A stretch of DNA of 64,000 bases from Levilactobacillus acidifarinae DSM 19394 = JCM 15949. GTDB lineage: Bacteria; Bacillota; Bacilli; Lactobacillales; Lactobacillaceae. Location of the stretch: the NCBI RefSeq assembly GCF_001434835.1, contig NZ_AZDV01000023.1:4982-68981 (forward strand), in the 5' to 3' direction. Below the pieces are notes generated by a model. It was not told where the DNA came from and did not search any database. It worked only from the letters and a program-made list of their open reading frames with translations. Of the stretch, positions 1-64,000 are shown one piece after another. How positions within the stretch are numbered: position 1 is the first letter of the stretch; each line of letters opens with the position of its first letter. Position numbers and translations under genes: made by a program.

Positions 1-200
1 CTTAGGTTCAGGTTGTGGCTTAGGTTCAGGTTGTGGTTTAGGTTCAGGTTGTGGTTTAGGTTCTGGCTGCGGCTTAGGTTCAGGTTGTGGTTTAGGTTCA
101 GGTTGTGGCTTAGGTTCAGGTTGCGGTTTGGGATCTGGCTTTGGTTTAGGTTCAGGTTGCGGCTTGGGCTCTGGTTGCGGCTTAGGTTTAGGCATCGGTT
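1..200 (-). repeat. 18-bp tandem repeats encoding PQPEPK units
   Basis: Near-perfect 18-bp units coding Lys-Pro-Gln-Pro-Glu-Pro on the minus strand, with occasional Asp for Glu or Lys for Gln. The array continues past the window edge. Such repeats vary in copy number by slippage, so length may differ between strains. Confidence 0.9.
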
Positions 201-1917
201 TCGGGGGAATTAATTGATTATTTAAATGGAACACAAAGTCGGCCGAGTAGCTGGACCCAGACCACGGATCACCGTTGGGGATGGCAGAAAACCAGTAGGT
301 CCCATTGGGGGTAGTGGACGTCGCCGTCACGATGTACTCACCGTTCGTCTGGGTCACCTTAAAGTCGGCCGTGGCGTCATCATCCGCATCGTCGTTCGGT
401 TTAGTGCCAGACAGCCGATAAATCGTTAACGGAAAACCGGCGGCGGGAGCTAAGGTCAAGGTTTGAGATTCGCCCACCGTATCTGCCGAATGGTCTCTGA
501 GCTCACCGGTGAGGTTGTGCGTGATCAGTTGCGTGAGATTTAGCATGGGGTGGGTGGCTGACGTGGTAAGCGTTCCGATGTCAAAGGACTGATCGTCGTC
601 GATGCCGGTGTCTTTGAGGGCTGTTAGAATGTGGTTTTGGGCATAGTCGAATTGGCCTTTGAGGTTGCCACCCGGTAAATAACCGGTGAAATCGTTGTTT
701 GTGACGGCTAGTCTGTGAGCCCAAGTGACGTTATGCACGTCGGTGATGTCCGCCTTGTCTTTAATGAAACTCGGGTAAAAGTTGATGGGACCGCTGAGAT
801 GATTGCTGACGAGGTTGGCGTACATTAATTTAGGGTATTGGTCAAAGTGGGGCAGGCCACCCGTTAAGCCCAACCCGCTTAGTGATAAACCGGTTAGCTC
901 TGGATTCTGGGGAAGAAGTTGGTCAATGAAGGCTTGTGCATTGACGTTTAGGCCGAGTTCCGGGCCTACTAGGGGTTGCCCGTCGTCCGTCATGGGACTG
1001 TACTGAATGACAACCTTCTGGAGATGGGGGGCGAACGCTAGCGATAGATGTTTAAGCTGCGTGAGGTCGATGCGGTCAGCATCTTGGATGTTAAACTCAG
1101 TAATATTTTTAAACTGTTCGATCCCGGTCAAATCGTGAATGACGCCCGTCTTCATTTCGGGATAATCCGGAATGTCAACGTGGGGCCAGACGCTATTCTC
1201 ATCGGGATGGTCATTTGCCGGTGGGACGGGGGCTGGCGGTAGGGGGATATCGGGGGTTAGAATTTGCGTGTTAGCATCGGTTAGGGCGGGCACCTTATCG
1301 ACATAGTCCGCGAGGTTGTCGTCCGTAATCGTGATGTTCGGATACAGGGGTTCTTCTTCGTCTTCATCACCGACTTTAATCTGGCGGAGTTGGTCCTGAG
1401 CGACCCGTTCCAGCCAAACGCGCAGGGTGTCATCGTGAATCCAGGTTTTAGCGTTACCGAGTTTTGGGGTGGGGGCCGTAGTCGTCGGGGTTGGTGATGA
1501 TGGGGTTGAGGTGGCGTCGTTTGTTGGGGTTGAACGAGGAGTCACAACGCGGGTCTGTAACTCTGGTTCGGAAAGTTTGGGGGCGACGGTGGAGCCAGGG
1601 TTAGACTTGGACGCGGCCTTTCTTGAGACGTTATCAGTTTTAGCGCCTAACTGATTGGCGTGACTAGGCGGGGTGGTCGAAGAGTCAGGGGTTGGTCCGT
1701 CGGGGTGGTCGGCGGGAGATGGGTGACTGGTGGCGGAAACTACGGAACTTGATTCAGTGGTGATGGGGGGAATGGCAAGTTGATCGGCGGCCTGAGCAGA
1801 TGAGGTGCCTGTTAGGGTGCTAATACTGAGACTGAGAAATAAAGTTGAGGCTTCAATCCACTTTTCTTCAGCATTAGAGAATAAAAAATAATGACTAGTA
1901 GGACGTTTAGCAGACAT
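1..1917 (-). CDS. LRR-type cell-surface protein with Pro/Gln/Glu/Lys repeat tail (partial)
   Basis: Open frame of 639 codons with no stop before the window edge, so the C-terminus is missing. It starts at ATG 1917-1915 behind a strong AAGGAGGAG site. The N-terminus has a long polar stretch and then a hydrophobic segment ending in SSAQA, a likely signal peptide. A Ser/Thr/Pro-rich region follows (about residues 45-150). The middle (about 190-350) has leucine-rich repeat-like strings such as [16 protein letters not shown] and [15 protein letters not shown]. From about residue 575 the protein becomes a PQPEPK hexapeptide array encoded by 18-bp DNA repeats. Such tails usually span the cell wall before a sorting signal, so an LPxTG motif is expected beyond the edge. 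It probably acts in adhesion; the ligand cannot be told from sequence. Confidence 0.85.
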
Positions 1918-2384
1918 ACAACGGGCTCCTCCTTGTAAAACATGAAATCATATCGACAGATAGTTTATTATATGTAACGTTTGCGATTCCATTATAGAAT
2001 TATTGTGGTCAATGGCAAGCTAAACTACTTATAAATATCATAATAAAGACCAGATAGTAGTTGAAAAAAGTCCCCACAAAAAATCCCTTCAGCCGAGGAA
2101 GCCGAAGGGACGTTTTATGAGGAGTGAGTTTCTTATGAGGGGGAGAAACTCAAATTTGAGGAGTTCATCAGGTTTGAGGAGGACCTGGTGATGATATGAC
2201 AGTCTCTTAGGGGGAGAAACTGTCAAAAAGGGATTGGATATAGATTTTGACTAGTAACCGTTACTGGCGAATTACTATGATGATAACTATACCCGGGAGT
2301 TGTGAATAGAAAATGGGGTAAGCCGTGACGACTTTTTGACGATTTTTTAAAGTAAGTCTAAAGTCCTTAGATTCTGGTTAAGAC
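1918..2384. other. Intergenic region: surface-protein promoter area and candidate sRNA
   Basis: 467 bp without a protein gene. The part near 1918-2070 is AT-rich and should hold the promoter of the minus-strand surface protein. The part from 2078 to about 2240 holds stacked hairpins described as a candidate minus-strand sRNA. On the minus strand a TCGTCA direct repeat lies upstream of it (about 2324-2346). Confidence 0.5.
2078..2240 (-). ncRNA. Candidate small regulatory RNA with repeated anti-Shine-Dalgarno loops
   Basis: Read on the minus strand, three successive hairpins occur (2198-2224, 2165-2194, 2126-2151), followed by a terminator-type stem (CCCTTC/GAAGGG, 2084-2110) and TTTTTT (2083-2078). 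The loops and linkers carry five CU-rich motifs: CTCCCCCTA, CCTCCTCAAA, CTCCTCAAA, CTCCCCCTCA and CTCCTCA. These are complementary to ribosome binding sites. The layout resembles streptococcal csRNAs and staphylococcal/Bacillus RsaE/RoxS-like RNAs, which block translation with C-rich loops, but I see no direct sequence match to them. The start of transcription is not clear. The U-tract exists only on this strand, which sets the direction. Confidence 0.5.
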
Positions 2385-3332
2385 CTATGCCAACGGTTGC
2401 TGCGGGTCAAAATACGTGTTCAAGAAATGGACGACGCGTTGTTGGTAACGCTGTGGATTGATCCAGAAACTCTCCGCGTGCGACGCGTTCTTCACGATCC
2501 ACAACTGCTTAGGCGCGTGGGTCGCCGCGTAGTTCTCGTAAGCCATCCCCACCGGCACGTACACGTCTTGTTCGCCGTGGATGAACAGGATGGGTCGCGT
2601 ATTTTTCTTGAGTTGACCGGTCGCCGTCACGTCGTTTAGGTAGTACCCTAGGCGGCGTTTGGAAATGGTGGACACTAGTGGCTCAATCGGGTACTTGGGT
2701 AAATGGTACTGGCGCTTCAGTAAATAGACCAGTTCGGCTTCGACACTGGAGTAACCGCAGTCGGCGATGATGGCCTTGACCTGTGGCGGTAAACTTTCGC
2801 CCGACAACATTTCCATGGTGGCGCCACCCATCGAGACACCGAACAGCAGAATCTTTACGGCCCCGTCACTACGGTCGATGACCTGTTGAATCCACTGGAG
2901 GTAGTCCAACCGGTCCAACCACCCGAAGCTGATGTACTTGCCGGCGCTTTCGCCGTGCCCCCGGTCGTCGGGCAATAACACGTTAAAGCCTAAGTTGTGG
3001 TACATCTGGGCAAAGTTTGCCATGGTTTCACCGTTCCCCTTGTAACCGTGGCCGATGATCACCGTGCGGTCACTGGGTGTTTCGGCGGGGATGTACTCGG
3101 CGACCATCCGGTTACGCGCGTCGTGTTCGTGAAGGTACCAGGTCTGCTTGTCGATGGCCTGATACCAGTCGACGTAGGCGTAATAGGCGTCCGCATATTT
3201 TTGCTTATCCGCGGAGGTTTCGGGGACGTAGTTGACCCGTTTGAACGCGAAATTAAACAGGTGCTCACTGGCCAGTAAGGCGGTCGCTGCCGCTCCCAGT
3301 AACGGGAGGGCTAAGGTTAGTTTTTTCTTCAC
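2385..3332 (-). CDS. Membrane-anchored or secreted alpha/beta hydrolase
   Basis: 315 aa. A GTG start is chosen because AAAGGA lies 8 nt before it. The N-terminus has a KKK patch and a hydrophobic segment (about residues 4-22), so the enzyme probably faces outward or is membrane-tethered. The fold belongs to the serine alpha/beta hydrolases (YqkD/BAAT-like). The nucleophile elbow is GVSMGG, with HGYKGNGET as an oxyanion-loop candidate, an acid in GEQD and the base in NASHAES. The substrate is unknown; members act on esters or peptide derivatives. The reading frame is intact. Confidence 0.85.
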   Translation of the reverse strand: MKKKLTLALPLLGAAATALLASEHLFNFAFKRVNYVPETSADKQKYADAYYAYVDWYQAIDKQTWYLHEHDARNRMVAEYIPAETPSDRTVIIGHGYKGNGETMANFAQMYHNLGFNVLLPDDRGHGESAGKYISFGWLDRLDYLQWIQQVIDRSDGAVKILLFGVSMGGATMEMLSGESLPPQVKAIIADCGYSSVEAELVYLLKRQYHLPKYPIEPLVSTISKRRLGYYLNDVTATGQLKKNTRPILFIHGEQDVYVPVGMAYENYAATHAPKQLWIVKNASHAESFWINPQRYQQRVVHFLNTYFDPQQPLA

Positions 3333-3450
3333 GGGAATCGTCCTTTCTTCTTATGCAAATACCCAGTCATTATAGAAGAAGCGGTGAGACGGCACAAGCC
3401 AAGTGTGACAAAAAAGCCGCCAGCAGATGGGCGTCCGCTGGCGAGCTGAA

Positions 3451-4245
3451 TTAATCGAGGTAAATTTCTTTTAAGGTTTCAATCTCTTTGTGAGAAATGC
3501 CTAGCACGTCACGGAGGTAATCTTGTGCGCCGCCATACTGCGTGTTGATCACCTTCATCGCGGTGTCAAAGTAGTCTGGACTGACCGTGGAGAGAGCTCG
3601 AATGTTGGCGACAAAGGCGTCACCCTTACCAGCATCTTGTGCCTGCTTTAACATCTTATCAACTACGGGGACCACGTTTTCGTTGGTCAACAGGTAGTCG
3701 TGGCGAATGACTTGTGGGTCGACACCTAACGCGCTCAATGCGAGGAATGCACCAATCCCGGTGCGATCTTTCCCGGCCGTACAGTGAAACAGCACGGCCT
3801 GGTCGGGTTGGTCGTTAGCTAGTAACGTCGCCAGAAAGTCGTGGTAGGCGTGTTGGGCGGTTTCTAAGGTGACCATGTTACGGTAGACGTCGAGCATGTG
3901 CTCGTAGCCCGCCGTGGCGTCACTAGAAAAGCGCCGTTCCAGGTCGGCCTGGCTAGCCGAGGCGTCGGTCTCATCGCCGTCCGGGAAGACCGGTAAAAAG
4001 CGGTAGGTCGCGCCGGTCGGGACCTTGTCGGGCGACTGGGTCCGTTCGTCTTTGGACCGGAAGTCCACGTCGGTGACGACCCCGTAGTGCGCTAAGTTAT
4101 CCTGATCCTCAGCGGTAAGCTTATCTAAGCCCGCCGTACGCACCAGCTTGTGCCATTTGACGGTGTGCCCGTCGACGGTGGGGTATCCCCCCAGTTCGCG
4201 GAAGTTGAGGCCGCCCGTCACCTTTAAAATCCGACTATTTGTCAT
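3451..4245 (-). CDS. Protein tyrosine/serine phosphatase (LipA/PtpB-like)
   Basis: 264 aa. The signature loop HCTAGKDRTGIG fits the Cys-x5-Arg consensus of tyrosine phosphatases, and the N-terminal NFRELGGY and DFRSKDER motifs are typical of the Tyr_phosphatase_3 family known from Listeria LipA and lactobacilli. A GTG four codons upstream is in frame, but it falls inside the AAGGGTGG ribosome binding site, so the ATG (MTNSR) is preferred. No signal peptide is seen, so it should act in the cytoplasm on phosphoproteins or possibly phosphoinositides. It stands alone, in the same direction as the hydrolase downstream. Confidence 0.9.
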   Translation of the reverse strand: MTNSRILKVTGGLNFRELGGYPTVDGHTVKWHKLVRTAGLDKLTAEDQDNLAHYGVVTDVDFRSKDERTQSPDKVPTGATYRFLPVFPDGDETDASASQADLERRFSSDATAGYEHMLDVYRNMVTLETAQHAYHDFLATLLANDQPDQAVLFHCTAGKDRTGIGAFLALSALGVDPQVIRHDYLLTNENVVPVVDKMLKQAQDAGKGDAFVANIRALSTVSPDYFDTAMKVINTQYGGAQDYLRDVLGISHKEIETLKEIYLD

Positions 4246-4411
4246 TCGTTTTACCACCCTTTCAATCAGCGTTATCCTGGCTCTATTCTAACGGTTTTCA
4301 CGGGAATAGCCTAGTGATTCCTTTCGAGAGTTCAAGCGTTTTGCGCCGAAACGCTGTATACTATCCCTAAGAGTGCGAGAAATTGACGAAGGAAAAGATA
4401 GGGTGATAGTC

Positions 4412-5305
4412 GTGAGCTTGCGTGGGAAATGGTTACTTTTCAAGACCCAGCATAGTCAACTCAAGCAACAGATTCAACAGGCCTTTTTACAACCGAGCCG
4501 GCGAAACCTCGCCGTGGTGCCGGCCAAATTTCCGGCCGACATCGTGACGAAGGAGCGAGAAATCTTTGGCGGGCGGATCTTGACCGCCGCGACCGGGGCC
4601 CCGTTGCCCCAACACATCATCTTATTGCACGGCGGCGCCTACACTATGCAGGGGACCGCAAGTCACCGCGAGATCATGACGTCGTTGATTCACGAAGCTA
4701 ATCTGCGCATCTCGTACGTGGATTATCCGCTGGTCCCCGAGGCGACGGTCGACGACACGTTGACGTTTGTGGGCAACGCCTACGCGTACCTGCACGCCCA
4801 GTATCCCGACGATCAGTTCTTTTTGATGGGGGACTCGGCGGGGGGCGGCTTGGCCCTTACCCTGTTGCAACAACTGAAGTATCATCAGGAAGATCTGCCG
4901 GCCGGGACGATTCTGATCTCGCCGTGGACCGACCTGAGTATGATGAATCCGGACCTGACCGCGGCGGCTAAACGCGACCCGTATCTGACGCTGGCGACCT
5001 TAAAGAAGATTGGGTATCAGTATGCCGGCGATCATCCGGTGACCGATCCCAAAGTCAGTCCGATCTACGGTAACTTTGATGACTTGGGCCCGATTCTGTT
5101 GTATTACGGCACCAACGAACTCTTGGCGGCCGATGATCAACGGCTGGTTCAGAAGTTAGAACAGGCGACCGGCACCGATTTTACGGTCCACGCGGTGCGT
5201 TCGATGCTCCATGACTACATTTTGTGGCTCAAACTCCCGGAAGCCAAACGGACGTTGAAGGAAATAAAACAGTTTATTTTAACCGGCACGTTACCGGAAG
5301 ATTAA
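4412..5305 (+). CDS. Alpha/beta hydrolase of the HSL/esterase-lipase type
   Basis: About 297 aa. It carries the HGG oxyanion motif (HGGAYTMQG), the nucleophile elbow GDSAGGG, an Asp in the DPKVSPI region and a His in MLHDYILW, the full set for hormone-sensitive-lipase-type esterases. The start is uncertain. A GTG at 4373 is only a few bases after the likely transcription start (-10 TATACT at 4357-4362), so GTG 4403 or GTG 4412 is more likely; the latter has GGTGAT just before it. Expected to hydrolyse short-chain esters in the cytoplasm. Transcribed divergently from the phosphatase. Confidence 0.85.
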   Translation: MSLRGKWLLFKTQHSQLKQQIQQAFLQPSRRNLAVVPAKFPADIVTKEREIFGGRILTAATGAPLPQHIILLHGGAYTMQGTASHREIMTSLIHEANLRISYVDYPLVPEATVDDTLTFVGNAYAYLHAQYPDDQFFLMGDSAGGGLALTLLQQLKYHQEDLPAGTILISPWTDLSMMNPDLTAAAKRDPYLTLATLKKIGYQYAGDHPVTDPKVSPIYGNFDDLGPILLYYGTNELLAADDQRLVQKLEQATGTDFTVHAVRSMLHDYILWLKLPEAKRTLKEIKQFILTGTLPED

Positions 5306-5641
5306 AAATCGTCTTAAAAGACTAATAGCATTTTAGGATTAGTCCAGTTACGGACGAAATCGACTGGAAATTTGTGAATCAGGTCTTTCAAACGGTTCTT
5401 TGCCTTGGTAAATTCAAAATACCGATTAACATCTGCCCATTTTTAATTGCTGCTCTGGTCTACACTAGAATGCTAGCAACTTGAGTGGGCTTTTTTGAAT
5501 TGAATAATAATGTAAAGCATAAATTAATATCTTATTGATTGAATTCTGTTATAAAACGTTTAGAAGATATTTTTCTTAATGATGAATTTAATCATTTAAA
5601 TATCCAATTGATCGTTAAAACGAAAAAAGTATGTTATAGTG
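5306..5641. other. Gene-poor stretch upstream of the toxin-antitoxin pair
   Basis: About 340 bp, AT-rich toward the right. It holds a short decayed reading frame on the minus strand (5314-5439) and the promoter of the TA pair (extended -10 TGTTATAGT, 5632-5640). Otherwise I see nothing identifiable. Confidence 0.5.
5314..5439 (-). pseudogene. Possible C-terminal remnant of an unknown gene
   Basis: The minus strand is open for 41 codons ending in a stop, with in-frame stop codons just upstream and no start. The peptide (ending NPKMLLVF) has ordinary protein-like composition. I do not recognise the family; it could be the tail of a deleted transposase or accessory gene. Confidence 0.3.
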
Positions 5642-5673
5642 GCTTTATGATAGCGAATTCGCTATCATAAAGC
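5632..5673 (+). promoter_or_regulatory. TA promoter with 32-bp perfect palindromic operator
   Basis: An extended -10 (TGTTATAGT) is followed at once by a perfect dyad at 5642-5673 (arms GCTTTATGATAGCGAA / TTCGCTATCATAAAGC). It covers the expected transcription start (about 5647) and ends one base before the toxin ATG. This is the position for autorepression by the XRE antitoxin. The dyad leaves no recognisable Shine-Dalgarno site for the toxin. Confidence 0.75.
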
Positions 5674-5674
5674 T

Positions 5675-6031
5675 ATGAAAACTCTTGAATTTAGTTATTA
5701 TGACTGGCCTGAATTTGAAAGCTATTTGGATATCTTATCGGATAAAGATGCTGCTAAGTTAGTTGAAACTATTAAAAAAATTGAGGAGTATGGTTTATTA
5801 ATTGCGGAACGTCAAAAATGGGTTAAGAAGTTAGATGAAAACTTATATGAGATTCGTTCAAAACATGCATCGAATATTCAACGTGCCATATATTTTAGAT
5901 TTATTGAATCAAAGTATGTCATTACGCAAGGTTTTACCAAGAAAACACAAAAAACGCCGATGGCGGAGATTAAAAAGGCTCGGCGAAGGCGTACACACTA
6001 TTTAAAAAGGGGGATGAATCATCATGAATAA
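5675..6031 (+). CDS. higB: RelE/HigB-like toxin (phage Gp49-like, DUF891)
   Basis: 118 aa, basic, with the pattern of Gp49/HigB ribosome-dependent mRNA interferases: a YDWPEFESYLDIL opening, LDENLYEIRSKH in the centre and FTKKTQKTP near the end. The toxin comes first and the antitoxin second, the usual order for HigBA-type systems. It overlaps the antitoxin by 8 bp, which implies translational coupling. The start ATG lies directly after the operator palindrome without a clear ribosome binding site, so translation may be weak. The symbol is given by family resemblance only. Confidence 0.8.
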   Translation: MKTLEFSYYDWPEFESYLDILSDKDAAKLVETIKKIEEYGLLIAERQKWVKKLDENLYEIRSKHASNIQRAIYFRFIESKYVITQGFTKKTQKTPMAEIKKARRRRTHYLKRGMNHHE

Positions 6032-6311
6032 ACTGGATGATTATGTCACTCGACGCGGTCAAACATCGCCAGCGTTTGCACAAGCGGTTAAGCAGGAAGA
6101 TTTGAATTTAGACGCTGCGGTTGCCGTCCGGCAGTTACGTGATAGTTTGCAGCTCAGTCAGCGAGCGTTTGCGCAGCAAATTGGTAAACCACAGTCGACA
6201 GTGGCTCGTATCGAAAATGGCTCCATGAATGTCTCAACGAAACTATTAGCGGAGATTGCCTCGGCGACCGGTCAGCGGTTGCAGATTCAATTCATCCCGG
6301 TTCACGAGTAA
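6024..6311 (+). CDS. higA: XRE-family antitoxin (HigA-like)
   Basis: 95 aa. A helix-turn-helix domain lies at about residues 35-90 (LRDSLQLSQRAFAQQIGKP, then QSTVARIENGS). It starts inside the 3' end of the toxin gene behind AAGGGGGATG, so the two are co-translated. By family behaviour it neutralises the toxin and, through the HTH, represses the shared promoter; the 32-bp palindrome upstream is the natural target. The reading frame is intact. Confidence 0.85.
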   Translation: MNKLDDYVTRRGQTSPAFAQAVKQEDLNLDAAVAVRQLRDSLQLSQRAFAQQIGKPQSTVARIENGSMNVSTKLLAEIASATGQRLQIQFIPVHE

Positions 6312-6375
6312 AACAAAAGCACCCGCTGATCACCGCGGCCCTAAGGCCCAAGTTGATCAGCGGGTGCTTTTGTTT
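6311..6375. terminator. Bidirectional terminator between convergent genes
   Basis: Perfect 22-bp arms (6311-6332 / 6354-6375), with A-rich left and T-rich right ends, so it can serve the TA operon and the membrane protein gene. Confidence 0.9.
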
Positions 6376-6384
6376 GAATTATAG

Positions 6385-7041
6385 TTAAATGTCCACGTGG
6401 TGCTTCAACCGCGGAAAGACGTGGACGTCGGCCCAGCCCATCACGGCGCCTTGCGTGACGAGTGCCCAGATGGTCCCGAAGCCGATGGCGTGCAGTTGGC
6501 CGGTCGCCAGATAGGACAGCACGATAATCGTAACGGGTGGCAAGTAGCTGGCCCACTGTGCGATGATGGACGACCCGTGGAGAAACCGAAAACGGATGAT
6601 GTAGGACAGGTCGTCATTGGGGTGCATGATAATGTTGCAACGTTGATAGATCGACACGGCAAACGCCACACCGGTCAGCCCGATGATGTCGATGATAATA
6701 CGGGCGGGGAGTCCCAGTTGGCCGACGCCCAGCCAGTTCCAGAAGTAGCCGATCCATTCGACTAGGTAGCTAAACGGGATGATGTAGAGGATGTTGGAGA
6801 CGAACCGGCGCCGGTCGAATCGCCCCAGAAATAATTGGTTCATGATGGTGATCACGATGCCGTAGATGAACATCGTGGTCCCTAGCGGCACGTGAATCCA
6901 GCTGGCCAGGTTGACCGATGACCCGGTCCACACGGCACTCCCGAGGTTGGTGGAGATGGTTAACGCGTTAGCGGCGGAGTTAAGGAAGATGGAAAAGCCC
7001 AAAAAGCGCATTCGTTGTCCAAAATCCTTCATTTTTGCCAC
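6385..7041 (-). CDS. YczE/YyaS/YitT-family membrane protein
   Basis: About 218 aa with five or six hydrophobic segments. The pattern (an N-terminal NLGSAVWTG loop, then MFIYGIVITIMNQLFLGRFDRR and a central MHPNDDLSYIIR loop) resembles the YczE/YitT-type integral membrane proteins of Firmicutes, whose role is not established. The start is uncertain: GAGGAG is followed by ATG at zero spacing, TTG at 6 nt and GTG at 9 nt. The GTG is used here. It stands alone. Confidence 0.7.
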   Translation of the reverse strand: MAKMKDFGQRMRFLGFSIFLNSAANALTISTNLGSAVWTGSSVNLASWIHVPLGTTMFIYGIVITIMNQLFLGRFDRRRFVSNILYIIPFSYLVEWIGYFWNWLGVGQLGLPARIIIDIIGLTGVAFAVSIYQRCNIIMHPNDDLSYIIRFRFLHGSSIIAQWASYLPPVTIIVLSYLATGQLHAIGFGTIWALVTQGAVMGWADVHVFPRLKHHVDI

Positions 7042-7150
7042 CAATGTCATCTCCTCAAGTTAGTCTATTTGTTAGTCTAACCTAAAGATAACGAAAGGGA
7101 AAGGGCCTGACGGCATTTAGCGGACGAAAATATTCGGGGCGATAAAATAA

Positions 7151-7179
7151 TTAACAAATGATTGACTAAAAACTATAGT
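7151..7179 (+). promoter_or_regulatory. Promoter of the small conserved protein gene
   Basis: TTAACA (7151-7156), 17-bp spacer, TATAGT (7174-7179), placing the transcript start near 7186, about 36 nt before the ATG. Confidence 0.6.
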
Positions 7180-7221
7180 AGAATAGTAGGTGTAACGAAA
7201 TTAAATATAAGCGAGGTAGAA

Positions 7222-7470
7222 ATGATGACTGAACGGCAATTGATTCAAGAAATTTTGAATTCCGAAGCGATTGAATACCACTTCGAAAACGTCGATGAAG
7301 ATTCTAAGGAATACACGCTTTTATTAAAACGCTTGGATAAGGACGTGCGGCCCGTTGAAGAACTCAACGAGGAAATTAAGCACTACTTTAAGAGTGCTGA
7401 TTTTGATTACAACGAAGAACTCCATCCTAAAGACGTGGATGCCGACATTCGCTTAACCATCAAGCGGTAA
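7222..7470 (+). CDS. Conserved hypothetical acidic small protein
   Basis: 82 aa starting MMTERQL. The ATG at 7222 follows GAGG at good spacing; the longer frame starting at 7162 would begin inside the promoter. The protein is acidic, with a helix-rich look (LIQEILNSEAIEYHFENVDE) and no signal peptide or known motif. I do not recognise its function. It is monocistronic with a terminator at 7529-7556. Confidence 0.75.
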   Translation: MMTERQLIQEILNSEAIEYHFENVDEDSKEYTLLLKRLDKDVRPVEELNEEIKHYFKSADFDYNEELHPKDVDADIRLTIKR

Positions 7471-7528
7471 TCGTTGATTGCCGGGGATTGTTAGCGGTTA
7501 CCGACACCAATCGTTAGAGGGTTCACGG

Positions 7529-7556
7529 AAAGGAGACCTACCTGGGCCTCCTTTTT
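7529..7556 (+). terminator. Rho-independent terminator
   Basis: AAAGGAG(a)CC hairpin with GG(g)CCTCC followed by TTTTT, just after the small conserved gene. Confidence 0.75.
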
Positions 7557-7599
7557 GCGTTAGCGTAAAAAGGAGAGCCAGTCTTGAAGAGGTTAATTC

Positions 7600-7764
7600 A
7601 GCGCTTCCGGACCAGTCAGAAACGGGCTGGAACGGGGTGGGCACGGCTTCAAGCCCACAAACCAGGTCTTGAAGACCGACCTTTGTCTAAGCCGACTGAA
7701 AAACGTCGGCTAAGTCAAACGACACCCCTGAGCCCATTTCTGACTGCTCCTCCAGCTCACACTG
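7600..7764 (+). repeat. 165-bp structured dispersed repeat, copy A
   Basis: Aligns over its full length with the reverse complement of 14873-15037, starting AGCGCTTCC and ending CCAGCTCACACTG. It can form an outer CAGTCAG/CTGACTG stem and two inner hairpins (CTTCAAG/CTTGAAG and AGCCGAC/GTCGGCT). Differences from copy B within the inner stems are compensatory. Confidence 0.8.
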
Positions 7765-7997
7765 ATCATGAGGGCACTCTTAGTACGTAATCAGCAGTCA
7801 ATGAACGATAATAGTCGAGTATCAAAGTAGGTGCCATGTGTAGTGTAAACTGGTGTTTTTAGTTATGAGGAAAGAAACGTTTCGTCCGGATTGTAGTTGT
7901 CGTTTAATTAAGGGCCGCATCATGCTACCGGAGGGGAAACTGGAGACTATCAACTTTATCCTAACTAATATGACGTAAAACAGATTGGAGGAACATC

Positions 7998-8645
7998 ATG
8001 ACCATTGAAGAACTGTATCACACCATGGCCCGGGCCATGGGGCCGCAGCCCTGGCTGAAGCCGGGAACGCCCTGGGCCGAGACACCAGTCGAAATCATGC
8101 TGGGGGCCATTTTGGTGCAAAATACCAACTGGCGCAACGTTGAACCGGCCCTGCGGAACCTTAAACGGGAAACGGGTTTTGAGCCGACCCGGTTACGCGC
8201 ATTAACGCCAGAATCCATCACACCGTTGATTCAAAGCAGCGGGTTTTACCGGCGCAAGGCCGCCGCTATCTTGAGCCTTGCGGCGTGGTTAGGTGATCAC
8301 GATGATGACCTGAGTGCGTTGAAGCACGGCGACGGGGGCCAGGAACGCGCCGAACTTTTGGCTATCACCGGGATCGGTAACGAAACCGCCGACTACATTT
8401 TAATGTACACGCTAGATCACGGGACGTTTATGGTCGACACCTACGCGCGGCGGTTGTTCAGTTGGCTGGGCGCCACGATGCCCAAGACCTACCCGGCGTT
8501 TCAAAAACAAGTGTTGGCCCAGTTTCCGTTGGGGCTACGTGATTGTCAGGAATTCCACGCGCTCATCGACGAGTTTGGCAAGCAGGTCAAGACCGACAGC
8601 GACTTTGCCGCATCGTTTCTGGCGGGGCAACACCTAACCGTTTAG
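7998..8645 (+). CDS. HhH-GPD DNA glycosylase (endonuclease III / MagIII-like)
   Basis: 215 aa. The helix-hairpin-helix GPD core is clear: ITGIGNETADYIL followed by the catalytic Asp147 in VDTYARRL. The Lys of true endonuclease III (GxGRKTA) is replaced by Glu129, and the C-terminal four-Cys iron-sulfur motif is absent. That pattern fits monofunctional glycosylases such as 3-methyladenine DNA glycosylase III rather than a bifunctional Nth. It should remove damaged bases during base excision repair. The ATG follows TTGGAGGAACATC. Confidence 0.85.
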   Translation: MTIEELYHTMARAMGPQPWLKPGTPWAETPVEIMLGAILVQNTNWRNVEPALRNLKRETGFEPTRLRALTPESITPLIQSSGFYRRKAAAILSLAAWLGDHDDDLSALKHGDGGQERAELLAITGIGNETADYILMYTLDHGTFMVDTYARRLFSWLGATMPKTYPAFQKQVLAQFPLGLRDCQEFHALIDEFGKQVKTDSDFAASFLAGQHLTV

Positions 8646-8705
8646 TTTGGTCAGTGGGCTGGCGGCGCCGGAAAAAACAAATTTTCCCGAGTCGCGCACA
8701 CTTCG

Positions 8706-8742
8706 TGATATGATAAGTGCAGCGAATTTGAAACCGTTTCCG
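8706..8742 (+). promoter_or_regulatory. glpK promoter with catabolite-response element
   Basis: An extended -10 (TGATATGAT, 8706-8714) is followed by a near-consensus CcpA cre box at 8728-8742 (TTGAAACCGTTTCCG, 14 of 15 positions). The box lies just after the expected start of transcription, where CcpA blocks RNA polymerase. Glycerol use is therefore predicted to be repressed by glucose. Confidence 0.75.
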
Positions 8743-8777
8743 AAACAACGAACGGGAAACTGGAGGGAGTTTTACAT

Positions 8778-10283
8778 ATGGCACTAAAGCAGCCGGAAAA
8801 CTACGTGTTAGCGATTGACCAAGGGACCAGTAGTACGCGGGCCTTTATCTTTGACCACAGCGGACGCAAGGTGATTGAGGGGTACAAGGAAGTTCATCAA
8901 TCCTATCCGCACGCCGGTTGGGTCGAATCCGACGCCAACGAAATCTGGAACAGTGTCCTGTCGGTGATTGCCAGCGCGTTGATTGACGCCTCGATTCACC
9001 CGGAAAACATTCAGGCGATTGGGATCAGTAGTCAACGGGAAACCACGATTGTCTGGGATAAGGCGACCGGCGAGCCGATTTATCCGGCCGTGGGGTGGCA
9101 GAGTCAACAAACCGCCGCGTTGGCCAAACAACTCGCCGTCGATCACGGAGCCGAAATTCAGGCCAAGACCGGACTGGTGGTCGACGCCTACTTTAGTGCC
9201 ACCAAGATTCGGTGGATCTTAGATCACGTTGACGGGGCCCAGGAGCGCGCCGAGAAAGGGGAACTGGCCTTCGGGACCGTCGATAGTTGGTTAGCCTGGA
9301 AGCTGTCGGGCGGTAAGATTCACGTGACCGACTACAGTAACGCCAGCCGGACCATGCTGTTTAACATCCACGAGTTAAAATGGGATACCGACGTCTTAGA
9401 TTGGTTGAACATTCCAGCGGCGATGTTGCCGGCCGTGAAATCCAGTTCCGAGGTTTACGGCGTGACCCAGAACTTCCAGTTCTACGGGGTCGAAGTGCCA
9501 ATTGCGGGGTTGATGGGGGACCAATCGGCCGCCTTACTGGGCCAACTGGCGATCAAGCCGGGGATGGTCAAGAACACTTACGGTGACGGGGCCTTCGCCA
9601 TGATGAACACGGGCCACGAGCCGCAAACGTCTCAGCACAACCTGCTGACTACGATTGCCTACCAGCTCGACGGCAAGGTCACCTACGCCCTTGAAGGGTC
9701 GATCCTGGTGGCCGGGACTGCGCTGGGCTGGTTACACGAAAGCCTGAAGATTATCGACAACGTCCCCGAGTCGCGGCAGGCCGCCATGGCCTCGACCGAT
9801 GACGACGAAGTCTACGTGGTGCCAGCCTTTAACGGGCTGGGGGCACCGTACTGGGACCCGGATGCGCGCGGGGCGGTCTTTGGCCTGACGCGGGGGAGTA
9901 ACCGAAACGACTTCGTCAAGGCGACCTTACAGTCGATCGCCTACCAGACCCGTGACGTCTTGACCACCATGACACAGGACACCGGGATTACCATTTCCGA
10001 ATTGATGGCCGACGGGGGGGCCTCGCGAAACCGCTACCTGATGCAGTTTCAGGCCGACATCTTAAATACACCGGTCCAACGGGCGGCCGACGAAGAAACC
10101 ACGGCGACGGGGGCCGCAATTGCCGCCGGGCTCGCGGTCGGCTACTGGGATAGTCTCGACGAGATCGAACAGATTCACGCCGATGGCCGCCTGTTCGTGC
10201 CCGATATGGGGGAAGCACGCCGGCAACGTCTGTACGCTGGGTGGCAACAAGCCGTCAAAGCGACCCGGACGTTTAAGCCCTAA
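8778..10283 (+). CDS. glpK: Glycerol kinase
   Basis: 501 aa, the normal size. FGGY-family features run throughout: the [10 protein letters not shown] phosphate loop at the start, SSQRETT, the WQSQQT segment and [18 protein letters not shown] near the C-terminus. It phosphorylates glycerol with ATP to sn-glycerol 3-phosphate. The start ATG follows CTGGAGGGAG. glpD and glpF are not next to it; the next gene is a Phd-like protein 36 bp downstream, probably on the same transcript. Regulation by CcpA is indicated by the cre box. Confidence 0.97.
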
Positions 10284-10319
10284 CGACTTTGGGGGAATTC
10301 CGTTGAAGGGGGAGTAACC

Positions 10320-10598
10320 ATGACACAAATGAAGGACACCACGACTAAGAAACTACGCAAACACTTTGCCCACTATGCCGATTGGGTTAATCAGCATAAC
10401 GGTGCGGTGGTTGTGCAGCGGCAGCACCATCCCAACGTGGTGATGGTCTCGAAGGCCGAATACGAGGCCTGGCAACAGACGTTGGAGGCCTGGTCGACGT
10501 TGACTAAGAACGAAGATCTACAACGCAAGATGGACCGGTTGACCAACGATGCCGACTTGAGTGACCAACCGACGTCATCAACACCGACGAATAAGTAA
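10320..10598 (+). CDS. Phd/YefM-like protein without a toxin partner
   Basis: 92 aa. The N-terminal half resembles Phd/YefM antitoxins (TTKKLRKHFAHYADWVNQHNGAVVVQRQ, then VVMVSKAEYEAW), which bind DNA as dimers and mask a toxin. The C-terminus is acidic and polar. No RelE/YoeB/Doc-like ORF is adjacent: glpK lies upstream and a terminator follows at once. It may be an orphan antitoxin or a repurposed small regulator. The ATG follows GGGGGAG. Confidence 0.65.
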   Translation: MTQMKDTTTKKLRKHFAHYADWVNQHNGAVVVQRQHHPNVVMVSKAEYEAWQQTLEAWSTLTKNEDLQRKMDRLTNDADLSDQPTSSTPTNK

Positions 10599-10607
10599 AC
10601 TTAAGGG

Positions 10608-10637
10608 AAAACCGTTGCCGTGGGGCAGCGGTTTTTT
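10608..10637 (+). terminator. Terminator of the glpK transcript
   Basis: AAAACCGTTGCC / GGCAGCGGTTTTTT hairpin with a T-run, directly after the Phd-like gene. Confidence 0.85.
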
Positions 10638-10715
10638 AGTCGGTGTGGGGACCAATCGTTGAGGATTCACCCCATCCGGTTGGCCCTATACTGGGAGGTG
10701 TAAGGGGGAGTCAGA

Positions 10716-11552
10716 ATGAAAGTCACACAGTTGCTCTTAACCGCGTTAGTTGCCGGTAGCATCGGGGGATTCTCCAGGCCGGCGTTTGCCCAACAACGGC
10801 CGTCGACTTGGCAGCGGGGGACCACCGTTACGTGGAACTACCGCACGGCCAATCCGAACGGTGATTTCACGGACCCGCCGTTGGCGTCCACGGCCACGAC
10901 GCGCAACGTCTACCTGTGGAATTTGCGGCATACGGAGAAGTTACACGATTTGAAGAACTTTCCGAAAACGACCTGGTACGTCACGAAGAAGATTGAAAAA
11001 CCCGGTTCGGGTGTTTACGACGAGGTCACGACCTATGATAAGTCGATCACGGGATTAATCTGGCACGGCTATTTAGCGCCGTATGTCACCAGGCTACCGG
11101 ATAAATTTAAGACGACGGCGGCCTATGCGCAATATATCCGCACGGCACCCGAACAAAAGTTAGCCCGGGGCATTCTCCAGGCTTTTCCGCAAGCGAAACT
11201 CGATCTGCGGTTGTCCCAAGAAGCATTGCACCTCTATAACGTGCCGCGGGGTTATCCGGAATATCATGACGTGATCGACGTGGGGGCGTTGCCAATCGCG
11301 AAGACGGACTTCACGCAGATTCAGGGCTTCCCGGAAGGTTATGATTTTGGCTACAGTCATAATCTGAATTATTACTGGTTGGCCTCATATGGTGGCCCGG
11401 TCGCCTTACGAGTGGCTAAATTGCACGAAGCGTTGGCCACGGCGGGGTGGACGCCAGCTAAGTTAGCTAGTCTGGGCGACGATTGGCACGTGGGTGTCGT
11501 CGCCAGTGAAGATGAAGCGTGTGAGTTGGTCTTAGCCTTACCGAACCAGTAA
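10716..11552 (+). CDS. Secreted protein of unknown function
   Basis: 278 aa with a signal peptide (MKVTQLLLTALVAGSIGG ... AFA, cleavage near residue 25). The mature part is Trp/Tyr/His-rich with no membrane segment or anchor, so it should be released. Recognisable strings include GVYDEVTTYD and FPEGYDFGYSHNLNYYW. I know of no family to assign. The strong site AAGGGGGAG precedes the ATG. Monocistronic, ending at a perfect terminator. Confidence 0.75.
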   Translation: MKVTQLLLTALVAGSIGGFSRPAFAQQRPSTWQRGTTVTWNYRTANPNGDFTDPPLASTATTRNVYLWNLRHTEKLHDLKNFPKTTWYVTKKIEKPGSGVYDEVTTYDKSITGLIWHGYLAPYVTRLPDKFKTTAAYAQYIRTAPEQKLARGILQAFPQAKLDLRLSQEALHLYNVPRGYPEYHDVIDVGALPIAKTDFTQIQGFPEGYDFGYSHNLNYYWLASYGGPVALRVAKLHEALATAGWTPAKLASLGDDWHVGVVASEDEACELVLALPNQ

Positions 11553-11558
11553 AGCACG

Positions 11559-11597
11559 AAACGGACGTGATCCTCAGCTGAGGATCACGTCCGTTTT
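11559..11597. terminator. Perfect terminator between convergent genes
   Basis: Perfect dyad (AACGGACGTGATCCTCAGCT and its complement) followed by TTTT; shared by genes converging from both sides. Confidence 0.9.
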
Positions 11598-11601
11598 AAG
11601 G

Positions 11602-12456
11602 TTATTTATATTTAGCTTCCAAGCGACTCATCCACCAGCCCAGGGCAATCCCGGCCCCGGCCGCCAGGAGACTTGCGCCCCAGGTCAGCGGTGTGGTACC
11701 GGCGTAAGAAATGCCTTCGGCCGCGTGGGCGTTGGGAATCAGAATCAGCGCGGTGCTAGCGACCACCAGACCAATGATGAAGTGGTAGACCCGCGAATGG
11801 TGATGGTCGATCAGGTATTCGATGCCCTTCGCCAGCAGGGCCATGGTGATCAGTCCACCGATGGCGATGGGCAGGAAGACGCCCAGCAGGTCGAGGTTCT
11901 TGAACCCCAGGAGCATCGGGGAAAATAGGCCCAAAATCAACAGGAGGTTCGACGGACTGAGACCGGGCACCAACACGCCTAAGGCAATCAAATTACCAGC
12001 CACCACGAAGCCGATGAAGTTGGCGGGTAGCGTGCCCAGGTGACTAACGTTATACAGGCCCAGGCCTCCCACCAGAAGCGTTCCGCCGAACCATAGCCAG
12101 TCGACTAGGTCACGGCGCGAATGTTGCGTGGCGGTCGCTAGGAGGGCGGGCAGGGTACCAATGATGGCGCCGGCAAAGCCCCACAGGACGATGACTTGCG
12201 CGTGGGTCAGCAAATAGGCCAACGGCGCGGAAAGCAGCGCGACGCCTAAAATACCACCGAGGCCGACCGGCAAGAAGAACGGGAGGTCTTGCCGCCACCG
12301 CTGGCGGGGATGGGCCATGAAACCCAGTAGGCGTTCGTAGAGACCTAAAATGGCGGCGAGCACGCCACCGGAAACACCGGGGAAAATGAAGCCAAGCGCG
12401 ATGATGATGCCTTTAAAAGTACGGGTGAGTAGACTGAACGTCCGTTGGGTCAACAT
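11602..12456 (-). CDS. DUF368-family membrane protein, probable polyprenyl-phosphate transporter
   Basis: 284 aa with about eight to nine hydrophobic segments. The N-terminal GIIIALGFIFPGVSGGVLAAI motif and a second FPG-like copy (ALGVLVPGLSPSNLLLILG) mark DUF368. Some members (PopT) have been linked to undecaprenyl-phosphate recycling for wall synthesis. The start used (MLTQRTF) has AAGGAGGACCC upstream; the longer frame from 12489 does not. Confidence 0.85.
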   Translation of the reverse strand: MLTQRTFSLLTRTFKGIIIALGFIFPGVSGGVLAAILGLYERLLGFMAHPRQRWRQDLPFFLPVGLGGILGVALLSAPLAYLLTHAQVIVLWGFAGAIIGTLPALLATATQHSRRDLVDWLWFGGTLLVGGLGLYNVSHLGTLPANFIGFVVAGNLIALGVLVPGLSPSNLLLILGLFSPMLLGFKNLDLLGVFLPIAIGGLITMALLAKGIEYLIDHHHSRVYHFIIGLVVASTALILIPNAHAAEGISYAGTTPLTWGASLLAAGAGIALGWWMSRLEAKYK

Positions 12457-12583
12457 GGGAAGGGTCCTCCTTGTCAGCGAAGCGGGCAACTGAATTTTTT
12501 ATATAGCATATCAAGGTTCACGGTGTTTATCAAATCCTTATAGGGGACTTAAGTAAAATTTGGGAAATCACGCGCAAAACAAA

Positions 12584-12607
12584 AACCGCTCCCTTCACAG
12601 GAGCGGT
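12584..12607 (-). terminator. Terminator of the DUF2628-type gene
   Basis: AACCGCTCC / GGAGCGGTT hairpin; on the minus strand it is followed by TTTTTG. Confidence 0.75.
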
Positions 12608-12613
12608 TCGTTA

Positions 12614-13054
12614 TTAATCGGTTGATTTGGGTTTCCAGTAGTGCGCCCGCGTAAGCAGGTCGCGTGACCGGTCATCGGCCGGTACGAAGCCCAGGTTGAA
12701 CAGGTGCTTGTAGTACATCATGTTGTAGATGGCGCCCCAGAGCAAGGCAATGCCTAACTCAACGCTCCCGGTGGCAGCGACCCGTTGATCACCGGGAACG
12801 AACATGTTGAACAGCATCTGCAACGCGAGTTCTACCCCCACGATACATAGCAGGTTATACCAATCCGCACGGAAAATGGTGGGAAACGGGTGGAATAAAA
12901 ACATGGTCCACGAGAATCCAACCTTCGCGATGCGGAGGTTACCGGTTTCCGGGTTGACGACGGTGGCGTAATTCGGGGGTAACGGCAGTCCTTGAGGGCC
13001 GTTACCGTTGTTGTTATTGTCATCATCGTTAAAGCCCTTAAAAGGATCTTGCAT
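12614..13054 (-). CDS. DUF2628-type membrane protein
   Basis: About 146 aa. An Asn/Asp-rich N-terminus is followed by IAKVGFSWTMFLFHPFPTIFRADWYN and two or three hydrophobic segments, as in DUF2628 proteins. Function unknown. A TTG four codons upstream is in frame but crowds the only GAAAG site; the ATG (MQDPFKG) is used. It lies downstream of, and in the same direction as, the rRNA methyltransferase gene. Confidence 0.65.
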   Translation of the reverse strand: MQDPFKGFNDDDNNNNGNGPQGLPLPPNYATVVNPETGNLRIAKVGFSWTMFLFHPFPTIFRADWYNLLCIVGVELALQMLFNMFVPGDQRVAATGSVELGIALLWGAIYNMMYYKHLFNLGFVPADDRSRDLLTRAHYWKPKSTD

Positions 13055-13125
13055 GAGATTAGCCAACTTTCTAACAAAATTCGTTATTAAAAGTCTAACA
13101 CGAAAGCCGTGCGTTGCCTATTATT

Positions 13126-14571
13126 CTATCGCTGGGACAACTTCACGACCGCTTCACACCGGGCCGTTTGCGGCATCATGTCCACGGACTGGATGTAGTC
13201 GACGTGGTAGTCGTCGGTTAACGTGTCTAAGTCCTTGGCCAGCGTCGACGGGTTGCAGGAGATGTAGACTAATTTTTCGGGATGGATGGCCAGGATGGTG
13301 TCCATCAAGTGGCCGTCTAAACCGGTGCGGGGCGGGTCGACCACAATGGCGTCCGGCCGGAACCCGGCCACGGCCCATTTAGGTAAGAGGTCTTCGGCGG
13401 TGCCGACTTCGTAGTGGGCGTTGGTGATGCCGTTAAGTTCGGCGTTAGCGTTGGCATCGGCCACGGCTTCGGGGATGACGTCCATCCCCCGGACTTCGGC
13501 GGCCACGTCGGCTAATGACAGCCCGATGGTCCCGACCCCAGAGTAGGCGTCGACCACGGTTTGGCCGGGTTGCAGGTCCAGCGCCTTTTTGGCTTGGTCG
13601 TATAGGACTTCAGTCTGCGCCGGGTTAAGTTGCAGGAAGGCCCGTGCGGAGAGCTTAAAAGCCAGTCCGCCTAGTTTTTCGGTGATGGTTTCTTCACCAG
13701 CGAGGCGTTGGGTCTTGTCGCCCCAGACCAGCGACGTTTTACCCGGGTTGATGTTTTGCATCACGGAGGTCACTTGGGGCAGTTCGTCGGCCATCCGCAA
13801 CAGGAGTTGGTGCTTGTGCGGGAGCTTAGGCGAGTTGGTAATGAAAGTGACCTGCACGTCGTCGGTGTTAGCGGCCGCACGGACCACCAGCGTCTTGACG
13901 ATGCCGGAGTTGTGGTCTTCGTCGTAGATGGGCACTTCTAAATCCTGCAGCATCCCAACTAAGGCGCGCATCACGGTCATGGTGACGGGCATCTGTACGG
14001 AGCAGGTGGGCAGGTCGATTAAATCATGGCTACGTTCGGCGTACAAACCGGCTTGAACCGTGCCATCGTCGGTCTGACGCACCTGAAACTGGGCCTTGTT
14101 GCGGTAGGCGTACGGGTCAGCCATGCCCAGCGTTGGCCGGACGTCGTAGTCCTTGAAGCCGTAAGGGTGGTAGCGTTCCAGAGATTGACGGACGATGTCG
14201 CGTTTAAATTCAAGTTGTTGCGGGTAAGCTAAATGTTCGAGTTCGAAGCCACCGACTTGATCGGCGTAGCTATCGCGTGGTTCGACGCGGTACGGGCTGG
14301 CTTTGCGAATCCGGTGGACCTTAGCGCGCAGGTAGCGGTGGGAAATGCTGGTGACTTCCACCACGGCCTCTTCGCCGGTCAACGCGCCGGGGACGAAGAC
14401 GGCCATGCGTTTGTAGTAGCCGATGCCTTCGCCGTTAATGCCCATCTTCTTGATGGTTAGCGGGAAGCGTTGGCCCTCTTCAACTTCGACCTGGGGAGCA
14501 TCTTGCCGGTCGGTACGACGGTTGCGCCGGTAGTTGTTCCGGTAATCGTCGCGGTTTTGATAATTTCTCAT
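13126..14571 (-). CDS. rlmD: 23S rRNA (uracil-5-)-methyltransferase, RlmD/RlmCD type
   Basis: 481 aa. After a basic Arg/Asn-rich start comes a TRAM domain (GEEAVVEVTSISHRYLRAKV), then the SAM-binding core with VDAYSGVGTIGLSLA, VDPPRTGLD and the catalytic Cys in YISCNPSTLAKDL near residue 430. The enzyme methylates uracil C5 in 23S rRNA. In Bacilli one enzyme (RlmCD) may modify both U747 and U1939. The FeS Cys motif of the E. coli enzyme is not evident. Single gene. Confidence 0.93.
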   Translation of the reverse strand: MRNYQNRDDYRNNYRRNRRTDRQDAPQVEVEEGQRFPLTIKKMGINGEGIGYYKRMAVFVPGALTGEEAVVEVTSISHRYLRAKVHRIRKASPYRVEPRDSYADQVGGFELEHLAYPQQLEFKRDIVRQSLERYHPYGFKDYDVRPTLGMADPYAYRNKAQFQVRQTDDGTVQAGLYAERSHDLIDLPTCSVQMPVTMTVMRALVGMLQDLEVPIYDEDHNSGIVKTLVVRAAANTDDVQVTFITNSPKLPHKHQLLLRMADELPQVTSVMQNINPGKTSLVWGDKTQRLAGEETITEKLGGLAFKLSARAFLQLNPAQTEVLYDQAKKALDLQPGQTVVDAYSGVGTIGLSLADVAAEVRGMDVIPEAVADANANAELNGITNAHYEVGTAEDLLPKWAVAGFRPDAIVVDPPRTGLDGHLMDTILAIHPEKLVYISCNPSTLAKDLDTLTDDYHVDYIQSVDMMPQTARCEAVVKLSQR

Positions 14572-15098
14572 GAATTTTTTCTCCTATATACTGACAGTTG
14601 AATCCTCTTAATCTTGACCATTATACCAAAGATTGCCGTTAGACGGGGTGGGACGCCTGACCGCTAAAAAAAATTATTAAAATGAGGCCGCTTTCATAGC
14701 CAGTCTTTGTGCTTTTGGGTACAATTGAGTTACCTGTGTGGAAGGCTGAGATGATTAGTGAGTAAGTAGTTTACAACGGCGCGGCCAATCATCTAATTGA
14801 GTAAAACGAGAGGATTATTTGCTTGTCTAAAATTAAATGACTGCAATCACACATTAAGGTTACTATCAATTCCAGTGTGAGCTGGAGGGACAGTCAGTAA
14901 TGGGCTCAGGAGCGAAATTTGTCTTAGCCGGTGGGTCATAGCCGGCTTAGACAAAGGCCGGACTTTGAGACCCGAATTTTGGGCTCAAAGCCGTGCCCGC
15001 TCCGTTCCAGCCCGTTGCTGACTGTCCTGGAAGCGCTTGGCTCACTAGTTTAGTCTTTCCCAACACACAGGTACCGAAAAATTTAAGGGGGCTTGACC
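14572..15098. other. Intergenic: weak hairpin and 165-bp repeat copy B
   Basis: 527 bp without a protein gene. A possible hairpin (AGATGATT 14749-14756 / AATCATCT 14787-14794) lies after a -10-like TACAAT (14720-14725). The right half is copy B of the repeat (14873-15037). The SDR gene's ribosome binding site lies at the right edge. Confidence 0.5.
14873..15037 (-). repeat. 165-bp structured dispersed repeat, copy B
   Basis: Reverse-oriented partner of 7600-7764 with the same length. Read on the minus strand it has an outer GACAGTCAG/CTGACTGTC stem (9 bp, perfect), a CTTTGAG/CTCAAAG hairpin, and a long TTTGTCTnAGCCGG/CCGGCTnAGACAAA hairpin. Confidence 0.8.
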
Positions 15099-15935
15099 AT
15101 GCATCATCGTAAAGTTGCGCTGGTAACCGGCGCATCGTCAGGAATTGGCAACGCCATTGCCCGCAGCCTGCACCGTAACGGGGTCACGGTATATGCCGGG
15201 GCTCGGCGGGTGGACCGCATGAATGATTTGGACGATTTAGGCATCACCACGGTGGCGTTGGACGTGACGGACGCCGATAGCGTGGAACAAGTGGTTGACC
15301 GGATCGTTAGCGAGACCGGCCGTATCGATATCTTAGTGAATAACGCGGGCTTTGGCCTGTTGGGGGCCTTAGAAGACGTGCCCATCAAACAAGCATTGGG
15401 TCAATTTGACGTTAACCTCTTCGGGGCGGCGCGATTGATCAAGTCGGTCTTACCAATGATGCGTCAGCAACATAGTGGCCGGATCATCAACATCACCTCG
15501 ATCGACGGTAAGGTGGCACAACCCATGGCTAGTTGGTACGTAGCGTCTAAGTTTGCCTTGGAAGGCCTCTCCGACACGTTACGCCTAGAGCTGCAACCTC
15601 ATGGAATTCAGGTGGCCGTGGTCGAACCCGGCAGCATTCAATCCGAATGGGCCGACATCGCGGCGACCCACCTGCACGATACCTCGGGTGACGGCCCATA
15701 CGCCAAGACGGCGACCATGGCCGCGGCAATTCTGGTGGCAGCAAAACGTTACGCCAGTGAGCCACAGGTGATTGCCCGGTTAGTGGATAGAGCGGCGTTG
15801 GCTCGGCGACCGAAGACCCGGTATCACGCCGGAACCGGTAGTCAGATTCTCTTCGCGCGACGTTTCTTGTCCGACAAGACAATGGACCGCATCTGGCGGT
15901 TGACTGGTGAAGCAGCCCAACGGATTACCCGATAA
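15099..15935 (+). CDS. Short-chain dehydrogenase/reductase (classical SDR)
   Basis: 278 aa. N-terminal Rossmann motif TGASSGIG, NNAGFG, and the catalytic set Ser in ITSIDG with YVASK. Arg residues near the first strand (ARRVDR) suggest NADP(H). A C-terminal extension to residue 278 is common in SDRs acting on hydrophobic or ketone substrates. The ATG follows AAGGGGG at 7 nt; an in-frame TTG two codons upstream is disfavoured. The substrate is unknown. It precedes the TPP riboswitch, which has its own promoter. Confidence 0.9.
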   Translation: MHHRKVALVTGASSGIGNAIARSLHRNGVTVYAGARRVDRMNDLDDLGITTVALDVTDADSVEQVVDRIVSETGRIDILVNNAGFGLLGALEDVPIKQALGQFDVNLFGAARLIKSVLPMMRQQHSGRIINITSIDGKVAQPMASWYVASKFALEGLSDTLRLELQPHGIQVAVVEPGSIQSEWADIAATHLHDTSGDGPYAKTATMAAAILVAAKRYASEPQVIARLVDRAALARRPKTRYHAGTGSQILFARRFLSDKTMDRIWRLTGEAAQRITR

Positions 15936-15946
15936 TCTAAGAATCG

Positions 15947-15974
15947 TTGACGTGCCGCGTGAACATGCTATGCT
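15947..15974 (+). promoter_or_regulatory. Promoter of the thiamine salvage operon
   Basis: TTGACG (15947-15952), 16-bp spacer, TATGCT (15969-15974) with an extended TGC, placed just before the riboswitch. Confidence 0.8.
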
Positions 15975-15985
15975 AAATATAACTA

Positions 15986-16074
15986 ACACTAGGAGTGTCC
16001 GTGTGCGGGCTGAGATGTGACCTTGTCGCAATTCCTTTGAACCTGTCAAGTCCATGCTTGCGAAGGGAACGTGT
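15986..16074 (+). promoter_or_regulatory. TPP riboswitch (THI element)
   Basis: The conserved blocks appear in order: ACTAGGAGTGTCC, GGGCTGAGATG, CCTTTGAACCTG and TGCGAAGGGAACGTGT, pairing 5' ACAC with 3' GTGT. A terminator follows directly, so thiamine pyrophosphate should stop transcription before thiM. Confidence 0.95.
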
Positions 16075-16083
16075 TTGACTGGC

Positions 16084-16133
16084 AACGGCCACCCGTTCAT
16101 TGTAAGAATGGGTGGCCGTTTTGCCGTTTTTTT
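16084..16133 (+). terminator. Riboswitch-controlled terminator
   Basis: AACGGCCACCC / GGGTGGCCGTT stem followed by a run of seven T. It forms the expression platform of the TPP riboswitch. Confidence 0.9.
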
Positions 16134-16211
16134 GACCGGTAAGTGACAGATTCGGTGGCCTGACCGGACCATTCTAGGATTAGCACAACTATTTTTGGGG
16201 GTCTTTGCAAA

Positions 16212-17000
16212 ATGAAAGTCAGTTTACTGGACGATCTACGGCGTCAAAATCCGATTGTGTTTAACATTTCCAACTTCGTGACGGTCCAAGACGTGGCCAA
16301 CGGGATTAACGCGATTGGCGCGTCACCCATCATGTCCGAAGAAGTCGACGAGGCCGACGAAATGGTCCAGCTGTCCCAAGCGGTTTGCTTGAACTTGGGC
16401 GCCTTTACCACGCCACAGGTTCACCAGATCAAGGTGACCGGCCAGCTGGCCAACCAGTACCACAAGCCGTTAGTCGTCGACCCGGTGGCGGTGGGGGCCG
16501 TCAAATACCGGGCCAAGGTGGCCGAAGACCTGTTTAAGGCCTTTCACCCGGACGTGCTGCGCGGCAACGCCGGGGAGATTGCGGCCTTAGCCGGGATCGA
16601 TTGGCAAGCCAAGGGTATCGACGCCGGCGAAGGGGCGGGCGACCTGGTCACGATTGCCGAGACCTGCGCGAAGAAGCGCGAGTGCACGGTAATTTTGTCC
16701 GGGCCAACCGACGTGATCACCGACGGCACCCGAACCGTGCAGGTCATCAACGGGACGACGCTGTTTCAGACGCACGTGGGGTCCGGCGACATGCTATCCA
16801 GTATCGTGGCGGCGTTCTGTGCGATTGAGAACGATTATTTTGAAGCGGCTCAAACCGCCTGCCTGGTCTTCGCGGCCATCGGGCAACGGGTCGCCCAGGC
16901 CGATCCCCAGATGGGAGCCGGTACCTTTATTATTAAATTAATGGACGCCTTGCAGCAGACCACTGTGGCCCAGATTGAAGCGGTCGCGGCCTACGAATAG
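16212..17000 (+). CDS. thiM: Hydroxyethylthiazole kinase
   Basis: 262 aa. The opening NPIVFNISNFVTVQDVANG and ANGINAIGASPIMS are ThiM hallmarks, with VDPVAVGAVKYR and the ATP/anion loop GSGDMLSS. It phosphorylates 5-(2-hydroxyethyl)-4-methylthiazole with ATP, for thiamine salvage. First gene of thiMDE behind the TPP riboswitch. TGGGGG precedes the ATG. Confidence 0.95.
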   Translation: MKVSLLDDLRRQNPIVFNISNFVTVQDVANGINAIGASPIMSEEVDEADEMVQLSQAVCLNLGAFTTPQVHQIKVTGQLANQYHKPLVVDPVAVGAVKYRAKVAEDLFKAFHPDVLRGNAGEIAALAGIDWQAKGIDAGEGAGDLVTIAETCAKKRECTVILSGPTDVITDGTRTVQVINGTTLFQTHVGSGDMLSSIVAAFCAIENDYFEAAQTACLVFAAIGQRVAQADPQMGAGTFIIKLMDALQQTTVAQIEAVAAYE

Positions 17001-17020
17001 GTTGAAAGGATGACGAACAA

Positions 17021-17836
17021 ATGACGAATGAATTTCCCCAAACGCTAACCATTGCGGGGACCGACAGCGGGGGTGGCGCCGGAGTCATGGCCGATCTGAA
17101 GACCATGCAAGAACGCCACGTTTTTAGCACGGCGGTGATTGTGGCGGTGACGGCGCAAAACACCAAGGGCGTGCAGGACTTCATGGCCCTGCCCCAACAG
17201 TTGATCGACGAACAGTTCGCGTCATTAGCCGACGATTTCAAGATTCGCGCCTGCAAGACGGGGATGTTAGCCGACGCCGAACACGTGCACATCGTCGTTG
17301 AGAACCTGAAACGCTATAATTTCGGCCCACTGACGGTCGACCCCGTCATGATTGCCAAGGGCGGGGCGGCCTTACTAGCCGACGACGCCGTGGCGACGGT
17401 GCGTGACGAACTGTTACCGTTGGCCGACGTGTTAACGCCTAACTTACCGGAAGCCCAACGCTTGACGGGCTTACCGCTCGATAGCAAGGAAGAGATGGAG
17501 GCCGCGGCGGTCGAACTCCAGAATCTGGGGGCCAAAAACGTGGTCATCAAGGGGGGGCACGAAGCCATCCCGGACCAGGCCAGCGACTTTGTATTGCTCG
17601 AAGACGGCCGGTCGTTCTGGCTGACCGCCCCGCGGATCGATACGGTGCGGACCCACGGCACGGGCGACACTCTGTCGTCGTGTATCACGGCTGAACTGGC
17701 GAAGGGCGCCGATTTTGAAACGGCCATTCGTTTGGGGAAAGATTACGTCACGGCGGCCATTGCCCACCCGATTGAAGTCGGCCACGGGCACGGACCGTTG
17801 AACCATTGGGCTTACAATCAAGGAGGGACGCTATAA
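17021..17836 (+). CDS. thiD: Hydroxymethylpyrimidine / phosphomethylpyrimidine kinase
   Basis: 271 aa ribokinase-fold enzyme. TIAGTDSGGGAGVMADLKTM at the N-terminus and HGTGDTLSS near residue 210 are diagnostic. It phosphorylates HMP twice to HMP-PP, the pyrimidine precursor joined by ThiE. It lies 20 bp after thiM, and its stop overlaps the thiE start by one base. Confidence 0.95.
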   Translation: MTNEFPQTLTIAGTDSGGGAGVMADLKTMQERHVFSTAVIVAVTAQNTKGVQDFMALPQQLIDEQFASLADDFKIRACKTGMLADAEHVHIVVENLKRYNFGPLTVDPVMIAKGGAALLADDAVATVRDELLPLADVLTPNLPEAQRLTGLPLDSKEEMEAAAVELQNLGAKNVVIKGGHEAIPDQASDFVLLEDGRSFWLTAPRIDTVRTHGTGDTLSSCITAELAKGADFETAIRLGKDYVTAAIAHPIEVGHGHGPLNHWAYNQGGTL

Positions 17837-18498
17837 TGTCAGTAACCTTTGAACCCGGCTTACTCCGGGCCTATTTTGTGGCGGGCAGTCAGGACGTGCC
17901 CGGTCGTGATTTACGGGACGTCTTAGCCACCATGTTGACGGCCGGCATCACGGCCTACCAGTTTCGTGACAAGGGCGCCAGTAACTTGACGCCCGACCAA
18001 CGATTAGAACTAGGCCGCGACTTACGCGAGCAATGCCGGGCGGCCAGTGTGCCGTTTATCGTCGATGATGACGTCGAGTTGGCCCTAAAATTGGACGCCG
18101 ACGGGATTCACGTGGGACAAAGCGACGAACGGATTCAGCAGGTCTTAGCAGCGACTAACGACCGGCAGATGTTTGTGGGCCTGTCATGTTCGACGGCGGC
18201 CGAGGTTGCTACGGCCAACCAGATTGAGGGCATCGCCTATCTGGGCAGCGGGCCGATTTACCCGACGGTTTCCAAGGACGACGCCGATCCCGTGATTGGC
18301 ACGGCCGGTTTAGCCCAGTTGGTTCAGCAGTCACGGGTTCCCGTGGTGGCCATCGGTGGGGTGACCCTCGAATCGTTACCGGCTATCGCCCAGACGGGGG
18401 CGGCCGGGGTGGCGGTGATCACCTTGCTGACTCGGCACGATCGCCCACAGGTCGCGGTTGACGCCATGCGCATGGCGTTTACCAAACCGGCAAAATAA
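17836..18498 (+). CDS. thiE: Thiamine-phosphate synthase
   Basis: 220 aa TIM barrel. YQFRDKGAS, FIVDDDVELALKLDADGIHVGQSD and YLGSGPIYPTVSKDDAD fit ThiE, which joins HMP-PP and thiazole phosphate. The ATG overlaps the thiD stop (TAATG) and follows AAGGAGGG, so the longer frame from 17806 is rejected. This completes a salvage-only route: no thiC or thiG in the window. Confidence 0.95.
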   Translation: MSVTFEPGLLRAYFVAGSQDVPGRDLRDVLATMLTAGITAYQFRDKGASNLTPDQRLELGRDLREQCRAASVPFIVDDDVELALKLDADGIHVGQSDERIQQVLAATNDRQMFVGLSCSTAAEVATANQIEGIAYLGSGPIYPTVSKDDADPVIGTAGLAQLVQQSRVPVVAIGGVTLESLPAIAQTGAAGVAVITLLTRHDRPQVAVDAMRMAFTKPAK

Positions 18499-18560
18499 TT
18501 GCGTTTTAAGCAAAAATAGGTTATCGTTCAGACTATTACTGGATCAAAAGGGGATTACCT

Positions 18561-20486
18561 ATGAGCTTTTTAGAGCTAAAAAATATTCATAAATCTTACT
18601 ACATGAATAAGACGCCGTTTCCCGTCTTGAAGGGGATTAGTCTGAAGTTCGACCGCGGCGAGTTCGTGTCGATTCTAGGTGAGTCCGGTGGGGGGAAGAC
18701 CACGCTGATGAACATCATCGGTGGGTTGGACGCCCAGTACGAGGGTGACGTGTTGTTAAACGGCGAATCGCTACACCATGCGTCCGTGAAGCAACTAGAC
18801 ACGTTCCGGCGACAAACGATTGGGTTTATCTTCCAAAACTTCAACCTGATCAGTCACCTGAGCATCCTGGATAACGTGATGGTGTCGTTGCAGATGACCA
18901 AGCTTAGCCGTAAGGAACAGCGCGACCGGGCGACCGAATTGCTGGATCAGGTGGGGTTAAAGGAACACCGCCATAAGCACCCGAACCAGTTGTCTGGGGG
19001 GCAAAAGCAACGGGTCGCCATTGCGCGGGCCTTGGCATCGGACCCCGACATCATCATTGCCGACGAACCGACCGGTGCCCTGGATTCGCAGAACACCCAA
19101 GAAATCCTGGCGTTGATGGACGACATCGCGGCCAGTGGCAAGCTGGTCATCTGTGTGACCCACTCGCAAGAGGTGGCCGACCACGGGACGCGAATCGTGC
19201 ACATGGCGGATGGCTTGATCGACCGCGACGAAAACTTAAAGGATCCGTTCCCGGTTAACGACCACGCCGAAATGCCCGCTAAGCACCTGGGCTTCATGGC
19301 GATGGTCCGTATGGCGCTGCAACACATGCGCTATAACCTGGGACGCAACCTGTTGATTATCTTCGGGGCATCGATCGGGATTTTCAGTGTGATTCTGATG
19401 CTAGGTTTAGGCCGCGGGGTTAAGGGGTACATTAATCACGAAATTTATTCGCAGATTAAACCGACCGCGGTGCAGGTGGCCCAGAAGACCAGCAGTGAGA
19501 GTCCCAAGAAGCTTGAAATGAAGGCCGCCGACGTGCAACGCTTGAAGAAGCTCGACCACGTCAAAAAGGTCCAATTAGGGTTCTACACGCAAGGCGCGCA
19601 GGTCCAGCACAACGGAACCAGTTCGACGGCTCAGATCGTCCAAACGGTGACCGACCAGATGCTGGCCAAGAGTGTTAAGAAGGGTCACACGCCGAAGACC
19701 GGTGAGGTGATGTTGGGTAAGGACTTCGCCAAGAAGTTCAATAAAAAACACCCGTATAAGCTGGTTGGCAAGACGGTTAAGGTGTCCCTGACGGCGATGG
19801 ATAAGAACAATATTCCGACCGTCATGACCAAGAAATTGACGGTCAGCGGGATTACCGATGGTAGTGGTGGTCAGTTACAGACCAACCTGAACACCATCAA
19901 GCAAATGTACCAGAACAAAAACCTGACCTTCCGGGCCAACTTTGCGACGGTCGACATCGCCGGGTTCAGTCACGTCACTAGCGTTCAGGATAAGATCAAG
20001 GCGATGAAGGCTAGCAACGGCAAGGCCCAGTATCAATTGACCGGGGCCGGCGCCATCGTGTCGACGTTGAATACCTACATTCAGTTGGCCTTCTACGTGT
20101 TAGCCGCGATTGCCGGCATCTCGCTGTTAGTTTCCGCGATTATGATTATTGTGGTGCTCTACATCAGCGTGTCGGAACGAACCAAGGAAATTGGGATTCT
20201 GCGGGCCTTAGGGGTTCGGCGCCGGGATATTAAGAACCTGTTCTTGTCGGAAGCCTTCTTCTTGGGACTGTTCTCCAGCGTCTTGGCGTTGGCCTTCACC
20301 GAACTGGTGGCGGTCCTCGCCAACAACGTGGCGACTAAGTATATCGGTTACAGTATCATTGGCATTACTGGCAACTACCTGATCTTTGGGGTGGTCGTCG
20401 CGATTGTGATTAGCCTGTTAGCTGCCTTAGCGCCATCGAGCCGGGCCGCTAAGCTGGATCCAATTGAAGCCTTAGCTTACGAATAA
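18561..20486 (+). CDS. MacB-like ABC transporter, ATPase fused to permease
   Basis: 641 aa. Residues 1-230 form an ABC ATPase of the LolD/MacB class: Walker [10 protein letters not shown], signature LSGGQKQR, Walker [13 protein letters not shown] transmembrane helix near 270 is followed by a Lys-rich extracytoplasmic MacB_PCD-like domain, then three C-terminal FtsX helices including [21 protein letters not shown]. Such proteins export peptides or lipid-like compounds or work by mechanotransmission. There is no partner histidine kinase nearby. Ends at a strong terminator. Confidence 0.93.
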
Positions 20487-20497
20487 TTTAAAAGCGT

Positions 20498-20538
20498 AAA
20501 ATAGCCACCGACGAATTGATCGTCGGTGGCTATTTTTT
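20498..20538 (+). terminator. Terminator after the ABC transporter
   Basis: AAATAGCCACCGACGA / TCGTCGGTGGCTATTTTTTT hairpin. Confidence 0.9.
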
Positions 20539-20967
20539 TATAGAATTATGTAACACTTTTAATTTAATGTCACCATCGTAAAAGACGGTTAAATCGGAAA
20601 CAGCCCGTCCACGAGATTGGTGCGGTAGGCGAGCTGAATTCGTCATAAATTTGAGAAGTTAAGCTGACTAAGACCTAACTTTACAGTCTTCATTCTAACA
20701 TGGTTCTTGGGACAAGCCAACCGTAAGCTCACTAATTGGGGTGCTGATTTAACAATTTACTAATAGTTGCTGGGACTCGAAAGCAGGGTGGTCGTTGATA
20801 GATTAAACGATCTTTTTCGTTGGAACTTTCAAGTAAAGAGGTGGTGGCAACGACTTTAAGGCGGCCACTAAAATTTTTAGCCGGTTTTTAAGTGAAAGCG
20901 CTTTTCAAATACCGGCCAAACACGTAAACTATGAAATGTGGTGAAAATGAAAGGAGTTCATTAGGTT
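20539..20967. other. Intergenic upstream of the amidase, with a cre-like box
   Basis: About 430 bp, no gene seen. Near the right end TGAAAGCGCTTTTCA (20893-20907) is one inserted base away from a perfect cre palindrome and sits inside a CCGGT...ACCGG dyad. Catabolite control of the amidase is possible. Confidence 0.45.
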
Positions 20968-23163
20968 ATGGTAACGAATAGACGGCAACACTCGCGGCGG
21001 CGCTTTAGGAGCTGGTTACTCCTCGCGCTGACCACGGTTACGGTCGGCATGGTTGGCGGGCTGGCGGTTCCAGCCCACGCCACGACGACCAGCAGTAACG
21101 TCACAGCAGGTCAACTCCAGCAGGCAGTTGGGTCTACGGGGACGGTGGCAACACCGACCACGACTCAGGCGGGCTTAGCTGCCGAGGTGTACCACAAGAG
21201 TTCAGCGCTGGATCTTGCCCAGGAGGTTCGCACGGGCAAGGTGACCAGTACGGCGTTGGTCAAGCAAGCCATCGCGAAGGTCAAGGCGGATAATCCCCAA
21301 TTAAACGGGGTCATCTCGTTACGTGAGGACGCGGCGTTGCAAGAAGCGGCCGCCCTCAAGGACACCGGCCAGCCGTTTCTGGGCGTGCCCATCCTGATTA
21401 AGGGGCTAGGCCAGATCATCAAGGGTGGCCAAAACACCCAGGGCCTACTGACCAATAAGGATGTCATCTCCGGAGTTACCGGAACGTTGGTCCGTAACCT
21501 CCAGACGGCCGGGTTCATCGTAATTGGTCAAACGAATTTTCCGGAAATGGGCTTATTAAATATTACGGATTCCAAGCTTTACGGCGCTGCGCATAGCGCC
21601 TGGAACACGGCCTACCAGCCCGGTGGGTCGTCGGGGGGCTCCGCGACCAGCGTGGCCGACGGCATGGTACCGTTGGCGACCGGGAATGACGCCGGGGGGT
21701 CGATTCGGATTCCCGCGTCCTGGTCGGGACTGATTGGGTTAAAGCCCACCCAAGGTGTGATCTTAGGTGATAGTTCCTCGGCTACGGCGCACGGGGTGAA
21801 CTTCGCCGAAACTAAGACTATGGCGGATACCGAAGCCCTATTTACGGCCTTGAAGAATCCTAAGACGGCTACCACGGCGGCCCCCGAAAGTTTAAAGGGG
21901 CTGACGGTGGCGTACACCACCAAGTCGCCGGTCGGCACGCCAGTCAGCGCTGACGCGGTGCGGGCCGTTCAACAAGCGGTCAGCTTTTTGAAGCAGCAGG
22001 GGCTCCAGGTCAAGGAAGTCGACCCACCTGTCGACGGCGTGGCCCTGATGAAGGACTATTACTTATTGGATACGTCGGTAGGGAGCCTGTCAAATTACTT
22101 AACCCAGTTCTACCAGAAACGGGCGATGACCAAGGATGACGTGAGTCCCATGAACTGGGGCCTGTATCAAGCTAGTAAAAATGTGACTACGGAACGAAGA
22201 GCGGCGGCCAACGCCGAGATTGCGGCCGCGGCCGAGAAGATGGCGACGTTCCATCAGACCTATCCACTTCTGCTGACGCCAACGACGGCCACCACGGCGC
22301 CGTTAGTCAGTGATCCGGCGGTCTTGCCGGCGGACGTGGCCAAGTTGGAAAACATGGAAAATATTCCGGCTGACCAGCAGATGCAGGTGATTTACGATGC
22401 TTGGCTACACGGCCTTAGTAAGACGCCGTTCACCCAGCAGGCTAACCTGACGGGCGAACCGGCTATCAGTTTACCGACCTACGTTTCAGCCAGTGGTCTG
22501 CCGTTAGGCGTGCAATTTAACGCCGCTAAGGGGCAAGATCCTTTGCTGATGAAGGTCGGCGAGCTGTTCGAACAACACCACCAATTCAAATTACTTCAAG
22601 ATCAATCCACCACGACAACCCCGACGACGCCAAGCGCAACGCCGGCACCATCTCAGGAGTCATCAGCAACTACCGCGCCAACGGCAACCCAACCTAGCGT
22701 GACGGAACCCACGGTAGTCCCCACGATGCAAACTAAGCGTTATGCCAAAAATATTTACGTGACGAAGGCCTTTAAGCTGTATCGTAACGTGACCGACTTG
22801 ACCGTTAAGCACAGTTATGGCACCCACAGTCGGGCCACGGCGCCACACTTTAAGGTAACGGGAATCGTGACCCTAAAGAACGGACAAGAGTTCTACCGGG
22901 TCAAGGGTGGCTACATTCGCACCACCGTGGCAGCCCATAATCTGTATTACCAACGGACGACGAAGCAAGTCAAGGTGATTGCCAAGCACGGCATCTACGA
23001 ATACCGCCACGCGACGTTAAAGGCCGGCCAGCGCGTCAAGCTGATCAAGCCGAAGACCACGTTAAAGGTGAAGAAGATCGTCTTTCAGGGGCACGTTACC
23101 CGGTATCAACTGACCAACGGCCACTACATCACGGCTAACCGCCAGTTGATTCAGTGGCGGTAA
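20968..23163 (+). CDS. Secreted amidase-signature hydrolase with C-terminal SLAP/SH3-like region
   Basis: 731 aa. An Arg-rich signal peptide ends at VPAHA (about residue 39). Residues 70-550 form an amidase-signature domain with Lys in ILIKGLG, the cis-Ser in GGSSGGSAT and the nucleophile Ser in GNDAGGSIRIPAS, the complete Ser-cisSer-Lys triad. A Thr/Ser/Pro linker (about 550-590) leads to about 140 basic residues with repeated KxFKLYRNV / HNLYY-type motifs like SLAP/SH3-type wall-binding modules. Most amidase-signature enzymes are cytosolic; this one appears exported and wall-bound. Substrate unknown. Confidence 0.88.
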   Translation: MVTNRRQHSRRRFRSWLLLALTTVTVGMVGGLAVPAHATTTSSNVTAGQLQQAVGSTGTVATPTTTQAGLAAEVYHKSSALDLAQEVRTGKVTSTALVKQAIAKVKADNPQLNGVISLREDAALQEAAALKDTGQPFLGVPILIKGLGQIIKGGQNTQGLLTNKDVISGVTGTLVRNLQTAGFIVIGQTNFPEMGLLNITDSKLYGAAHSAWNTAYQPGGSSGGSATSVADGMVPLATGNDAGGSIRIPASWSGLIGLKPTQGVILGDSSSATAHGVNFAETKTMADTEALFTALKNPKTATTAAPESLKGLTVAYTTKSPVGTPVSADAVRAVQQAVSFLKQQGLQVKEVDPPVDGVALMKDYYLLDTSVGSLSNYLTQFYQKRAMTKDDVSPMNWGLYQASKNVTTERRAAANAEIAAAAEKMATFHQTYPLLLTPTTATTAPLVSDPAVLPADVAKLENMENIPADQQMQVIYDAWLHGLSKTPFTQQANLTGEPAISLPTYVSASGLPLGVQFNAAKGQDPLLMKVGELFEQHHQFKLLQDQSTTTTPTTPSATPAPSQESSATTAPTATQPSVTEPTVVPTMQTKRYAKNIYVTKAFKLYRNVTDLTVKHSYGTHSRATAPHFKVTGIVTLKNGQEFYRVKGGYIRTTVAAHNLYYQRTTKQVKVIAKHGIYEYRHATLKAGQRVKLIKPKTTLKVKKIVFQGHVTRYQLTNGHYITANRQLIQWR

Positions 23164-23606
23164 TCCTAAGAATTTGCTGAGAACGGTCAAAGCGTGACTG
23201 GCCAACGTTTAGCGGGGGTCGATTAATTAACGGCCGCAAGTTGAATTGACGAATAACGTTTCAGGCGGTAAAGTGGGCGCAGTGGGCATCGAGAATTTGC
23301 CCACCGTGATGCGGGAGAGAACCGGATCACCGTCTACGCCGATGGCGAGGTGACCGGAGTTGGTCACAGCTTCGGGGAAAAACAAGGCTTGCCATTCTGA
23401 ACGTATGTTCGTATAATGAGAAGCGAGACCATCGCGGCTTTTTAGGGTAGTATTCCCCTCATCTGGGGCGACCCCCGGGTGCAACGTCTAATTTTTGCAC
23501 GGTCAACTTTTGTCGTCTGACTAGCAATGGGTCATCATCACCGGGATGGTGGCCGGGAAGACCTTACCGGCGAGCGAAATCCTCGTGGTCGTCGCGTCTA
23601 TCAATA
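23164..23606. other. Gene-poor stretch with possible decayed coding sequence
   Basis: On the plus strand, short open stretches look protein-like but lack starts and shift frame: about 23320-23400 reads ...RITVYADGEVTGVGHSFGEK..., and about 23530-23604 reads ...MVAGKTLPASEILVVVAS.... They may be remnants of one deleted gene. I see no intact gene. Confidence 0.3.
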
Positions 23607-23653
23607 AAGGAACCAAGTTTTCGTGGGGATACGAAAACTTGGTTCCTTTTTTT
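23607..23653 (+). terminator. Strong terminator-type hairpin
   Basis: Perfect arms AAGGAACCAAGTTTTCGT / ACGAAAACTTGGTTCCTT followed by TTTTT. No intact upstream gene remains for it, supporting gene decay to its left. Confidence 0.85.
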
Positions 23654-23686
23654 GCGTCAAAATAAACTAATTTAACGGAGTTATCG

Positions 23687-24739
23687 TTAGAAGGCGCGGG
23701 TGGTCTTCATGACCTGAGCCGGCCGGTTGGTCAACAGGTAACCCGTCCCGTTATTGGTGAATTGTAGGCCTTCAAACTCGCGCTTGCCGTTCAGGTTCGT
23801 GGCCTCAACGTCACTTTCCTTGAGGTGGCCAAGCTTGCTGACGGGCACGGACGAGATACTGCCGTCACTGATGAAGTACAGCCGGTTCCGTTTAGCGTTG
23901 TACGCCAGCGACTGACTTTTGGTCCCGGGGTTGTGGCGCAGGCCCTGCATGATCAGGTGGAAGTTCACGAACTTACTGTGGATCTTTCCCTGGTAGATCT
24001 TGACGGTACCCTTAGGCGCCCAACCACCGTTGGAATAGGTGTAGAAGTAGGCGTTGCCGTGCTTGTCGAAAGTTAGGTTTTCGCCCATCGGCACCGTGTT
24101 CTTCAACATGAAGTTGATCCGCTTGACGGGCTTTAAGGTCTTGGTGCTGACCTGCTGGACGTTACTATGTATCGCGGTGGCGCCTACGAACCAGAGCTGA
24201 CCGTTCTTGGGATTACGGGCTAACGATTGGCCGTGACCGCAAGCGAAGTCTGGTCCCACCTTAACGTTTTTCAGGATGGCCTTATCCTTAGCCGTCAGGG
24301 CGTGGTTGGCGCGATCCTTGTCGGCCTGGGCTAACGCGGATGAGGTCGCGCCCATTTTCCGCAGGGCGGCCAGGTTGTACTTGGCGATGAAGCCCCGGTC
24401 GTTGTGGTGGGTACTCAGGACGTACATGGTATGACCGGTACGGTCCATCACCAGACTCTGGGGATTCTGCCAACCGATTTGATCGGGTAACAGGATATCG
24501 GTCTTGAACCCGACCTTGGTGCCCTTAGTGCTGGTCATGACTGACCCGTAACCGGTAAAACTATAACGCGGAACGAAGAGGTTCCGGTTATTTACCGTTT
24601 TATAGTGCGCCACGTTGTAATTGGCCAGGGCGTTACCGTGTTGGGTGTACGTCTTGGCGGAGGCGTTAAGACTGGTACCTCCCAGGAAAAATAAAGCGGC
24701 TGCCGTGGCGGTCAGCCAACCCCAAGTTGCTTTGTGCAT
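23687..24739 (-). CDS. Secreted propeller-like protein of unknown function
   Basis: 350 aa. The signal peptide (hydrophobic LTATAAALFFLGGTS) ends near NASAK. The mature part has repeated short motifs typical of beta-propeller blades: SLVMDRTGHTMYVLS, SLARNPKNGQLWFVG, LTFDKHGNAYFYT, SLAYNAKRNRLYFIS. No anchor, so probably released or held by charge. The biochemical role is unknown. The LysR-like gene and sigma factor lie beyond it and are not co-transcribed. Confidence 0.8.
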   Translation of the reverse strand: MHKATWGWLTATAAALFFLGGTSLNASAKTYTQHGNALANYNVAHYKTVNNRNLFVPRYSFTGYGSVMTSTKGTKVGFKTDILLPDQIGWQNPQSLVMDRTGHTMYVLSTHHNDRGFIAKYNLAALRKMGATSSALAQADKDRANHALTAKDKAILKNVKVGPDFACGHGQSLARNPKNGQLWFVGATAIHSNVQQVSTKTLKPVKRINFMLKNTVPMGENLTFDKHGNAYFYTYSNGGWAPKGTVKIYQGKIHSKFVNFHLIMQGLRHNPGTKSQSLAYNAKRNRLYFISDGSISSVPVSKLGHLKESDVEATNLNGKREFEGLQFTNNGTGYLLTNRPAQVMKTTRAF

Positions 24740-25044
24740 CGAAGACCCACTCCTTATATGCGAAATTTGTCACAAGTTATTTATAACACGAACAATCCGA
24801 AAAAGAAAATTTTCTTAGACTCAATTATTCAAAAGCAACCGGTTTCTTGGGGTTTGGGGGGCGCAAGCATAACCGGGAAAACAGCGCAATGGGAGCGTTC
24901 TTATAATGACTGAATATGGTTTGGTAGCGCCTAATTAGGGGGAATGCCGCGTAAATTAGGGGTTAGACGGGTCTAGACCGACCCGGTATGCTAGATTCTG
25001 TTCTCCGGAGAACAAAATTTAACTGGAAATGAGGATTTTTTCTA
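24740..25044. other. Divergent intergenic region before the sigma factor
   Basis: 305 bp. The left part holds the minus-strand promoter area of the secreted protein. The right part holds the sigma factor promoter with two palindromes. Nothing else is seen. Confidence 0.5.
24963..25014 (+). promoter_or_regulatory. Sigma-factor promoter with two palindromes
   Basis: TTAGAC (24963-24968), 18-bp spacer, TATGCT (24987-24992). The spacer contains GGTCTAGACC (24970-24979), and the start region carries the 16-bp perfect palindrome TGTTCTCCGGAGAACA (24999-25014). Both are candidate repressor sites. Confidence 0.55.
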
Positions 25045-25596
25045 TTGAGAGATCAAGAAGAAGCATTTAATTTCTTATTCACGGGTGACCACGAGCGCAT
25101 TCTCCATGCGGCGTTGAAACGACTGCATTTGTCGCCGATCCACGCCGACTATGACGATTACCTACAAGAAAGCCGACTCCTATTTCTCAAGGTTTACCAA
25201 CGGTTTCCAGATAATCCGTTGGAAAAACCGCATCAGTTTCTGGCGTACGCCCAACAGAAAATTTACTGGACCTTACTCGATCACTTGCGCAAGGAGCGAC
25301 GCCGGGCACAATACCTGGCCGAAGGCGATCACGAGACGTTATTAGCGGAATTACCCGCGGCGCGACTGCCCCAAACCGACGTGGAGGGGCGCCTTTCTCA
25401 GGAACGTCTTTTGCAGGCCATCCACGCACAAGGCACTTTGGGGGAATGGACCTACCTGAGCGGGACGGTAGTTAATCAGCTAACTCCGGCCGAGATTGCG
25501 CGGCAGTGTGGCGTCAGCCGACAAACTGTGTATCGTTGGCGGCGAACGCTGATCAAACGGCTGCGGCAAAATAATTTTTGGCTAATGTGGCCCTAA
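25045..25596 (+). CDS. Sigma-70 family RNA polymerase sigma factor (SigH/ComX-like)
   Basis: 183 aa from a TTG start behind GAGGA. Region 2 is seen in YDDYLQESRLLFLKVYQRF and the AYAQQKIYWTLLDHLRKERRR segment; region 4 in LTPAEIARQCGVSRQTVYRWRRTLIKRLR. Size and motifs fit the SigH/ComX-like or ECF-like sigma factors of lactobacilli, some of which control late competence genes. It precedes two small genes (DUF1659, DUF2922) that may be co-regulated. Confidence 0.85.
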   Translation: MRDQEEAFNFLFTGDHERILHAALKRLHLSPIHADYDDYLQESRLLFLKVYQRFPDNPLEKPHQFLAYAQQKIYWTLLDHLRKERRRAQYLAEGDHETLLAELPAARLPQTDVEGRLSQERLLQAIHAQGTLGEWTYLSGTVVNQLTPAEIARQCGVSRQTVYRWRRTLIKRLRQNNFWLMWP

Positions 25597-25689
25597 GGGG
25601 TGATAAATTCGGTCGCCATTTCGTTAGTAAGAGTGTAAGGGTTGGCCAGCTCACTTACACCACCACAACTTTGAGAGGAGTTTCAACTT

Positions 25690-25887
25690 ATGACTAAGAC
25701 TTGGTTAAAGACGTCAATCACTTTTCTGATGGGGACCGATGCCGCGCACCCCGTACGCATCGTTTTGAATAACGGGGTCACCGCACCAGAGCCCGAACAG
25801 ATTGAAGCGTTTGGGGGCTACTTAGCCAGTTTGACGGGGTTACCTTTCATCCGGGCGAACGTGACAACGCAAAACGCTGTGGCCTAA
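25690..25887 (+). CDS. DUF1659-type small protein
   Basis: 65 aa. The WLKTSITFLMGTD opening and ASLTGLPFIRANVTTQN ending fit DUF1659. Function unknown. It follows GAGAGGAG and lies 25 bp before the DUF2922 gene, a pairing that recurs in Firmicutes. Confidence 0.75.
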   Translation: MTKTWLKTSITFLMGTDAAHPVRIVLNNGVTAPEPEQIEAFGGYLASLTGLPFIRANVTTQNAVA

Positions 25888-25912
25888 CGCGCTAAGAGGA
25901 GGAATTTAAACG

Positions 25913-26137
25913 ATGAAAACTTTAGAATTAAGCTTTAAAGGCACGGACCACCGGATCAAGAACTTGCGGTTGAAGTACGTGAACGCCGACCTGACGGCGG
26001 AAGAAGCAGAAGCCGTGATGCTCAAGATGGCGGCCAGCAAGTTGTTCGTGAAGCAGGACGTCGAACTTTACGCCACACCGGTGAGTGCGACCGTGGTGGA
26101 AACCACGAAGACGCCGCTGCCGGGAGGCGCCGCCTAA
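25913..26137 (+). CDS. DUF2922-type small protein
   Basis: 74 aa. MKTLELSFKGTDHRIKNLRLKYV followed by LTAEEAEAVMLKMAA fits DUF2922. The C-terminus is Pro/Gly-rich. Function unknown. AGGAGG precedes the ATG. It ends at a shared terminator facing the LysR gene. Confidence 0.75.
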   Translation: MKTLELSFKGTDHRIKNLRLKYVNADLTAEEAEAVMLKMAASKLFVKQDVELYATPVSATVVETTKTPLPGGAA

Positions 26138-26167
26138 CCAGTCACTGAAACCACCGGGTGATCAATC

Positions 26168-26203
26168 AAAAACGCAGGTCCCTGTTCGGGGGCCTGCGTT
26201 TTT
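26168..26203. terminator. Terminator between convergent genes
   Basis: AAAAACGCAGG..CC / GG..CCTGCGTTTTT hairpin with A- and T-rich flanks, usable both ways. Confidence 0.85.
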
Positions 26204-26212
26204 CGTTTCGAG

Positions 26213-27121
26213 TTAAACGGCACCCGGGTGTTGGAGCACCTTGGCGGGATACTTGGTGGTGACGTAGGTGGTGATGGCGTCGATCATCTTGGCGGTCGAC
26301 GGGGCCTTGGCCTGCGCACTGTTGACTACCAAGCAGATGGTACGGTAGAAGCGGGTGTCGAACGGGTAAACGTTGACGTCGCCGCTGATGCGTTCGAGTG
26401 CCAGTTCTGGCAAGATCCCCATGCCCATGCCGGCCTCAACCATGGCTAGGATGGACTGGTCGTCGATGGAGAAACGTAGGGCGTTGGGCTGGATTTGATA
26501 GTGGTCCAGCGCGGCCTTGGTGTCCTTGTCGTAGTCCCCCCGTTGCAGGATGAAATTCTGCTTGACCAGGTCGGCCGCGGTCACCGTGGTCCGGTTGGCG
26601 GGGATGAAGTCCGTCGGGGTGATGCAGTAGATTTCATCCTTAATTAACGGGAGCACCGTTAACTTCTCGTTGACCGGTAGTGCGGAGAAGCCTAGGTCGA
26701 GACGCCCGGTCTTAACGGCCGCCGCAATCTCGGTAAAGTCGGCTTGTTCAACGTTGATGGCGATATCCGGGTAATCCTGCTTGAAGTTTTGGATGATAGG
26801 CGGCAGCCAGTTGATACACACGGACGAAAAGGCACCGAGCCGGACGGAGCCGGCGTTAAGCCCCTTGATATTGGCGGCGGCCTGTTCGAGACGCTCTTCG
26901 GAGTTGATGATCGCCTGAATCAGGGGTTGGACGGACTTGCCGTCGGGGGTCAGTTCGACGCCCGATCGGTTACGAATGAACAGGCTGAAGCCGAGTTCCT
27001 TTTCTAACTGGTTGACCGAGTGACTAATGGCGGACGGCGTGACGTTTAGAATCTGGGCCGCCCGGTAAAAAGTGTGTTCTTGAATGATGGCTTGAAAGAC
27101 ACGATAGGCAAACGGTAGCAT
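26213..27121 (-). CDS. LysR-family transcriptional regulator
   Basis: 302 aa, the usual length. N-terminal winged HTH: FYRAAQILNVTPSAISHSVNQLEKELG, then FIRNRSGVELTPDG. The C-terminal half is a periplasmic-binding-like effector domain (VRLGAFSSVCINWLPPII, then GMGMGILPELAL). It should activate a target gene in response to a small ligand. The start follows AAGGAGG. No divergent partner gene is obvious within 300 bp, so the target is unknown. Confidence 0.9.
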   Translation of the reverse strand: MLPFAYRVFQAIIQEHTFYRAAQILNVTPSAISHSVNQLEKELGFSLFIRNRSGVELTPDGKSVQPLIQAIINSEERLEQAAANIKGLNAGSVRLGAFSSVCINWLPPIIQNFKQDYPDIAINVEQADFTEIAAAVKTGRLDLGFSALPVNEKLTVLPLIKDEIYCITPTDFIPANRTTVTAADLVKQNFILQRGDYDKDTKAALDHYQIQPNALRFSIDDQSILAMVEAGMGMGILPELALERISGDVNVYPFDTRFYRTICLVVNSAQAKAPSTAKMIDAITTYVTTKYPAKVLQHPGAV

Positions 27122-27467
27122 GCCCGGCCACCTCCTTGGCTAAAATGAAGAATTTTCACGTAAATAGTCAATACATGAATTGTTCTTTTCGTTAAGGCCA
27201 TTCTATCATATCGCCGGGGCGGGGGATAGGGAGAGTCGGGGGTTGGGTGAGTGGCAGAACCGACCGCAACGTGACGAATCCTAATTAATAGGAAAAGATT
27301 TATTCAAAACTTCTTTCCAATCAGTCCACATCCCCGTGACAGTGCAGGATTTCCCCCAACCAAAAACCACGTTCAACCGTAAAACGGGTGAACGTGGTTT
27401 TTGGTGGTCGCTGGTGGCCTGATATCTCAAACGATGTGAAGAACACATACCCTGACAGATCAAACCA
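27122..27467. other. Intergenic region upstream of the LysR gene
   Basis: About 345 bp holding a terminator for the small gene at 27468 and the promoter area of the LysR gene (AT-rich 27150-27200). No gene seen. Confidence 0.5.
27362..27402 (-). terminator. Terminator of the small gene at 27468
   Basis: AAAAACCACGTTCA / TGAACGTGGTTTTT hairpin, symmetrical enough to work on either strand. Confidence 0.8.
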
Positions 27468-27698
27468 TCAACGAAAGGCGATGCGGTATTGCTGGACGCC
27501 GTCAATCGTGCGGACAGTCTCCTCGGCCCCGTCGGTTAACTTCCCGTCGCGCCAGAAGCTCGGGTGCTGGTGACCAACAAAGTAGAAGGTATAACGTGCC
27601 GTGTTGGCTTGCTTAGAAACGGTTAAGTAACCACGGTCTTGATCGGACAACTGAACGGTTTGATCTTGTTGCTTAGGATCAACATAAATCGTGAGCAT
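27468..27698 (-). CDS. Small conserved hypothetical protein
   Basis: 76 aa starting MLTIYVDPKQQDQ. The ATG has GGTGGAGG 8 nt upstream; a GTG five codons earlier lies inside that site. Sequence is rich in beta-type stretches (TARYTFYFVGHQHPSFW) without signal peptide. Not recognised; likely a lactobacillar family. Confidence 0.65.
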   Translation of the reverse strand: MLTIYVDPKQQDQTVQLSDQDRGYLTVSKQANTARYTFYFVGHQHPSFWRDGKLTDGAEETVRTIDGVQQYRIAFR

Positions 27699-27789
27699 CT
27701 CTCTCACCTCCACCTTGAAGTATAGCCGGTCCCCTCAGGAGTTACAACGATTTAAAGGATTATATTAGGGATGCTTTAACTTTTTGTTG

Positions 27790-27892
27790 GCTAGTAAGGG
27801 TAATGGCAAAAGCAACGCCTAGGGCTGGCAGTTACTCGCTAAGAGGTTCTCGTGAAACACGGGGCACAACGGTGAAGGAGGGGCGTTGAAGG
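27790..27892 (+). repeat. Leader-like repeat, copy 1
   Basis: About 100 bp alignable with 36327-36432. The best block is GCAACGCCTAGGGCTGGCAG versus GCAACGGCTAAGGCCGCCAA, then AGGTTC and GAAGGAGGGG. A GTAA...TTAC stem with an inner GCC/GGC hairpin is possible in both. Here no gene follows directly. Confidence 0.45.
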
Positions 27893-27893
27893 C

Positions 27894-28018
27894 AAAATAA
27901 AAGACCGGCGAGATCATTTCGCCGGTCATCCCTTAAAGAGATTAGTCGTTTCCGTTCTCCGCGGAAGCGATCACTTTAAGGCTACATTGCGTTGCCAAAA
28001 AGCATCACCCCCTTTCAT
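27894..28018 (-). ncRNA. Candidate minus-strand small RNA or decayed type I toxin unit
   Basis: On the minus strand a strong site AAAGGGGGTGATG (28016-28003) leads to only very short frames (7 or 15 codons). Then come a CGTTTCCG/CGGAAGCG-type hairpin (27947-27969) and a terminator hairpin GACCGGCGA/TCGCCGGTC (27903-27927) with TTTTATTTT. The layout resembles short type I toxin genes of lactobacilli after loss of the peptide, but this is a guess. Confidence 0.35.
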
Positions 28019-28200
28019 TTGATACACGTAGTTTAGAACCTCTGAGACGGAAATGCAAGCGACTAACTTAACCTTAATGGTGAATTAAATTTAACTAAAA
28101 AATAGAATGCAACATAATAGTAATGAATTCGTTATAAGTAACAGTAATATTACAAAACCCATAAAAATATTTCATTCGAACGACAAAGAAAGCAATTTCC

Positions 28201-28314
28201 TTGTTTATAGAGCGTGAAATCGCTATAATCGAACTTGTAGTTGAGGAGTAGAAGTCGTGGTTTATTGATTAAAGAATAAAATTCTTAACAAAATCACTAA
28301 TATCATGATATACT
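28201..28314 (+). promoter_or_regulatory. Two tandem promoters of slp1
   Basis: Distal: TTGTTT (28201-28206), 17 bp, TATAAT (28224-28229). Proximal: TTAACA (28285-28290), 18 bp, TATACT (28309-28314). Two promoters are also reported for slpA of L. brevis. Between them GAGGAG is followed by a GTG-GTT-TAT-TGA mini-frame. Confidence 0.75.
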
Positions 28315-28362
28315 ATTCCTGCTTGATAAATTACATACAATATGTTTGGAGGAAAAAAGATT

Positions 28363-29733
28363 ATGCAATCAAGTTTAAAGAAATCTCTTTACTTGGGCCT
28401 TGCTGCATTAAGCTTTGGTGCCGTTGCTACGGTCTCAACCACTGCTTCAGCTAAGTCCTATGCAACCGCAGGTGCATATACTGCCCTGAAGACCGACGCT
28501 ACTACTCGTAACGTTGAAGCTACTGGTACTAACGCACTTTACACTAAGCCAGGTACTGTTAAGGGTGCTAAGGTTGTTGCTTCTAAGGCTACTATGGCTG
28601 AATTAGCTACTTCTAAGAAGTCCGCTAACTACTTCCGTGCTTACGGTGTTAAGACTACTAACCGTGGTTCCGTTTACTACCGTGTTGTAACGATGGATGG
28701 CAAGTATCGTGGTTATGTTTACGGTGGTAACTCTGACACTGCCTTTGCTGGTGGGATCAAGTTAGCTAACACGTTAACTGACGCAACTATGCCTGTAAAC
28801 AAGACTGTTTACTTGACGAACACTAACAAGAACACTCTTTGGACTTCGCCTAAGTACACTCAATACAAGGCTTCCAAGGTAAACCTGCAAAACACTACGA
28901 GCACTGACGCTTGGACTGTTCTTGCTGCTAAGACTAAGACTCGTGAAGGTTCATTGTACTACTACGTACAAAACGCCACGACTCCTACTATCAAGGGCTG
29001 GATTTACGCTGGTGGTACTTCCACTAACAGTACTGCAGCTACTGCTTACAACAGTGTAACTATCAAGTACCAAGCTGCTGATGGTTCAACTGTATCTACT
29101 GCTTCATGGGTAAATCCAAAGGCTACGACTGCTAACGCTGGCCAAGCTGTTGCGGATACTGATGTAAACAGTTCAAATGCTAAATTAGCTGACTTTGTTA
29201 AGAGCGCTGCACCTACTGGCTACGTTGCTTCTTCCATCAATAACGACTTAACTGGTGTTAAGTACGGTACTACGGTTGTTATCAACGTTAACAAGCAAGC
29301 TACTTCTACGCTTTCCTTCTTTGATACTACTAACTCCAATGGTATCACTGGTGGGACTGCCATGACTGCTGCTAACTTTGTTGGTGGTGTATACCCAGCT
29401 GTTACTGCTAGTGCACAACAAGCTGCTTTACAGGGTGACTCTACTGTTGCCTTCAATACTGACAACCTTGCTACTATGTTCAAGGGTGTTGCCTTCAACT
29501 CTGCAGACAAGACTTCTACTACCGATGTAAAGGCTTCTGATGGTACTACTATCAAGGCTGGTACTGTCTACCATGAAGTATACGAATTAGATACTACTTC
29601 TACTAAGGCTGCTAACACGAACGCTAAGTATGGTGACAACATCAAGGTTGGTTTGAAGGTTACCAGCATTGTTGCAGGTTCTGCAACTAACACTAGTGTT
29701 TCCGACCCAACTAACAGCAACTACGCTAAGTAA
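28363..29733 (+). CDS. S-layer protein, SlpA type (paralog 1, probably the major one)
   Basis: 456 aa. The signal peptide ([19 protein letters not shown], ending TASA) and the N-terminal region beginning KSYATAGAYTALKTDATTRN closely match L. brevis SlpA. In that protein the basic N-terminal half binds the wall and the C-terminal half self-assembles. The C-terminal half here is more variable, Thr/Ala/Asn-rich and Cys-free. Codon use is strongly biased (GCT, ACT, GTT, AAG, TAC), as in very highly expressed genes, and exceeds that of slp2. The ATG after GGAGGAAAAAAG is used. It forms the outer protein lattice. Confidence 0.93.
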   Translation: MQSSLKKSLYLGLAALSFGAVATVSTTASAKSYATAGAYTALKTDATTRNVEATGTNALYTKPGTVKGAKVVASKATMAELATSKKSANYFRAYGVKTTNRGSVYYRVVTMDGKYRGYVYGGNSDTAFAGGIKLANTLTDATMPVNKTVYLTNTNKNTLWTSPKYTQYKASKVNLQNTTSTDAWTVLAAKTKTREGSLYYYVQNATTPTIKGWIYAGGTSTNSTAATAYNSVTIKYQAADGSTVSTASWVNPKATTANAGQAVADTDVNSSNAKLADFVKSAAPTGYVASSINNDLTGVKYGTTVVINVNKQATSTLSFFDTTNSNGITGGTAMTAANFVGGVYPAVTASAQQAALQGDSTVAFNTDNLATMFKGVAFNSADKTSTTDVKASDGTTIKAGTVYHEVYELDTTSTKAANTNAKYGDNIKVGLKVTSIVAGSATNTSVSDPTNSNYAK

Positions 29734-29762
29734 TCTTTGATTATTGATGCCTAAGTTCTGCG

Positions 29763-29795
29763 AAAAAGCTCAATCCTACGGGATTGAGCTTTTTT
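29763..29795 (+). terminator. slp1 terminator
   Basis: AAAAAGCTCAATCC / GGATTGAGCTTTTTT hairpin. Confidence 0.9.
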
Positions 29796-29808
29796 ATGAA
29801 ATAAGTTA

Positions 29809-31203
29809 GGCTCTTTGTCAACCGGTGTTGATGAAGACTAATATGAGAATCCAATTCATTTACGAATTGGATTCTTTTTTTCGACGTTGATTAGAAATTC
29901 AATACGGATTCGATAGATGAAATGTTTCCAGTTTTTGTAACCGTAAGCTGTTCGTTTAATTTGTTTGATCTTACGGTTGATACCTTCTATTGGGCCGTTT
30001 GAGAGAGTTCCATGGGTCATATTTTTGATGATTCGTTTTCGATGAATAAAAGTTTTTACGGTTGTCATGAGTTGAGGACTTACGTTCTCAACTCTACCGA
30101 GGGCTTTAAGAAATCCAGTATAGTCGCGGTCTTGAAAGGCTTTAACGAGCTGGTGTGTCGAAAAGTAAGTATGCATAAATTGTTCGCTAAGACCCAGTCC
30201 CTCCTGGACCAGTTGTGTTGTTCTTGAGTCTGGCGGTCCTTTAAGTGTGAGAACCACCATACTTTTGTGGCTTCTAGACTGTCATAGCTCTTTAGATAGA
30301 AACGCCAGTAGAACTTTAAAATTCGGTATTCACGTGTGTCGGGTTTGAACTGTTTCATCAGCTGAACTCGCGTCTGGTTTAAGGACCTAAGCGTCATTTG
30401 GACCAGATGAAAGTTATCCGCAACTAGCTTAGCGTTAGGGAAAAGCGTCCTAATAGCCGATTCATATTGCGAATTAAAGTCCATGACAACGGACTTAACG
30501 TGCTTTCGATTTTTATTCGAGTAATGACTCCTGAAAAAGTGCTTAATATCGGCGTTCTTACGACCTGGAAGGATGGTAACGATGTCATGAGTTTTCGCAT
30601 TAATCGCAATGAAGCTCATTTGATTACCCGTCGATCGAAATTCATCGATGCACAGTTGTCTTGGTAAACCATTGTAGGCAGGCTGAATTTCTTTGCCTAG
30701 TAGAGTTAAACGCCGACATACCGTGTTAGTAGAGACGTTGTATTGCGTCGTAATACTACTCATCGTACGGTCTTCGGTTAGGGTTAGATCAATGGCGTCT
30801 GAGCTAAAAGCGTCTTACCACAGTTTTGACAACGAAATCGCTGCTTTTTAAGCACAAGTAGGGTTTGTACGTTCGCTAATTCGTGGTAACCGGACTACGA
30901 CGGTCTTATGGCCATTATGGTTCATCGTATCTTTGCCACAACGTGGGCAAAGGATAGAATCGTAAGTCAATTCGCCCATTACTCGCATAACACCATCTGA
31001 TAAGACTTTAGTGCTTAAGTTTTTGATGTTTTCATCTTTTATTTGAAGTAAAACTCTAGTAGACTGGTCTTGGGACATACCGAACACTCGCTTTCAATTG
31101 GTTTTGGTCGACTTGATTGTAGCACAAGGGCGGTATGCCCTTTTGTTGTACAGAAAAATGGTGTTGATGGATTTCATCCATCAACACCAAATATCATAGA
31201 ACC
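29809..31203 (-). mobile_element. ISL3-family insertion sequence (inactive)
   Basis: 1395 bp bounded by imperfect inverted repeats: left GGCTCTTTGTCAACCGGTGT, right (reverse) GGTTCTATGATATTTGGTGT, both continuing TGATG. It contains a frame-broken transposase on the minus strand and sits 13 bp after the slp1 terminator, separating slp1 from slp2. Confidence 0.85.
29856..31087 (-). pseudogene. ISL3-family transposase, frameshifted
   Basis: The reading frame is split into pieces. N-terminal zinc-finger part: CPRCGKDTMNHNGHKT from 31087. A second finger in another frame: RFRCQNCGKTLLAQTP near 30830-30790. The DDE core follows: LCIDEFRSTGNQMSF, VVMDFNSQYESAIRTLFPNA and DNFHLVQMTLRSLNQTR. The C-terminal piece is THGTLSNGPIEGINRKIKQIKR. 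At least three frame changes (about 30870, 30790 and 30230) make it non-functional. Its AT-rich base use differs from the core genes. Confidence 0.88.
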
Positions 31204-31382
31204 ATAAATTAAGGATAATCTATATTCGTATTAATATTCTCTTGCTATATAAAGTGGCTTATTTCCCTTTAACGTCATACTAGGGATTTACGACATATTT
31301 ATCAAGAACGCGTATTAATGGGCTTGAAACGACATTTTATTTAGAATTTTATACTAGATTTGACCCATTATCTAGGAAACTC

Positions 31383-31411
31383 TTTTGAAAGATGGCGACT
31401 CTTGGTATACT
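31383..31411 (+). promoter_or_regulatory. slp2 promoter
   Basis: Extended -10 TGGTATACT (31403-31411) with a weak TTTTGA -35 at 17 bp. Confidence 0.6.
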
Positions 31412-31452
31412 TGTCCCGTAACAAAATCTAATTTACTTAGGGGAGAAATAAA

Positions 31453-32856
31453 ATGCAATCTCGTTTGAAGAAAACATTGTATTTAAGTTTAGCTGCAATT
31501 AGTTTAGGCGCAGCGTCATTATCTGCTACATCTGCATCCGCAAAATCATATGCTACGGCAGGCGCATATCAGGCCTTGAAGACAGATGCTACCACTCGTA
31601 ACGTTGAATCTACGGGAACTAACGCACTTTATACCAAGCCAGGAACGGTTAAGGGTGCTAAAGTTGTTGCTTCTAAGGCTACTATGGCTAAATTGGCATC
31701 ATCTCAAAAGCCCTCTGATTACTTCCGTGCTTACGGTGTTAAAACTACTAACCGTGGTTCTGTTTACTACCGTGTTGTGACGATGGATGGTAAATATCGC
31801 GGCTATGTTTACGGTGGTACGGTTGCGACCGCTTTTGAAGGTGGTATCAAGTCTGTTAACACGTTAATCGATGCCCCGATGCCACTAAACAAGATCGTTT
31901 ATTTAGCGGATACCAATAAAGATGCACTTTGGACTTCACCAAAGTATACCCAATATAAAGCAACTAAGATCAACTTGCAAAACACGACGAGCGTTGATGC
32001 TTGGACTATTTTGGCTGCTAAAACGGGAACGCGCGGTGGTGCACTTTACTATTATGTTCAAAATGCTAAAACGCCTACCATCAAGGGATGGGTCCTCGCT
32101 AGTGGGACGTCTACTAACAGTACTGCAGCTACGGCTCATAACAGTGTAACAATTAAGTACCAAGCTGCTGATGGTTCAACTGTATCTACTGTTTCATGGG
32201 TAAATCCTCATGCTAAGGCTGCAGCTAATGGTGCTGCTGTGGCTGTTAAGGCTACGGATGAAAACTCTTCTAAAGTGGGCTTAAAGGACTTCGTTGCCAA
32301 GTCCGTCCCTACAGGGTATGTTGCATCTGCTACTAACAATGGCTCTGATCCAGCATCCACTACTATTAATTATGGGACTACCATTGTTATTAATATTAAT
32401 AAGCAAGCAACGTCTAAGCTTTCCTTCTACGATACTACTAATGCTAACGGTATCACTGGTGGGGCTGCTATGACAGCCGCTAACTTTGCTGGCGGTGTAT
32501 ACCCGGCGATTGCTACAAGCAAGCAAGAAGCAGCCTTACAAGGCGACGCTACTGCGGTCTTCAATATTGATAATCTTACTGCTATGTTTAAAGATGTAAC
32601 TATTGCCTCTACTGACAAGGTAGCTACGTCTGATATTGCTAACGCGGTTGACGCTACTGGCAAGATGGTTACGGTTAAAAAGGGTGAAACTTACCACGTA
32701 GTTTATAGCATTGCTAAGGACTCTACCAAAGCTGCTAATGCTAATGCAAAATATGGTGATAGCATCAAGGTTGGTTTAACACAAGAAAAGTTAGTTGCAG
32801 GTTCTGCAGCTAAAACTAATGTGTCAGACCCTACTAACGGGAACTACGCTAAGTAA
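31453..32856 (+). CDS. S-layer protein, SlpA type (paralog 2)
   Basis: 467 aa. Signal peptide ends SASA; the N-terminal 230 residues are nearly the same as in paralog 1 (KSYATAGAYQALKTDATTRN...), with divergence growing toward the C-terminus. Codon use is less biased (more AAA, TAT, GAT), suggesting lower or conditional expression. RBS TTAGGGGAGAAA before the ATG. It has its own extended -10 promoter and terminator. Multiple slp genes switched by conditions are known in L. brevis (slpB/C/D). Confidence 0.92.
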   Translation: MQSRLKKTLYLSLAAISLGAASLSATSASAKSYATAGAYQALKTDATTRNVESTGTNALYTKPGTVKGAKVVASKATMAKLASSQKPSDYFRAYGVKTTNRGSVYYRVVTMDGKYRGYVYGGTVATAFEGGIKSVNTLIDAPMPLNKIVYLADTNKDALWTSPKYTQYKATKINLQNTTSVDAWTILAAKTGTRGGALYYYVQNAKTPTIKGWVLASGTSTNSTAATAHNSVTIKYQAADGSTVSTVSWVNPHAKAAANGAAVAVKATDENSSKVGLKDFVAKSVPTGYVASATNNGSDPASTTINYGTTIVININKQATSKLSFYDTTNANGITGGAAMTAANFAGGVYPAIATSKQEAALQGDATAVFNIDNLTAMFKDVTIASTDKVATSDIANAVDATGKMVTVKKGETYHVVYSIAKDSTKAANANAKYGDSIKVGLTQEKLVAGSAAKTNVSDPTNGNYAK

Positions 32857-32886
32857 TTCGTTGCTATAGTTATATAGCTAACTTTT

Positions 32887-32921
32887 AAAGGGACTAACTC
32901 AGAGATGAGTTGGTCCTTTTT
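32887..32921 (+). terminator. slp2 terminator
   Basis: AAAGGGACTAACTC / GAGTTGGTCCTTTTT hairpin. Confidence 0.85.
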
Positions 32922-32990
32922 AGATGACGTAGCTGTTAATTAATTATTATTAATTTTTTTGCTAACCTACTAGCTAACTCTGCTATACTA

Positions 32991-32999
32991 AAGACCGTT
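32991..32999 (+). promoter_or_regulatory. slp3 promoter (extended -10)
   Basis: TGCTATACT, with no good -35; transcription should start near 33006. Confidence 0.55.
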
Positions 33000-33034
33000 C
33001 AATAAATTTACAATTTCAGAGGAGAAAATACATC

Positions 33035-34399
33035 ATGCAATCACGTTTAACTAAGACGTTGTACCTTGGTTTAGCTGCGCTGAGTTTAGGTGCCGTTGCT
33101 TCGGTATCAACGACTGCTAGTGCTAAGAGCTACGCTAAGGTTACTTCGACTAAGGCCTTAAAGACTGCCGGTGAAACTCGAAATGTTGAGTCAGTAGGGA
33201 CTAACGCAATCTACTCCAAGCCGGGGACGGTTAAGGGGGCTAAGGTCGTTGCTTCCAAGGCGACGATGAAAAAATTAGCCAATTCCAAGAAGTCTGCTGA
33301 CTATTTCCGCGCTTATGCTGTCGCTACGACTAACAAGGGTTCCGTGTACTACAAGGTCGTTACCATGAACGGCAAGTACCGTGGTTACATCTACGGCGGG
33401 AAGAGCGCTTCTACCTTTGCTGGCGGGATCAAGTCTGCCAACACCATGACGGACGCTAACAAGCCAGCTAGCACGACTGTTTACTTTACCAAGCCAGGTA
33501 AGGCTAACGTGACGTGGAACGCGCCTAAGTACACCCAATACAAGGCTTCCAAGCAAGTGAAGGATACCACCCCCTTTGCTAAGGACACTTTGACCATCAC
33601 CAAGGCTGCTACTAAGACCCGTGAAGGTTCCTTGTACTATTACGTAGAGGACGCTAAGAATCCATCCATTAACGGTTGGATTTACAGTGGCGCCGTTACG
33701 GCAACGCAAGATACTTTCGATGCTAAATCTGACGTTAAGGTTGATTTCAAGACGACTGATGGGACGTTAGTTAAGGCAACGACTTTATCTAAGTTGAACG
33801 AAAATGGTAAGACGACCGTTGCAACGGCGACGGGTACTGCCGTTGGGACTGATGCGGCTAAACAAGCAACTAACGCCTGGGGTGCTTCCTTGTTAAACGA
33901 GACTGGCTACACCTACAAGGCAAGTGACTCCGTTAACGTTTCAGCCTTATCCGCTGCTAAGTCTGGCGACACGATTACGTTATATGTAACCAAGAACGCC
34001 AACGCTGATACGAAGATTAGCTTCTACAGCGTAACGAGTGACTTGTCCCAAAAGGGCACGCCATTAACGGCTTACAAGTCTGGGACTGCAACAGCAACAA
34101 CGGTGGTCTTTCCTAACTTAACAACCATGTTCACGGGAGCTGATGGAGCGGCTTATGCGGCTAATGACGTGCAAGCTTACCTGACGAGCAATAATCTGAA
34201 CACGTTGTACACGCCTAGCTACAAAGACGGTTCTAACACCGTTTACATGAAGTACACGTTCAACAGTGCCTTAGCTGGTAACTACAGCACGAAGACGAAC
34301 GCTAAGGCTTTCTACACGGCTACCCAAGGAACTGGGACCTCCCCTGTAGATACGCCAGCAACGACGACCACGAATGCGAACCAAAACTATGTGGGTTAA
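33035..34399 (+). CDS. S-layer protein, SlpA type (paralog 3)
   Basis: 454 aa. Signal peptide [19 protein letters not shown] ending TASA; the N-terminal wall-binding half keeps the paralog pattern ([36 protein letters not shown]). The C-terminal half is unrelated in detail to paralogs 1 and 2 and ends in a Thr/Asn-rich tail. So anchoring is shared and the exposed or lattice part has been exchanged. The ATG follows GAGGAG. Own promoter and terminator. Confidence 0.92.
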
Positions 34400-34423
34400 T
34401 CGTTCATAACTAAAGAGTATGAT

Positions 34424-34453
34424 AGTAAAAGCCTGGGTGACCGGGCTTTTACT
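34424..34453 (+). terminator. slp3 terminator
   Basis: AGTAAAAGCC / GGGCTTTTACT hairpin. Confidence 0.8.
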
Positions 34454-34655
34454 ATATCTAAAATTATCCTGTAGCGTAGGGCTGATTAACGGAGCAGAAG
34501 GATTCGACCTGATCGACTAAAGGTGCCTCTTAATAAACTAACCGTCGTTTCTCAACCCCTTCACCCGCTGAACCAGTTCTCTTAATCTCACAGATGTTAG
34601 TATTAGGGTAGATTCAGGAATAGAACCATTAAAGATGCTCATGGGGGTGTGCATC

Positions 34656-35396
34656 ATGACAACACAAAATTGGATTAAATTAACGGTGTTGGCGGGGATC
34701 GTCGTGGGGAGCGGCGGTCTGACCACGACCGCTCAGGCGGCCAGTGACCCAACACCAACGGGGACGACGAGTCTTCAAACCACGGCGACCGCTACGGTAC
34801 CAGAGCGGTCGCCAGAGACGCAGACGGGGACCGTTACCGTCTACTATCTGACACCAACGGGAGAAACGTTAGCCCCGAAGAAAGTTTTGACGGGACCGGT
34901 GGGTGACCACTATCAGGTACCACTATTAAAACGCGACGGTTATCTGTTAGTGAAGACGTCCGGGGCCGCCAAGGGGGACTTTTCAACCACACCCGTGACG
35001 GTCAAACTCGTCTATCAACGACAACGACCTGCTAAATCAACCGTAACGCCGACTAAGTCGCAACGGGCGGCCACAGCCGAACAGCCGCGGGCGACTGCGA
35101 CGAAGACGGCAACGCCAACCGCTCGTCAAGTGACCCCACGGAAAGTCGTCTCGACTCGGGCGGCCGTTCGGGACGAGGCCCCACAAGCAACCAAAGCTCG
35201 AACGACTACGCCAGCTAAAGGTGTAGTCGTTCTCGGAAAGTATCCGGTCCACCAGGCAGCAACGCCAGTTAAGCGGCTCCCACAGACCGGTGAACAACCG
35301 GCGAATAAGTTATGGGAACTTACGGGTGGCTGCTTATTTTTGGCCACACTAACCGGGACCTACGCACTGAAACGCCGATTATCTTGGTCAGATTAA
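34656..35396 (+). CDS. LPxTG-anchored surface protein with MucBP-like domain
   Basis: 246 aa. Signal peptide ends TTAQA. A single MucBP-like domain (about residues 55-115: GTVTVYYLTPTGETLAPKK ... VKLVYQRQ) is followed by a Thr/Ala/Arg-rich spacer. It ends with the sorting signal LPQTGE, a hydrophobic helix and KRR. Sortase A should link it to peptidoglycan. MucBP domains bind mucin in some lactobacilli. The ATG at 34656 follows GGGGGTG; earlier in-frame starts lack a site. Confidence 0.88.
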   Translation: MTTQNWIKLTVLAGIVVGSGGLTTTAQAASDPTPTGTTSLQTTATATVPERSPETQTGTVTVYYLTPTGETLAPKKVLTGPVGDHYQVPLLKRDGYLLVKTSGAAKGDFSTTPVTVKLVYQRQRPAKSTVTPTKSQRAATAEQPRATATKTATPTARQVTPRKVVSTRAAVRDEAPQATKARTTTPAKGVVVLGKYPVHQAATPVKRLPQTGEQPANKLWELTGGCLFLATLTGTYALKRRLSWSD

Positions 35397-35398
35397 CT

Positions 35399-35449
35399 AA
35401 AAAACGCCAAACATCACCGTATTAAAAAATGGTGATGATTGGCGTTTTT
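35399..35449. terminator. Terminator between convergent genes
   Basis: AAAAACGCCAA..CATCACC / GGTGATG..TTGGCGTTTTT hairpin. Confidence 0.85.
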
Positions 35450-35455
35450 GTTTGG

Positions 35456-36085
35456 CTAGAGGTCCATCACGAACCCGCCGTCGTGGGCTTGATCAACCGC
35501 CGTCATCAGGTCGTCGGCGTGCGTGTATTGCCGCAGGTCGTCCGTGTTCAAAACTTCCTTGAGCCACGCGACCATGTCGGCCGTCAGCGGCTTCTGTGCA
35601 GTTTCCATCTGCCAATAAATGAGCGGGGGCAGGTCGAAATAATCGGCCAACGTGACCACGGGTTTCTTTAAAATGGTGACCCGCAGGAACCGCAGCAGAT
35701 CCGCATAACGAAACTTAGCGTCGGGGTCGGGGTTCTGCGGACTATCAAAGTGTTGAGCGACCTGGGCGCTGTCGGGCCAGGGGAGCTGTAGCCGTCGAAA
35801 CTGCCAAGCGTGTTTGTCGAGCAGCGTCAGCATGGCGTCATTGACCGCTTGTTGGAGGTCCGGTGCCGTCCGCAATTGGGGGAGAATAGCGGGATCGAGG
35901 GCGAAGAACCGTAATAACAGGTCTTCCTTCTCTGGGGGAAGGTGATCGGCCTGACTGTGCTCGAGGTTAAGGTAATACCAGTCGGGGATGTCGAACATCA
36001 TCAGATCGTGTTTTAACCCCCGAAGGTCGTCCTGATAAGAACTGTAGCGAATCGTTCGTAAGATTTCACCGATCGTGTGGTGCAC
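35456..36085 (-). CDS. Hypothetical protein with HTH-like ends
   Basis: About 210 aa. A GTG start (MHHTIGEILRTIR) is chosen because AAGGAG ends directly before two ATG codons and 9 nt before the GTG. The N-terminal segment (IGEILRTIRYSSYQDDLRGLKHDL) and a C-terminal one (VVTLADYFDLPPLIYWQMETA) look like weak XRE-type HTHs, so it may be a regulator. No known family assigned. No signal peptide. Confidence 0.6.
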   Translation of the reverse strand: MHHTIGEILRTIRYSSYQDDLRGLKHDLMMFDIPDWYYLNLEHSQADHLPPEKEDLLLRFFALDPAILPQLRTAPDLQQAVNDAMLTLLDKHAWQFRRLQLPWPDSAQVAQHFDSPQNPDPDAKFRYADLLRFLRVTILKKPVVTLADYFDLPPLIYWQMETAQKPLTADMVAWLKEVLNTDDLRQYTHADDLMTAVDQAHDGGFVMDL

Positions 36086-36433
36086 ATCCATCATCTCCTT
36101 GGTTATAAAGTGAGTATACCAAGCGAACCCCATCGCTTTACTGTGACGAGTCTAAGAATTTGACGAGAATTACGAATGATTTCAATATAATTTTAATTAT
36201 CATTCATTCTTTTACCTTTAAAATGTTATGGCCAAACACGGTTAAACACCGTCAATATCAATAATGGTTTGGTATGACGTTTATCTATAGGGTGAGCTAA
36301 TTTCTTGCTAATGTTCGTGATTTATGGCATGGTAGCCATGGTAAGAGCAACGGCTAAGGCCGCCAATTACCGGAGTCCTTAAGGTTCAAGGGATTGAGCC
36401 GGTACACCCGATGAAGGGAGGGGGTGGCAGTTC
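36086..36433. other. Divergent intergenic region with structured leader
   Basis: 348 bp. AT-rich promoter area near 36170-36220; an ATGGC/GCCAT hairpin (36324-36339); then the leader repeat copy 2 running into the ribosome binding site of the next gene. Confidence 0.5.
36327..36432 (+). repeat. Leader-like repeat, copy 2 (5' UTR of the next gene)
   Basis: Shares about 100 bp with 27790-27892. A clean stem is possible: GGTAA...TTACC with inner CGGC/GCCG. The 3' end (GATGAAGGGAGGGGGTGG) forms the ribosome binding site of the gene at 36434, so it may control translation. Confidence 0.45.
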
Positions 36434-37264
36434 ATGCAACAACCTGCCTGGAACAATTTGACGGCGGAGTTTCGCCGTCAAGTGGAAACCCGAAATTGTC
36501 TGGTGTTAGCGCAACTAACGCCTAACGTGGTGACCCATCAGGTTCCTAGTAAGCAGTTAGCGATTGATTGGGATCACGTGATCTTGCTGAAGTATTGTGG
36601 AGGTAGCCCGCAGCGTCGCGGGACGACCATCGTTTGGACCGCGTACGCGGGCTTCGTCCGGACCGACGTCGCACCACGAACGCTGATCGATGGCATTGAA
36701 CGGGACAGTCCGGTAACCTGGCTGGATATGCAAGCGTATACGGACGTCAGTGGCGGACGGGGACCGTTATCGTACGTCTTAGGTCGGTTGCAATTGATTC
36801 CGATTGAAAATAAGCAGAATCATTATAGCTGGTTGAACGGGCGTTACCTACAAACCGTCAACCCCTATAACTCGAAACAGGCGGTGCGTCAGTCGCTGAT
36901 TATGCTCAAGACCACTAATGAGATCTTGATTCAAGATTCTGCCGAACGGTTGATTGGGAAGTGGCGCACGGCCGATAAAATAAGACGTGTTCAACAAATG
37001 AATAAGGAATATAATGACAAATTGTACGGTTCACACTATTTAGCAAATGTGCAACTTCCACCGGATCTTAAGAAATTTAGGATCCGCGTTCAGGCCTTGC
37101 TAATGGCGTACGTTGAACGGCATTTACCGTTAAATTTGACGACGGCCGAGATGAATAAAGTCGTTGATGCGGCCCGGCACAATCGCCCTTGGCCACTAGA
37201 TGAACCGGGCCCGACTAGTTGGGGTAATCGGGCAGAGCGGTTACCTCCGACGACTCATAAATAA
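36434..37264 (+). CDS. Hypothetical protein, possibly ComK-like
   Basis: 276 aa, cytoplasmic, basic C-terminal third. I do not recognise it firmly. The stretch RLQLIPIENKQNHYSWLNGRY followed by a strand pair and ERLIGKWRTADKI recalls, in order and spacing, the competence regulator ComK (FPT... WI..H ... variable strand ... S..L..Q..R). The N-terminal CGGSPQRRG could match the ComK GSS-x-GR loop. Evidence is weak. A strong SD (GGGAGGGGG) precedes the ATG. Confidence 0.5.
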   Translation: MQQPAWNNLTAEFRRQVETRNCLVLAQLTPNVVTHQVPSKQLAIDWDHVILLKYCGGSPQRRGTTIVWTAYAGFVRTDVAPRTLIDGIERDSPVTWLDMQAYTDVSGGRGPLSYVLGRLQLIPIENKQNHYSWLNGRYLQTVNPYNSKQAVRQSLIMLKTTNEILIQDSAERLIGKWRTADKIRRVQQMNKEYNDKLYGSHYLANVQLPPDLKKFRIRVQALLMAYVERHLPLNLTTAEMNKVVDAARHNRPWPLDEPGPTSWGNRAERLPPTTHK

Positions 37265-37308
37265 TAAAATATTTAACACGGTCGTGACCTGTTTACAGTA
37301 TAGTCATT

Positions 37309-37371
37309 TGTTCTATGTTACAATACGAAGAGTATCAGCTTAGTCAATCAGCAATTTGCGGGCTGAGCTGA
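37309..37371 (+). promoter_or_regulatory. Promoter and hairpin leader of the MarR gene
   Basis: Extended -10 TGTTACAAT near 37315-37323. The leader then has ATCAGCTnAG / CTnAGCTGAT arms (about 37334-37371), which could be a regulator site or RNA hairpin. Confidence 0.45.
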
Positions 37372-37449
37372 TTCGCGATGACTAATGTTTACGACGACCA
37401 TTTCGAGGTTTGTCACCTGGAAATGAGCGGCATGAGGAGGAAGAGCAGC

Positions 37450-37839
37450 ATGACAGAAGATGAAATGGCCATGGATATTGAGCGGATTCACCAACTGAAT
37501 TCTATCCTACGACCCTTTATCAAACGACCGAGCAGTGGGGACGCGGTCACGTTTGAACAATACCGAATTTTACACGAGCTGGTTCACGAAAAGACCAGCA
37601 CCAGTGAATTATCTCGACGGTTACACGTCGGCCAATCCATGATTTCGATTCAAATCAGCCGATTACTTAAAGGCGGATACATCCAAGACGAGACCTTGCC
37701 GACTGATCGGCGGTATCACGTCTTTCAAATTACGCCACAGGGTGAGGCCATTCACGAACACGTGAGTCTGGTCTTAGCCCACGAGCTCCCGCAATTAATG
37801 GCTAAATTAGCCACCTACGTGAAGCCAGCTCAAGGCTAA
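37450..37839 (+). CDS. MarR-family transcriptional regulator
   Basis: 129 aa. Winged HTH: TSELSRRLHVGQSMISIQISRLLKGGYIQDE, then wing LPTDRRYHVFQITPQGE. The ATG at 37450 follows AGGAGGAAG; the frame extends upstream to 37378 without a site. MarR proteins usually repress efflux or stress genes and release DNA on binding phenolics or oxidants. Target unknown. Confidence 0.88.
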   Translation: MTEDEMAMDIERIHQLNSILRPFIKRPSSGDAVTFEQYRILHELVHEKTSTSELSRRLHVGQSMISIQISRLLKGGYIQDETLPTDRRYHVFQITPQGEAIHEHVSLVLAHELPQLMAKLATYVKPAQG

Positions 37840-37857
37840 TCACGACTTAAAGTCAAA

Positions 37858-37893
37858 CAAAAGGGCCGAGACAGCAATGTCTCGACCCTTTTG
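37858..37893. terminator. Terminator between convergent genes
   Basis: AAAAGGG.CGAGAC / GTCTCG.CCCTTTTG hairpin. Confidence 0.85.
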
Positions 37894-37901
37894 TGCGCTA
37901 A

Positions 37902-38162
37902 TTATTCGGCAGCTTCGATTTTTTCTTCGACGGGTTCGGCGATTGCCTCGCCAGCGTCGTTCACCAATTGGAGTTCCGTTTGGCGGATGACCACGAGATC
38001 ACCAAAAGAATCAATCTTATCCGTTTCTTTTTTCTTCAGTTGTTCAGGTTCCACCTTAACCAAGACAGAGTGTTCGTAAACCTTGGTGATGGAGCCGTAA
38101 AATGACGTTGAAAACAGTTCCGTTTCCTTGCAATAAACCCGGTCATTTTCGTGTAAAGTCAT
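37902..38162 (-). CDS. Small protein, DUF2187-like
   Basis: 86 aa. The N-terminal MTLHENDRVYCKETELFSTS with SITKVYEHSVLVKV suggests a small beta-barrel like DUF2187 proteins; the C-terminus is acidic. The ATG follows TGGGGGACG; the longer frame to 38216 lacks a site. Function unknown. Confidence 0.65.
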   Translation of the reverse strand: MTLHENDRVYCKETELFSTSFYGSITKVYEHSVLVKVEPEQLKKKETDKIDSFGDLVVIRQTELQLVNDAGEAIAEPVEEKIEAAE

Positions 38163-38293
38163 GAATGATCGTCCCCCATAAAAGTAATTTATAACAGGGT
38201 AAAGGCAACTGGCCAAAAAGTCAAGAAAAATCGGAATATTTTTTTATTTAAGATAATTATTAAGGGAATTACCTTATGAATCGTTAAAAAACT

Positions 38294-38860
38294 TTAATGA
38301 TGGCGTAATTGGGCAATCCGTTCTTGGGTGGCGAACTTTTGTAAGAGTTCACTTTGTTTCGCCGTTTGGGTCGCCAGATCCGTCAGAAAGTCGATCTCCA
38401 GGTCACTTAACGGGGCTTGCGACTGGGCCGCGGTCAACAGGTCGTCGACGGCCTGGTCCAACTGGTCGTTGGCCGTATGGAGGGCGGTGAACGCCGGGGT
38501 GGCGGTCAGACCAACGCCGGGTCTCGCTGGCCGGGCCGACTTAGCCACCGGTCCGGTCGCTGGGTGATCCTTAGCTGGTTTGACGTCCGCGTCGGCCACG
38601 AAATAGTAGTAGACTTCACGGGGCTTGAGGGCCGCTTTTTGAATCCGGTGGTCGATGGATGGGGCCGCGGAGACCGCCCCCATGACGGCGGTTTGCGGGT
38701 AGCCCTGTTCGCCTAACATCTGTCGTAATTGCACGGCCCGAATCCCCCGGATGCCGGGGAACCGCTGTTCAGACACCACTTCAATCTTATCCTCATCTTG
38801 TAGCCAGGCGATGATCTGTTTACGGATCTTGGCCGCCTGACTATTCTTGGTATTCGCCAA
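38294..38860 (-). CDS. Conserved hypothetical protein with wHTH-like start
   Basis: 188 aa from a TTG start with GGAGGGTG at 8 nt. The N-terminal 85 residues (IRKQIIAWLQDEDKIEVVSE ... LRQMLGEQGY) look like a winged-helix module. A Pro/Ala-rich linker then leads to a helical C-terminus (LSDLEIDFLTDLATQTAKQSELLQKFA), possibly coiled-coil. Not recognised; could be a DNA-binding or scaffold protein. Confidence 0.65.
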   Translation of the reverse strand: MANTKNSQAAKIRKQIIAWLQDEDKIEVVSEQRFPGIRGIRAVQLRQMLGEQGYPQTAVMGAVSAAPSIDHRIQKAALKPREVYYYFVADADVKPAKDHPATGPVAKSARPARPGVGLTATPAFTALHTANDQLDQAVDDLLTAAQSQAPLSDLEIDFLTDLATQTAKQSELLQKFATQERIAQLRHH

Positions 38861-39188
38861 TATATGTCACCCTCCAACCGGCAGTTAATGATTAATTATT
38901 GTCGGAATTATTATTAATATTAGACCATTTTTTACGGGGGCGATGCAAGCACTAGGCGCGGTTTTTCGTGAATTACGGGTCATTTTTCGGGGCCCCTGCA
39001 AATTTCTCAGTTAAATATGGTACAATCGACGTACATGGTGAAATTTTAGGGGCGACAATCCCCCTCAGCTTCCACGTGATTGGCCGCAGGACGAGAATGC
39101 GACTGCCGATCGGAAGTCCCGACGGCGGGGGCCATTTGGCCATCTGCGCGTCCAGTAGTCAGTTTATTGAATATAGGAGTGAACAATT
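38861..39188. other. Divergent intergenic region with a 150-nt leader
   Basis: 328 bp. An extended -10 (TGGTACAAT, near 39018-39026) puts transcription start near 39033, leaving about 155 nt of GC-rich leader before the TTG start at 39189. It can form short hairpins (GGGG...CCCC) but matches no riboswitch I know. Confidence 0.45.
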
Positions 39189-39455
39189 TTGCATATTTTT
39201 AGAGATGAAAACGGAATTCGCCTGGTGGTTTCCCATCAACTGGGCCACTTTGCGGCACGCTTCGCAGACTATGCGCCAGAGCAGGAGTTCATCAACTACG
39301 AACTAAGCAAGGATAAGCGGGGACGTTATCATCTAGTGATTGAGAAAACGAACCTCACGGAACTCGCAGCCCCAGTTTTTCAACAGGAACTGGTCTTCGG
39401 GGACTTGGGCGATAGCTTGACCCCGATTGATGGCGTGACCCTGATGTTAATCTAG
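39189..39455 (+). CDS. Small conserved hypothetical protein
   Basis: 88 aa from a TTG start (MHIFRDENG) with AGGAG 9 nt upstream. Acidic, no signal peptide, mixed alpha/beta look (FINYELSKDKRGRYHLVIEKTN). Not recognised. Own promoter and terminator. Confidence 0.65.
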   Translation: MHIFRDENGIRLVVSHQLGHFAARFADYAPEQEFINYELSKDKRGRYHLVIEKTNLTELAAPVFQQELVFGDLGDSLTPIDGVTLMLI

Positions 39456-39469
39456 TTTAGATACAACCC

Positions 39470-39506
39470 AACCGCTGCCTAATTAAATTAGGTGGCGGTT
39501 TTTTTA
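39470..39506 (+). terminator. Rho-independent terminator
   Basis: AACCGC.GCCTAATT / AATTAGG.GGCGGTTTTTTT hairpin. Confidence 0.85.
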
Positions 39507-39626
39507 CTTAATTTCTATAAATGTTGGGAAGAAATTAGGGCTGTGGGCAAGTCGGTTGGGTTGCATAATGTAATTATAGGAGTTACAGTATAGACAACAA
39601 ATCAATGATAAAGGGGTTCTGTTCTC

Positions 39627-40268
39627 ATGACAAACGTATTAGTTCTTGGGGCTTACGGTAAGATTGCCCAGCTAGCGACACCAATGTTGCTGGCCGATAC
39701 CGACGCACAGTTGACTTTGTTTCTTCGCAACGCACAACGGTTAGCGGCTGCGGCGAGTGACCGGGTCACGGTGGTCGACGGCGACGCCGCTAACGTGAAC
39801 GACCTGGCCCACGCCATGGACGACATGGACGTGGTGTACGCCAACTTAGCGGGCCACAACATCGAAGCCCAAGCCCAGGCGGTCGTGACCGCGATGAAGC
39901 AGGCGGGGGTCAAACGGCTGATTTGGATTTCCACGTTAGGCATTTACGATGAAGTTCCCGGGGCCTTTGGCCAATGGAACCATCAAATGCTCGATGGTGG
40001 GTACCTGGAGACCTATGCGGCAGCTGCTAAGGTGATTGAAGGCTCAACGCTGGATTACACCATTATTCGGCCAGCCTGGCTGTCGAACCACGACGAGGTG
40101 GCCTACGAAACGACCCAGAAGGGGGACCCCTTCAAGGGAACTGAGGTCTCCCGGAAGAGTATTGCGGCGGTCGTTACTAAATTGGTTCAGGATCCTAGTC
40201 AACACGTCCACGACTCGTTGGGGGTTAACAAGCCCAATACTGACGGGGACAAGCCTGCCTGGTACTAA
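39627..40268 (+). CDS. NAD(P)-binding atypical SDR (NmrA/BVR-B-like)
   Basis: 213 aa. The N-terminal LVLGAYGKIAQLATPML is a Rossmann loop of atypical SDRs; NLAGHNIEAQAQAVVTAM, RLIWISTLGIYDE and TIIRPAWL are typical of YwnB/flavin reductase-like proteins. Possible roles are quinone or flavin reduction, or redox sensing. Single gene with GGGG-type RBS. Confidence 0.85.
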   Translation: MTNVLVLGAYGKIAQLATPMLLADTDAQLTLFLRNAQRLAAAASDRVTVVDGDAANVNDLAHAMDDMDVVYANLAGHNIEAQAQAVVTAMKQAGVKRLIWISTLGIYDEVPGAFGQWNHQMLDGGYLETYAAAAKVIEGSTLDYTIIRPAWLSNHDEVAYETTQKGDPFKGTEVSRKSIAAVVTKLVQDPSQHVHDSLGVNKPNTDGDKPAWY

Positions 40269-40389
40269 TTGACCACTAAGCAGGCAAAAAGTGTGCAATT
40301 TAAGACAATACGCTGTATAACTAAAGTGTGCGTTTAAAGATAGCGCATAGCAGTAAGTACCTTACTTAACGGATAACTTATAATCAGAC

Positions 40390-40503
40390 CGAGTCCGCAT
40401 TATAGAACCTTTCCTCCAAACAAGAACCTATAAATTTTGTGGCCGTTGGTTATGGGCTATGCGAACCAAGTACCGACATCCTGGTGGTGCCGGTACTTTT
40501 TTT
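40390..40503 (+). ncRNA. Candidate small RNA with CU-rich seed
   Basis: A -10 TATAAT (40379-40384) precedes about 115 nt. It holds an unpaired TTTCCTCCAAAC (40410-40421), a TTGGTT/AACCAA hairpin (40446-40469) and a terminator AAGTACCG/CGGTACTT with seven T (40468-40503). The 12-nt seed is a perfect complement of the slp1 ribosome binding site (28344-28355). The -35 is poor. Function inferred only. Confidence 0.45.
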
Positions 40504-40550
40504 GTTCAAAGGGGCCAATTTAGCGGGCGATAATTTTTTGAATGTTTTAG

Positions 40551-40579
40551 TTGCAACCGCTTACAAGTCGTGGTATATT
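40551..40579 (+). promoter_or_regulatory. Strong promoter of the large non-coding unit
   Basis: TTGCAA (40551-40556), exactly 17 bp, TATATT (40574-40579) with an extended TGG. Start expected near 40586. Confidence 0.8.
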
Positions 40580-40585
40580 ATAGGC

Positions 40586-41192
40586 GTAGAAAGGATCAGG
40601 GGTGGTCAATTAAGTAACAAGTACCACTTGATCTAGTTGATACAACGTGTCAGTTTCGTAAAGCCGATTTCCGTTTTGACGTAAGTCTGGTTTAGAAGTA
40701 CGAACACCAGTACCAAGCAACAGGTATCAGGCAACATCAGTTACAGCTTCAAGATTTAGTACGATGCGTCAGAACCAACAAGTAAACCTTCTAACGAACT
40801 CTAGGAGAAACAACTGTAAAGCTTCAGGGTTTAGGCACTTCACAAGAATTGAATAGGGTTTTAGTAACACCGTGAAAATTGTTCTGAGATGGATAAACAA
40901 AGTTACACCTAGAGCTCGGAGGTCAGCTTAGTCAGGATCATGCGAGGATTTCAAGAAGAATCGTTAGAGCGTTGACTGGACGAGTTGATGAAGGAATTAA
41001 GGAAATACTGAAAACGGTAGCCGGAAATTAAATAAATGAAAAATGGTTGCGTCAGTTCAGTCGGAAAAATATAGTGTATGAGGCGATTAAGAATTATTAA
41101 GATTACAAGACGGAAATTCCGGGATCACGCCTACCTTTCTACTACCGAGTAGACTTCAAGTTGATTCTTTATCTAACTTGAAGTCTATTTTT
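40586..41192 (+). ncRNA. Candidate large structured non-coding RNA (about 610 nt)
   Basis: The region between a consensus promoter and a perfect terminator has no credible ORF in any frame. It is rich in unpaired-looking A-stretches and short stems: GATCA..GTGGT/ACCACTTGATC (40594-40634), CTGGT/ACCAG, TACC/GGTA, and a long-range TTACAG/CTGTAA. A short motif GCTTCA-x-GxTTTAG occurs twice. Size and look recall the large ornate RNAs of Lactobacillales (ROOL, about 600 nt; GOLLD, about 800 nt). I cannot confirm membership, and no prophage genes surround it. Confidence 0.6.
41150..41192 (+). terminator. Terminator of the large non-coding unit
   Basis: Perfect 13-bp stem TAGACTTCAAGTT / AACTTGAAGTCTA followed by TTTTT. 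Confidence 0.9.
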
Positions 41193-41517
41193 GACTCCTA
41201 GAATTAGACGGGGAAACCAGTAGTTAAGAATATGACTTAAACAAACGTTCAGACTTTAGTTAGCCATTTGAGTCGGAATTTAAGGGAAAATTGCCCCACG
41301 TAAATCCTTTTAACTCGAATGACAGCGGTTACGAAACGCTGATTTGGCGCCCTTATCCGTTAATTGGTTAATGGGCACAATGTTCGGAAAAAACTGTTTT
41401 TTACGATTTTCTTAAATCGGGGATTTACAGCGCTTTATTGAAAAGGTATATTATTACTAAGGCCCACAACGAATTGAGTTGTGAGAAACCGTTTATGGAA
41501 AGAGGGAGTGAGCAAAC

Positions 41518-42345
41518 GTGGCCTTTCATCGCATTTTCGTTGTTGATTTTGCTGGCTTGGGATTGGGCGAGGCGTCCGATGCCAACCGCTTTCAATCCGT
41601 AGGTGCCGACACGCTTGGTCACGTCGCCGTTAGTTGGCCCGGTCAACTAAAGCTCCCAACATTACAGCAACTCGGCCTCGGCAATATTCGGATTGACCAT
41701 CCCGTCGCTGGTGTTGAACCGGTCGAACACCCCTTAGGGTTCTACGGCCGCCTTCACATGGCGGCGCAGGGTAACCGGCGACCCACGGGGCTACGGGAGA
41801 TGTGGGACTATACCGGCGAGATTCGCACGGAAAACGTGTTTACCACGTTGACGGCTGCGGGTTATCCCGTCACCTTGGCCGGTCCGTTTCTCAGCTACCT
41901 CGCCACCCAGACACCGGCGAGTCGGTATCAGGTGGGCAGTAACCAAGCCAGCTTCCGCATCCTTTACGAGCGGCTGAACGATCCAGCTTCCGGGTTGACT
42001 TACATTTGTCTACCGGAGATGCGGTTTGCCGGTGAGCACCAAGACCTGATGGGGTTTGGCACCGCGTTAAGCGCGGCCGACCATTACCTGGAACAGGTGG
42101 TCCATGACATGGGTGCCAACGACCTGTTGATCGTCACGGCGACCCACGCCGCGGACCCGACCTTCGGGTTAACGCCGACCCGGGAGTATTTGCCATTACT
42201 GGTATACTCCCCATCACGGGCGAACGGGTTCGCGTTGGGAATCCGGCGGACCTTAGCCGACGTCGGTGCCACCATCCTCGAGAACTACGGGGTGGCCGCG
42301 ACCAGTGCCGGACATAGTTTATTAAATGAAATTACGCAAATCTGA
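41518..42345 (+). CDS. Phosphopentomutase-like protein, probably inactive (DeoB family)
   Basis: 275 aa from GTG (GGGAG at 9 nt). Alignable with DeoB at both ends: VVDFAGLGLGEASDA, ADTLGHVA, LPTLQQLGLG, Thr90 in RPTGLREMW, and LLIVTATHAADP...TREYLPLLVYS. It is about 110 residues shorter than DeoB, chiefly in the cap domain. Several metal ligands are gone: TADHG has become TATHA, TDHTRE has become LTPTRE, and the DxxxGH pair is absent. Asp10, Thr90 and His210 remain. It may be a pseudoenzyme or sensor. It precedes nucleoside transport genes. Confidence 0.75.
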   Translation: MAFHRIFVVDFAGLGLGEASDANRFQSVGADTLGHVAVSWPGQLKLPTLQQLGLGNIRIDHPVAGVEPVEHPLGFYGRLHMAAQGNRRPTGLREMWDYTGEIRTENVFTTLTAAGYPVTLAGPFLSYLATQTPASRYQVGSNQASFRILYERLNDPASGLTYICLPEMRFAGEHQDLMGFGTALSAADHYLEQVVHDMGANDLLIVTATHAADPTFGLTPTREYLPLLVYSPSRANGFALGIRRTLADVGATILENYGVAATSAGHSLLNEITQI

Positions 42346-42588
42346 CGAACAAATCCTTGAAAGGAGGTGAGGGAGAGCAACAGTCTGTATTAACGGTTGA
42401 AAGCGCAAGGACTAACGGCAGCTATATCACTTATTCAAAATTACCAATCCCGTTAGGCTTTCTCGTTAAGGCAGTGTCGTTCGTAACAGAAATTATGCGT
42501 ACATAGTTTCTGCCGTAACATCGCGTCGTAACGTGTCGAGTGGGGCGCCACCACACGTTAAATATATCGGAAAGAGGTATTTTGACCA
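42346..42588. other. Leader region of nupC
   Basis: 243 bp with hairpins CAGAAA/TTTCTG and AACGTGT..GTGG/CCAC..ACACGTT (42529-42560), and a partial cre-like TTGAAAGCGCAAGG (42399-42412). No T-run follows the hairpins, so any control would be on translation or RNA stability. Confidence 0.4.
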
Positions 42589-43860
42589 ATGTTAGTCGTA
42601 ATCAACATCATTGGGGTACTTGTGTACCTTGCCATCGCTTTTCTGTTCTCTAAGGACAAGAAAAACGTCAACTGGCGTTCAACTATTATTGTTTTAGTAA
42701 TTAACCTGTTACTCGCTTGGGTTCTGACCAGTTTCGCGTTTGGGCGTGACATCGTTAAGGGTGCCGCCGACGGATTCAACTGGTTAGTTCAAGTTTCCTA
42801 TCAAGGGATTGTGTTCGCCTTACCAAACTGGGTTACCCCAGAATTTGGTGGGACTGCCAAGGCCATGAACTTCGTGACCAGCGCGCTGCTACCAATCTTG
42901 ATGATTGTCCCATTGTTCGATATCTTGACTTACATCGGGGTATTGCCATGGATCATCAAGTGGGTTGGTCGTGGACTTTCCTTCATCACTGGTCAACCGA
43001 AGTTTGAATCATTCTTCTCCGTTGAAATGATGTTCTTAGGGAACACTGAAGCCTTAGCCGTTTCCAAGTTACAATTACAAACCATGCGTAAGGAACGTGA
43101 CGTCACGTTAGCCATGATGTCCATGTCCTGTGTCACCGCTTCAATTTTAGGGGCGTACACGCAAATGGTTCCTGGCCAATTTGTTTTGACCGCCGTTCCA
43201 TTGAACATTTTAAACGCGATTATTGTTACCAACATCCTGAACCCCGTTAAAGTGGGTCCTGAAGAAGATACCATCGCTAAGATGGGTGGCTCAAGCAGTA
43301 ACGCTGAAGCCTCAGTTGCCGATGAAGCTGCTGATGCTAAGACGCCTCGCGAACCATTCTTCTCCTTCTTGGGTGACTCCATCTTGGGTGCCGGCCGTCT
43401 GATCTTGATCATCGCCGCTAACGTTATCGCCTTCGTGGCCTTAGCCGCTATGATCGATAAGATCTTGGCTCTGTTCAACCCATGGTTGAGTTTGGAACAC
43501 ATCTTAGGGATCATCATGTTCCCATTTGCTTGGTTAATGGGTCTGAACGTCCACGACGCCTTCGGCTTTGCCCAATACATGGGGACCAAGTTAGTTACGA
43601 ACGAATTCGTTGTTATGGGTAAGTTGACCACTATTATCAACAACCCTCACTACTTCTCACCTCACTACCGTGCCATCTTGACCGTCTTCATCACTTCCTT
43701 CGCCAACTTCTCGACGACTGGGATGATCATCGGTGCCTTCAAGGGTATGGTTGACCAAGAAAAGAACGATTTGATTTCCAAGAACGTTGGTTACATGTTA
43801 CTTTCTGGGATTCTGGTTTCTCTGCTTTCTGCCGGGATCGTTGGACTCTTCGTTTGGTAA
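42589..43860 (+). CDS. nupC: Concentrative nucleoside transporter (CNT/NupC family)
   Basis: 423 aa with about ten hydrophobic segments. CNT signatures: FFSVEMMFLGNTEALAVSKLQ, SCVTASILGAYTQMVPGQF and FANFSTTGMIIGAFKG. It takes up nucleosides by H+ or Na+ symport. A Ser/Ala/Asp-rich cytosolic loop lies at about 235-260. Codon use is biased, suggesting strong expression. Part of the nucleoside cluster. Confidence 0.93.
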   Translation: MLVVINIIGVLVYLAIAFLFSKDKKNVNWRSTIIVLVINLLLAWVLTSFAFGRDIVKGAADGFNWLVQVSYQGIVFALPNWVTPEFGGTAKAMNFVTSALLPILMIVPLFDILTYIGVLPWIIKWVGRGLSFITGQPKFESFFSVEMMFLGNTEALAVSKLQLQTMRKERDVTLAMMSMSCVTASILGAYTQMVPGQFVLTAVPLNILNAIIVTNILNPVKVGPEEDTIAKMGGSSSNAEASVADEAADAKTPREPFFSFLGDSILGAGRLILIIAANVIAFVALAAMIDKILALFNPWLSLEHILGIIMFPFAWLMGLNVHDAFGFAQYMGTKLVTNEFVVMGKLTTIINNPHYFSPHYRAILTVFITSFANFSTTGMIIGAFKGMVDQEKNDLISKNVGYMLLSGILVSLLSAGIVGLFVW

Positions 43861-43889
43861 TCAGATAAGCTTTAATGAGTATCAACAAA

Positions 43890-43922
43890 AGATAGCCCAG
43901 GGGCCTGGCCACTGGGCTATCT
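43890..43922. terminator. Hairpin after nupC
   Basis: Perfect AGATAGCCCAG / CTGGGCTATCT stem. The T-run is only on the minus side, so on the plus strand it may be a partial terminator or an RNA-stability hairpin. Confidence 0.6.
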
Positions 43923-43955
43923 GTGTCAGGTGACCTCGCGGTTAGGGTTATACGG

Positions 43956-44038
43956 GGTCTCGGCTGATGCGCGTCATCGGCCGTACGGGTGCCGACCTCC
44001 CTAGCAGGGGAGTGAAACCCAGCCGGGTGCGTGAGACC
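43956..44038 (+). promoter_or_regulatory. Candidate structured leader (three-way junction) of the NCS2 permease gene
   Basis: A closing stem GGTCTC/GAGACC (43956-43961 / 44033-44038) encloses an 8-bp hairpin GGCTGATG/CATCGGCC (43962-43982) and a second arm GGGT/ACCC topped by CTCCC/GGGAG-type pairing. It lies 65 nt before the ATG, with no terminator after it. It does not match the purine, PRPP, xanthine or guanidine riboswitches as I know them. Confidence 0.4.
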
Positions 44039-44103
44039 ATTCGGTTGCAAAGCCCGTGAAGTCTGTACGTCGGAATGTGGCGTATTGAAAGATAGGGAAA
44101 TCT

Positions 44104-45438
44104 ATGGATAAGCAACAAGCGCAAGCTAAGCAAGCGGAATCGGCCATCGAACGGGCCAACAACATGACGCTGCGCGAAGCTTTGCGAGATAAGGAGGTCG
44201 TTCGCAACGAAATCATTGCGGGCGTGACGGGCTTCTTTGCCATCTCCTACATTATTATTGTGAACCCGCTGATTCTAAAGGACGCGGGGATTCCCACTGA
44301 CCTGAGCGTCTTTGCGACGATCTTCTCGTCCGTGATTGGGTGTCTGATTATGGCCTTCTGGTCCAACGCCCCAATCATCTTGACGCCAGGAATGGGAGTC
44401 AACGCCTTCTTCACCTACACGATTGTGGTCAACATGGGCCTCAGTTGGCAGGAAGCCTTGGGAATCGCGGCTGTCGCCAGTTTTGCGTACATGCTGATTG
44501 CCTTCACCAAGGTGTCGACCATTCTCTCGGAGGCGATTCCCGAATCGCTGAAGAGTGGGATTACCGCAGGAATTGGGCTCTTTCTGGTCGAAATTGGCCT
44601 GGAAAAAGCGGGCCTGATTGTCGCCGGTAAGTCGTCACTGATCGTGTTGGGTGACTTGACCAAGCCTACGCCGTTACTCGCGTTGTTCGGGTTGGTCTTG
44701 AGTTTAATTCTGTTCTTACGGAAGATTAAAGGGAACTTCTTCATTGCCATCATTGCCACGAGTCTGCTGGCGTTCTTCTTGGGCGTCAAAGACAGTGATA
44801 CGCCCAACGTGGACCTCGCACGGTTGGGGCAATACCACAAGATCGTGTTCCAAAACGACTTCTCCCATTTGATTAGCACGCCGTTTATCTTGGCCGCCTT
44901 TTCGATGACCATGATTCTGGTGTTCGAATCCATGGGACTCTTGCAAGGGTTACTCCCGAACAAAAAGAAGTTTAAGAAGACCTTCGAAGGCAGTTCCGTC
45001 ACCACCTTCCTCTCCGGCTTTATGGGGACCAGCCCAACTGTGGCGGCCGCCGAAAGTGCTTCGGGGATCGAAAGTGGGGGCCGGACCGGGATCATGGCGT
45101 TAGTCGCCGCGGTGCTGTTTGCCCTATCACTGATCTTTGTGCCGCTATTGGCCTACGTGCCATCCGCCGCAATTGCGCCCGTGATTATCATTACGGGGGC
45201 GCTCATGATGGCCGCGATTGGCAACATTCAGATGGCGGACTTCTCTGAATGGTTCCCCGCGTTTTTAATCATCGTGTTGATTCCATTCACCAATAGTATT
45301 TCGACCGGATTGGCCTTTGGATTTGTGGCTTACCCGATTATGAAACTCGCCATCGGCAAGGGTAAAACCCTGACCTGGCCAGTTTACCTGCTGGGAGTAC
45401 TGTTCCTACTGGACTTGGTCTTTAGTGCCATGCTCTAG
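44104..45438 (+). CDS. NCS2-family purine permease (AzgA/PbuG-like)
   Basis: 444 aa, about 12-14 hydrophobic segments. The motif NPLILKDAGIP, TPGMGVNAFFTY and FMGTSPTVAAAESASGIESGGRTG are typical of the hypoxanthine/guanine/adenine permease subgroup. A Gln/Ala-rich N-terminal tail is cytosolic. It imports nucleobases by proton symport. Neighbours support purine salvage: nupC upstream, nucleoside hydrolase downstream. Confidence 0.9.
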   Translation: MDKQQAQAKQAESAIERANNMTLREALRDKEVVRNEIIAGVTGFFAISYIIIVNPLILKDAGIPTDLSVFATIFSSVIGCLIMAFWSNAPIILTPGMGVNAFFTYTIVVNMGLSWQEALGIAAVASFAYMLIAFTKVSTILSEAIPESLKSGITAGIGLFLVEIGLEKAGLIVAGKSSLIVLGDLTKPTPLLALFGLVLSLILFLRKIKGNFFIAIIATSLLAFFLGVKDSDTPNVDLARLGQYHKIVFQNDFSHLISTPFILAAFSMTMILVFESMGLLQGLLPNKKKFKKTFEGSSVTTFLSGFMGTSPTVAAAESASGIESGGRTGIMALVAAVLFALSLIFVPLLAYVPSAAIAPVIIITGALMMAAIGNIQMADFSEWFPAFLIIVLIPFTNSISTGLAFGFVAYPIMKLAIGKGKTLTWPVYLLGVLFLLDLVFSAML

Positions 45439-45513
45439 TAGGGCGTGCTTTCCCGGTAAAACGTAAGCGGTTACGAGCTGTTAAATTTGAGTACTTTTTA
45501 GGAGGAAATAAAA

Positions 45514-46428
45514 ATGACGATTAAGATTTTAATGGATACCGACCCCGGAATTGACGATGCTGCTGCCTTAACCATGGCGATTAACGACCCCAAGATTGAC
45601 TTGAAGTTGGTCACCACGGTGGCGGGTAACGTGACGGTCGACAAGACCACCAAGAACGCTTTGAAGATTATGCGGTTCTTTAACCAAGATATTCCAGTTG
45701 CGGCTGGTGCCGAACAACCTTTGTTCAAGGACTTCGAAGATGCTGCGCGGATTCACGGGGAATCCGGGATGCCTGGTTACGACTTCCCAGAAGACCTGCC
45801 GAAGCCATTGAACAAGACGGCCGTGGAAGCCTTACACGACGCCATCATGGCTAGCAACGACCCGATTACCTTAGTGCCAACCGGATCGTACACCAACATC
45901 GCTTTACTCTTCTCCGAATATCCAGAAGTGAAGAGCCACATCGACCGGATTGTGGCCATGGGTGGTGCCTTAGGTAAGGGGAACATGACCAGTGCGGCCG
46001 AATTCAACGTCTTCACCGACCCAGATGCCGCCGCCATCGTCTACAAGTCTGGTATTCCGATCGTCATGGTGGGCTTGGACATCACCATGAAGGCCTTATT
46101 GACCAACGAAAACATCGAAAAGCTCCAACACTTGAATGAAGCCGGGCAAATGTTGCACGACATCATCATCAACGATGGGGACCACAACGACAAGGGGAGT
46201 GCGATGCACGATGTCAACACCATCTTCTACCTCTTGCACCCAGAAGCCATCAAGACCGAAGACATGTGGGTTGACGTGGTGACCCAAGGCCCAGCCATTG
46301 GGGAAACTGTCGGCGACATCCGTGGGGCTTACCACAACGGCAAGACCAACGCTAAGGTGTCCGTGGACATCGACGACCAAGCCTTCAACGACTGGTTCAT
46401 GGAAGAAGTTAAGAACATTAAGATGTAA
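45514..46428 (+). CDS. Inosine/uridine-type nucleoside hydrolase
   Basis: 304 aa. The Ca2+-binding signature MDTDPGIDDAAAL at the N-terminus, GNVTVDKTTKNAL, VPTGSYTNIALL and AEFNVFTDPDAAAIV mark the IunH family. It splits ribonucleosides into base and ribose, so imported nucleosides can feed both base salvage and pentose catabolism. RBS AGGAGG. Strong terminator downstream. Confidence 0.93.
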   Translation: MTIKILMDTDPGIDDAAALTMAINDPKIDLKLVTTVAGNVTVDKTTKNALKIMRFFNQDIPVAAGAEQPLFKDFEDAARIHGESGMPGYDFPEDLPKPLNKTAVEALHDAIMASNDPITLVPTGSYTNIALLFSEYPEVKSHIDRIVAMGGALGKGNMTSAAEFNVFTDPDAAAIVYKSGIPIVMVGLDITMKALLTNENIEKLQHLNEAGQMLHDIIINDGDHNDKGSAMHDVNTIFYLLHPEAIKTEDMWVDVVTQGPAIGETVGDIRGAYHNGKTNAKVSVDIDDQAFNDWFMEEVKNIKM

Positions 46429-46462
46429 GCTTTAACGCGATTAGTTAAAACTGACGTTAGGT

Positions 46463-46501
46463 AGGGCCACAATCTCATTAGCTGAGGTTGTGGCCCTTTT
46501 T
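46463..46501 (+). terminator. Terminator after the nucleoside hydrolase
   Basis: AGGGCCACAA.CTC / GAG.TTGTGGCCCTTTTT hairpin. Confidence 0.9.
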
Positions 46502-46563
46502 AACGTAGCTGAGGATCTGCCGTTTGAGGTGAACGTACTTTCACCGGGTAGGAAAGCTTAATC

Positions 46564-46594
46564 TTGACATTCTACCTATTGGTAGGTAGAATGT
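46564..46594 (+). promoter_or_regulatory. Nitroreductase promoter fully covered by a TetR-type operator
   Basis: TTGACA (46564-46569), 17 bp, TAGAAT (46587-46592). A perfect inverted repeat (12-bp arms ACATTCTACCTA / TAGGTAGAATGT, 4-bp centre, 46567-46594) overlaps both boxes. A bound repressor would exclude polymerase. Confidence 0.85.
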
Positions 46595-46632
46595 ATTTGC
46601 ATCGAAAATTAGTAAAGAAGAAGGCTAATATC

Positions 46633-47271
46633 ATGGATTTTTCTGAAGTACTCAAGCATCGGGTTTCTATCCGAGACTATCAACCGACCCAGGTGACTAG
46701 AACCCTTTTGACCAGTGTCGTCGCTGACGCGCAACAGGCGCCATCGTGGGCGAACTCGCAGCCGTGGAAGGTTTATATTGCGACGGGCGAGACCATGAAA
46801 AAGATCCAAAAATCCCATCTTGAAAAGACGCGCGCGGGGATTAAGGGCAATGCGGATCTACCCGTTAAGGACATTCACGACTGGGGAAATTTGCCTTGGT
46901 CTAATATGAGTGAGTGGCTGGATAAAGTGGGTTCCGATCCAACCATGACCGATTTTACGGCGGCGAATGGGCGTTTGTGGAATGCGCCGGCGATGGCCTA
47001 CATTACGATTCCTAAGACTGCGCCGGTCTGGTCCATCTATGATGCGGGGTCCTTCGCCCAAACGCTGATGCTGTCGGCAGCCAGCCACGGCCTGGATACG
47101 ATGGTCGCTTATGAGAACGTGAAGTATGCCGACGAGATTCGTGAATTTGCCGGCGTTCCCGCTGATGAACTCATCGTTGAAGGAATTGCGATGGGCTACC
47201 GCTCCGATGACAAAATCAATGATTTCAAGAATGCGCGGTTGGCGACGGCCAAGATGTTGACCATTTTGTAA
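46633..47271 (+). CDS. Nitroreductase-family flavoprotein
   Basis: 212 aa. VLKHRVSIRDYQPTQV, DAQQAPSWANSQPWKVYIATG and the C-terminal LIVEGIAMGYRSDDKIN fit FMN-dependent NADPH nitroreductases. Reduces quinones or nitro compounds. The ATG (MDFSEVL) is used; upstream in-frame starts lie too close to the promoter. Followed by a TetR gene 47 bp later, suggesting an inducible detoxification operon. Confidence 0.88.
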   Translation: MDFSEVLKHRVSIRDYQPTQVTRTLLTSVVADAQQAPSWANSQPWKVYIATGETMKKIQKSHLEKTRAGIKGNADLPVKDIHDWGNLPWSNMSEWLDKVGSDPTMTDFTAANGRLWNAPAMAYITIPKTAPVWSIYDAGSFAQTLMLSAASHGLDTMVAYENVKYADEIREFAGVPADELIVEGIAMGYRSDDKINDFKNARLATAKMLTIL

Positions 47272-47317
47272 TCTGCTATACTAGGCGTCAAGACTGATCA
47301 TGAATGGCAGGATGATA

Positions 47318-47854
47318 ATGAACACGAAAGATAAAATTCTAGACTTCGGGATGACGTTAATTCAAGCCAAGGGCGTTAATGGCTTCAGCTTTGCCGACAT
47401 CGCAGCGGGAGTGGCTATCCAAAAGGCCAGTATCTATTATTATTTCTCTGGTAAGCAGGCGTTGGTAAAGGCCGTACTCGACCGGTATTCGGACAACTTT
47501 TTTACAGCGTTGGCGGCTGATCACAGTCAAGACCTTAGCGGTAGACTGACCCATTACGTCTCTTTGTATAGGGCGAACCTGATCGAAGGAAAAATCTGTC
47601 TTTGTTCAGACCTTGCCATGGATGTGAATAATCTGGATGCTAACATCAACGCCGAAGTTGGCGCCTTCTTTCAGCGAAACTTAGACTGGTTAGAGCAACA
47701 ATTAGGTGACTTTCACAGTCAGGTGACTGCGGCTGAGTTCTTTGCGTGTGTGCAGGGGGGACAGTTGGTGTCACGGAATCAACAGGATGTTGCGTACTTC
47801 GATACCGTGATGGCGAGTTGTCTTCAAAGAGCGCTTGGTGTGAAGCAGCCTTAG
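47318..47854 (+). CDS. TetR/AcrR-family repressor
   Basis: 178 aa. The N-terminal HTH is FSFADIAAGVAIQKASIYYYFSGKQALVKAVL. The ligand domain resembles YxaF/LmrA-like regulators (GKICLCSDLAMDVNNLDANI). It probably binds the palindrome at 46567-46594 and so represses the nitroreductase and itself. ATG 47318 follows AGGATGATA. Confidence 0.88.
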   Translation: MNTKDKILDFGMTLIQAKGVNGFSFADIAAGVAIQKASIYYYFSGKQALVKAVLDRYSDNFFTALAADHSQDLSGRLTHYVSLYRANLIEGKICLCSDLAMDVNNLDANINAEVGAFFQRNLDWLEQQLGDFHSQVTAAEFFACVQGGQLVSRNQQDVAYFDTVMASCLQRALGVKQP

Positions 47855-47973
47855 CGGATGCAAGTTTAAGCGAAACAAATTAAAAACAGTAACCTTTACA
47901 CAAACGAAAACCTAACGATACGAAAACGCGATAAAAGCTTGCTATGATAAAGGTGAATCAGGAGAGAAAGAAG

Positions 47974-48075
47974 ATGGTTTGCATGTCTGTGATGGATACC
48001 GAAACCTTAATCTTACTAATTTTGACCTGGTTACCGATGTTATGGCTTTCCAAGCCAGCCCATCATCGTCGATAG
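47974..48075 (+). CDS. Possible 33-aa hydrophobic peptide
   Basis: ATG with AGGAGA 9 nt upstream and an extended -10 (TGCTATGAT) nearby. The peptide has one hydrophobic segment (LILLILTWLPMLWL) and a basic tail (KPAHHRR), the shape of small membrane peptides or type I toxins. A GTGGTCGT/ACGACCAC hairpin with T-run (48242-48275) ends the unit. No homolog known to me. Confidence 0.4.
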   Translation: MVCMSVMDTETLILLILTWLPMLWLSKPAHHRR

Positions 48076-48241
48076 TCTTTCCGTTGAATCGTGTTAATGC
48101 CGCCATGAGAGCGGAATTAGCGCGATTTTTTGGTTTCCGCGTTGCGAACGGGTTTGCGAAAACTTTACACGATGTTGACACAGAACATACCGATAATTTA
48201 CATCAAGCCGGTATGCTAAGAGGAGACTTCAGTTACTAGGG

Positions 48242-48277
48242 GTGGTCGTTAATCGGAGTTTGACGACCACAATTTTC
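48242..48277 (+). terminator. Terminator-like hairpin after the small peptide
   Basis: GTGGTCGT / ACGACCAC stem followed by AATTTT. Confidence 0.6.
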
Positions 48278-48299
48278 AGTGCGATAGGGGCAACGTGGG

Positions 48300-49151
48300 A
48301 TGAACAAATATACAGTGATTCACGTGTCCGATGTGCAACTCACACCACCACTACCGACGGCGGGGACCGCGGCGGTCGCGAATCTGCAACTGATTTTTGA
48401 TGATGTCGCGAGTCGGGCGACACAACCGGACCTCATCGTAATTGGTGGCGACCTGATTCAGCGGGGCAGTGAGGCGGATTATCGGTGGTTACGGACATAC
48501 TTGACGCAGCAAAGCGAGCGACTGGGTGCGCCGATTCAGGTCATCTTGGGCGACCAAGATAATCGGGACGCCTTTAATGCGGGGTACTTAGGCCAAGCCG
48601 CCCGCCCGTATTATGCGTATAAACAGAACCGCCAAAACATGGATTTTTATTTCTTGGATTCTAAATGGGAAACCCGGCGCTCGGCCGGATGGCTGGCTCG
48701 AGATCAGCTCGACTGGTTAAATAAAAGTTTGCACCTTGCTCCCCGGCGACGAGCCTTTATTTTTCTGCACCACCCGTTGGACGCGCCGGCCCTACGGAAC
48801 ATGCGCTACACGCTCCTGCAGAATAACCGAGAATTGTTGGCCATCCTCCACGGGCATAACGTTGGGGGGATCTTTGCGGGGCATTTACACTTTGCAGCCA
48901 ACTATTTGGTGGATAACGCGTTGCCGGTCACCGTGGCGGGGGCGGCGTCGACCTACATCGACTGTCGTAATCCACACCAACATGCGGTGCATCGGGCTGT
49001 AAGCTACAATGTCATCACCATTGAACGGGGAATTGCCAGTGTGACGGTGCGGCCGTTACGCTTTGATTCTCAGGTTCAGGCGGTGATTCCGGTGGGGAAT
49101 ACTGGGTTTACTAAACATCGACCACGACTATTGCGGCCCCGACGAGCATAA
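48300..49151 (+). CDS. Metallophosphoesterase-family protein with altered metal motifs
   Basis: 283 aa calcineurin-like fold of the CpdA/Icc type: IGGDLIQRG, FLHHPLDAP and GIFAGHLH are clear. The first motif reads SDVQL, so the DxH His is Gln13, and GNHD reads GDQD (Asn85 to Asp, His86 to Gln). Two or three metal or catalytic residues are thus missing, and activity may be lost or changed. RBS is weak. Confidence 0.75.
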   Translation: MNKYTVIHVSDVQLTPPLPTAGTAAVANLQLIFDDVASRATQPDLIVIGGDLIQRGSEADYRWLRTYLTQQSERLGAPIQVILGDQDNRDAFNAGYLGQAARPYYAYKQNRQNMDFYFLDSKWETRRSAGWLARDQLDWLNKSLHLAPRRRAFIFLHHPLDAPALRNMRYTLLQNNRELLAILHGHNVGGIFAGHLHFAANYLVDNALPVTVAGAASTYIDCRNPHQHAVHRAVSYNVITIERGIASVTVRPLRFDSQVQAVIPVGNTGFTKHRPRLLRPRRA

Positions 49152-49166
49152 CCGGGGAAATAATCG

Positions 49167-49219
49167 AAAAATCAGGAAAACGCCGGGAGTAACTCCCCAA
49201 GCGTTTCCCTGATTTTTTT
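49167..49219 (+). terminator. Terminator after the metallophosphoesterase gene
   Basis: AAATCAGG.AAACGC / GCGTTTCCCTGATTTTTTT hairpin. Confidence 0.8.
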
Positions 49220-49326
49220 ATGGGGGTAGCCGTTTCATGTGGCCCCGGTTTTCGGTATAATAGGAAACGATGTGGTGGGGGACGCGGTTGCGTTTCCCTC
49301 ATAAGTAAGGTAAAGTATAAGCAAAC

Positions 49327-49344
49327 GTGAAACAATTGTTTCAC
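49327..49344. promoter_or_regulatory. 18-bp palindrome made of inverted parS half-sites
   Basis: GTGAAACAATTGTTTCAC upstream of rsmG. It contains both 8-bp parS halves (GTGAAACA and TGTTTCAC) in everted order. It may bind a ParB/Noc-type protein or an unrelated dimer. Confidence 0.5.
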
Positions 49345-49367
49345 AGAAGTGGACTGGGAGATTAAAC

Positions 49368-50096
49368 ATGAATCCAGAAGAATTTCGGGCCGCACTGGCC
49401 GCTAAGGGGATCGACCTGACCCCCGAACAAGAGCAGCAGTTTGCGACGTACTATCAATTTTTAGTGGCGACCAACGAACACGTAAATTTGACGACAATCA
49501 CGGCCGCTCCAGAAGTTTACTTGAAGCACTTCTATGACTCGCTGACCCCGGCCTTTTATCTGTCGGCGCTGCGGGACCAACCCTTGACGTTATGCGACGT
49601 CGGGGCCGGGGCGGGGTTTCCGTCCTTACCGTTGAAAATCGTTTTCCCGCAGTTACGGGTGACCATCGTGGATTCGTTGAATAAGCGGATCAACTTTTTA
49701 AACGAATTGGCGGCGAAGTTGAACCTCAGCGGCGTGGCATTCCACCACGCCAGGGCCGAGGAATTCGGTGGCAAGCGCTCAGATTATCGGGAAGCCTTCG
49801 ATTTGGTAACGGCGCGGGCCGTGGCCCGGATGTCCGTGCTAAGTGAACTCTGCTTACCGTTGACTAAGGTGGGCGGCCAGTTTGTCGCCCTAAAGGCGGC
49901 GAAGACGGCCGACGAATTGGCGGTTAGTCATCAGGCTATTACCACGTTAGGCGGCCAATTGACCGCCGATCACGAGTTTCAATTGCCGGAATCTCAAGAT
50001 CCCCGGCACATCGTGGTGATCGACAAGGTGAAGCACACGCCGAAGCGGTACCCTCGGAAGGCGGGGACGCCCAACCGAGAACCGTTGGAAGATTAA
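49368..50096 (+). CDS. rsmG: 16S rRNA 7-methylguanosine (G527) methyltransferase
   Basis: 242 aa (GidB). SAM motif [28 protein letters not shown] and [12 protein letters not shown]. Methylates G527 of 16S rRNA; loss gives low-level streptomycin resistance in other species. First gene of the rsmG-noc-soj-spo0J block. Confidence 0.96.
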
Positions 50097-50116
50097 TGGA
50101 GTGGAGGTAAGATAAT

Positions 50117-50953
50117 TTGCCATTTTCATTATTTGGAAATAACCGGGATAAGGCCGCCCGCCCGAGCCATCCCGTCAAACAAAACGTGGTGATGATTCCG
50201 ATCGACCAGATTGTGGCGAATCGGTTTCAACCCCGTCAGCGCTTTGACCCAACGGCCATCGGTGAGCTAGCCCAGACCATTCAAGATCACGGGTTACTTC
50301 AACCTATCGTCTTACGGCAGTACGAGCCGAACCACTACGAGATTATCGCCGGTGAACGGCGTTTTCGGGCGGTGTCTAAGCTCAAGTGGACTGAGGTCCC
50401 GGCCATCATCGAAGATCTCGACGATGACGAGACCGCCTCGATGGCGTTGATTGAAAACTTGCAACGGGAGGAACTCACCGCCATCGAAGAGGCAACGGCC
50501 TACCAACAATTGATGACGTTGAACCAGTTGACGCAAGTGCAATTGGCCCAGGGCATTGGGAAGAGTCAGGGGTTTGTTGCCAATAAATTACGGCTATTAA
50601 AACTCAGTGAGCCCGTTCGTCAGGCCATCTTGAATCGGCAGATCACCGAGCGTCACGGTCGGGCGTTGTTGGCCGTGGCTCCCGAACAACAGGTGACCGT
50701 GTTACATCAAATCATCGATCGGCAATTGACGGTCAAGGAAACCGAGGCGTTGATCGCCGATTTGGCGCCGCAAAAGACCAAGCGTCGTCGGAAGGTCACC
50801 AAGCAAGGCGTCAACGGGGACACTCGAGTGGCGGTCAACACCATTCGCCAATCGGTGAAGATGGTGACCGACGCGGGGTTACCGCTGACCACCAAAGAAG
50901 AAGAAACGGCGGACCGTTACCGCATTATCATTGATATTCCAAAAGAAAGCTAG
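50117..50953 (+). CDS. noc: Nucleoid occlusion protein (ParB family)
   Basis: 278 aa from a TTG start behind GGAGG. ParB/Noc layout: QIVANRFQPRQRFD, the CTP-binding GERRFRA box, the ENLQREELTAIEEA motif and a central HTH (TQVQLAQGIGKSQGFVANKLRLL). Noc coats DNA near its binding sites and blocks septum formation over the nucleoid. Placed directly before soj/spo0J as in other Firmicutes. Confidence 0.9.
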   Translation: MPFSLFGNNRDKAARPSHPVKQNVVMIPIDQIVANRFQPRQRFDPTAIGELAQTIQDHGLLQPIVLRQYEPNHYEIIAGERRFRAVSKLKWTEVPAIIEDLDDDETASMALIENLQREELTAIEEATAYQQLMTLNQLTQVQLAQGIGKSQGFVANKLRLLKLSEPVRQAILNRQITERHGRALLAVAPEQQVTVLHQIIDRQLTVKETEALIADLAPQKTKRRRKVTKQGVNGDTRVAVNTIRQSVKMVTDAGLPLTTKEEETADRYRIIIDIPKES

Positions 50954-50967
50954 AGGTGGGACGAAGT

Positions 50968-51735
50968 ATGGGCTATATCATCGCGTTAGCCAACCAAAAG
51001 GGGGGCGTCGGCAAGACGACCACCGGGGTGAACTTAGGTGCCGCTTTGGCCACGGACGGAAAGAAAGTCCTGTTGGTCGATACGGATGCCCAGGGGAACG
51101 CTACCAGCGGGGTTGGTATTCAGAAGGCGTCGATTCAACGAGAAATTTATAACGTACTGGTCGATGAGATTCCAATTCGTGACGCCATTTTGCCGACGCA
51201 ACATGCGGGATTAGACGTCGTTCCGGCGACCATCCAGCTTTCGGGGGCCGAAATTGAGTTGACCCCCATGATGGCCAGAGAAACCCGCCTCAAGGCCGCC
51301 CTCGACGAAGTCCGTGACGATTACGATTATATTTTAATCGATTGTCCGCCGTCGTTAGGGTTGTTGACCATCAACGCGTTTACCGCAGCGGATTCTATTT
51401 TGATTCCGGTGCAAAGCGAGTATTACGCGTTGGAAGGGCTGACCCAGTTACTGAACACGGTCAAGTTGGTCCAAAAGCACTTCAACCGTAACTTGAAGAT
51501 CGAAGGGGTGCTCTTGACCTTGTACGATGCCCGGACCAATCTGGGAAAACAGGTTAATGCCGAAGTGAAAAAGTATTTCCAAAACAAGGTCTACGACACG
51601 ATTATTCCCCGGAACGTGCAACTGGCCGAGGCTCCGAGTCACGGGATGCCGATTATTGATTACGCCCCGAAGTCTAAGGGGGCAGAGGTGTACACTGAAC
51701 TCGCAAAGGAAGTGCTAGCTGCCCATGGCAAGTAA
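50968..51735 (+). CDS. soj: Chromosome-partitioning ATPase ParA/Soj
   Basis: 255 aa. Deviant Walker A KGGVGKTTTGVNL, DTDAQGNATSG and IDCPPSLGLL. ATP-dependent dimers bind the nucleoid and are released by Spo0J; Soj also modulates DnaA. ATG 50968 follows AGAGGTGGG. Overlaps spo0J by 11 bp. Confidence 0.96.
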   Translation: MGYIIALANQKGGVGKTTTGVNLGAALATDGKKVLLVDTDAQGNATSGVGIQKASIQREIYNVLVDEIPIRDAILPTQHAGLDVVPATIQLSGAEIELTPMMARETRLKAALDEVRDDYDYILIDCPPSLGLLTINAFTAADSILIPVQSEYYALEGLTQLLNTVKLVQKHFNRNLKIEGVLLTLYDARTNLGKQVNAEVKKYFQNKVYDTIIPRNVQLAEAPSHGMPIIDYAPKSKGAEVYTELAKEVLAAHGK

Positions 51736-52609
51736 GAAAGAGAAAAGTTTAGGGCGCGGGATTGACGCGCTGTTCGCTGAAAACGGCGTCGACACCGGCG
51801 AAGAGACCGTGGTAGATCTGACCTTAGCGGATATCGTGCCCAACCCGTACCAACCCCGGCAAAAATTCGATCACAAGGGCTTGGCGGATCTCGCCGCCTC
51901 CATCGAAAAAACCGGGGTGTTCCAACCCATCATCGTCCGCCAACCGGATAAGCGGGCCAACCGCTACGAAATTCTCGCTGGCGAACGCCGTTTTCGGGCG
52001 TCTAAGATGGCGGGCAAAGTCACGATTCCCGGCATTATCCGCGACGTGACCGAAGAACAGATGATGGAAATCGCGGTGCTGGAAAACCTCCAACGTGAAG
52101 ACCTGACCCCCCTGGAAGAGGCCGAAGCCTACGATACCTTGATGACCAAGCTCACCTTGACGCAGGCGCAAGTTTCCGAACGGTTGGGCAAGAGTCGGCC
52201 CTACATCGCCAACTACTTACGGTTATTGGGGTTGCCCAAGGCCGTTAAGGATATGTTGCAACATAACCAATTATCGATGGGGCAAGCCCGGACGCTACTA
52301 TCCTTAAAGGATAAGAGTAAGTTGGTGGCGCTGGCTAAGCGGGCCGTTTCCGAGGGAATGACCGTGCGGGCCTTAGAGGCCGAAGTCAGCAAGCTCAACG
52401 GCGCGGCGAAGAAGGCGGCTAAGAAACCCGCCAAGAAGAAGTCACCGTTCTTGCGTTCCACGGAGAACCAACTCCAGGAACACTTCGGCACGCAGGTGTC
52501 GATCAACGAAAATAACCAACAGGATCACACGGGACACATCGAAATCGAATACCTGTCTAACGATGATCTGAACCGCATTTTGACGTTGCTGAACATTCAA
52601 TCGAACTAA
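51725..52609 (+). CDS. spo0J: Chromosome-partitioning protein ParB/Spo0J
   Basis: 294 aa. LGRGIDALFAE opening, PNPYQPRQKFD, GERRFRASKMA, ENLQREDLTPLEEA and HTH LTQAQVSERLGKSRPYIANYLRLL. A Lys/Ala-rich linker (about 218-240) precedes the dimerisation domain. Binds parS, slides as a CTP-dependent clamp and loads SMC. No canonical parS seen in this window. Confidence 0.96.
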   Translation: MASKKEKSLGRGIDALFAENGVDTGEETVVDLTLADIVPNPYQPRQKFDHKGLADLAASIEKTGVFQPIIVRQPDKRANRYEILAGERRFRASKMAGKVTIPGIIRDVTEEQMMEIAVLENLQREDLTPLEEAEAYDTLMTKLTLTQAQVSERLGKSRPYIANYLRLLGLPKAVKDMLQHNQLSMGQARTLLSLKDKSKLVALAKRAVSEGMTVRALEAEVSKLNGAAKKAAKKPAKKKSPFLRSTENQLQEHFGTQVSINENNQQDHTGHIEIEYLSNDDLNRILTLLNIQSN

Positions 52610-52621
52610 CGGAGGGATACG

Positions 52622-52831
52622 ATGTACGACTTAGGCGATGTGGTTGAAATGAAGAAGCCTCATCCGTGCGGTGCCAACCGCTGGGAAATTACCCGGATGG
52701 GTGCGGATATCAAGATTAAGTGTACTAACTGCGGCCACGTGGTGATGCTGTCACGGCGTGAGTTTGAAAAGAAACTAAAGAAGGTATTGGTTCGTAAGGC
52801 CGATGCCGAAAATTCAGAAAAGAGTGAATAA
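52622..52831 (+). CDS. DUF951 family protein
   Basis: 69 aa. MYDLGDVVEMKKPHPCGANRW, DIKIKCTNCGHVVMLSR: a small zinc-finger-like protein (three Cys and a His) always found between spo0J and ychF in Bacilli. Function unknown. Confidence 0.88.
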   Translation: MYDLGDVVEMKKPHPCGANRWEITRMGADIKIKCTNCGHVVMLSRREFEKKLKKVLVRKADAENSEKSE

Positions 52832-52836
52832 GAGTT

Positions 52837-53937
52837 ATGTCATTAACTGCAGGGATCGTTGGCTTGCCTAACGTGGGGAAGTCAACCTTATTTAACGCGA
52901 TTACCAATGCCGGGGCCGAAATGGCCAACTATCCGTTCGCCACGATCGACCCTAACGTCGGCATGGTCGAAGTGCCAGACGCCCGCTTGGACCGGATTCA
53001 AGAATTGATTCCCGCCAAGAAGGTCGTCCCCACGACGTTTGAATTTACCGACATCGCCGGGATCGTCAAGGGTGCTAGCAAGGGTGAAGGCCTGGGAAAC
53101 CAATTTCTGGAAAACATTCGCCAGGTGGACGCCATCGTGCACGTGGTACGGGCGTTTGACGACGACAACATCACCCACGTGACCGGGAAAGTCGACCCCA
53201 TCGACGATATCGAAACCATTAACTTGGAACTAGGCTTGTCCGACTTGGACGCCGTGAACAAGCGCTTGGCTAAGGTCCAACGCGCCGCCAAGGGTAGTGA
53301 TAAGGAAGCCAAGGCCGAACTAGCGGTTCTCGAAAAGATTCAACCGGTCCTCGAAAATGGGGGCGCCGTGCGGACACTAGACTTTGACGAAGACGAACAA
53401 AAGATCGTCAAGGGCCTGTTCTTGTTGACCTCGAAGCCGGTACTGTACGTGGCCAACATTGCCGAAGACGACATGGCCGATCCTGAGAACTCCAAGTACT
53501 TCAAGGTCATTCAAGACTACGCCGCCAAGGAAGGCGCCGAAGCCATTGCCGTGGCCGCCGAAGCCGAAGAAGAAATTGCCGAACTCGACGATGACGAAAA
53601 GAAGGACTTTCTGGAAGCGGAAGGCGTCGAAGAACCCGGCTTGAACCGGTTGATTCGGGCGTCCTACCACCTCTTAGGCCTGGAAACGTTCTTCACGGCC
53701 GGTGGGAAGGAAACGCGGGCGTGGACCTACAAGACCGGAACCAAGGCGCCCCAAGCTGCGGGGATCATTCACTCCGACTTCGAACGCGGGTTTATCCGGG
53801 CCGAAGTTATGGCGTTTGACGATTTAGACAAGTACGAGACCGAAGCGGCCGTTAAGGAAGCCGGTAAGCTGCGGGTCGAAGGTAAGGATTACGTGATGAC
53901 GGACGGCGACATTGTCGAATTCCGCTTCAACGTTTAG
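52837..53937 (+). CDS. ychF: Redox-regulated ATPase YchF
   Basis: 366 aa. GIVGLPNVGKSTLFNAIT P-loop, ADFAT-like NYPFATIDPNVG, DIAGIVKGASKGEGLGNQFL, and a C-terminal TGS domain. Obg-family protein that hydrolyses ATP rather than GTP and associates with ribosomes and stress control. Five bases after DUF951. Confidence 0.96.
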   Translation: MSLTAGIVGLPNVGKSTLFNAITNAGAEMANYPFATIDPNVGMVEVPDARLDRIQELIPAKKVVPTTFEFTDIAGIVKGASKGEGLGNQFLENIRQVDAIVHVVRAFDDDNITHVTGKVDPIDDIETINLELGLSDLDAVNKRLAKVQRAAKGSDKEAKAELAVLEKIQPVLENGGAVRTLDFDEDEQKIVKGLFLLTSKPVLYVANIAEDDMADPENSKYFKVIQDYAAKEGAEAIAVAAEAEEEIAELDDDEKKDFLEAEGVEEPGLNRLIRASYHLLGLETFFTAGGKETRAWTYKTGTKAPQAAGIIHSDFERGFIRAEVMAFDDLDKYETEAAVKEAGKLRVEGKDYVMTDGDIVEFRFNV

Positions 53938-53950
53938 AAGGGATTCAACT

Positions 53951-54688
53951 ATGAGTGAAAACAAGCCAAAGTCACGGCCGCGGAATGCGGACGTGCATCA
54001 GAACCGCAACACCGTTGCCACCAATGAACGGACGGCGTTTGATAACCTGGGGTTGACCAAGCGAAACGCCGATTACATGTTCCGCTTCAACAAGGCCTTG
54101 GAAGGGACCAAGCTGACGCCCGAGAAGAAGGCCGCGGCCGTCCAAGAGATGGTCACCGAACTCGTCGAGGGGCAGAAGAGTGGGAAGACCGCGAAGAACC
54201 TCTACGGCGATATCGCGGACCGGGTGGCCTACGTGGTCGACGGACCGAAGCGCGAGGCCGAAACCAAGATCTTTGGTGGTCCCGACTACTGGCCCAATAT
54301 GGCCTACAACACGTTGACGTTCTTCATGATCTTCACGTTGTTGTTTGGGGTGATGTATCTCTTCTCGCCGAAGCTGATGCAAACCAGTAGCCCCGTGGGA
54401 ATCACGGCCATTCTGGTCAGTGCCCTGATTGCCGGGTTCCTGTTGCCGGTCATGCCCAAGCTGTTTGACCCGAAGATCAAGCACCGGTTCAACGGGTGGA
54501 TTCGGTTCCTCTTGACCCTGGTCGGGTTCGCGGTGTGGATGATCTTCTTCTACTTCGCCCAATTATTGCCTAAGGCCATCAACCCCGTGTTGATGCCGTG
54601 GCCAAGCATCATCGTCGGCTTATTATCGATTGCCGGAATGGTCTGGTTACGCCGTCGTTACACTATTCGTGGTGGGTTCTTCGGTTAA
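53951..54688 (+). CDS. DUF1129 family membrane protein
   Basis: 245 aa. A polar N-terminal half is followed by four hydrophobic segments (from MAYNTLTFFMIFTLLFGVMYL). DUF1129 proteins follow ychF in many lactobacilli; function unknown. ATG 53951 follows AAGGG; it lies 13 bp after ychF. Confidence 0.85.
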   Translation: MSENKPKSRPRNADVHQNRNTVATNERTAFDNLGLTKRNADYMFRFNKALEGTKLTPEKKAAAVQEMVTELVEGQKSGKTAKNLYGDIADRVAYVVDGPKREAETKIFGGPDYWPNMAYNTLTFFMIFTLLFGVMYLFSPKLMQTSSPVGITAILVSALIAGFLLPVMPKLFDPKIKHRFNGWIRFLLTLVGFAVWMIFFYFAQLLPKAINPVLMPWPSIIVGLLSIAGMVWLRRRYTIRGGFFG

Positions 54689-54710
54689 AACTCAATTTGA
54701 TAACTATTAG

Positions 54711-54747
54711 CTGTCAGCGCCCCAGACAATGGGGACTGGCAGTTTTT
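54711..54747 (+). terminator. Terminator of the segregation operon
   Basis: CTGTCAG.CCCC / GGGG.CTGGCAG stem followed by TTTTT. Confidence 0.85.
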
Positions 54748-54863
54748 GTTTGGGCGTCATGTAAGGTTGGTTACCTGCCTAAATCATCGATCGGACGTAA
54801 CCGCTTTATTTGCCGACCTATCAGCAACAGGTAGGCGTTAAAAATACTCCCGAAGATTTTGGG

Positions 54864-54913
54864 GGTACCGGTGAGCAGAGCAGTTGACCTTACCCCGGTA
54901 CCTTTCTACTATG
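54864..54913 (+). promoter_or_regulatory. Promoter of the first small secreted gene, with dyad
   Basis: TTGACC (about 54885), 17 bp, TACTAT. The spacer carries CCGGTACC (54895-54902), which pairs with GGTACCGG (54864-54871) upstream, so an operator spanning the -35 is possible. Confidence 0.6.
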
Positions 54914-54979
54914 GGGGTCGGATAGCCGGTTGGGGACCGGCGAACTGAAGTCCAAAAAATCATGATTGGGGGAGTTATC

Positions 54980-55480
54980 ATGAATAAGATTTTAACTAGT
55001 GCAACGGGTTTAGTTGCGGCGTTAGCGTTAGTCGGGGTTGCGGCCACGGCCAATGCCGATGGGACCACGGGTAATCCGGGTATCAATAATGCTCAATTAA
55101 CGGCTACGGCGACCACTAATGGTCAATTAGCCGACGATGATTCGGTTTACTTTCCGCAAATTGCGAGTGGTCACACGGTAACTGCCCATGCGGCGGCTCA
55201 ATCCCGGGTGCCGGCCACGCGCCAACTGCGGCTGAGTGCGCGCTATCACCAAAACGGGCGAACGTTGACCTTCTTGAAGGCTCAGCGTGGGACCGTTTTG
55301 ACTCTGCATAACGGGAAGCAACAGTGCGTTAAGCGTCTGACTATTGCGCGGGATGGTCGGTTAACGGTTAAGCTGACCCGGGCTCAAGCCCAGCAATTAG
55401 GTGCCCAGCGGACCTTTGACTATACCGTGACGACAACCGGTATGCGGCCGTACACCGTTAAATGTGTTATTTTGAAATAA
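54980..55480 (+). CDS. Small secreted protein, array member 1
   Basis: 166 aa. Signal peptide MNKILTSATGLVAALALVG ending ATANA. After a Thr/Ala-rich part with DSVYFP comes an approximately 80-residue C-terminal domain (LRLSARYHQNGRTLTFLKAQ ... RPYTVKCVILK) shared with members 3-5. The domain is basic and beta-rich, with one Cys. Released or bound to wall polymers by charge. Function unknown. ATG after TGGGGGAG. Confidence 0.85.
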   Translation: MNKILTSATGLVAALALVGVAATANADGTTGNPGINNAQLTATATTNGQLADDDSVYFPQIASGHTVTAHAAAQSRVPATRQLRLSARYHQNGRTLTFLKAQRGTVLTLHNGKQQCVKRLTIARDGRLTVKLTRAQAQQLGAQRTFDYTVTTTGMRPYTVKCVILK

Positions 55481-55488
55481 GGTTAGGG

Positions 55489-55516
55489 GAGTTATCAGTG
55501 ATGATAACTCTTTTTT
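55489..55516 (+). terminator. Terminator of array member 1
   Basis: GAGTTATC / GATAACTC stem with TTTTTT. Confidence 0.85.
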
Positions 55517-55670
55517 AATGCTTGATTTTCAGGACGATTTCAAAATGAATAACTAATTTTGGAAACATTTCAGAAGCTTGTGAAGGTGGTCGCTAAATGC
55601 ACTAATAGCAGTAAAGCGGCCTTCACAAAAATAAAAACGGCTTCTTATAAATTGAAAGCGCATCCGCCCT

Positions 55671-55699
55671 TGACAGACGTTTCAGGACTTTATAGAATG
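55671..55699 (+). promoter_or_regulatory. Promoter of array member 2
   Basis: TTGACA, 17 bp, TAGAAT: near-consensus, about 50 nt before the ATG. Confidence 0.75.
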
Positions 55700-55748
55700 A
55701 AACTTGCATAGAGAATATAGAGAAATCATTTGATTAGGAGATACTTTC

Positions 55749-55949
55749 ATGGAAAAAGTTTTTGGAATTGTAACTGGTGTCGTTGTTGTTTTAGGATTAG
55801 CTGGCGTGGCGGCCACGGCTAGTGCCGATACCACCATCAAGCCCGTCTACCGGAGTGAAAACGTCAAGAACTTAACGCACGTGAACGCCGGCTTATCCGC
55901 CAACGATTCCGTCTACTTCCCGCACGTGTCGACTGCGGCAACGAAGTAA
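55749..55949 (+). CDS. Small secreted peptide, array member 2 (short form)
   Basis: 66 aa. Signal peptide of the array type (VVLGLAGVAATASAD), then about 38 residues including SANDSVYFPHVS, the same DSVYFP motif as member 1. It lacks the C-terminal domain. Strong promoter and own terminator suggest a real, secreted peptide of about 4 kDa rather than a simple remnant. Confidence 0.75.
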   Translation: MEKVFGIVTGVVVVLGLAGVAATASADTTIKPVYRSENVKNLTHVNAGLSANDSVYFPHVSTAATK

Positions 55950-55962
55950 TCTAACCAATTGT

Positions 55963-55989
55963 GAGACCGCCTGTTGGGTGGTCTTTTTT
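55963..55989 (+). terminator. Terminator of array member 2
   Basis: GAGACC.CC / GG.GGTCTTTTTT hairpin. Confidence 0.75.
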
Positions 55990-56122
55990 GGTGTCGGCGG
56001 GTGATTACACGGTGAGTATGGCTAACTAGTCACCCTAACCACACTGGTGGCTAAAAGCCGTGACGAAGGCGTTTAACGGTGACGGGGCCCCGTCAGTGAC
56101 CACCTTAAAATCTGAGTCGAAC

Positions 56123-56173
56123 GGCTATCTTGACTCTAAATCACCGGGCCACTAGACTGGGTTGCAGATAGCC
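56123..56173 (+). promoter_or_regulatory. Promoter of array member 3 flanked by an inverted repeat
   Basis: TTGACT (56130-56135), 17 bp, TAGACT (56153-56158). GGCTATCT (56123-56130) and AGATAGCC (56166-56173) flank it. The AGATAGCCA motif recurs in the leader of member 4. Confidence 0.65.
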
Positions 56174-56211
56174 AGAGGTGACTACCGATCTATTTCTAGG
56201 GGGAGTTCTTT

Positions 56212-56586
56212 ATGAAAAAGATTTTAGGTTATGTTGCTGGTGTCGCTGCGATTTTAGCTTTAGGTGGGTGTGCGTCAACGAGTGCCCAAGGGAGTAAGTC
56301 ATCCGTTAAGACTTTATCAACAACTAAGCAGATGAAGTTACGGACGCCCTATAAGAAGAACGCTCGTCAGCTCGACTTTACGAACGGACGTAAATCCGCT
56401 AAGTTAACGGTCTTAAATGGCAAGAAGCAGTGCGTGAAGAAGTCTAACGTGGCTAAGAAGGGGAACTTCACATTGAAGCTGACTAAGGCGCAAGCTAAGA
56501 AGCTGAGTCAATGTTCCACCTTCAAGTATTCCGTCGCCCAAAAGGGTTACAAGACGTATACGGTCACTAATCCAGTGACGAAATAA
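56212..56586 (+). CDS. Small secreted protein, array member 3 (possible lipoprotein)
   Basis: 124 aa. Signal MKKILGYVAGVAAILALGGC: the LGGC ending is an acceptable lipobox, whereas the paralogs have LAGV or LVGV there. The C-terminal domain (KLRTPYKKNARQLDFTNGRK ... YKTYTV) matches members 1 and 4. It is Lys-rich. Likely tethered to the membrane if lipidated. RBS TAGGGGGAG. Confidence 0.82.
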   Translation: MKKILGYVAGVAAILALGGCASTSAQGSKSSVKTLSTTKQMKLRTPYKKNARQLDFTNGRKSAKLTVLNGKKQCVKKSNVAKKGNFTLKLTKAQAKKLSQCSTFKYSVAQKGYKTYTVTNPVTK

Positions 56587-56609
56587 CCTAGGTAAACACG
56601 GTTATCGAG

Positions 56610-56633
56610 AGTCGGCCACGTGCCGACTTTTTT
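56610..56633 (+). terminator. Terminator of array member 3
   Basis: AGTCGGC / GCCGACT stem with TTTTTT. Confidence 0.85.
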
Positions 56634-56831
56634 GTATTTAATGGTGTGCAGGAAAAATCATGACGCGTGCTTACATTTTATCCGTTTAGTAAGAAATTTG
56701 ATGAAAGACTTGACGATATAATTAATTAACCTTTGCTTGGCGGCTTTAATAAAAGGGGGCCTAATCGCTGAAGTGACGTGCGTTTTGCCGAATTAAGCCG
56801 TTAAGAAATGATCCCGAAAATGACGAATGCT

Positions 56832-56859
56832 TGACTCTGGTAGGGGCCCTTCTAAAATG
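56832..56859 (+). promoter_or_regulatory. Promoter of array member 4
   Basis: TTGACT, 16 bp, TAAAAT, followed by GGATTGTAGATAGCCA, nearly the same leader start as member 3. Confidence 0.6.
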
Positions 56860-56922
56860 GATTGTAGATAGCCAATGCCTGCGACGACTGACTATAATCT
56901 TAAACTCTGAGGGGGAGTTTTC

Positions 56923-57507
56923 ATGAAAAAGGTTTTAGGATACGCTGCTGCTTTAGTCGCTGCGTTGTCACTTGCTGGTGTTGCGGCAACTTCCGCACAT
57001 GCGGACGGTGCGTCAGCCAATGCGGCTAGTGGGGTCAGCAGCAGTACATCGTCGGACACTTACAATGCCTCGTTTAGTTTTGATGGGGGCGGCAACACGG
57101 CCACACCAACGGCTGATTCTAGTTCGGCCGTAAGTTCTAGCTCAGCAGCCAGTTCCAGTTCAGCGGCTAGTTCCAGTTCCTCAGCGGAATCTAGCAAGCC
57201 CGAAAAGCCAGCCAAGAAGCCAGCCAAGGTCGTAACGAGTGCCAAGAAGATGCGGGGTCGTTTGCGTTATCGTAAAGGTAGTCGTGTTGTGCTTTTCCAA
57301 AAGGGCCGCAAGGGCGCTAAGGTAACGTTGCGGAACCGCAAGGGCCAAACTGTGCTGAAGTTTGACGTCAAGCACGACGGTAAGTTCAGCATCAAGTTGA
57401 GCAAGAAGGAAGCCGAAAAGATTGCTAAGTACGGCAAGTACTTTACCTTTACGGTTGCCGAAAAAGGTTACAAGACCTACACCGTTAAGTATGTGATCTT
57501 CAAGTAA
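56923..57507 (+). CDS. Small secreted protein, array member 4 with Ser/Ala linker
   Basis: 194 aa. Signal peptide MKKVLGYAAALVAALSLAG ending TSAHA. A low-complexity Ser/Ala linker (repeats of ASSSS, about residues 65-88) and a Lys/Pro stretch lead to the shared C-terminal domain (MRGRLRYRKGSRVVLFQKGR ... YKTYTVKYVIFK). Very basic domain, pI surely above 10. May bind teichoic acids or DNA; function unknown. RBS TGAGGGGGAG. Confidence 0.85.
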   Translation: MKKVLGYAAALVAALSLAGVAATSAHADGASANAASGVSSSTSSDTYNASFSFDGGGNTATPTADSSSAVSSSSAASSSSAASSSSSAESSKPEKPAKKPAKVVTSAKKMRGRLRYRKGSRVVLFQKGRKGAKVTLRNRKGQTVLKFDVKHDGKFSIKLSKKEAEKIAKYGKYFTFTVAEKGYKTYTVKYVIFK

Positions 57508-57522
57508 CTCGAAGTTGAGTTT

Positions 57523-57560
57523 AAAAAACGCAGGGGATGCTAGTCTCCGGCGTTTTTTTT
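57523..57560 (+). terminator. Terminator of array member 4
   Basis: Hairpin AAAACGC.. / ..GGCGTTTTTTTT. Confidence 0.75.
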
Positions 57561-57574
57561 CGGCCCAATGCAAG

Positions 57575-57661
57575 CGAAACCCTTTCCACAAGCAGATTCA
57601 TAGCAAATTGCGAGCAGCGAAGGGTTTCGACTTGGTGGGGGAGAATGACGACTCGTATAAT
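57575..57661 (+). promoter_or_regulatory. Promoter of array member 5 with upstream dyad
   Basis: TTGGTG (57632-57637), 18 bp, TATAAT (57656-57661). A 10-bp dyad CGAAACCCTT / AAGGGTTTCG (57575-57584 / 57620-57629) ends just before the -35. Confidence 0.6.
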
Positions 57662-57696
57662 ACAGCGTAAGTTAACTTGAAAGGGAGTTGGAAGAA

Positions 57697-58086
57697 TTGG
57701 GGGAATTGATTCAGATGACGACGGCTAGTGTGGACCCACGTGCGGATCAAGAAACGATTGTGATTGTGCCTCGGAAGAAACATTTACCGGTGGTCAAGGG
57801 GCCGTTAACGACCCAGTCGCAGCTAGTTAGGCCGACTTTACGGCTCAAGGCGATTCGACCGAAGAAACGACAACTGCGTTTTCATCACGGGCAGCGGGGG
57901 ATGACGGTGATTCTACGCGACCAGGCCCATCAGGTCGTGCGGGTGGTGCGAGTCACTCGGCGGGGGAAGCTCACGGTGTCCCTTTCCAAGCAACAATTAC
58001 GGACCCTGACGGCCGGACCGTTTTACGTGACGGTGCTAGTTGCTCAACACCCGGCAACGACCGTGAAGTACGTGGTAGCCGGTTAA
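57697..58086 (+). CDS. Array member 5: C-terminal domain without signal peptide
   Basis: About 129 aa. The domain of the array (TLRLKAIRPKKRQLRFHHGQ ... TTVKYVVAG) is present but no signal peptide precedes it; the strong TATAAT promoter leaves no room for one. The start is unclear (TTG 57697 with GGGAG, or ATG 57715). It is Arg-rich rather than Lys-rich. It may act in the cytoplasm or be a non-functional copy. Confidence 0.65.
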   Translation: MGELIQMTTASVDPRADQETIVIVPRKKHLPVVKGPLTTQSQLVRPTLRLKAIRPKKRQLRFHHGQRGMTVILRDQAHQVVRVVRVTRRGKLTVSLSKQQLRTLTAGPFYVTVLVAQHPATTVKYVVAG

Positions 58087-58253
58087 TCAATAACTAAATT
58101 AATTGTAAGGTGATCTAGTGATCGGCTTTTTTTCACGATGAAATGGTTGAAGCCACCCGTTAGCTGCCCCATAATGCGAACCGAATAGCGGCGAGAACAA
58201 CCCTCGTTGCCACGGTGAGGACTTGATCTCAGGGGGAGAATGGGTGACCGTGT

Positions 58254-59906
58254 GTGTTGGCTAAATTAAAAGCAAAATTGAATAGTCGGGAGTGCCAGTA
58301 CCTGGCATTGTTTACGCTACTGGGCTTCTTTATCATGTTGATCTGTTCGTATACGTCTCCGGCGTTTTACTTTGATTATTCGCCGGATAACAACGCCTTT
58401 TTCACGGTGGGAAAGGCCATGGCGCACGGTCAGGTCTTATATAAAGATATCTTTGAACAAAAGGGACCGTACATTTACCTGCTGCACGTCATCGCGTACT
58501 TAGTGGCGCAACGGAGTTTCGTGTTCATTTACTTCTACGAGTCGCTGACCCTGATTGCGTCGATGTATCTGACGTACCGAATCGCTAAACTGGTGTTGAC
58601 CACGCCGCAAGCTTTACTGGTCGGCATTCTATCGCCCGCGTTGTTTTTGTACCACCCGTACTACGATTATGGGGACACGGCGGAATTTTTCGCCCTGCCA
58701 CTGATTCTATCGTTGATTTATCTAATCATGTTACTAGTGGTGCACCACTTACGGGTCAGTCCTTGGTGGTTCTTCGCTCAGGGTTTATTCGTTGGGATTG
58801 AATTTTTCTCAAAGTACACGCTGTTGGGGGGCTGGATTGTCTTTTACTTGTTCATGGGCGTTTATTTGTTGCGGCGGAAGAATTGGTTGATGTTAAAGCA
58901 GCTGATTCTCTGGAGTGGCGCCGGTTTTCTGCTTGCAACGGTGCCGTGGATTGTCTACTTTGCGGTGGTCCACGGGTTAAAGAGCTTTATCGCTGTGTAT
59001 TTTCTGTTTAACACGCAGGTCTACATGACGTCGTCCGTGTCGTTTTTCGCCAATCTGGTACAATCGACCAGCCTCTTGTCCCAGTTCTTCTTGTCCAGCG
59101 TGGTCTTCTTCATGTTGGGCCTGGTGGGGACACTGGCTATCACCTTCCGGACGGATATCTTACCGGGGACCTTCGCCAAGAGCCTATATCTGTTAGTCTT
59201 TTTGGGGAACGACATCTTTGCGCTGTACGGGTACAGTAGCGGGAACGTTTTTCAATACTATCAATTGGTTTATTTTCCATTCTTTGTCTTGCCGCTGATT
59301 TACTTCTGCAAGCTCTTCTTCGACCGGCAAACGATTCGCAGTGACGACGATGTCTTGACCATTCTGGCAACGATTCTGGTCAGCTTATTCCTGGTGCTGG
59401 GCGTCAACAACAACTTCACCAGTTCCCGGTTGTTTCCTAACAACGCGTCCGTGACGGATCGGCACACCAAGGTGCCCCAGGCACCCGCACAGACCGAGTT
59501 TGGTGATTTGATGCGGGCCCAAACGACCGGGAAAATGACCTTACTGAACTATGGCTCAATTGATATGGGCTTTTACACCGCTTCGGGGGCCGTGCCGACC
59601 CAGTATTACTTCCAGAATTACAACATTCCGGCCCGAAGCGATCCCACAATCCTGAATTCACAGGTCAACGCAATTCGCCATAAGCAGGTGGAATGGGTGG
59701 TCTTTAACACGCCTGCGGGGAAGTCACCACAAGCTTGGAAGGGGCTATCGTATAAACCGGGGCAAATCACGGACGGCAACTTGAATCCGGGGACCGCTCA
59801 GATGAGTAAGTCGCTCTACCGCAATTACCGGTATGTTGCGCAACATACACAGAGTTTTGAAAACATGAACGTGACGTATTGGCTATTCCAACGGAAAGGA
59901 AATTAA
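58254..59906 (+). CDS. Polytopic membrane protein, GT-C glycosyltransferase-like
   Basis: 550 aa, about 10-11 hydrophobic segments. The first extracytoplasmic loop has FDYSPDNNAFFTVGKAMAHG and then YKDIFEQKGP, the acidic loop typical of GT-C (PMT/ArnT-like) enzymes using polyprenyl-linked sugars. The C-terminal 150 residues are extracytoplasmic. Start at GTG 58254 or TTG 58257; spacing from GGGGGAG is long. It may glycosylate wall polymers or surface proteins. Confidence 0.8.
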   Translation: MLAKLKAKLNSRECQYLALFTLLGFFIMLICSYTSPAFYFDYSPDNNAFFTVGKAMAHGQVLYKDIFEQKGPYIYLLHVIAYLVAQRSFVFIYFYESLTLIASMYLTYRIAKLVLTTPQALLVGILSPALFLYHPYYDYGDTAEFFALPLILSLIYLIMLLVVHHLRVSPWWFFAQGLFVGIEFFSKYTLLGGWIVFYLFMGVYLLRRKNWLMLKQLILWSGAGFLLATVPWIVYFAVVHGLKSFIAVYFLFNTQVYMTSSVSFFANLVQSTSLLSQFFLSSVVFFMLGLVGTLAITFRTDILPGTFAKSLYLLVFLGNDIFALYGYSSGNVFQYYQLVYFPFFVLPLIYFCKLFFDRQTIRSDDDVLTILATILVSLFLVLGVNNNFTSSRLFPNNASVTDRHTKVPQAPAQTEFGDLMRAQTTGKMTLLNYGSIDMGFYTASGAVPTQYYFQNYNIPARSDPTILNSQVNAIRHKQVEWVVFNTPAGKSPQAWKGLSYKPGQITDGNLNPGTAQMSKSLYRNYRYVAQHTQSFENMNVTYWLFQRKGN

Positions 59907-59951
59907 TGAAGGCACGAATGTTATGAGGCGTCAGTGGGGGAGTCTGGTAGA

Positions 59952-61661
59952 ATGACGCAATTGATGCGACGAGTAGTTACCAAGTATTGGTGGCAGTTAG
60001 AGCTACTGAGTTTTGTTGTGCTCAGCCTGATTTGGATCTTACCCTGGGGCTTTTCCGGCAAAATTTATTTGGGCGATGACCTGGGGTTTCATCTGAACCG
60101 GATTCAGGGCTTAGCCAAGGCTATCCAGCTGAGCGGCAATTGGTGGCAGATCCCGGCGGTCTCAACCGCGGCCTTTAGCGGGTGGGGCTATCCCATCAAT
60201 CTGTTCTACCCGGCCGCCGCTTTATTACCGGCGGCTTGGTTGCAAACCATTGCTAGCGGCGTCGGTGGGTATTACGTTTTCTTGGTTTTATTGAACGTCT
60301 TGACCTTGTGGGTGGCGGCCATGGTCGCAGCGCGCTTACTTCCGAGTCGGGCCCAGGCCTTCTTAGCCGCCGTAATCTACGGGTTTGCGCAATACCGATT
60401 CCTGGACTTCTTCGTGCGGGGATCATTAGCGGAAGGCATCGTCTTTACCTTTCTACCACTGATTTTCTATGGGGTCTACAGTATAACGATCGGTGATTAC
60501 CACAAGTGGCCATGGTTGGCCGTGGGGATGGCGTTGATTGCGCTGACCCACGTGATTTCACTAGTCCTTAGTAGTGTCGGGGTCATCATTATGCTGAGCC
60601 TTTGGGGCTTGCGGCGTAAGGAACTCCGAGTACGGGGGTTACGTTTCGGCGCCGCCGCGGGATTGGCCGTTTTGCTGTCACTAAGCTTTCTGGGACCGCT
60701 GGTAGAGCAACTCCGTCACGTGGGTAAGCTGGGAATCGCCCAGTACACGTTGGCGGACAGTGCCACCCACTTAGGTGATCTGCTTTGGAACTCGTTAAAC
60801 GATGCGGTCGCCTCCAACGCAATCAATTTCGGGGTCTTACTATTGGTTACCAGCGTGCTGGCCATCATCGTTTGGCGGCAGTTGCGACCGTTTGACCGCT
60901 ATTGCTTAGTCCTGGGGGGCATCTTCGTGTTTCTGGCCACGAACCTCTTTCCGTGGCCCCTCTTTCAAGGCTTACTGGGAACCATTCAATTTCCATGGCG
61001 GTTTTTGGCCATGGCCGACTTCCCGTTAGCGTTGGTTGGCGCCAGGGCCGTGATGGTGGTTACCCGAGCCAAGACCTTCCAACGAACGCTGATGGTGGTT
61101 CCGGTGGTGACAGCCATTGCCGTGGGTTTGTCCTTTAGCGCAAGTGCCACCCTTTACCGTTCGGTCGGGCCGAATAACGCTAAAGTGGTCACCAACGCGA
61201 CCTATCTGGCCAACGCTACGCGGGACACTACGACCGATTATGTGGCGCAACGGGGACTGGTTTCCATGGCGGCGGTCCGGACACACTCGATTCCGGTCAT
61301 GAACACCCAACCTAACGGGCAACAGCCGGCGTCATTACAACAGCTAGCCGTGCGCCCCGTAGCCAACGGACTGGTCTACACGGTGAAGAGTACGACGGCG
61401 CAAGAGATTAAGTTACCGCAACTGGATTATTACGGGTACCACGTCTTCGTTAATGGTCGCGAACAGACACCACGCCTCGACAGTAATGGTGTGGTCCACA
61501 TTCACGTGAATACCGGGACCAGTCAGATTCGCTACGTCTATCAGCGTACGACTGTGCAGTACTTGACCAGTGGGCTAACCTGGTTGGCCTGGATAAGTTT
61601 GATTGGCGTTGGCTGTTGGCGGTGGCTCCAGCGACAACGTCGGTTAACCGCTAAAAATTAA
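59952..61661 (+). CDS. Polytopic membrane protein, YfhO/GT-C-like
   Basis: 569 aa, about 12 hydrophobic segments. The first loop GDDLGFHLNRIQGLAKAI has the Asp-Asp/His motif of GT-C-like proteins (6-pyruvoyl-tetrahydropterin-synthase-related membrane family), followed by GWGYPINLFYP. A C-terminal beta-rich region faces outward, then a last helix and RQRR tail. ATG 59952 follows GTGGGGGAG. Likely pairs with the upstream gene in surface glycosylation. Confidence 0.8.
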   Translation: MTQLMRRVVTKYWWQLELLSFVVLSLIWILPWGFSGKIYLGDDLGFHLNRIQGLAKAIQLSGNWWQIPAVSTAAFSGWGYPINLFYPAAALLPAAWLQTIASGVGGYYVFLVLLNVLTLWVAAMVAARLLPSRAQAFLAAVIYGFAQYRFLDFFVRGSLAEGIVFTFLPLIFYGVYSITIGDYHKWPWLAVGMALIALTHVISLVLSSVGVIIMLSLWGLRRKELRVRGLRFGAAAGLAVLLSLSFLGPLVEQLRHVGKLGIAQYTLADSATHLGDLLWNSLNDAVASNAINFGVLLLVTSVLAIIVWRQLRPFDRYCLVLGGIFVFLATNLFPWPLFQGLLGTIQFPWRFLAMADFPLALVGARAVMVVTRAKTFQRTLMVVPVVTAIAVGLSFSASATLYRSVGPNNAKVVTNATYLANATRDTTTDYVAQRGLVSMAAVRTHSIPVMNTQPNGQQPASLQQLAVRPVANGLVYTVKSTTAQEIKLPQLDYYGYHVFVNGREQTPRLDSNGVVHIHVNTGTSQIRYVYQRTTVQYLTSGLTWLAWISLIGVGCWRWLQRQRRLTAKN

Positions 61662-61681
61662 GGCTTAAAGCTTAATACTTG

Positions 61682-61706
61682 GACCGTTCTGTAGGGAACG
61701 GTCTTT
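61682..61706 (+). terminator. Terminator after the membrane protein pair
   Basis: GACCGTTC / GAACGGTC stem with TTTT. Confidence 0.8.
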
Positions 61707-61818
61707 TGAGTTTGAAATAAGTTTAATAATGCCATCACTAGTTTCTTCATAATGACCGTGAAAATCTCGTGACCGATGGTGTTTTTGCTGAAAAACCATG
61801 AAAGTTCGATGAGAAGCC

Positions 61819-61847
61819 TTGACCGCCCGGGGTTTGGCTGGTAAATT
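61819..61847 (+). promoter_or_regulatory. guaB promoter
   Basis: TTGACC (61819-61824), 17 bp, TAAATT (61842-61847) with extended TGG. About 60 nt of leader precede the ATG. Confidence 0.75.
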
Positions 61848-61891
61848 AGAAAACAATATCTCCCAGGATTCCTAACCGAGCCTGAGACTAA

Positions 61892-63055
<1,164 letters not shown>

Positions 63056-63067
63056 ATAAATGTAACG

Positions 63068-63114
63068 AAACGCACCGACTCCTAGGGTTTTTAGCCAGGG
63101 GTGGTGCGTTTTTT
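63068..63114 (+). terminator. guaB terminator
   Basis: AAACGCACC / GGTGCGTTTTTT stem. Confidence 0.85.
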
Positions 63115-63138
63115 ATGGACAGGTAAAAATAGCGTATT

Positions 63139-63175
63139 AAAAACCCCCGGCAGGCATTCGGTCCTGGCGGGGGTT
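63139..63175 (-). terminator. Terminator of the matrixin gene
   Basis: AACCCCCG.CAGG / CCTG.CGGGGGTT stem; the T-run is on the minus strand. Confidence 0.85.
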
Positions 63176-63207
63176 GATATTCGGGATTTTAGAAAGTGGG
63201 ATGAAGT

Positions 63208-63777
63208 TTAGTTGTTGTAAGCTTGTTGTAAAGCGACCTTGTCTTGTTGGTCGATTGAAGCGTACCGTTCGCTGGCGTACATTACACTAGCTTCGGACTT
63301 GGAGTGGCTTAAGCCTAAGGCATGGCCGATTTCGTGGGTGGCTACGTTAGTCCGTTGCGTCTTAGTGTAGTTGTACTTAGTCAATAATTTTTTGTTTAAC
63401 GTCGAGGTGGCGGAAACGATTTGGTTATCATCGCCACCCTTTTGGTAGTAAGAGTAGTTGGTGTAACCGGCGAGGTCGTCGCCCTTGGTCTTTAAAGAGT
63501 TAGAAGACGTCAACGTGATGTCGGCTTTGGCACCGCTCTTGGCGGGAACTAATTCAACAACGCCAACCTTGTTCCAGGACTTAACGGCGTTCTTCCAAAC
63601 ACCCTTGTAGTAGTTAGACGAAACATCGGTTTTGTAGGTAATCGTCGTGGTCTTCCAAGCGCCCCAGGTTGGGGTTTTAGCATTTTCAGCGGCGTTAACG
63701 GACCCACCTAACGTGGTGAAGGCTAAGGCACAGGTTGCAGAGACGATGGCGATTTGTTTGATGATTTTGGCGAACAT
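63208..63777 (-). CDS. Secreted matrixin-type zinc metalloprotease
   Basis: 189 aa. Signal peptide ends SVNAA (about residue 30). Zinc motif HEIGHALGLSH followed by the Met-turn SVMYAS: an M10A/metzincin protease. No propeptide cysteine switch is visible. Codon bias is strong, suggesting high expression. It is released into the medium or wall and could trim surface proteins such as the S-layer, though that is a guess. Confidence 0.92.
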   Translation of the reverse strand: MFAKIIKQIAIVSATCALAFTTLGGSVNAAENAKTPTWGAWKTTTITYKTDVSSNYYKGVWKNAVKSWNKVGVVELVPAKSGAKADITLTSSNSLKTKGDDLAGYTNYSYYQKGGDDNQIVSATSTLNKKLLTKYNYTKTQRTNVATHEIGHALGLSHSKSEASVMYASERYASIDQQDKVALQQAYNN

Positions 63778-63854
63778 GATTTTTAACCCACTTTCTAAAA
63801 TTCCGAATGTTTTGAATTTCTAAATTGCTCTTCCCTTTGAACAATGTTAGTATG

Positions 63855-63910
63855 CCTTGAAACCGCTTTGAATTGTTCGCACAACTTGGCGAGTGTGGAT
63901 AGTTTCAAGG
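63855..63910. promoter_or_regulatory. Inverted repeat in the matrixin promoter region
   Basis: CCTTGAAAC (63855-63863) and GTTTCAAGG (63902-63910), perfect 9-bp arms 38 bp apart. Read on the minus strand it lies upstream of a CATACT -10. Candidate regulator site. Confidence 0.45.
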
Positions 63911-64000
63911 GGACATTTTTTACGAAGTGGGTATAAACCATTATTTTATGGGGTAAAGTAATCCTAAAATGGTTACACATAAGGGATTGTGGCCAAACTT

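Follow-up and report, generated by a model that had tools for sequence, protein, structure and literature searches.

A candidate gene for a large, conserved non-coding RNA with a cre-type promoter in Levilactobacillus and two other genera of lactobacilli

Bacteria have few large structured RNAs, and in lactobacilli the most familiar examples are tied to phages or plasmids. A 2017 survey reportedly put forward 224 candidate RNAs. ROOL spans about 600 nt and is reported to form a multimeric cage made of RNA only; OLE is also near 600 nt and has a conserved adjacent membrane-protein partner. RsaI of Staphylococcus and SR1 of Bacillus are CcpA-linked regulatory RNAs of Firmicutes. According to PMC12286853, phages and prophages encode ROOL, as does a megaplasmid in L. 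salivarius; the same paper cites the lncRNA of PMC5643018, from L. salivarius, under ROOL, and gives GOLLD a phage and tRNA-island setting with many members above 800 nt. For the 6S RNA of lactic acid bacteria, PMC8414754 reports a closing stem, a usual position between rarA and uspA and, in about a third of these bacteria, a cre over the -35 box that is judged likely inhibitory. PMC5643018 describes the L. plantarum supermotifs (LPSM) as non-coding RNAs of 800-1000 nt, present in many copies in one species only.

Here we analyse a window of 64,000 nt (the whole stretch of DNA under study) from Levilactobacillus acidifarinae, in which a candidate RNA gene is flanked by an NmrA-like NAD(P)-binding gene on one side and by several nucleoside genes on the other. 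The transcription unit and its downstream neighbours comprise the following features.

40551-40579, + strand: promoter, with -35 box TTGCAA at 40551-40556, a 17-nt spacer and extended -10 TGGTATATT; kept across the genus alignment
40551-40565, + strand: cre-like (CcpA/LacI-family) operator TTGCAACCGCTTACA over the -35 box, fitting the consensus WTGNAANCGNWNNCW
40586-41192, + strand: large RNA of about 607 nt, its start placed from the -10 box
41078-41152, + strand: 24-codon frame, open in the window genus only
41149-41192, + strand: intrinsic terminator, 13-bp stem and T5; kept, with compensations in the alignment
41380-41452, + strand: own promoter of the nucleoside locus, TTTACA-17-TATATT at 41424-41452, with a PurBox-like site at 41380-41391
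41518-46428, + strand: nucleoside locus (short phosphopentomutase-like protein, NupC, xanthine/uracil-type permease, RihC-type nucleoside hydrolase), downstream in three genera

The window RNA resembles ROOL in being a structured RNA of roughly 600 nt from lactobacilli with no known coding role or assigned function; unlike ROOL, it has a cre-type promoter, no match to the Rfam ROOL model and, in searches of plasmid and phage collections with the window unit and two relatives, no homologue. Nor is the setting that of ROOL (phage, prophage or megaplasmid, often near tRNAs), since metabolic genes adjoin the unit and the 64-kb window holds no tRNA. GOLLD is likewise a giant structured RNA known from Lactobacillales (PMC12286853), and OLE a large structured RNA of similar length, but the window RNA matches neither covariance model. 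It also differs from OLE in having no conserved adjacent membrane-protein partner. With 6S RNA it shares a stand-alone gene, a closing stem and a cre over the -35 box; however, 6S RNA is about 200 nt long, has a canonical bulge and occupies the rarA-uspA locus. The 6S model RF00013 had no match in the unit region or elsewhere in the organism's own genome, the same model being positive in 8 of 14 controls, and a scan of 27 neighbouring proteins gave no rarA or uspA annotation, the window neighbours being the NmrA-like and nucleoside genes. RsaI and SR1 offer a parallel as regulatory RNAs under sugar control, a property that the operator suggests for the window RNA, but they are short, act by base pairing and have no large multi-helix architecture. 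The LPSM are large non-coding RNAs of a lactobacillus too; the window RNA, in contrast, is usually single copy and extends across genera.

Rfam 15 returned no family at gathering level for the unit, and even with the threshold relaxed to E 5 the transcribed strand of 40000-41700 had no match; two permissive matches, isrN (E 0.039) and MIR2619 (E 3.9), lie downstream on the opposite strand, and nine loci of relatives had no match inside the unit. By the tests run, the RNA is not a member of ROOL, GOLLD, OLE or 6S. The initial annotation had proposed a ROOL- or GOLLD-type RNA or else a new class, and named the Rfam models for a search; that search has now been run, the unit matches neither ROOL, GOLLD nor OLE, and with no phage or plasmid association found the first of these proposals is not supported. 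The RNA appears to represent a new sequence family; objects of its kind have precedents. Among the titles and abstract openings of the literature searched, no earlier description came to light. Elsewhere in the window, a TPP riboswitch at 15981-16086 is the sole Rfam match at gathering level.

The consensus-like extended -10 promoter first described (TTGCAA-17-TATATT; -10 box at 40574-40579, TG at 40571-40572) is present at 40551-40579 and in 35/35 genus genomes. A consensus scan alone gave four promoter-like sites in comparison with 3.2 expected, which is not beyond chance; the call is nevertheless credible because the promoter is kept in all 35 genomes. At the other end, the terminator arms TAGACTTCAAGTT and AACTTGAAGTCTA form a perfect 13-bp stem with a 12-nt loop, followed by T5 (-22 kcal/mol), just as had been read from the letters. 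Its omission from the automated terminator scan is probably due to a loop limit of 8 in that scan. The RNA has a G+C content of 39%, against 51% for the window. Its longest open reading frame on either strand of 40586-41192 encodes 43 aa, a length reached or exceeded in 250 of 300 dinucleotide shuffles; hence the region is ORF-poor, and the earlier description of about 610 bp without a credible frame holds for these 607 nt or so.

Conservation of the unit is genus-wide. When 58 genomes, the organism's own included, were searched by BLAST, all 35 Levilactobacillus genomes had one strong place each (E 0 to 3e-14; homologue length 560-620 nt), and 23 genomes of other families gave no convincing match (best E 0.003). 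The initial annotation had named a lack of conservation in sister species as a finding against it; the unit is conserved in every one of these 35 genomes. A BLAST search of 397 family genomes found matches in 25, all of the window genus. Scanning named genomes with a pattern yielded at least 80 stretches, of which at least 29 belong to Levilactobacillus (brevis, zymae, spicheri, koreensis and others) and two to unclassified Lactobacillus; the remaining 49 among the pattern matches listed are of the order of chance expectation, estimated at about 30.

Profile models extended this range. Model R1, trained on the window genus only and run on the 397 family genomes, matched 13 genomes of a second genus, g37 (E 6e-12 to 1e-19), with weak matches in a third, g31; model R2, representing the core shared by the three genera, added further g31 genomes. 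With these models (E <= 0.001) the unit was found in 13/15 g37 and 21/24 g31 genomes, two and three genomes respectively being without an R2 match. The g37 and g31 loci carry their parts in the order seen in the window genus, namely operator, promoter, closing stem, P1b, P2, UUGAGGCGAUWA motif and terminator, and the transcripts of the two genera measure 603-709 nt (13 loci) and 616-759 nt (8 loci). G186, at a contig edge, was left out of the g31 transcript set, and G006, with a long insert, out of alignment A3. We inspected 16 R2 matches outside the training set. Fourteen lie in g31, 12 of them with a strict-pattern cre-type operator, and, two second copies excepted, these g31 matches have same-orientation nucleoside genes downstream wherever the contig reaches.

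Several matches were discarded. R2 matches G540 and G170, both false, and R1 matches G205, G408:C128, G358:C4 and G393 were dropped for want of an operator, of partner genes or of similarity. In an order-wide R2 search of 345 genomes, eight genomes outside the family passed E 0.05: G540 was the best (E 6.6e-5) and the sole one below 0.008, without operator and neighbours, and the other seven were weak (E 0.009-0.05). Further weak R1 matches fell in G120, G174, G219, G315, G333, G345 and G387 (E 0.013-0.097), and six further weak R2 matches lay within the family (E 0.012-0.04).

The predicted fold has the following elements, all within the transcript.

40586-40594, + strand: P1 5' strand GUAGAAAGG of the 5'/3' closing stem, pairing with 41134-41142; genus-specific compensation
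40599-40608, + strand: P1b 5' strand, GUUGUGA in most members, pairing with 41125-41133
40666-40676, + strand: P2 5' strand GAUUUCCGUUU, pairing with 41108-41118
40787-40994, + strand: central multibranch domain of the consensus fold, with pairs changed on both sides
40787-40791/40990-40994, 40795-40805/40908-40918 and 40922-40989, + strand: P4, P5 and P7-P8 of the consensus fold
41017-41050, + strand: 3' hairpin 41017-41022/41045-41050, then a conserved GCGRCAG-type motif
41078-41096, + strand: conserved motif AUGAGGCGAUUAAGAAUUA; UUGAGGCGAUWA..AUUA in the other genera
41108-41118, + strand: P2 3' strand of the consensus fold
41134-41142, + strand: P1 3' strand CCUUUCUAC, pairing with 40586-40594

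P1 is maintained by compensation, as GGAAAGG/CCUUUCC, GGAAGAGA/UCUCUUCC and GGAAGGGA/UCCCUUCC in three genera, with GUAGAAAGG/CCUUUCUAC within the window genus; the automatic P1 finder took another helix in rows G029, G034, G006, G209, G422, G070 and G296. The 3' strand of P1 bears what we take to be a resemblance to the 3' end of 16S rRNA. For P1b, 19 to 23 of 23 sequences pair, depending on position, and an equivalent stem exists in g37 and g31; P2 recurs in these two genera as CCCGUUUUGUA/UACGAAACGGG and ACCUACUU/AAGUGGGU. In the hairpin at 41017-41050, the sole stem in model R2, all 23 non-redundant sequences pair at all six positions. P1, P1b and P2 are the long-range pairings kept in the alignment, from which the TTACAG/CTGTAA pairing suggested initially is absent.

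Covariation was assessed on 23 of the 35 sequences, chosen at under 97% identity, with a null of 100 alignments preserving the change count of each column on the tree. RNAalifold gave -152.4 kcal/mol with the terminator (null mean -107.3, z -9.5) and -127.7 without it (null mean -90.2, sd 5.8, z -6.4, reached by 0/100 nulls), in a test for which fold and scoring share one alignment. In the consensus fold without terminator, 64 of 100 pairs are always standard and 24 change on both sides. A blind scan of all column pairs with our own implementation found no pair at E < 0.05 (best 0.63), so that support for the structure rests on the structure-level test. Folded singly, the whole RNA scores z -7.0 (20 shuffles); without its last 55 nt the window RNA (G000) scores -1.8, and 15 RNAs of its type (type B, below) average -1.4 (14 shuffles each). 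Much of the stability of the whole RNA is owed to the terminator. Conservation and structure-level covariation together back the initial idea of a giant structured RNA, possibly of a new class, and the intergenic stretch of some 600 nt is very probably a real, conserved and folded RNA gene. Its closing stem and cre operator, its relatives in other genera and the second copies described below had gone unmentioned in the initial annotation.

The genes beside the unit show a pattern of their own. All 35/35 loci of the window genus have the phosphopentomutase-like gene after the RNA, with NupC wherever the locus extends that far; both follow it in 8/8 g31 loci; in g37 the phosphopentomutase-like gene follows in 4/13 loci and NupC directly in the other nine. 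Upstream neighbours vary by genus, being NmrA-like in most of the window genus, a different protein in g31 and, in 10 of 13 g37 loci, what by eye we presume to be ribose-5-phosphate isomerase. The TTTACA-TATATT pair of the nucleoside promoter recurs within 400 nt in 30 of 34 other genus genomes, and about 30 nt 5' of its -35 box lies the PurBox-like site ATGTTCGGAAAA (reverse strand TTTTCCGAACAT) at 41380-41391, kept in most genus genomes. The phosphopentomutase-like protein (41518-42345, 275 aa) scores 144.6 bits, with a curated cutoff of 256, and its best stretch aligns to the C-terminal part of phosphopentomutase models. Between the NmrA-like gene and the RNA promoter, the genus alignment holds a conserved block like TTTCCTCCAAACAAGA (window 40405-40440). 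In g37 loci L143, L144 and L146-L150 a second conserved element lies about 30-200 nt past the RNA terminator; it consists of TATAAT, CCTTGGCAGGGGC, a AAAGGATTTAC hairpin and a T-run, and resembles a small RNA or operon leader.

Two g31 genomes, G347 (L172) and G408 (L174), each contain, at a place unrelated to the nucleoside locus, a complete second copy of the RNA. Similarity between first and second copies runs from just 5' of the -35 box through the T-run, with unlike flanks, and identity over aligned columns, flanks included, is 87% in G347 and 77% in G408. The unit of evolution, as these alignments present it, is the transcription unit. As this unit has itself been duplicated elsewhere, action in trans is the better reading, and the RNA probably acts in trans; the near-constant nucleoside neighbours in three genera would also fit a role in cis. 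A target search with the complement of a conserved 13-mer (<=1 mismatch) gave seven matches, the RNA itself included, little more than the four for reversed-pattern controls.

A wider class came into view with a promoter template (operator, extended -10 and start sequence; <=1 mismatch) drawn from the window genus and g37. Matches came from 131 of 359 family genomes, which represent 21 of 40 genera; a genome usually had one or two, and the organism's own had one. A reversed-pattern template had no match among the matches listed. The template misses the g31 promoters, whose spacer is one nucleotide shorter than in the window genus, and its four g31 matches are other loci. We inspected 40 template loci picked to span genera and, with G151 skipped in the P1 test, 39 had a clear start. 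A terminator lies about 250-890 nt downstream in 38/39, and the first 16 nt pair with a stretch before the terminator over 6-12 bp; against shuffled 5' strands this pairing reached p < 0.05 in 24/39 loci uncorrected and in 18/39 when corrected for terminator number. Rfam matched the unit in 0/20 of these loci at gathering level, ten of them being clean also at E <= 1, and neighbours differ from genus to genus. Template units L191-L230 have a cre-type promoter, a GTGAGGAAAGG-like start and a 3' complement before the terminator, often with a GAGAAG loop, and several genera show a hairpin like GGAGGTGTATGTC..GACAT.

We term the units of the window genus, g37 and g31 type B, and those of at least g55, g22, g50, g41, g42, g30, g28 and two g37 species type A; these two g37 species are without type B. 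Type A carries a AATTGAATA-like string, degenerate in some loci, and TGARGGTG near the 3' end (23/39 loci). A g38 template locus matched the type A model, R3, weakly (E 0.002). The type A motif is absent from 15 loci of g23, g20, g21, g54 and g26, which may be a different or a reduced RNA. The cre-promoter units of these five genera (L196-L203, L219-L224, L226) are mostly shorter, their terminators lying some 250-400 nt downstream. When 23 type A RNAs were folded singly without their last 55 nt, the mean z was -1.7, which is no proof of structure. Type A set A6 was assembled without G373, which was also left out of the single-sequence folding, and without G241 and G146, both missed by the pattern and later matched by R3.

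In type A, the GARGGTG part is similar to the type B motif, and its spacing from the P1 3' strand is comparable. Run on type B loci, R3 gave four matches: the best (E 0.007) lay elsewhere and was false, and the next three (E 0.07-0.12), in closely related g31 genomes, coincided exactly with the R2 core; in the converse search, R2 found one weak match (E 0.13) among type A loci. On these matches homology of types A and B is suggestive only; we hold a common origin to be likely, though short of proof. Both have the same promoter layout, sealed ends, a terminator and, about 50 nt ahead of the P1 3' strand, a GAGGYG..AAG..ATTA-like motif, at unrelated loci. It is an evenly balanced question whether the two are branches of one class of giant RNAs, fast-evolving and under CcpA control, that spans the Lactobacillaceae, such that nearly every lactobacillus may carry an unrecognised core RNA of this kind, switched on at sugar exhaustion.

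Taken together, these comparisons lead us to favour, with somewhat better than even confidence, the reading of 40551-41192 as a gene that stands alone and yields a large, structured non-coding RNA outside Rfam, repressed by CcpA on sugar and acting in trans. The unit might instead serve the nucleoside locus as an exceptionally long 5' leader or attenuator, with ligand- or protein-controlled read-through of the 41149-41192 terminator feeding nupC, as the same-strand nucleoside genes downstream in three genera would suggest. Complete second copies away from such genes speak against it, as do the conserved promoter and PurBox-like site that the nucleoside genes of the window genus possess, the different neighbours of related-looking units in other genera and the lack, by eye, of a conserved antiterminator pairing in the alignments, and we regard a leader as unlikely. 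A dual-function or messenger RNA for a basic peptide of 22-24 residues (MRRLRI..) starting at 41078 has in its favour a frame open in 35/35 genus genomes, closed by TAG, TAA or TGA, with length steps of whole codons. Yet changes by codon position number 25/36/26, without third-position excess, the first codons are nearly invariant even at silent sites, no clear ribosome site was seen by eye, in other genera 35/35 loci run into a stop at codon 4, and the frame coincides with strands of P1 and P2. The initial annotation had named a conserved frame with synonymous bias as the finding that would overturn it; this was looked for with a negative outcome, and we dropped the small-ORF idea, there being no silent-change excess and no open frame in all homologues. 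We judge the frame incidental and not the explanation of the conservation, and give a genus-specific peptide a small chance; a coding role for the RNA is improbable overall.

A very divergent housekeeping RNA, for example a 6S RNA grown large, would account for the closing stem and for the cre over the -35 box, the latter found in about a third of lactic acid bacteria according to PMC8414754, and the 6S model has no match in the organism's own genome, so that a canonical copy has not been located there. About three times the size of 6S, without an Rfam match and without rarA or uspA annotated among the 27 proteins scanned, the window RNA leaves this explanation a slim chance. Slimmer still is that of a conserved DNA or untranscribed spacer merely resembling an RNA gene, against which stand the pair changes on both sides, the conserved promoter and terminator and a duplication limited to the transcription unit. 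Similar size, many helices and occurrence in lactobacilli are what membership of ROOL, GOLLD or OLE could claim; with no Rfam 15 match in the window unit or the relatives scanned and no phage, plasmid or tRNA-island setting, we find such membership scarcely credible.

For the favoured stand-alone, trans-acting RNA, the operator indicates how expression may be controlled. It fits WTGNAANCGNWNNCW, the cre consensus for CcpA, in 35/35 genus genomes and 21/21 loci of the two other genera, and in all of these it overlaps the -35 box of the promoter, as is expected of a CcpA-regulated gene. We infer that CcpA represses the RNA while a preferred sugar is present; CcpA is named from the motif, and another LacI-family regulator could use the same operator. 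In such a scheme CcpA and its co-repressor, bound to the cre, would block RNA polymerase as long as the preferred sugar lasts, and on its exhaustion the operator would be freed and the RNA made. It would then work in trans as a folded RNA, by way of scaffolding, protein binding or base pairing, and would be neither an mRNA nor the leader of its neighbours. It is tempting to guess at a role in nucleoside or ribose use during carbon starvation, which would fit the usual gene neighbours.

The condition of expression is directly testable by glucose exhaustion and in a ccpA mutant, with laboratory-friendly hosts such as Levilactobacillus brevis and with natural paralogues at hand, and the RNA family offers a large, deeply sampled alignment for work on RNA structure. 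If our reading is true, industrially important bacteria would possess a core, hitherto undescribed regulator or scaffold that is universal in its genus, shared among several genera and free of any phage or plasmid link.
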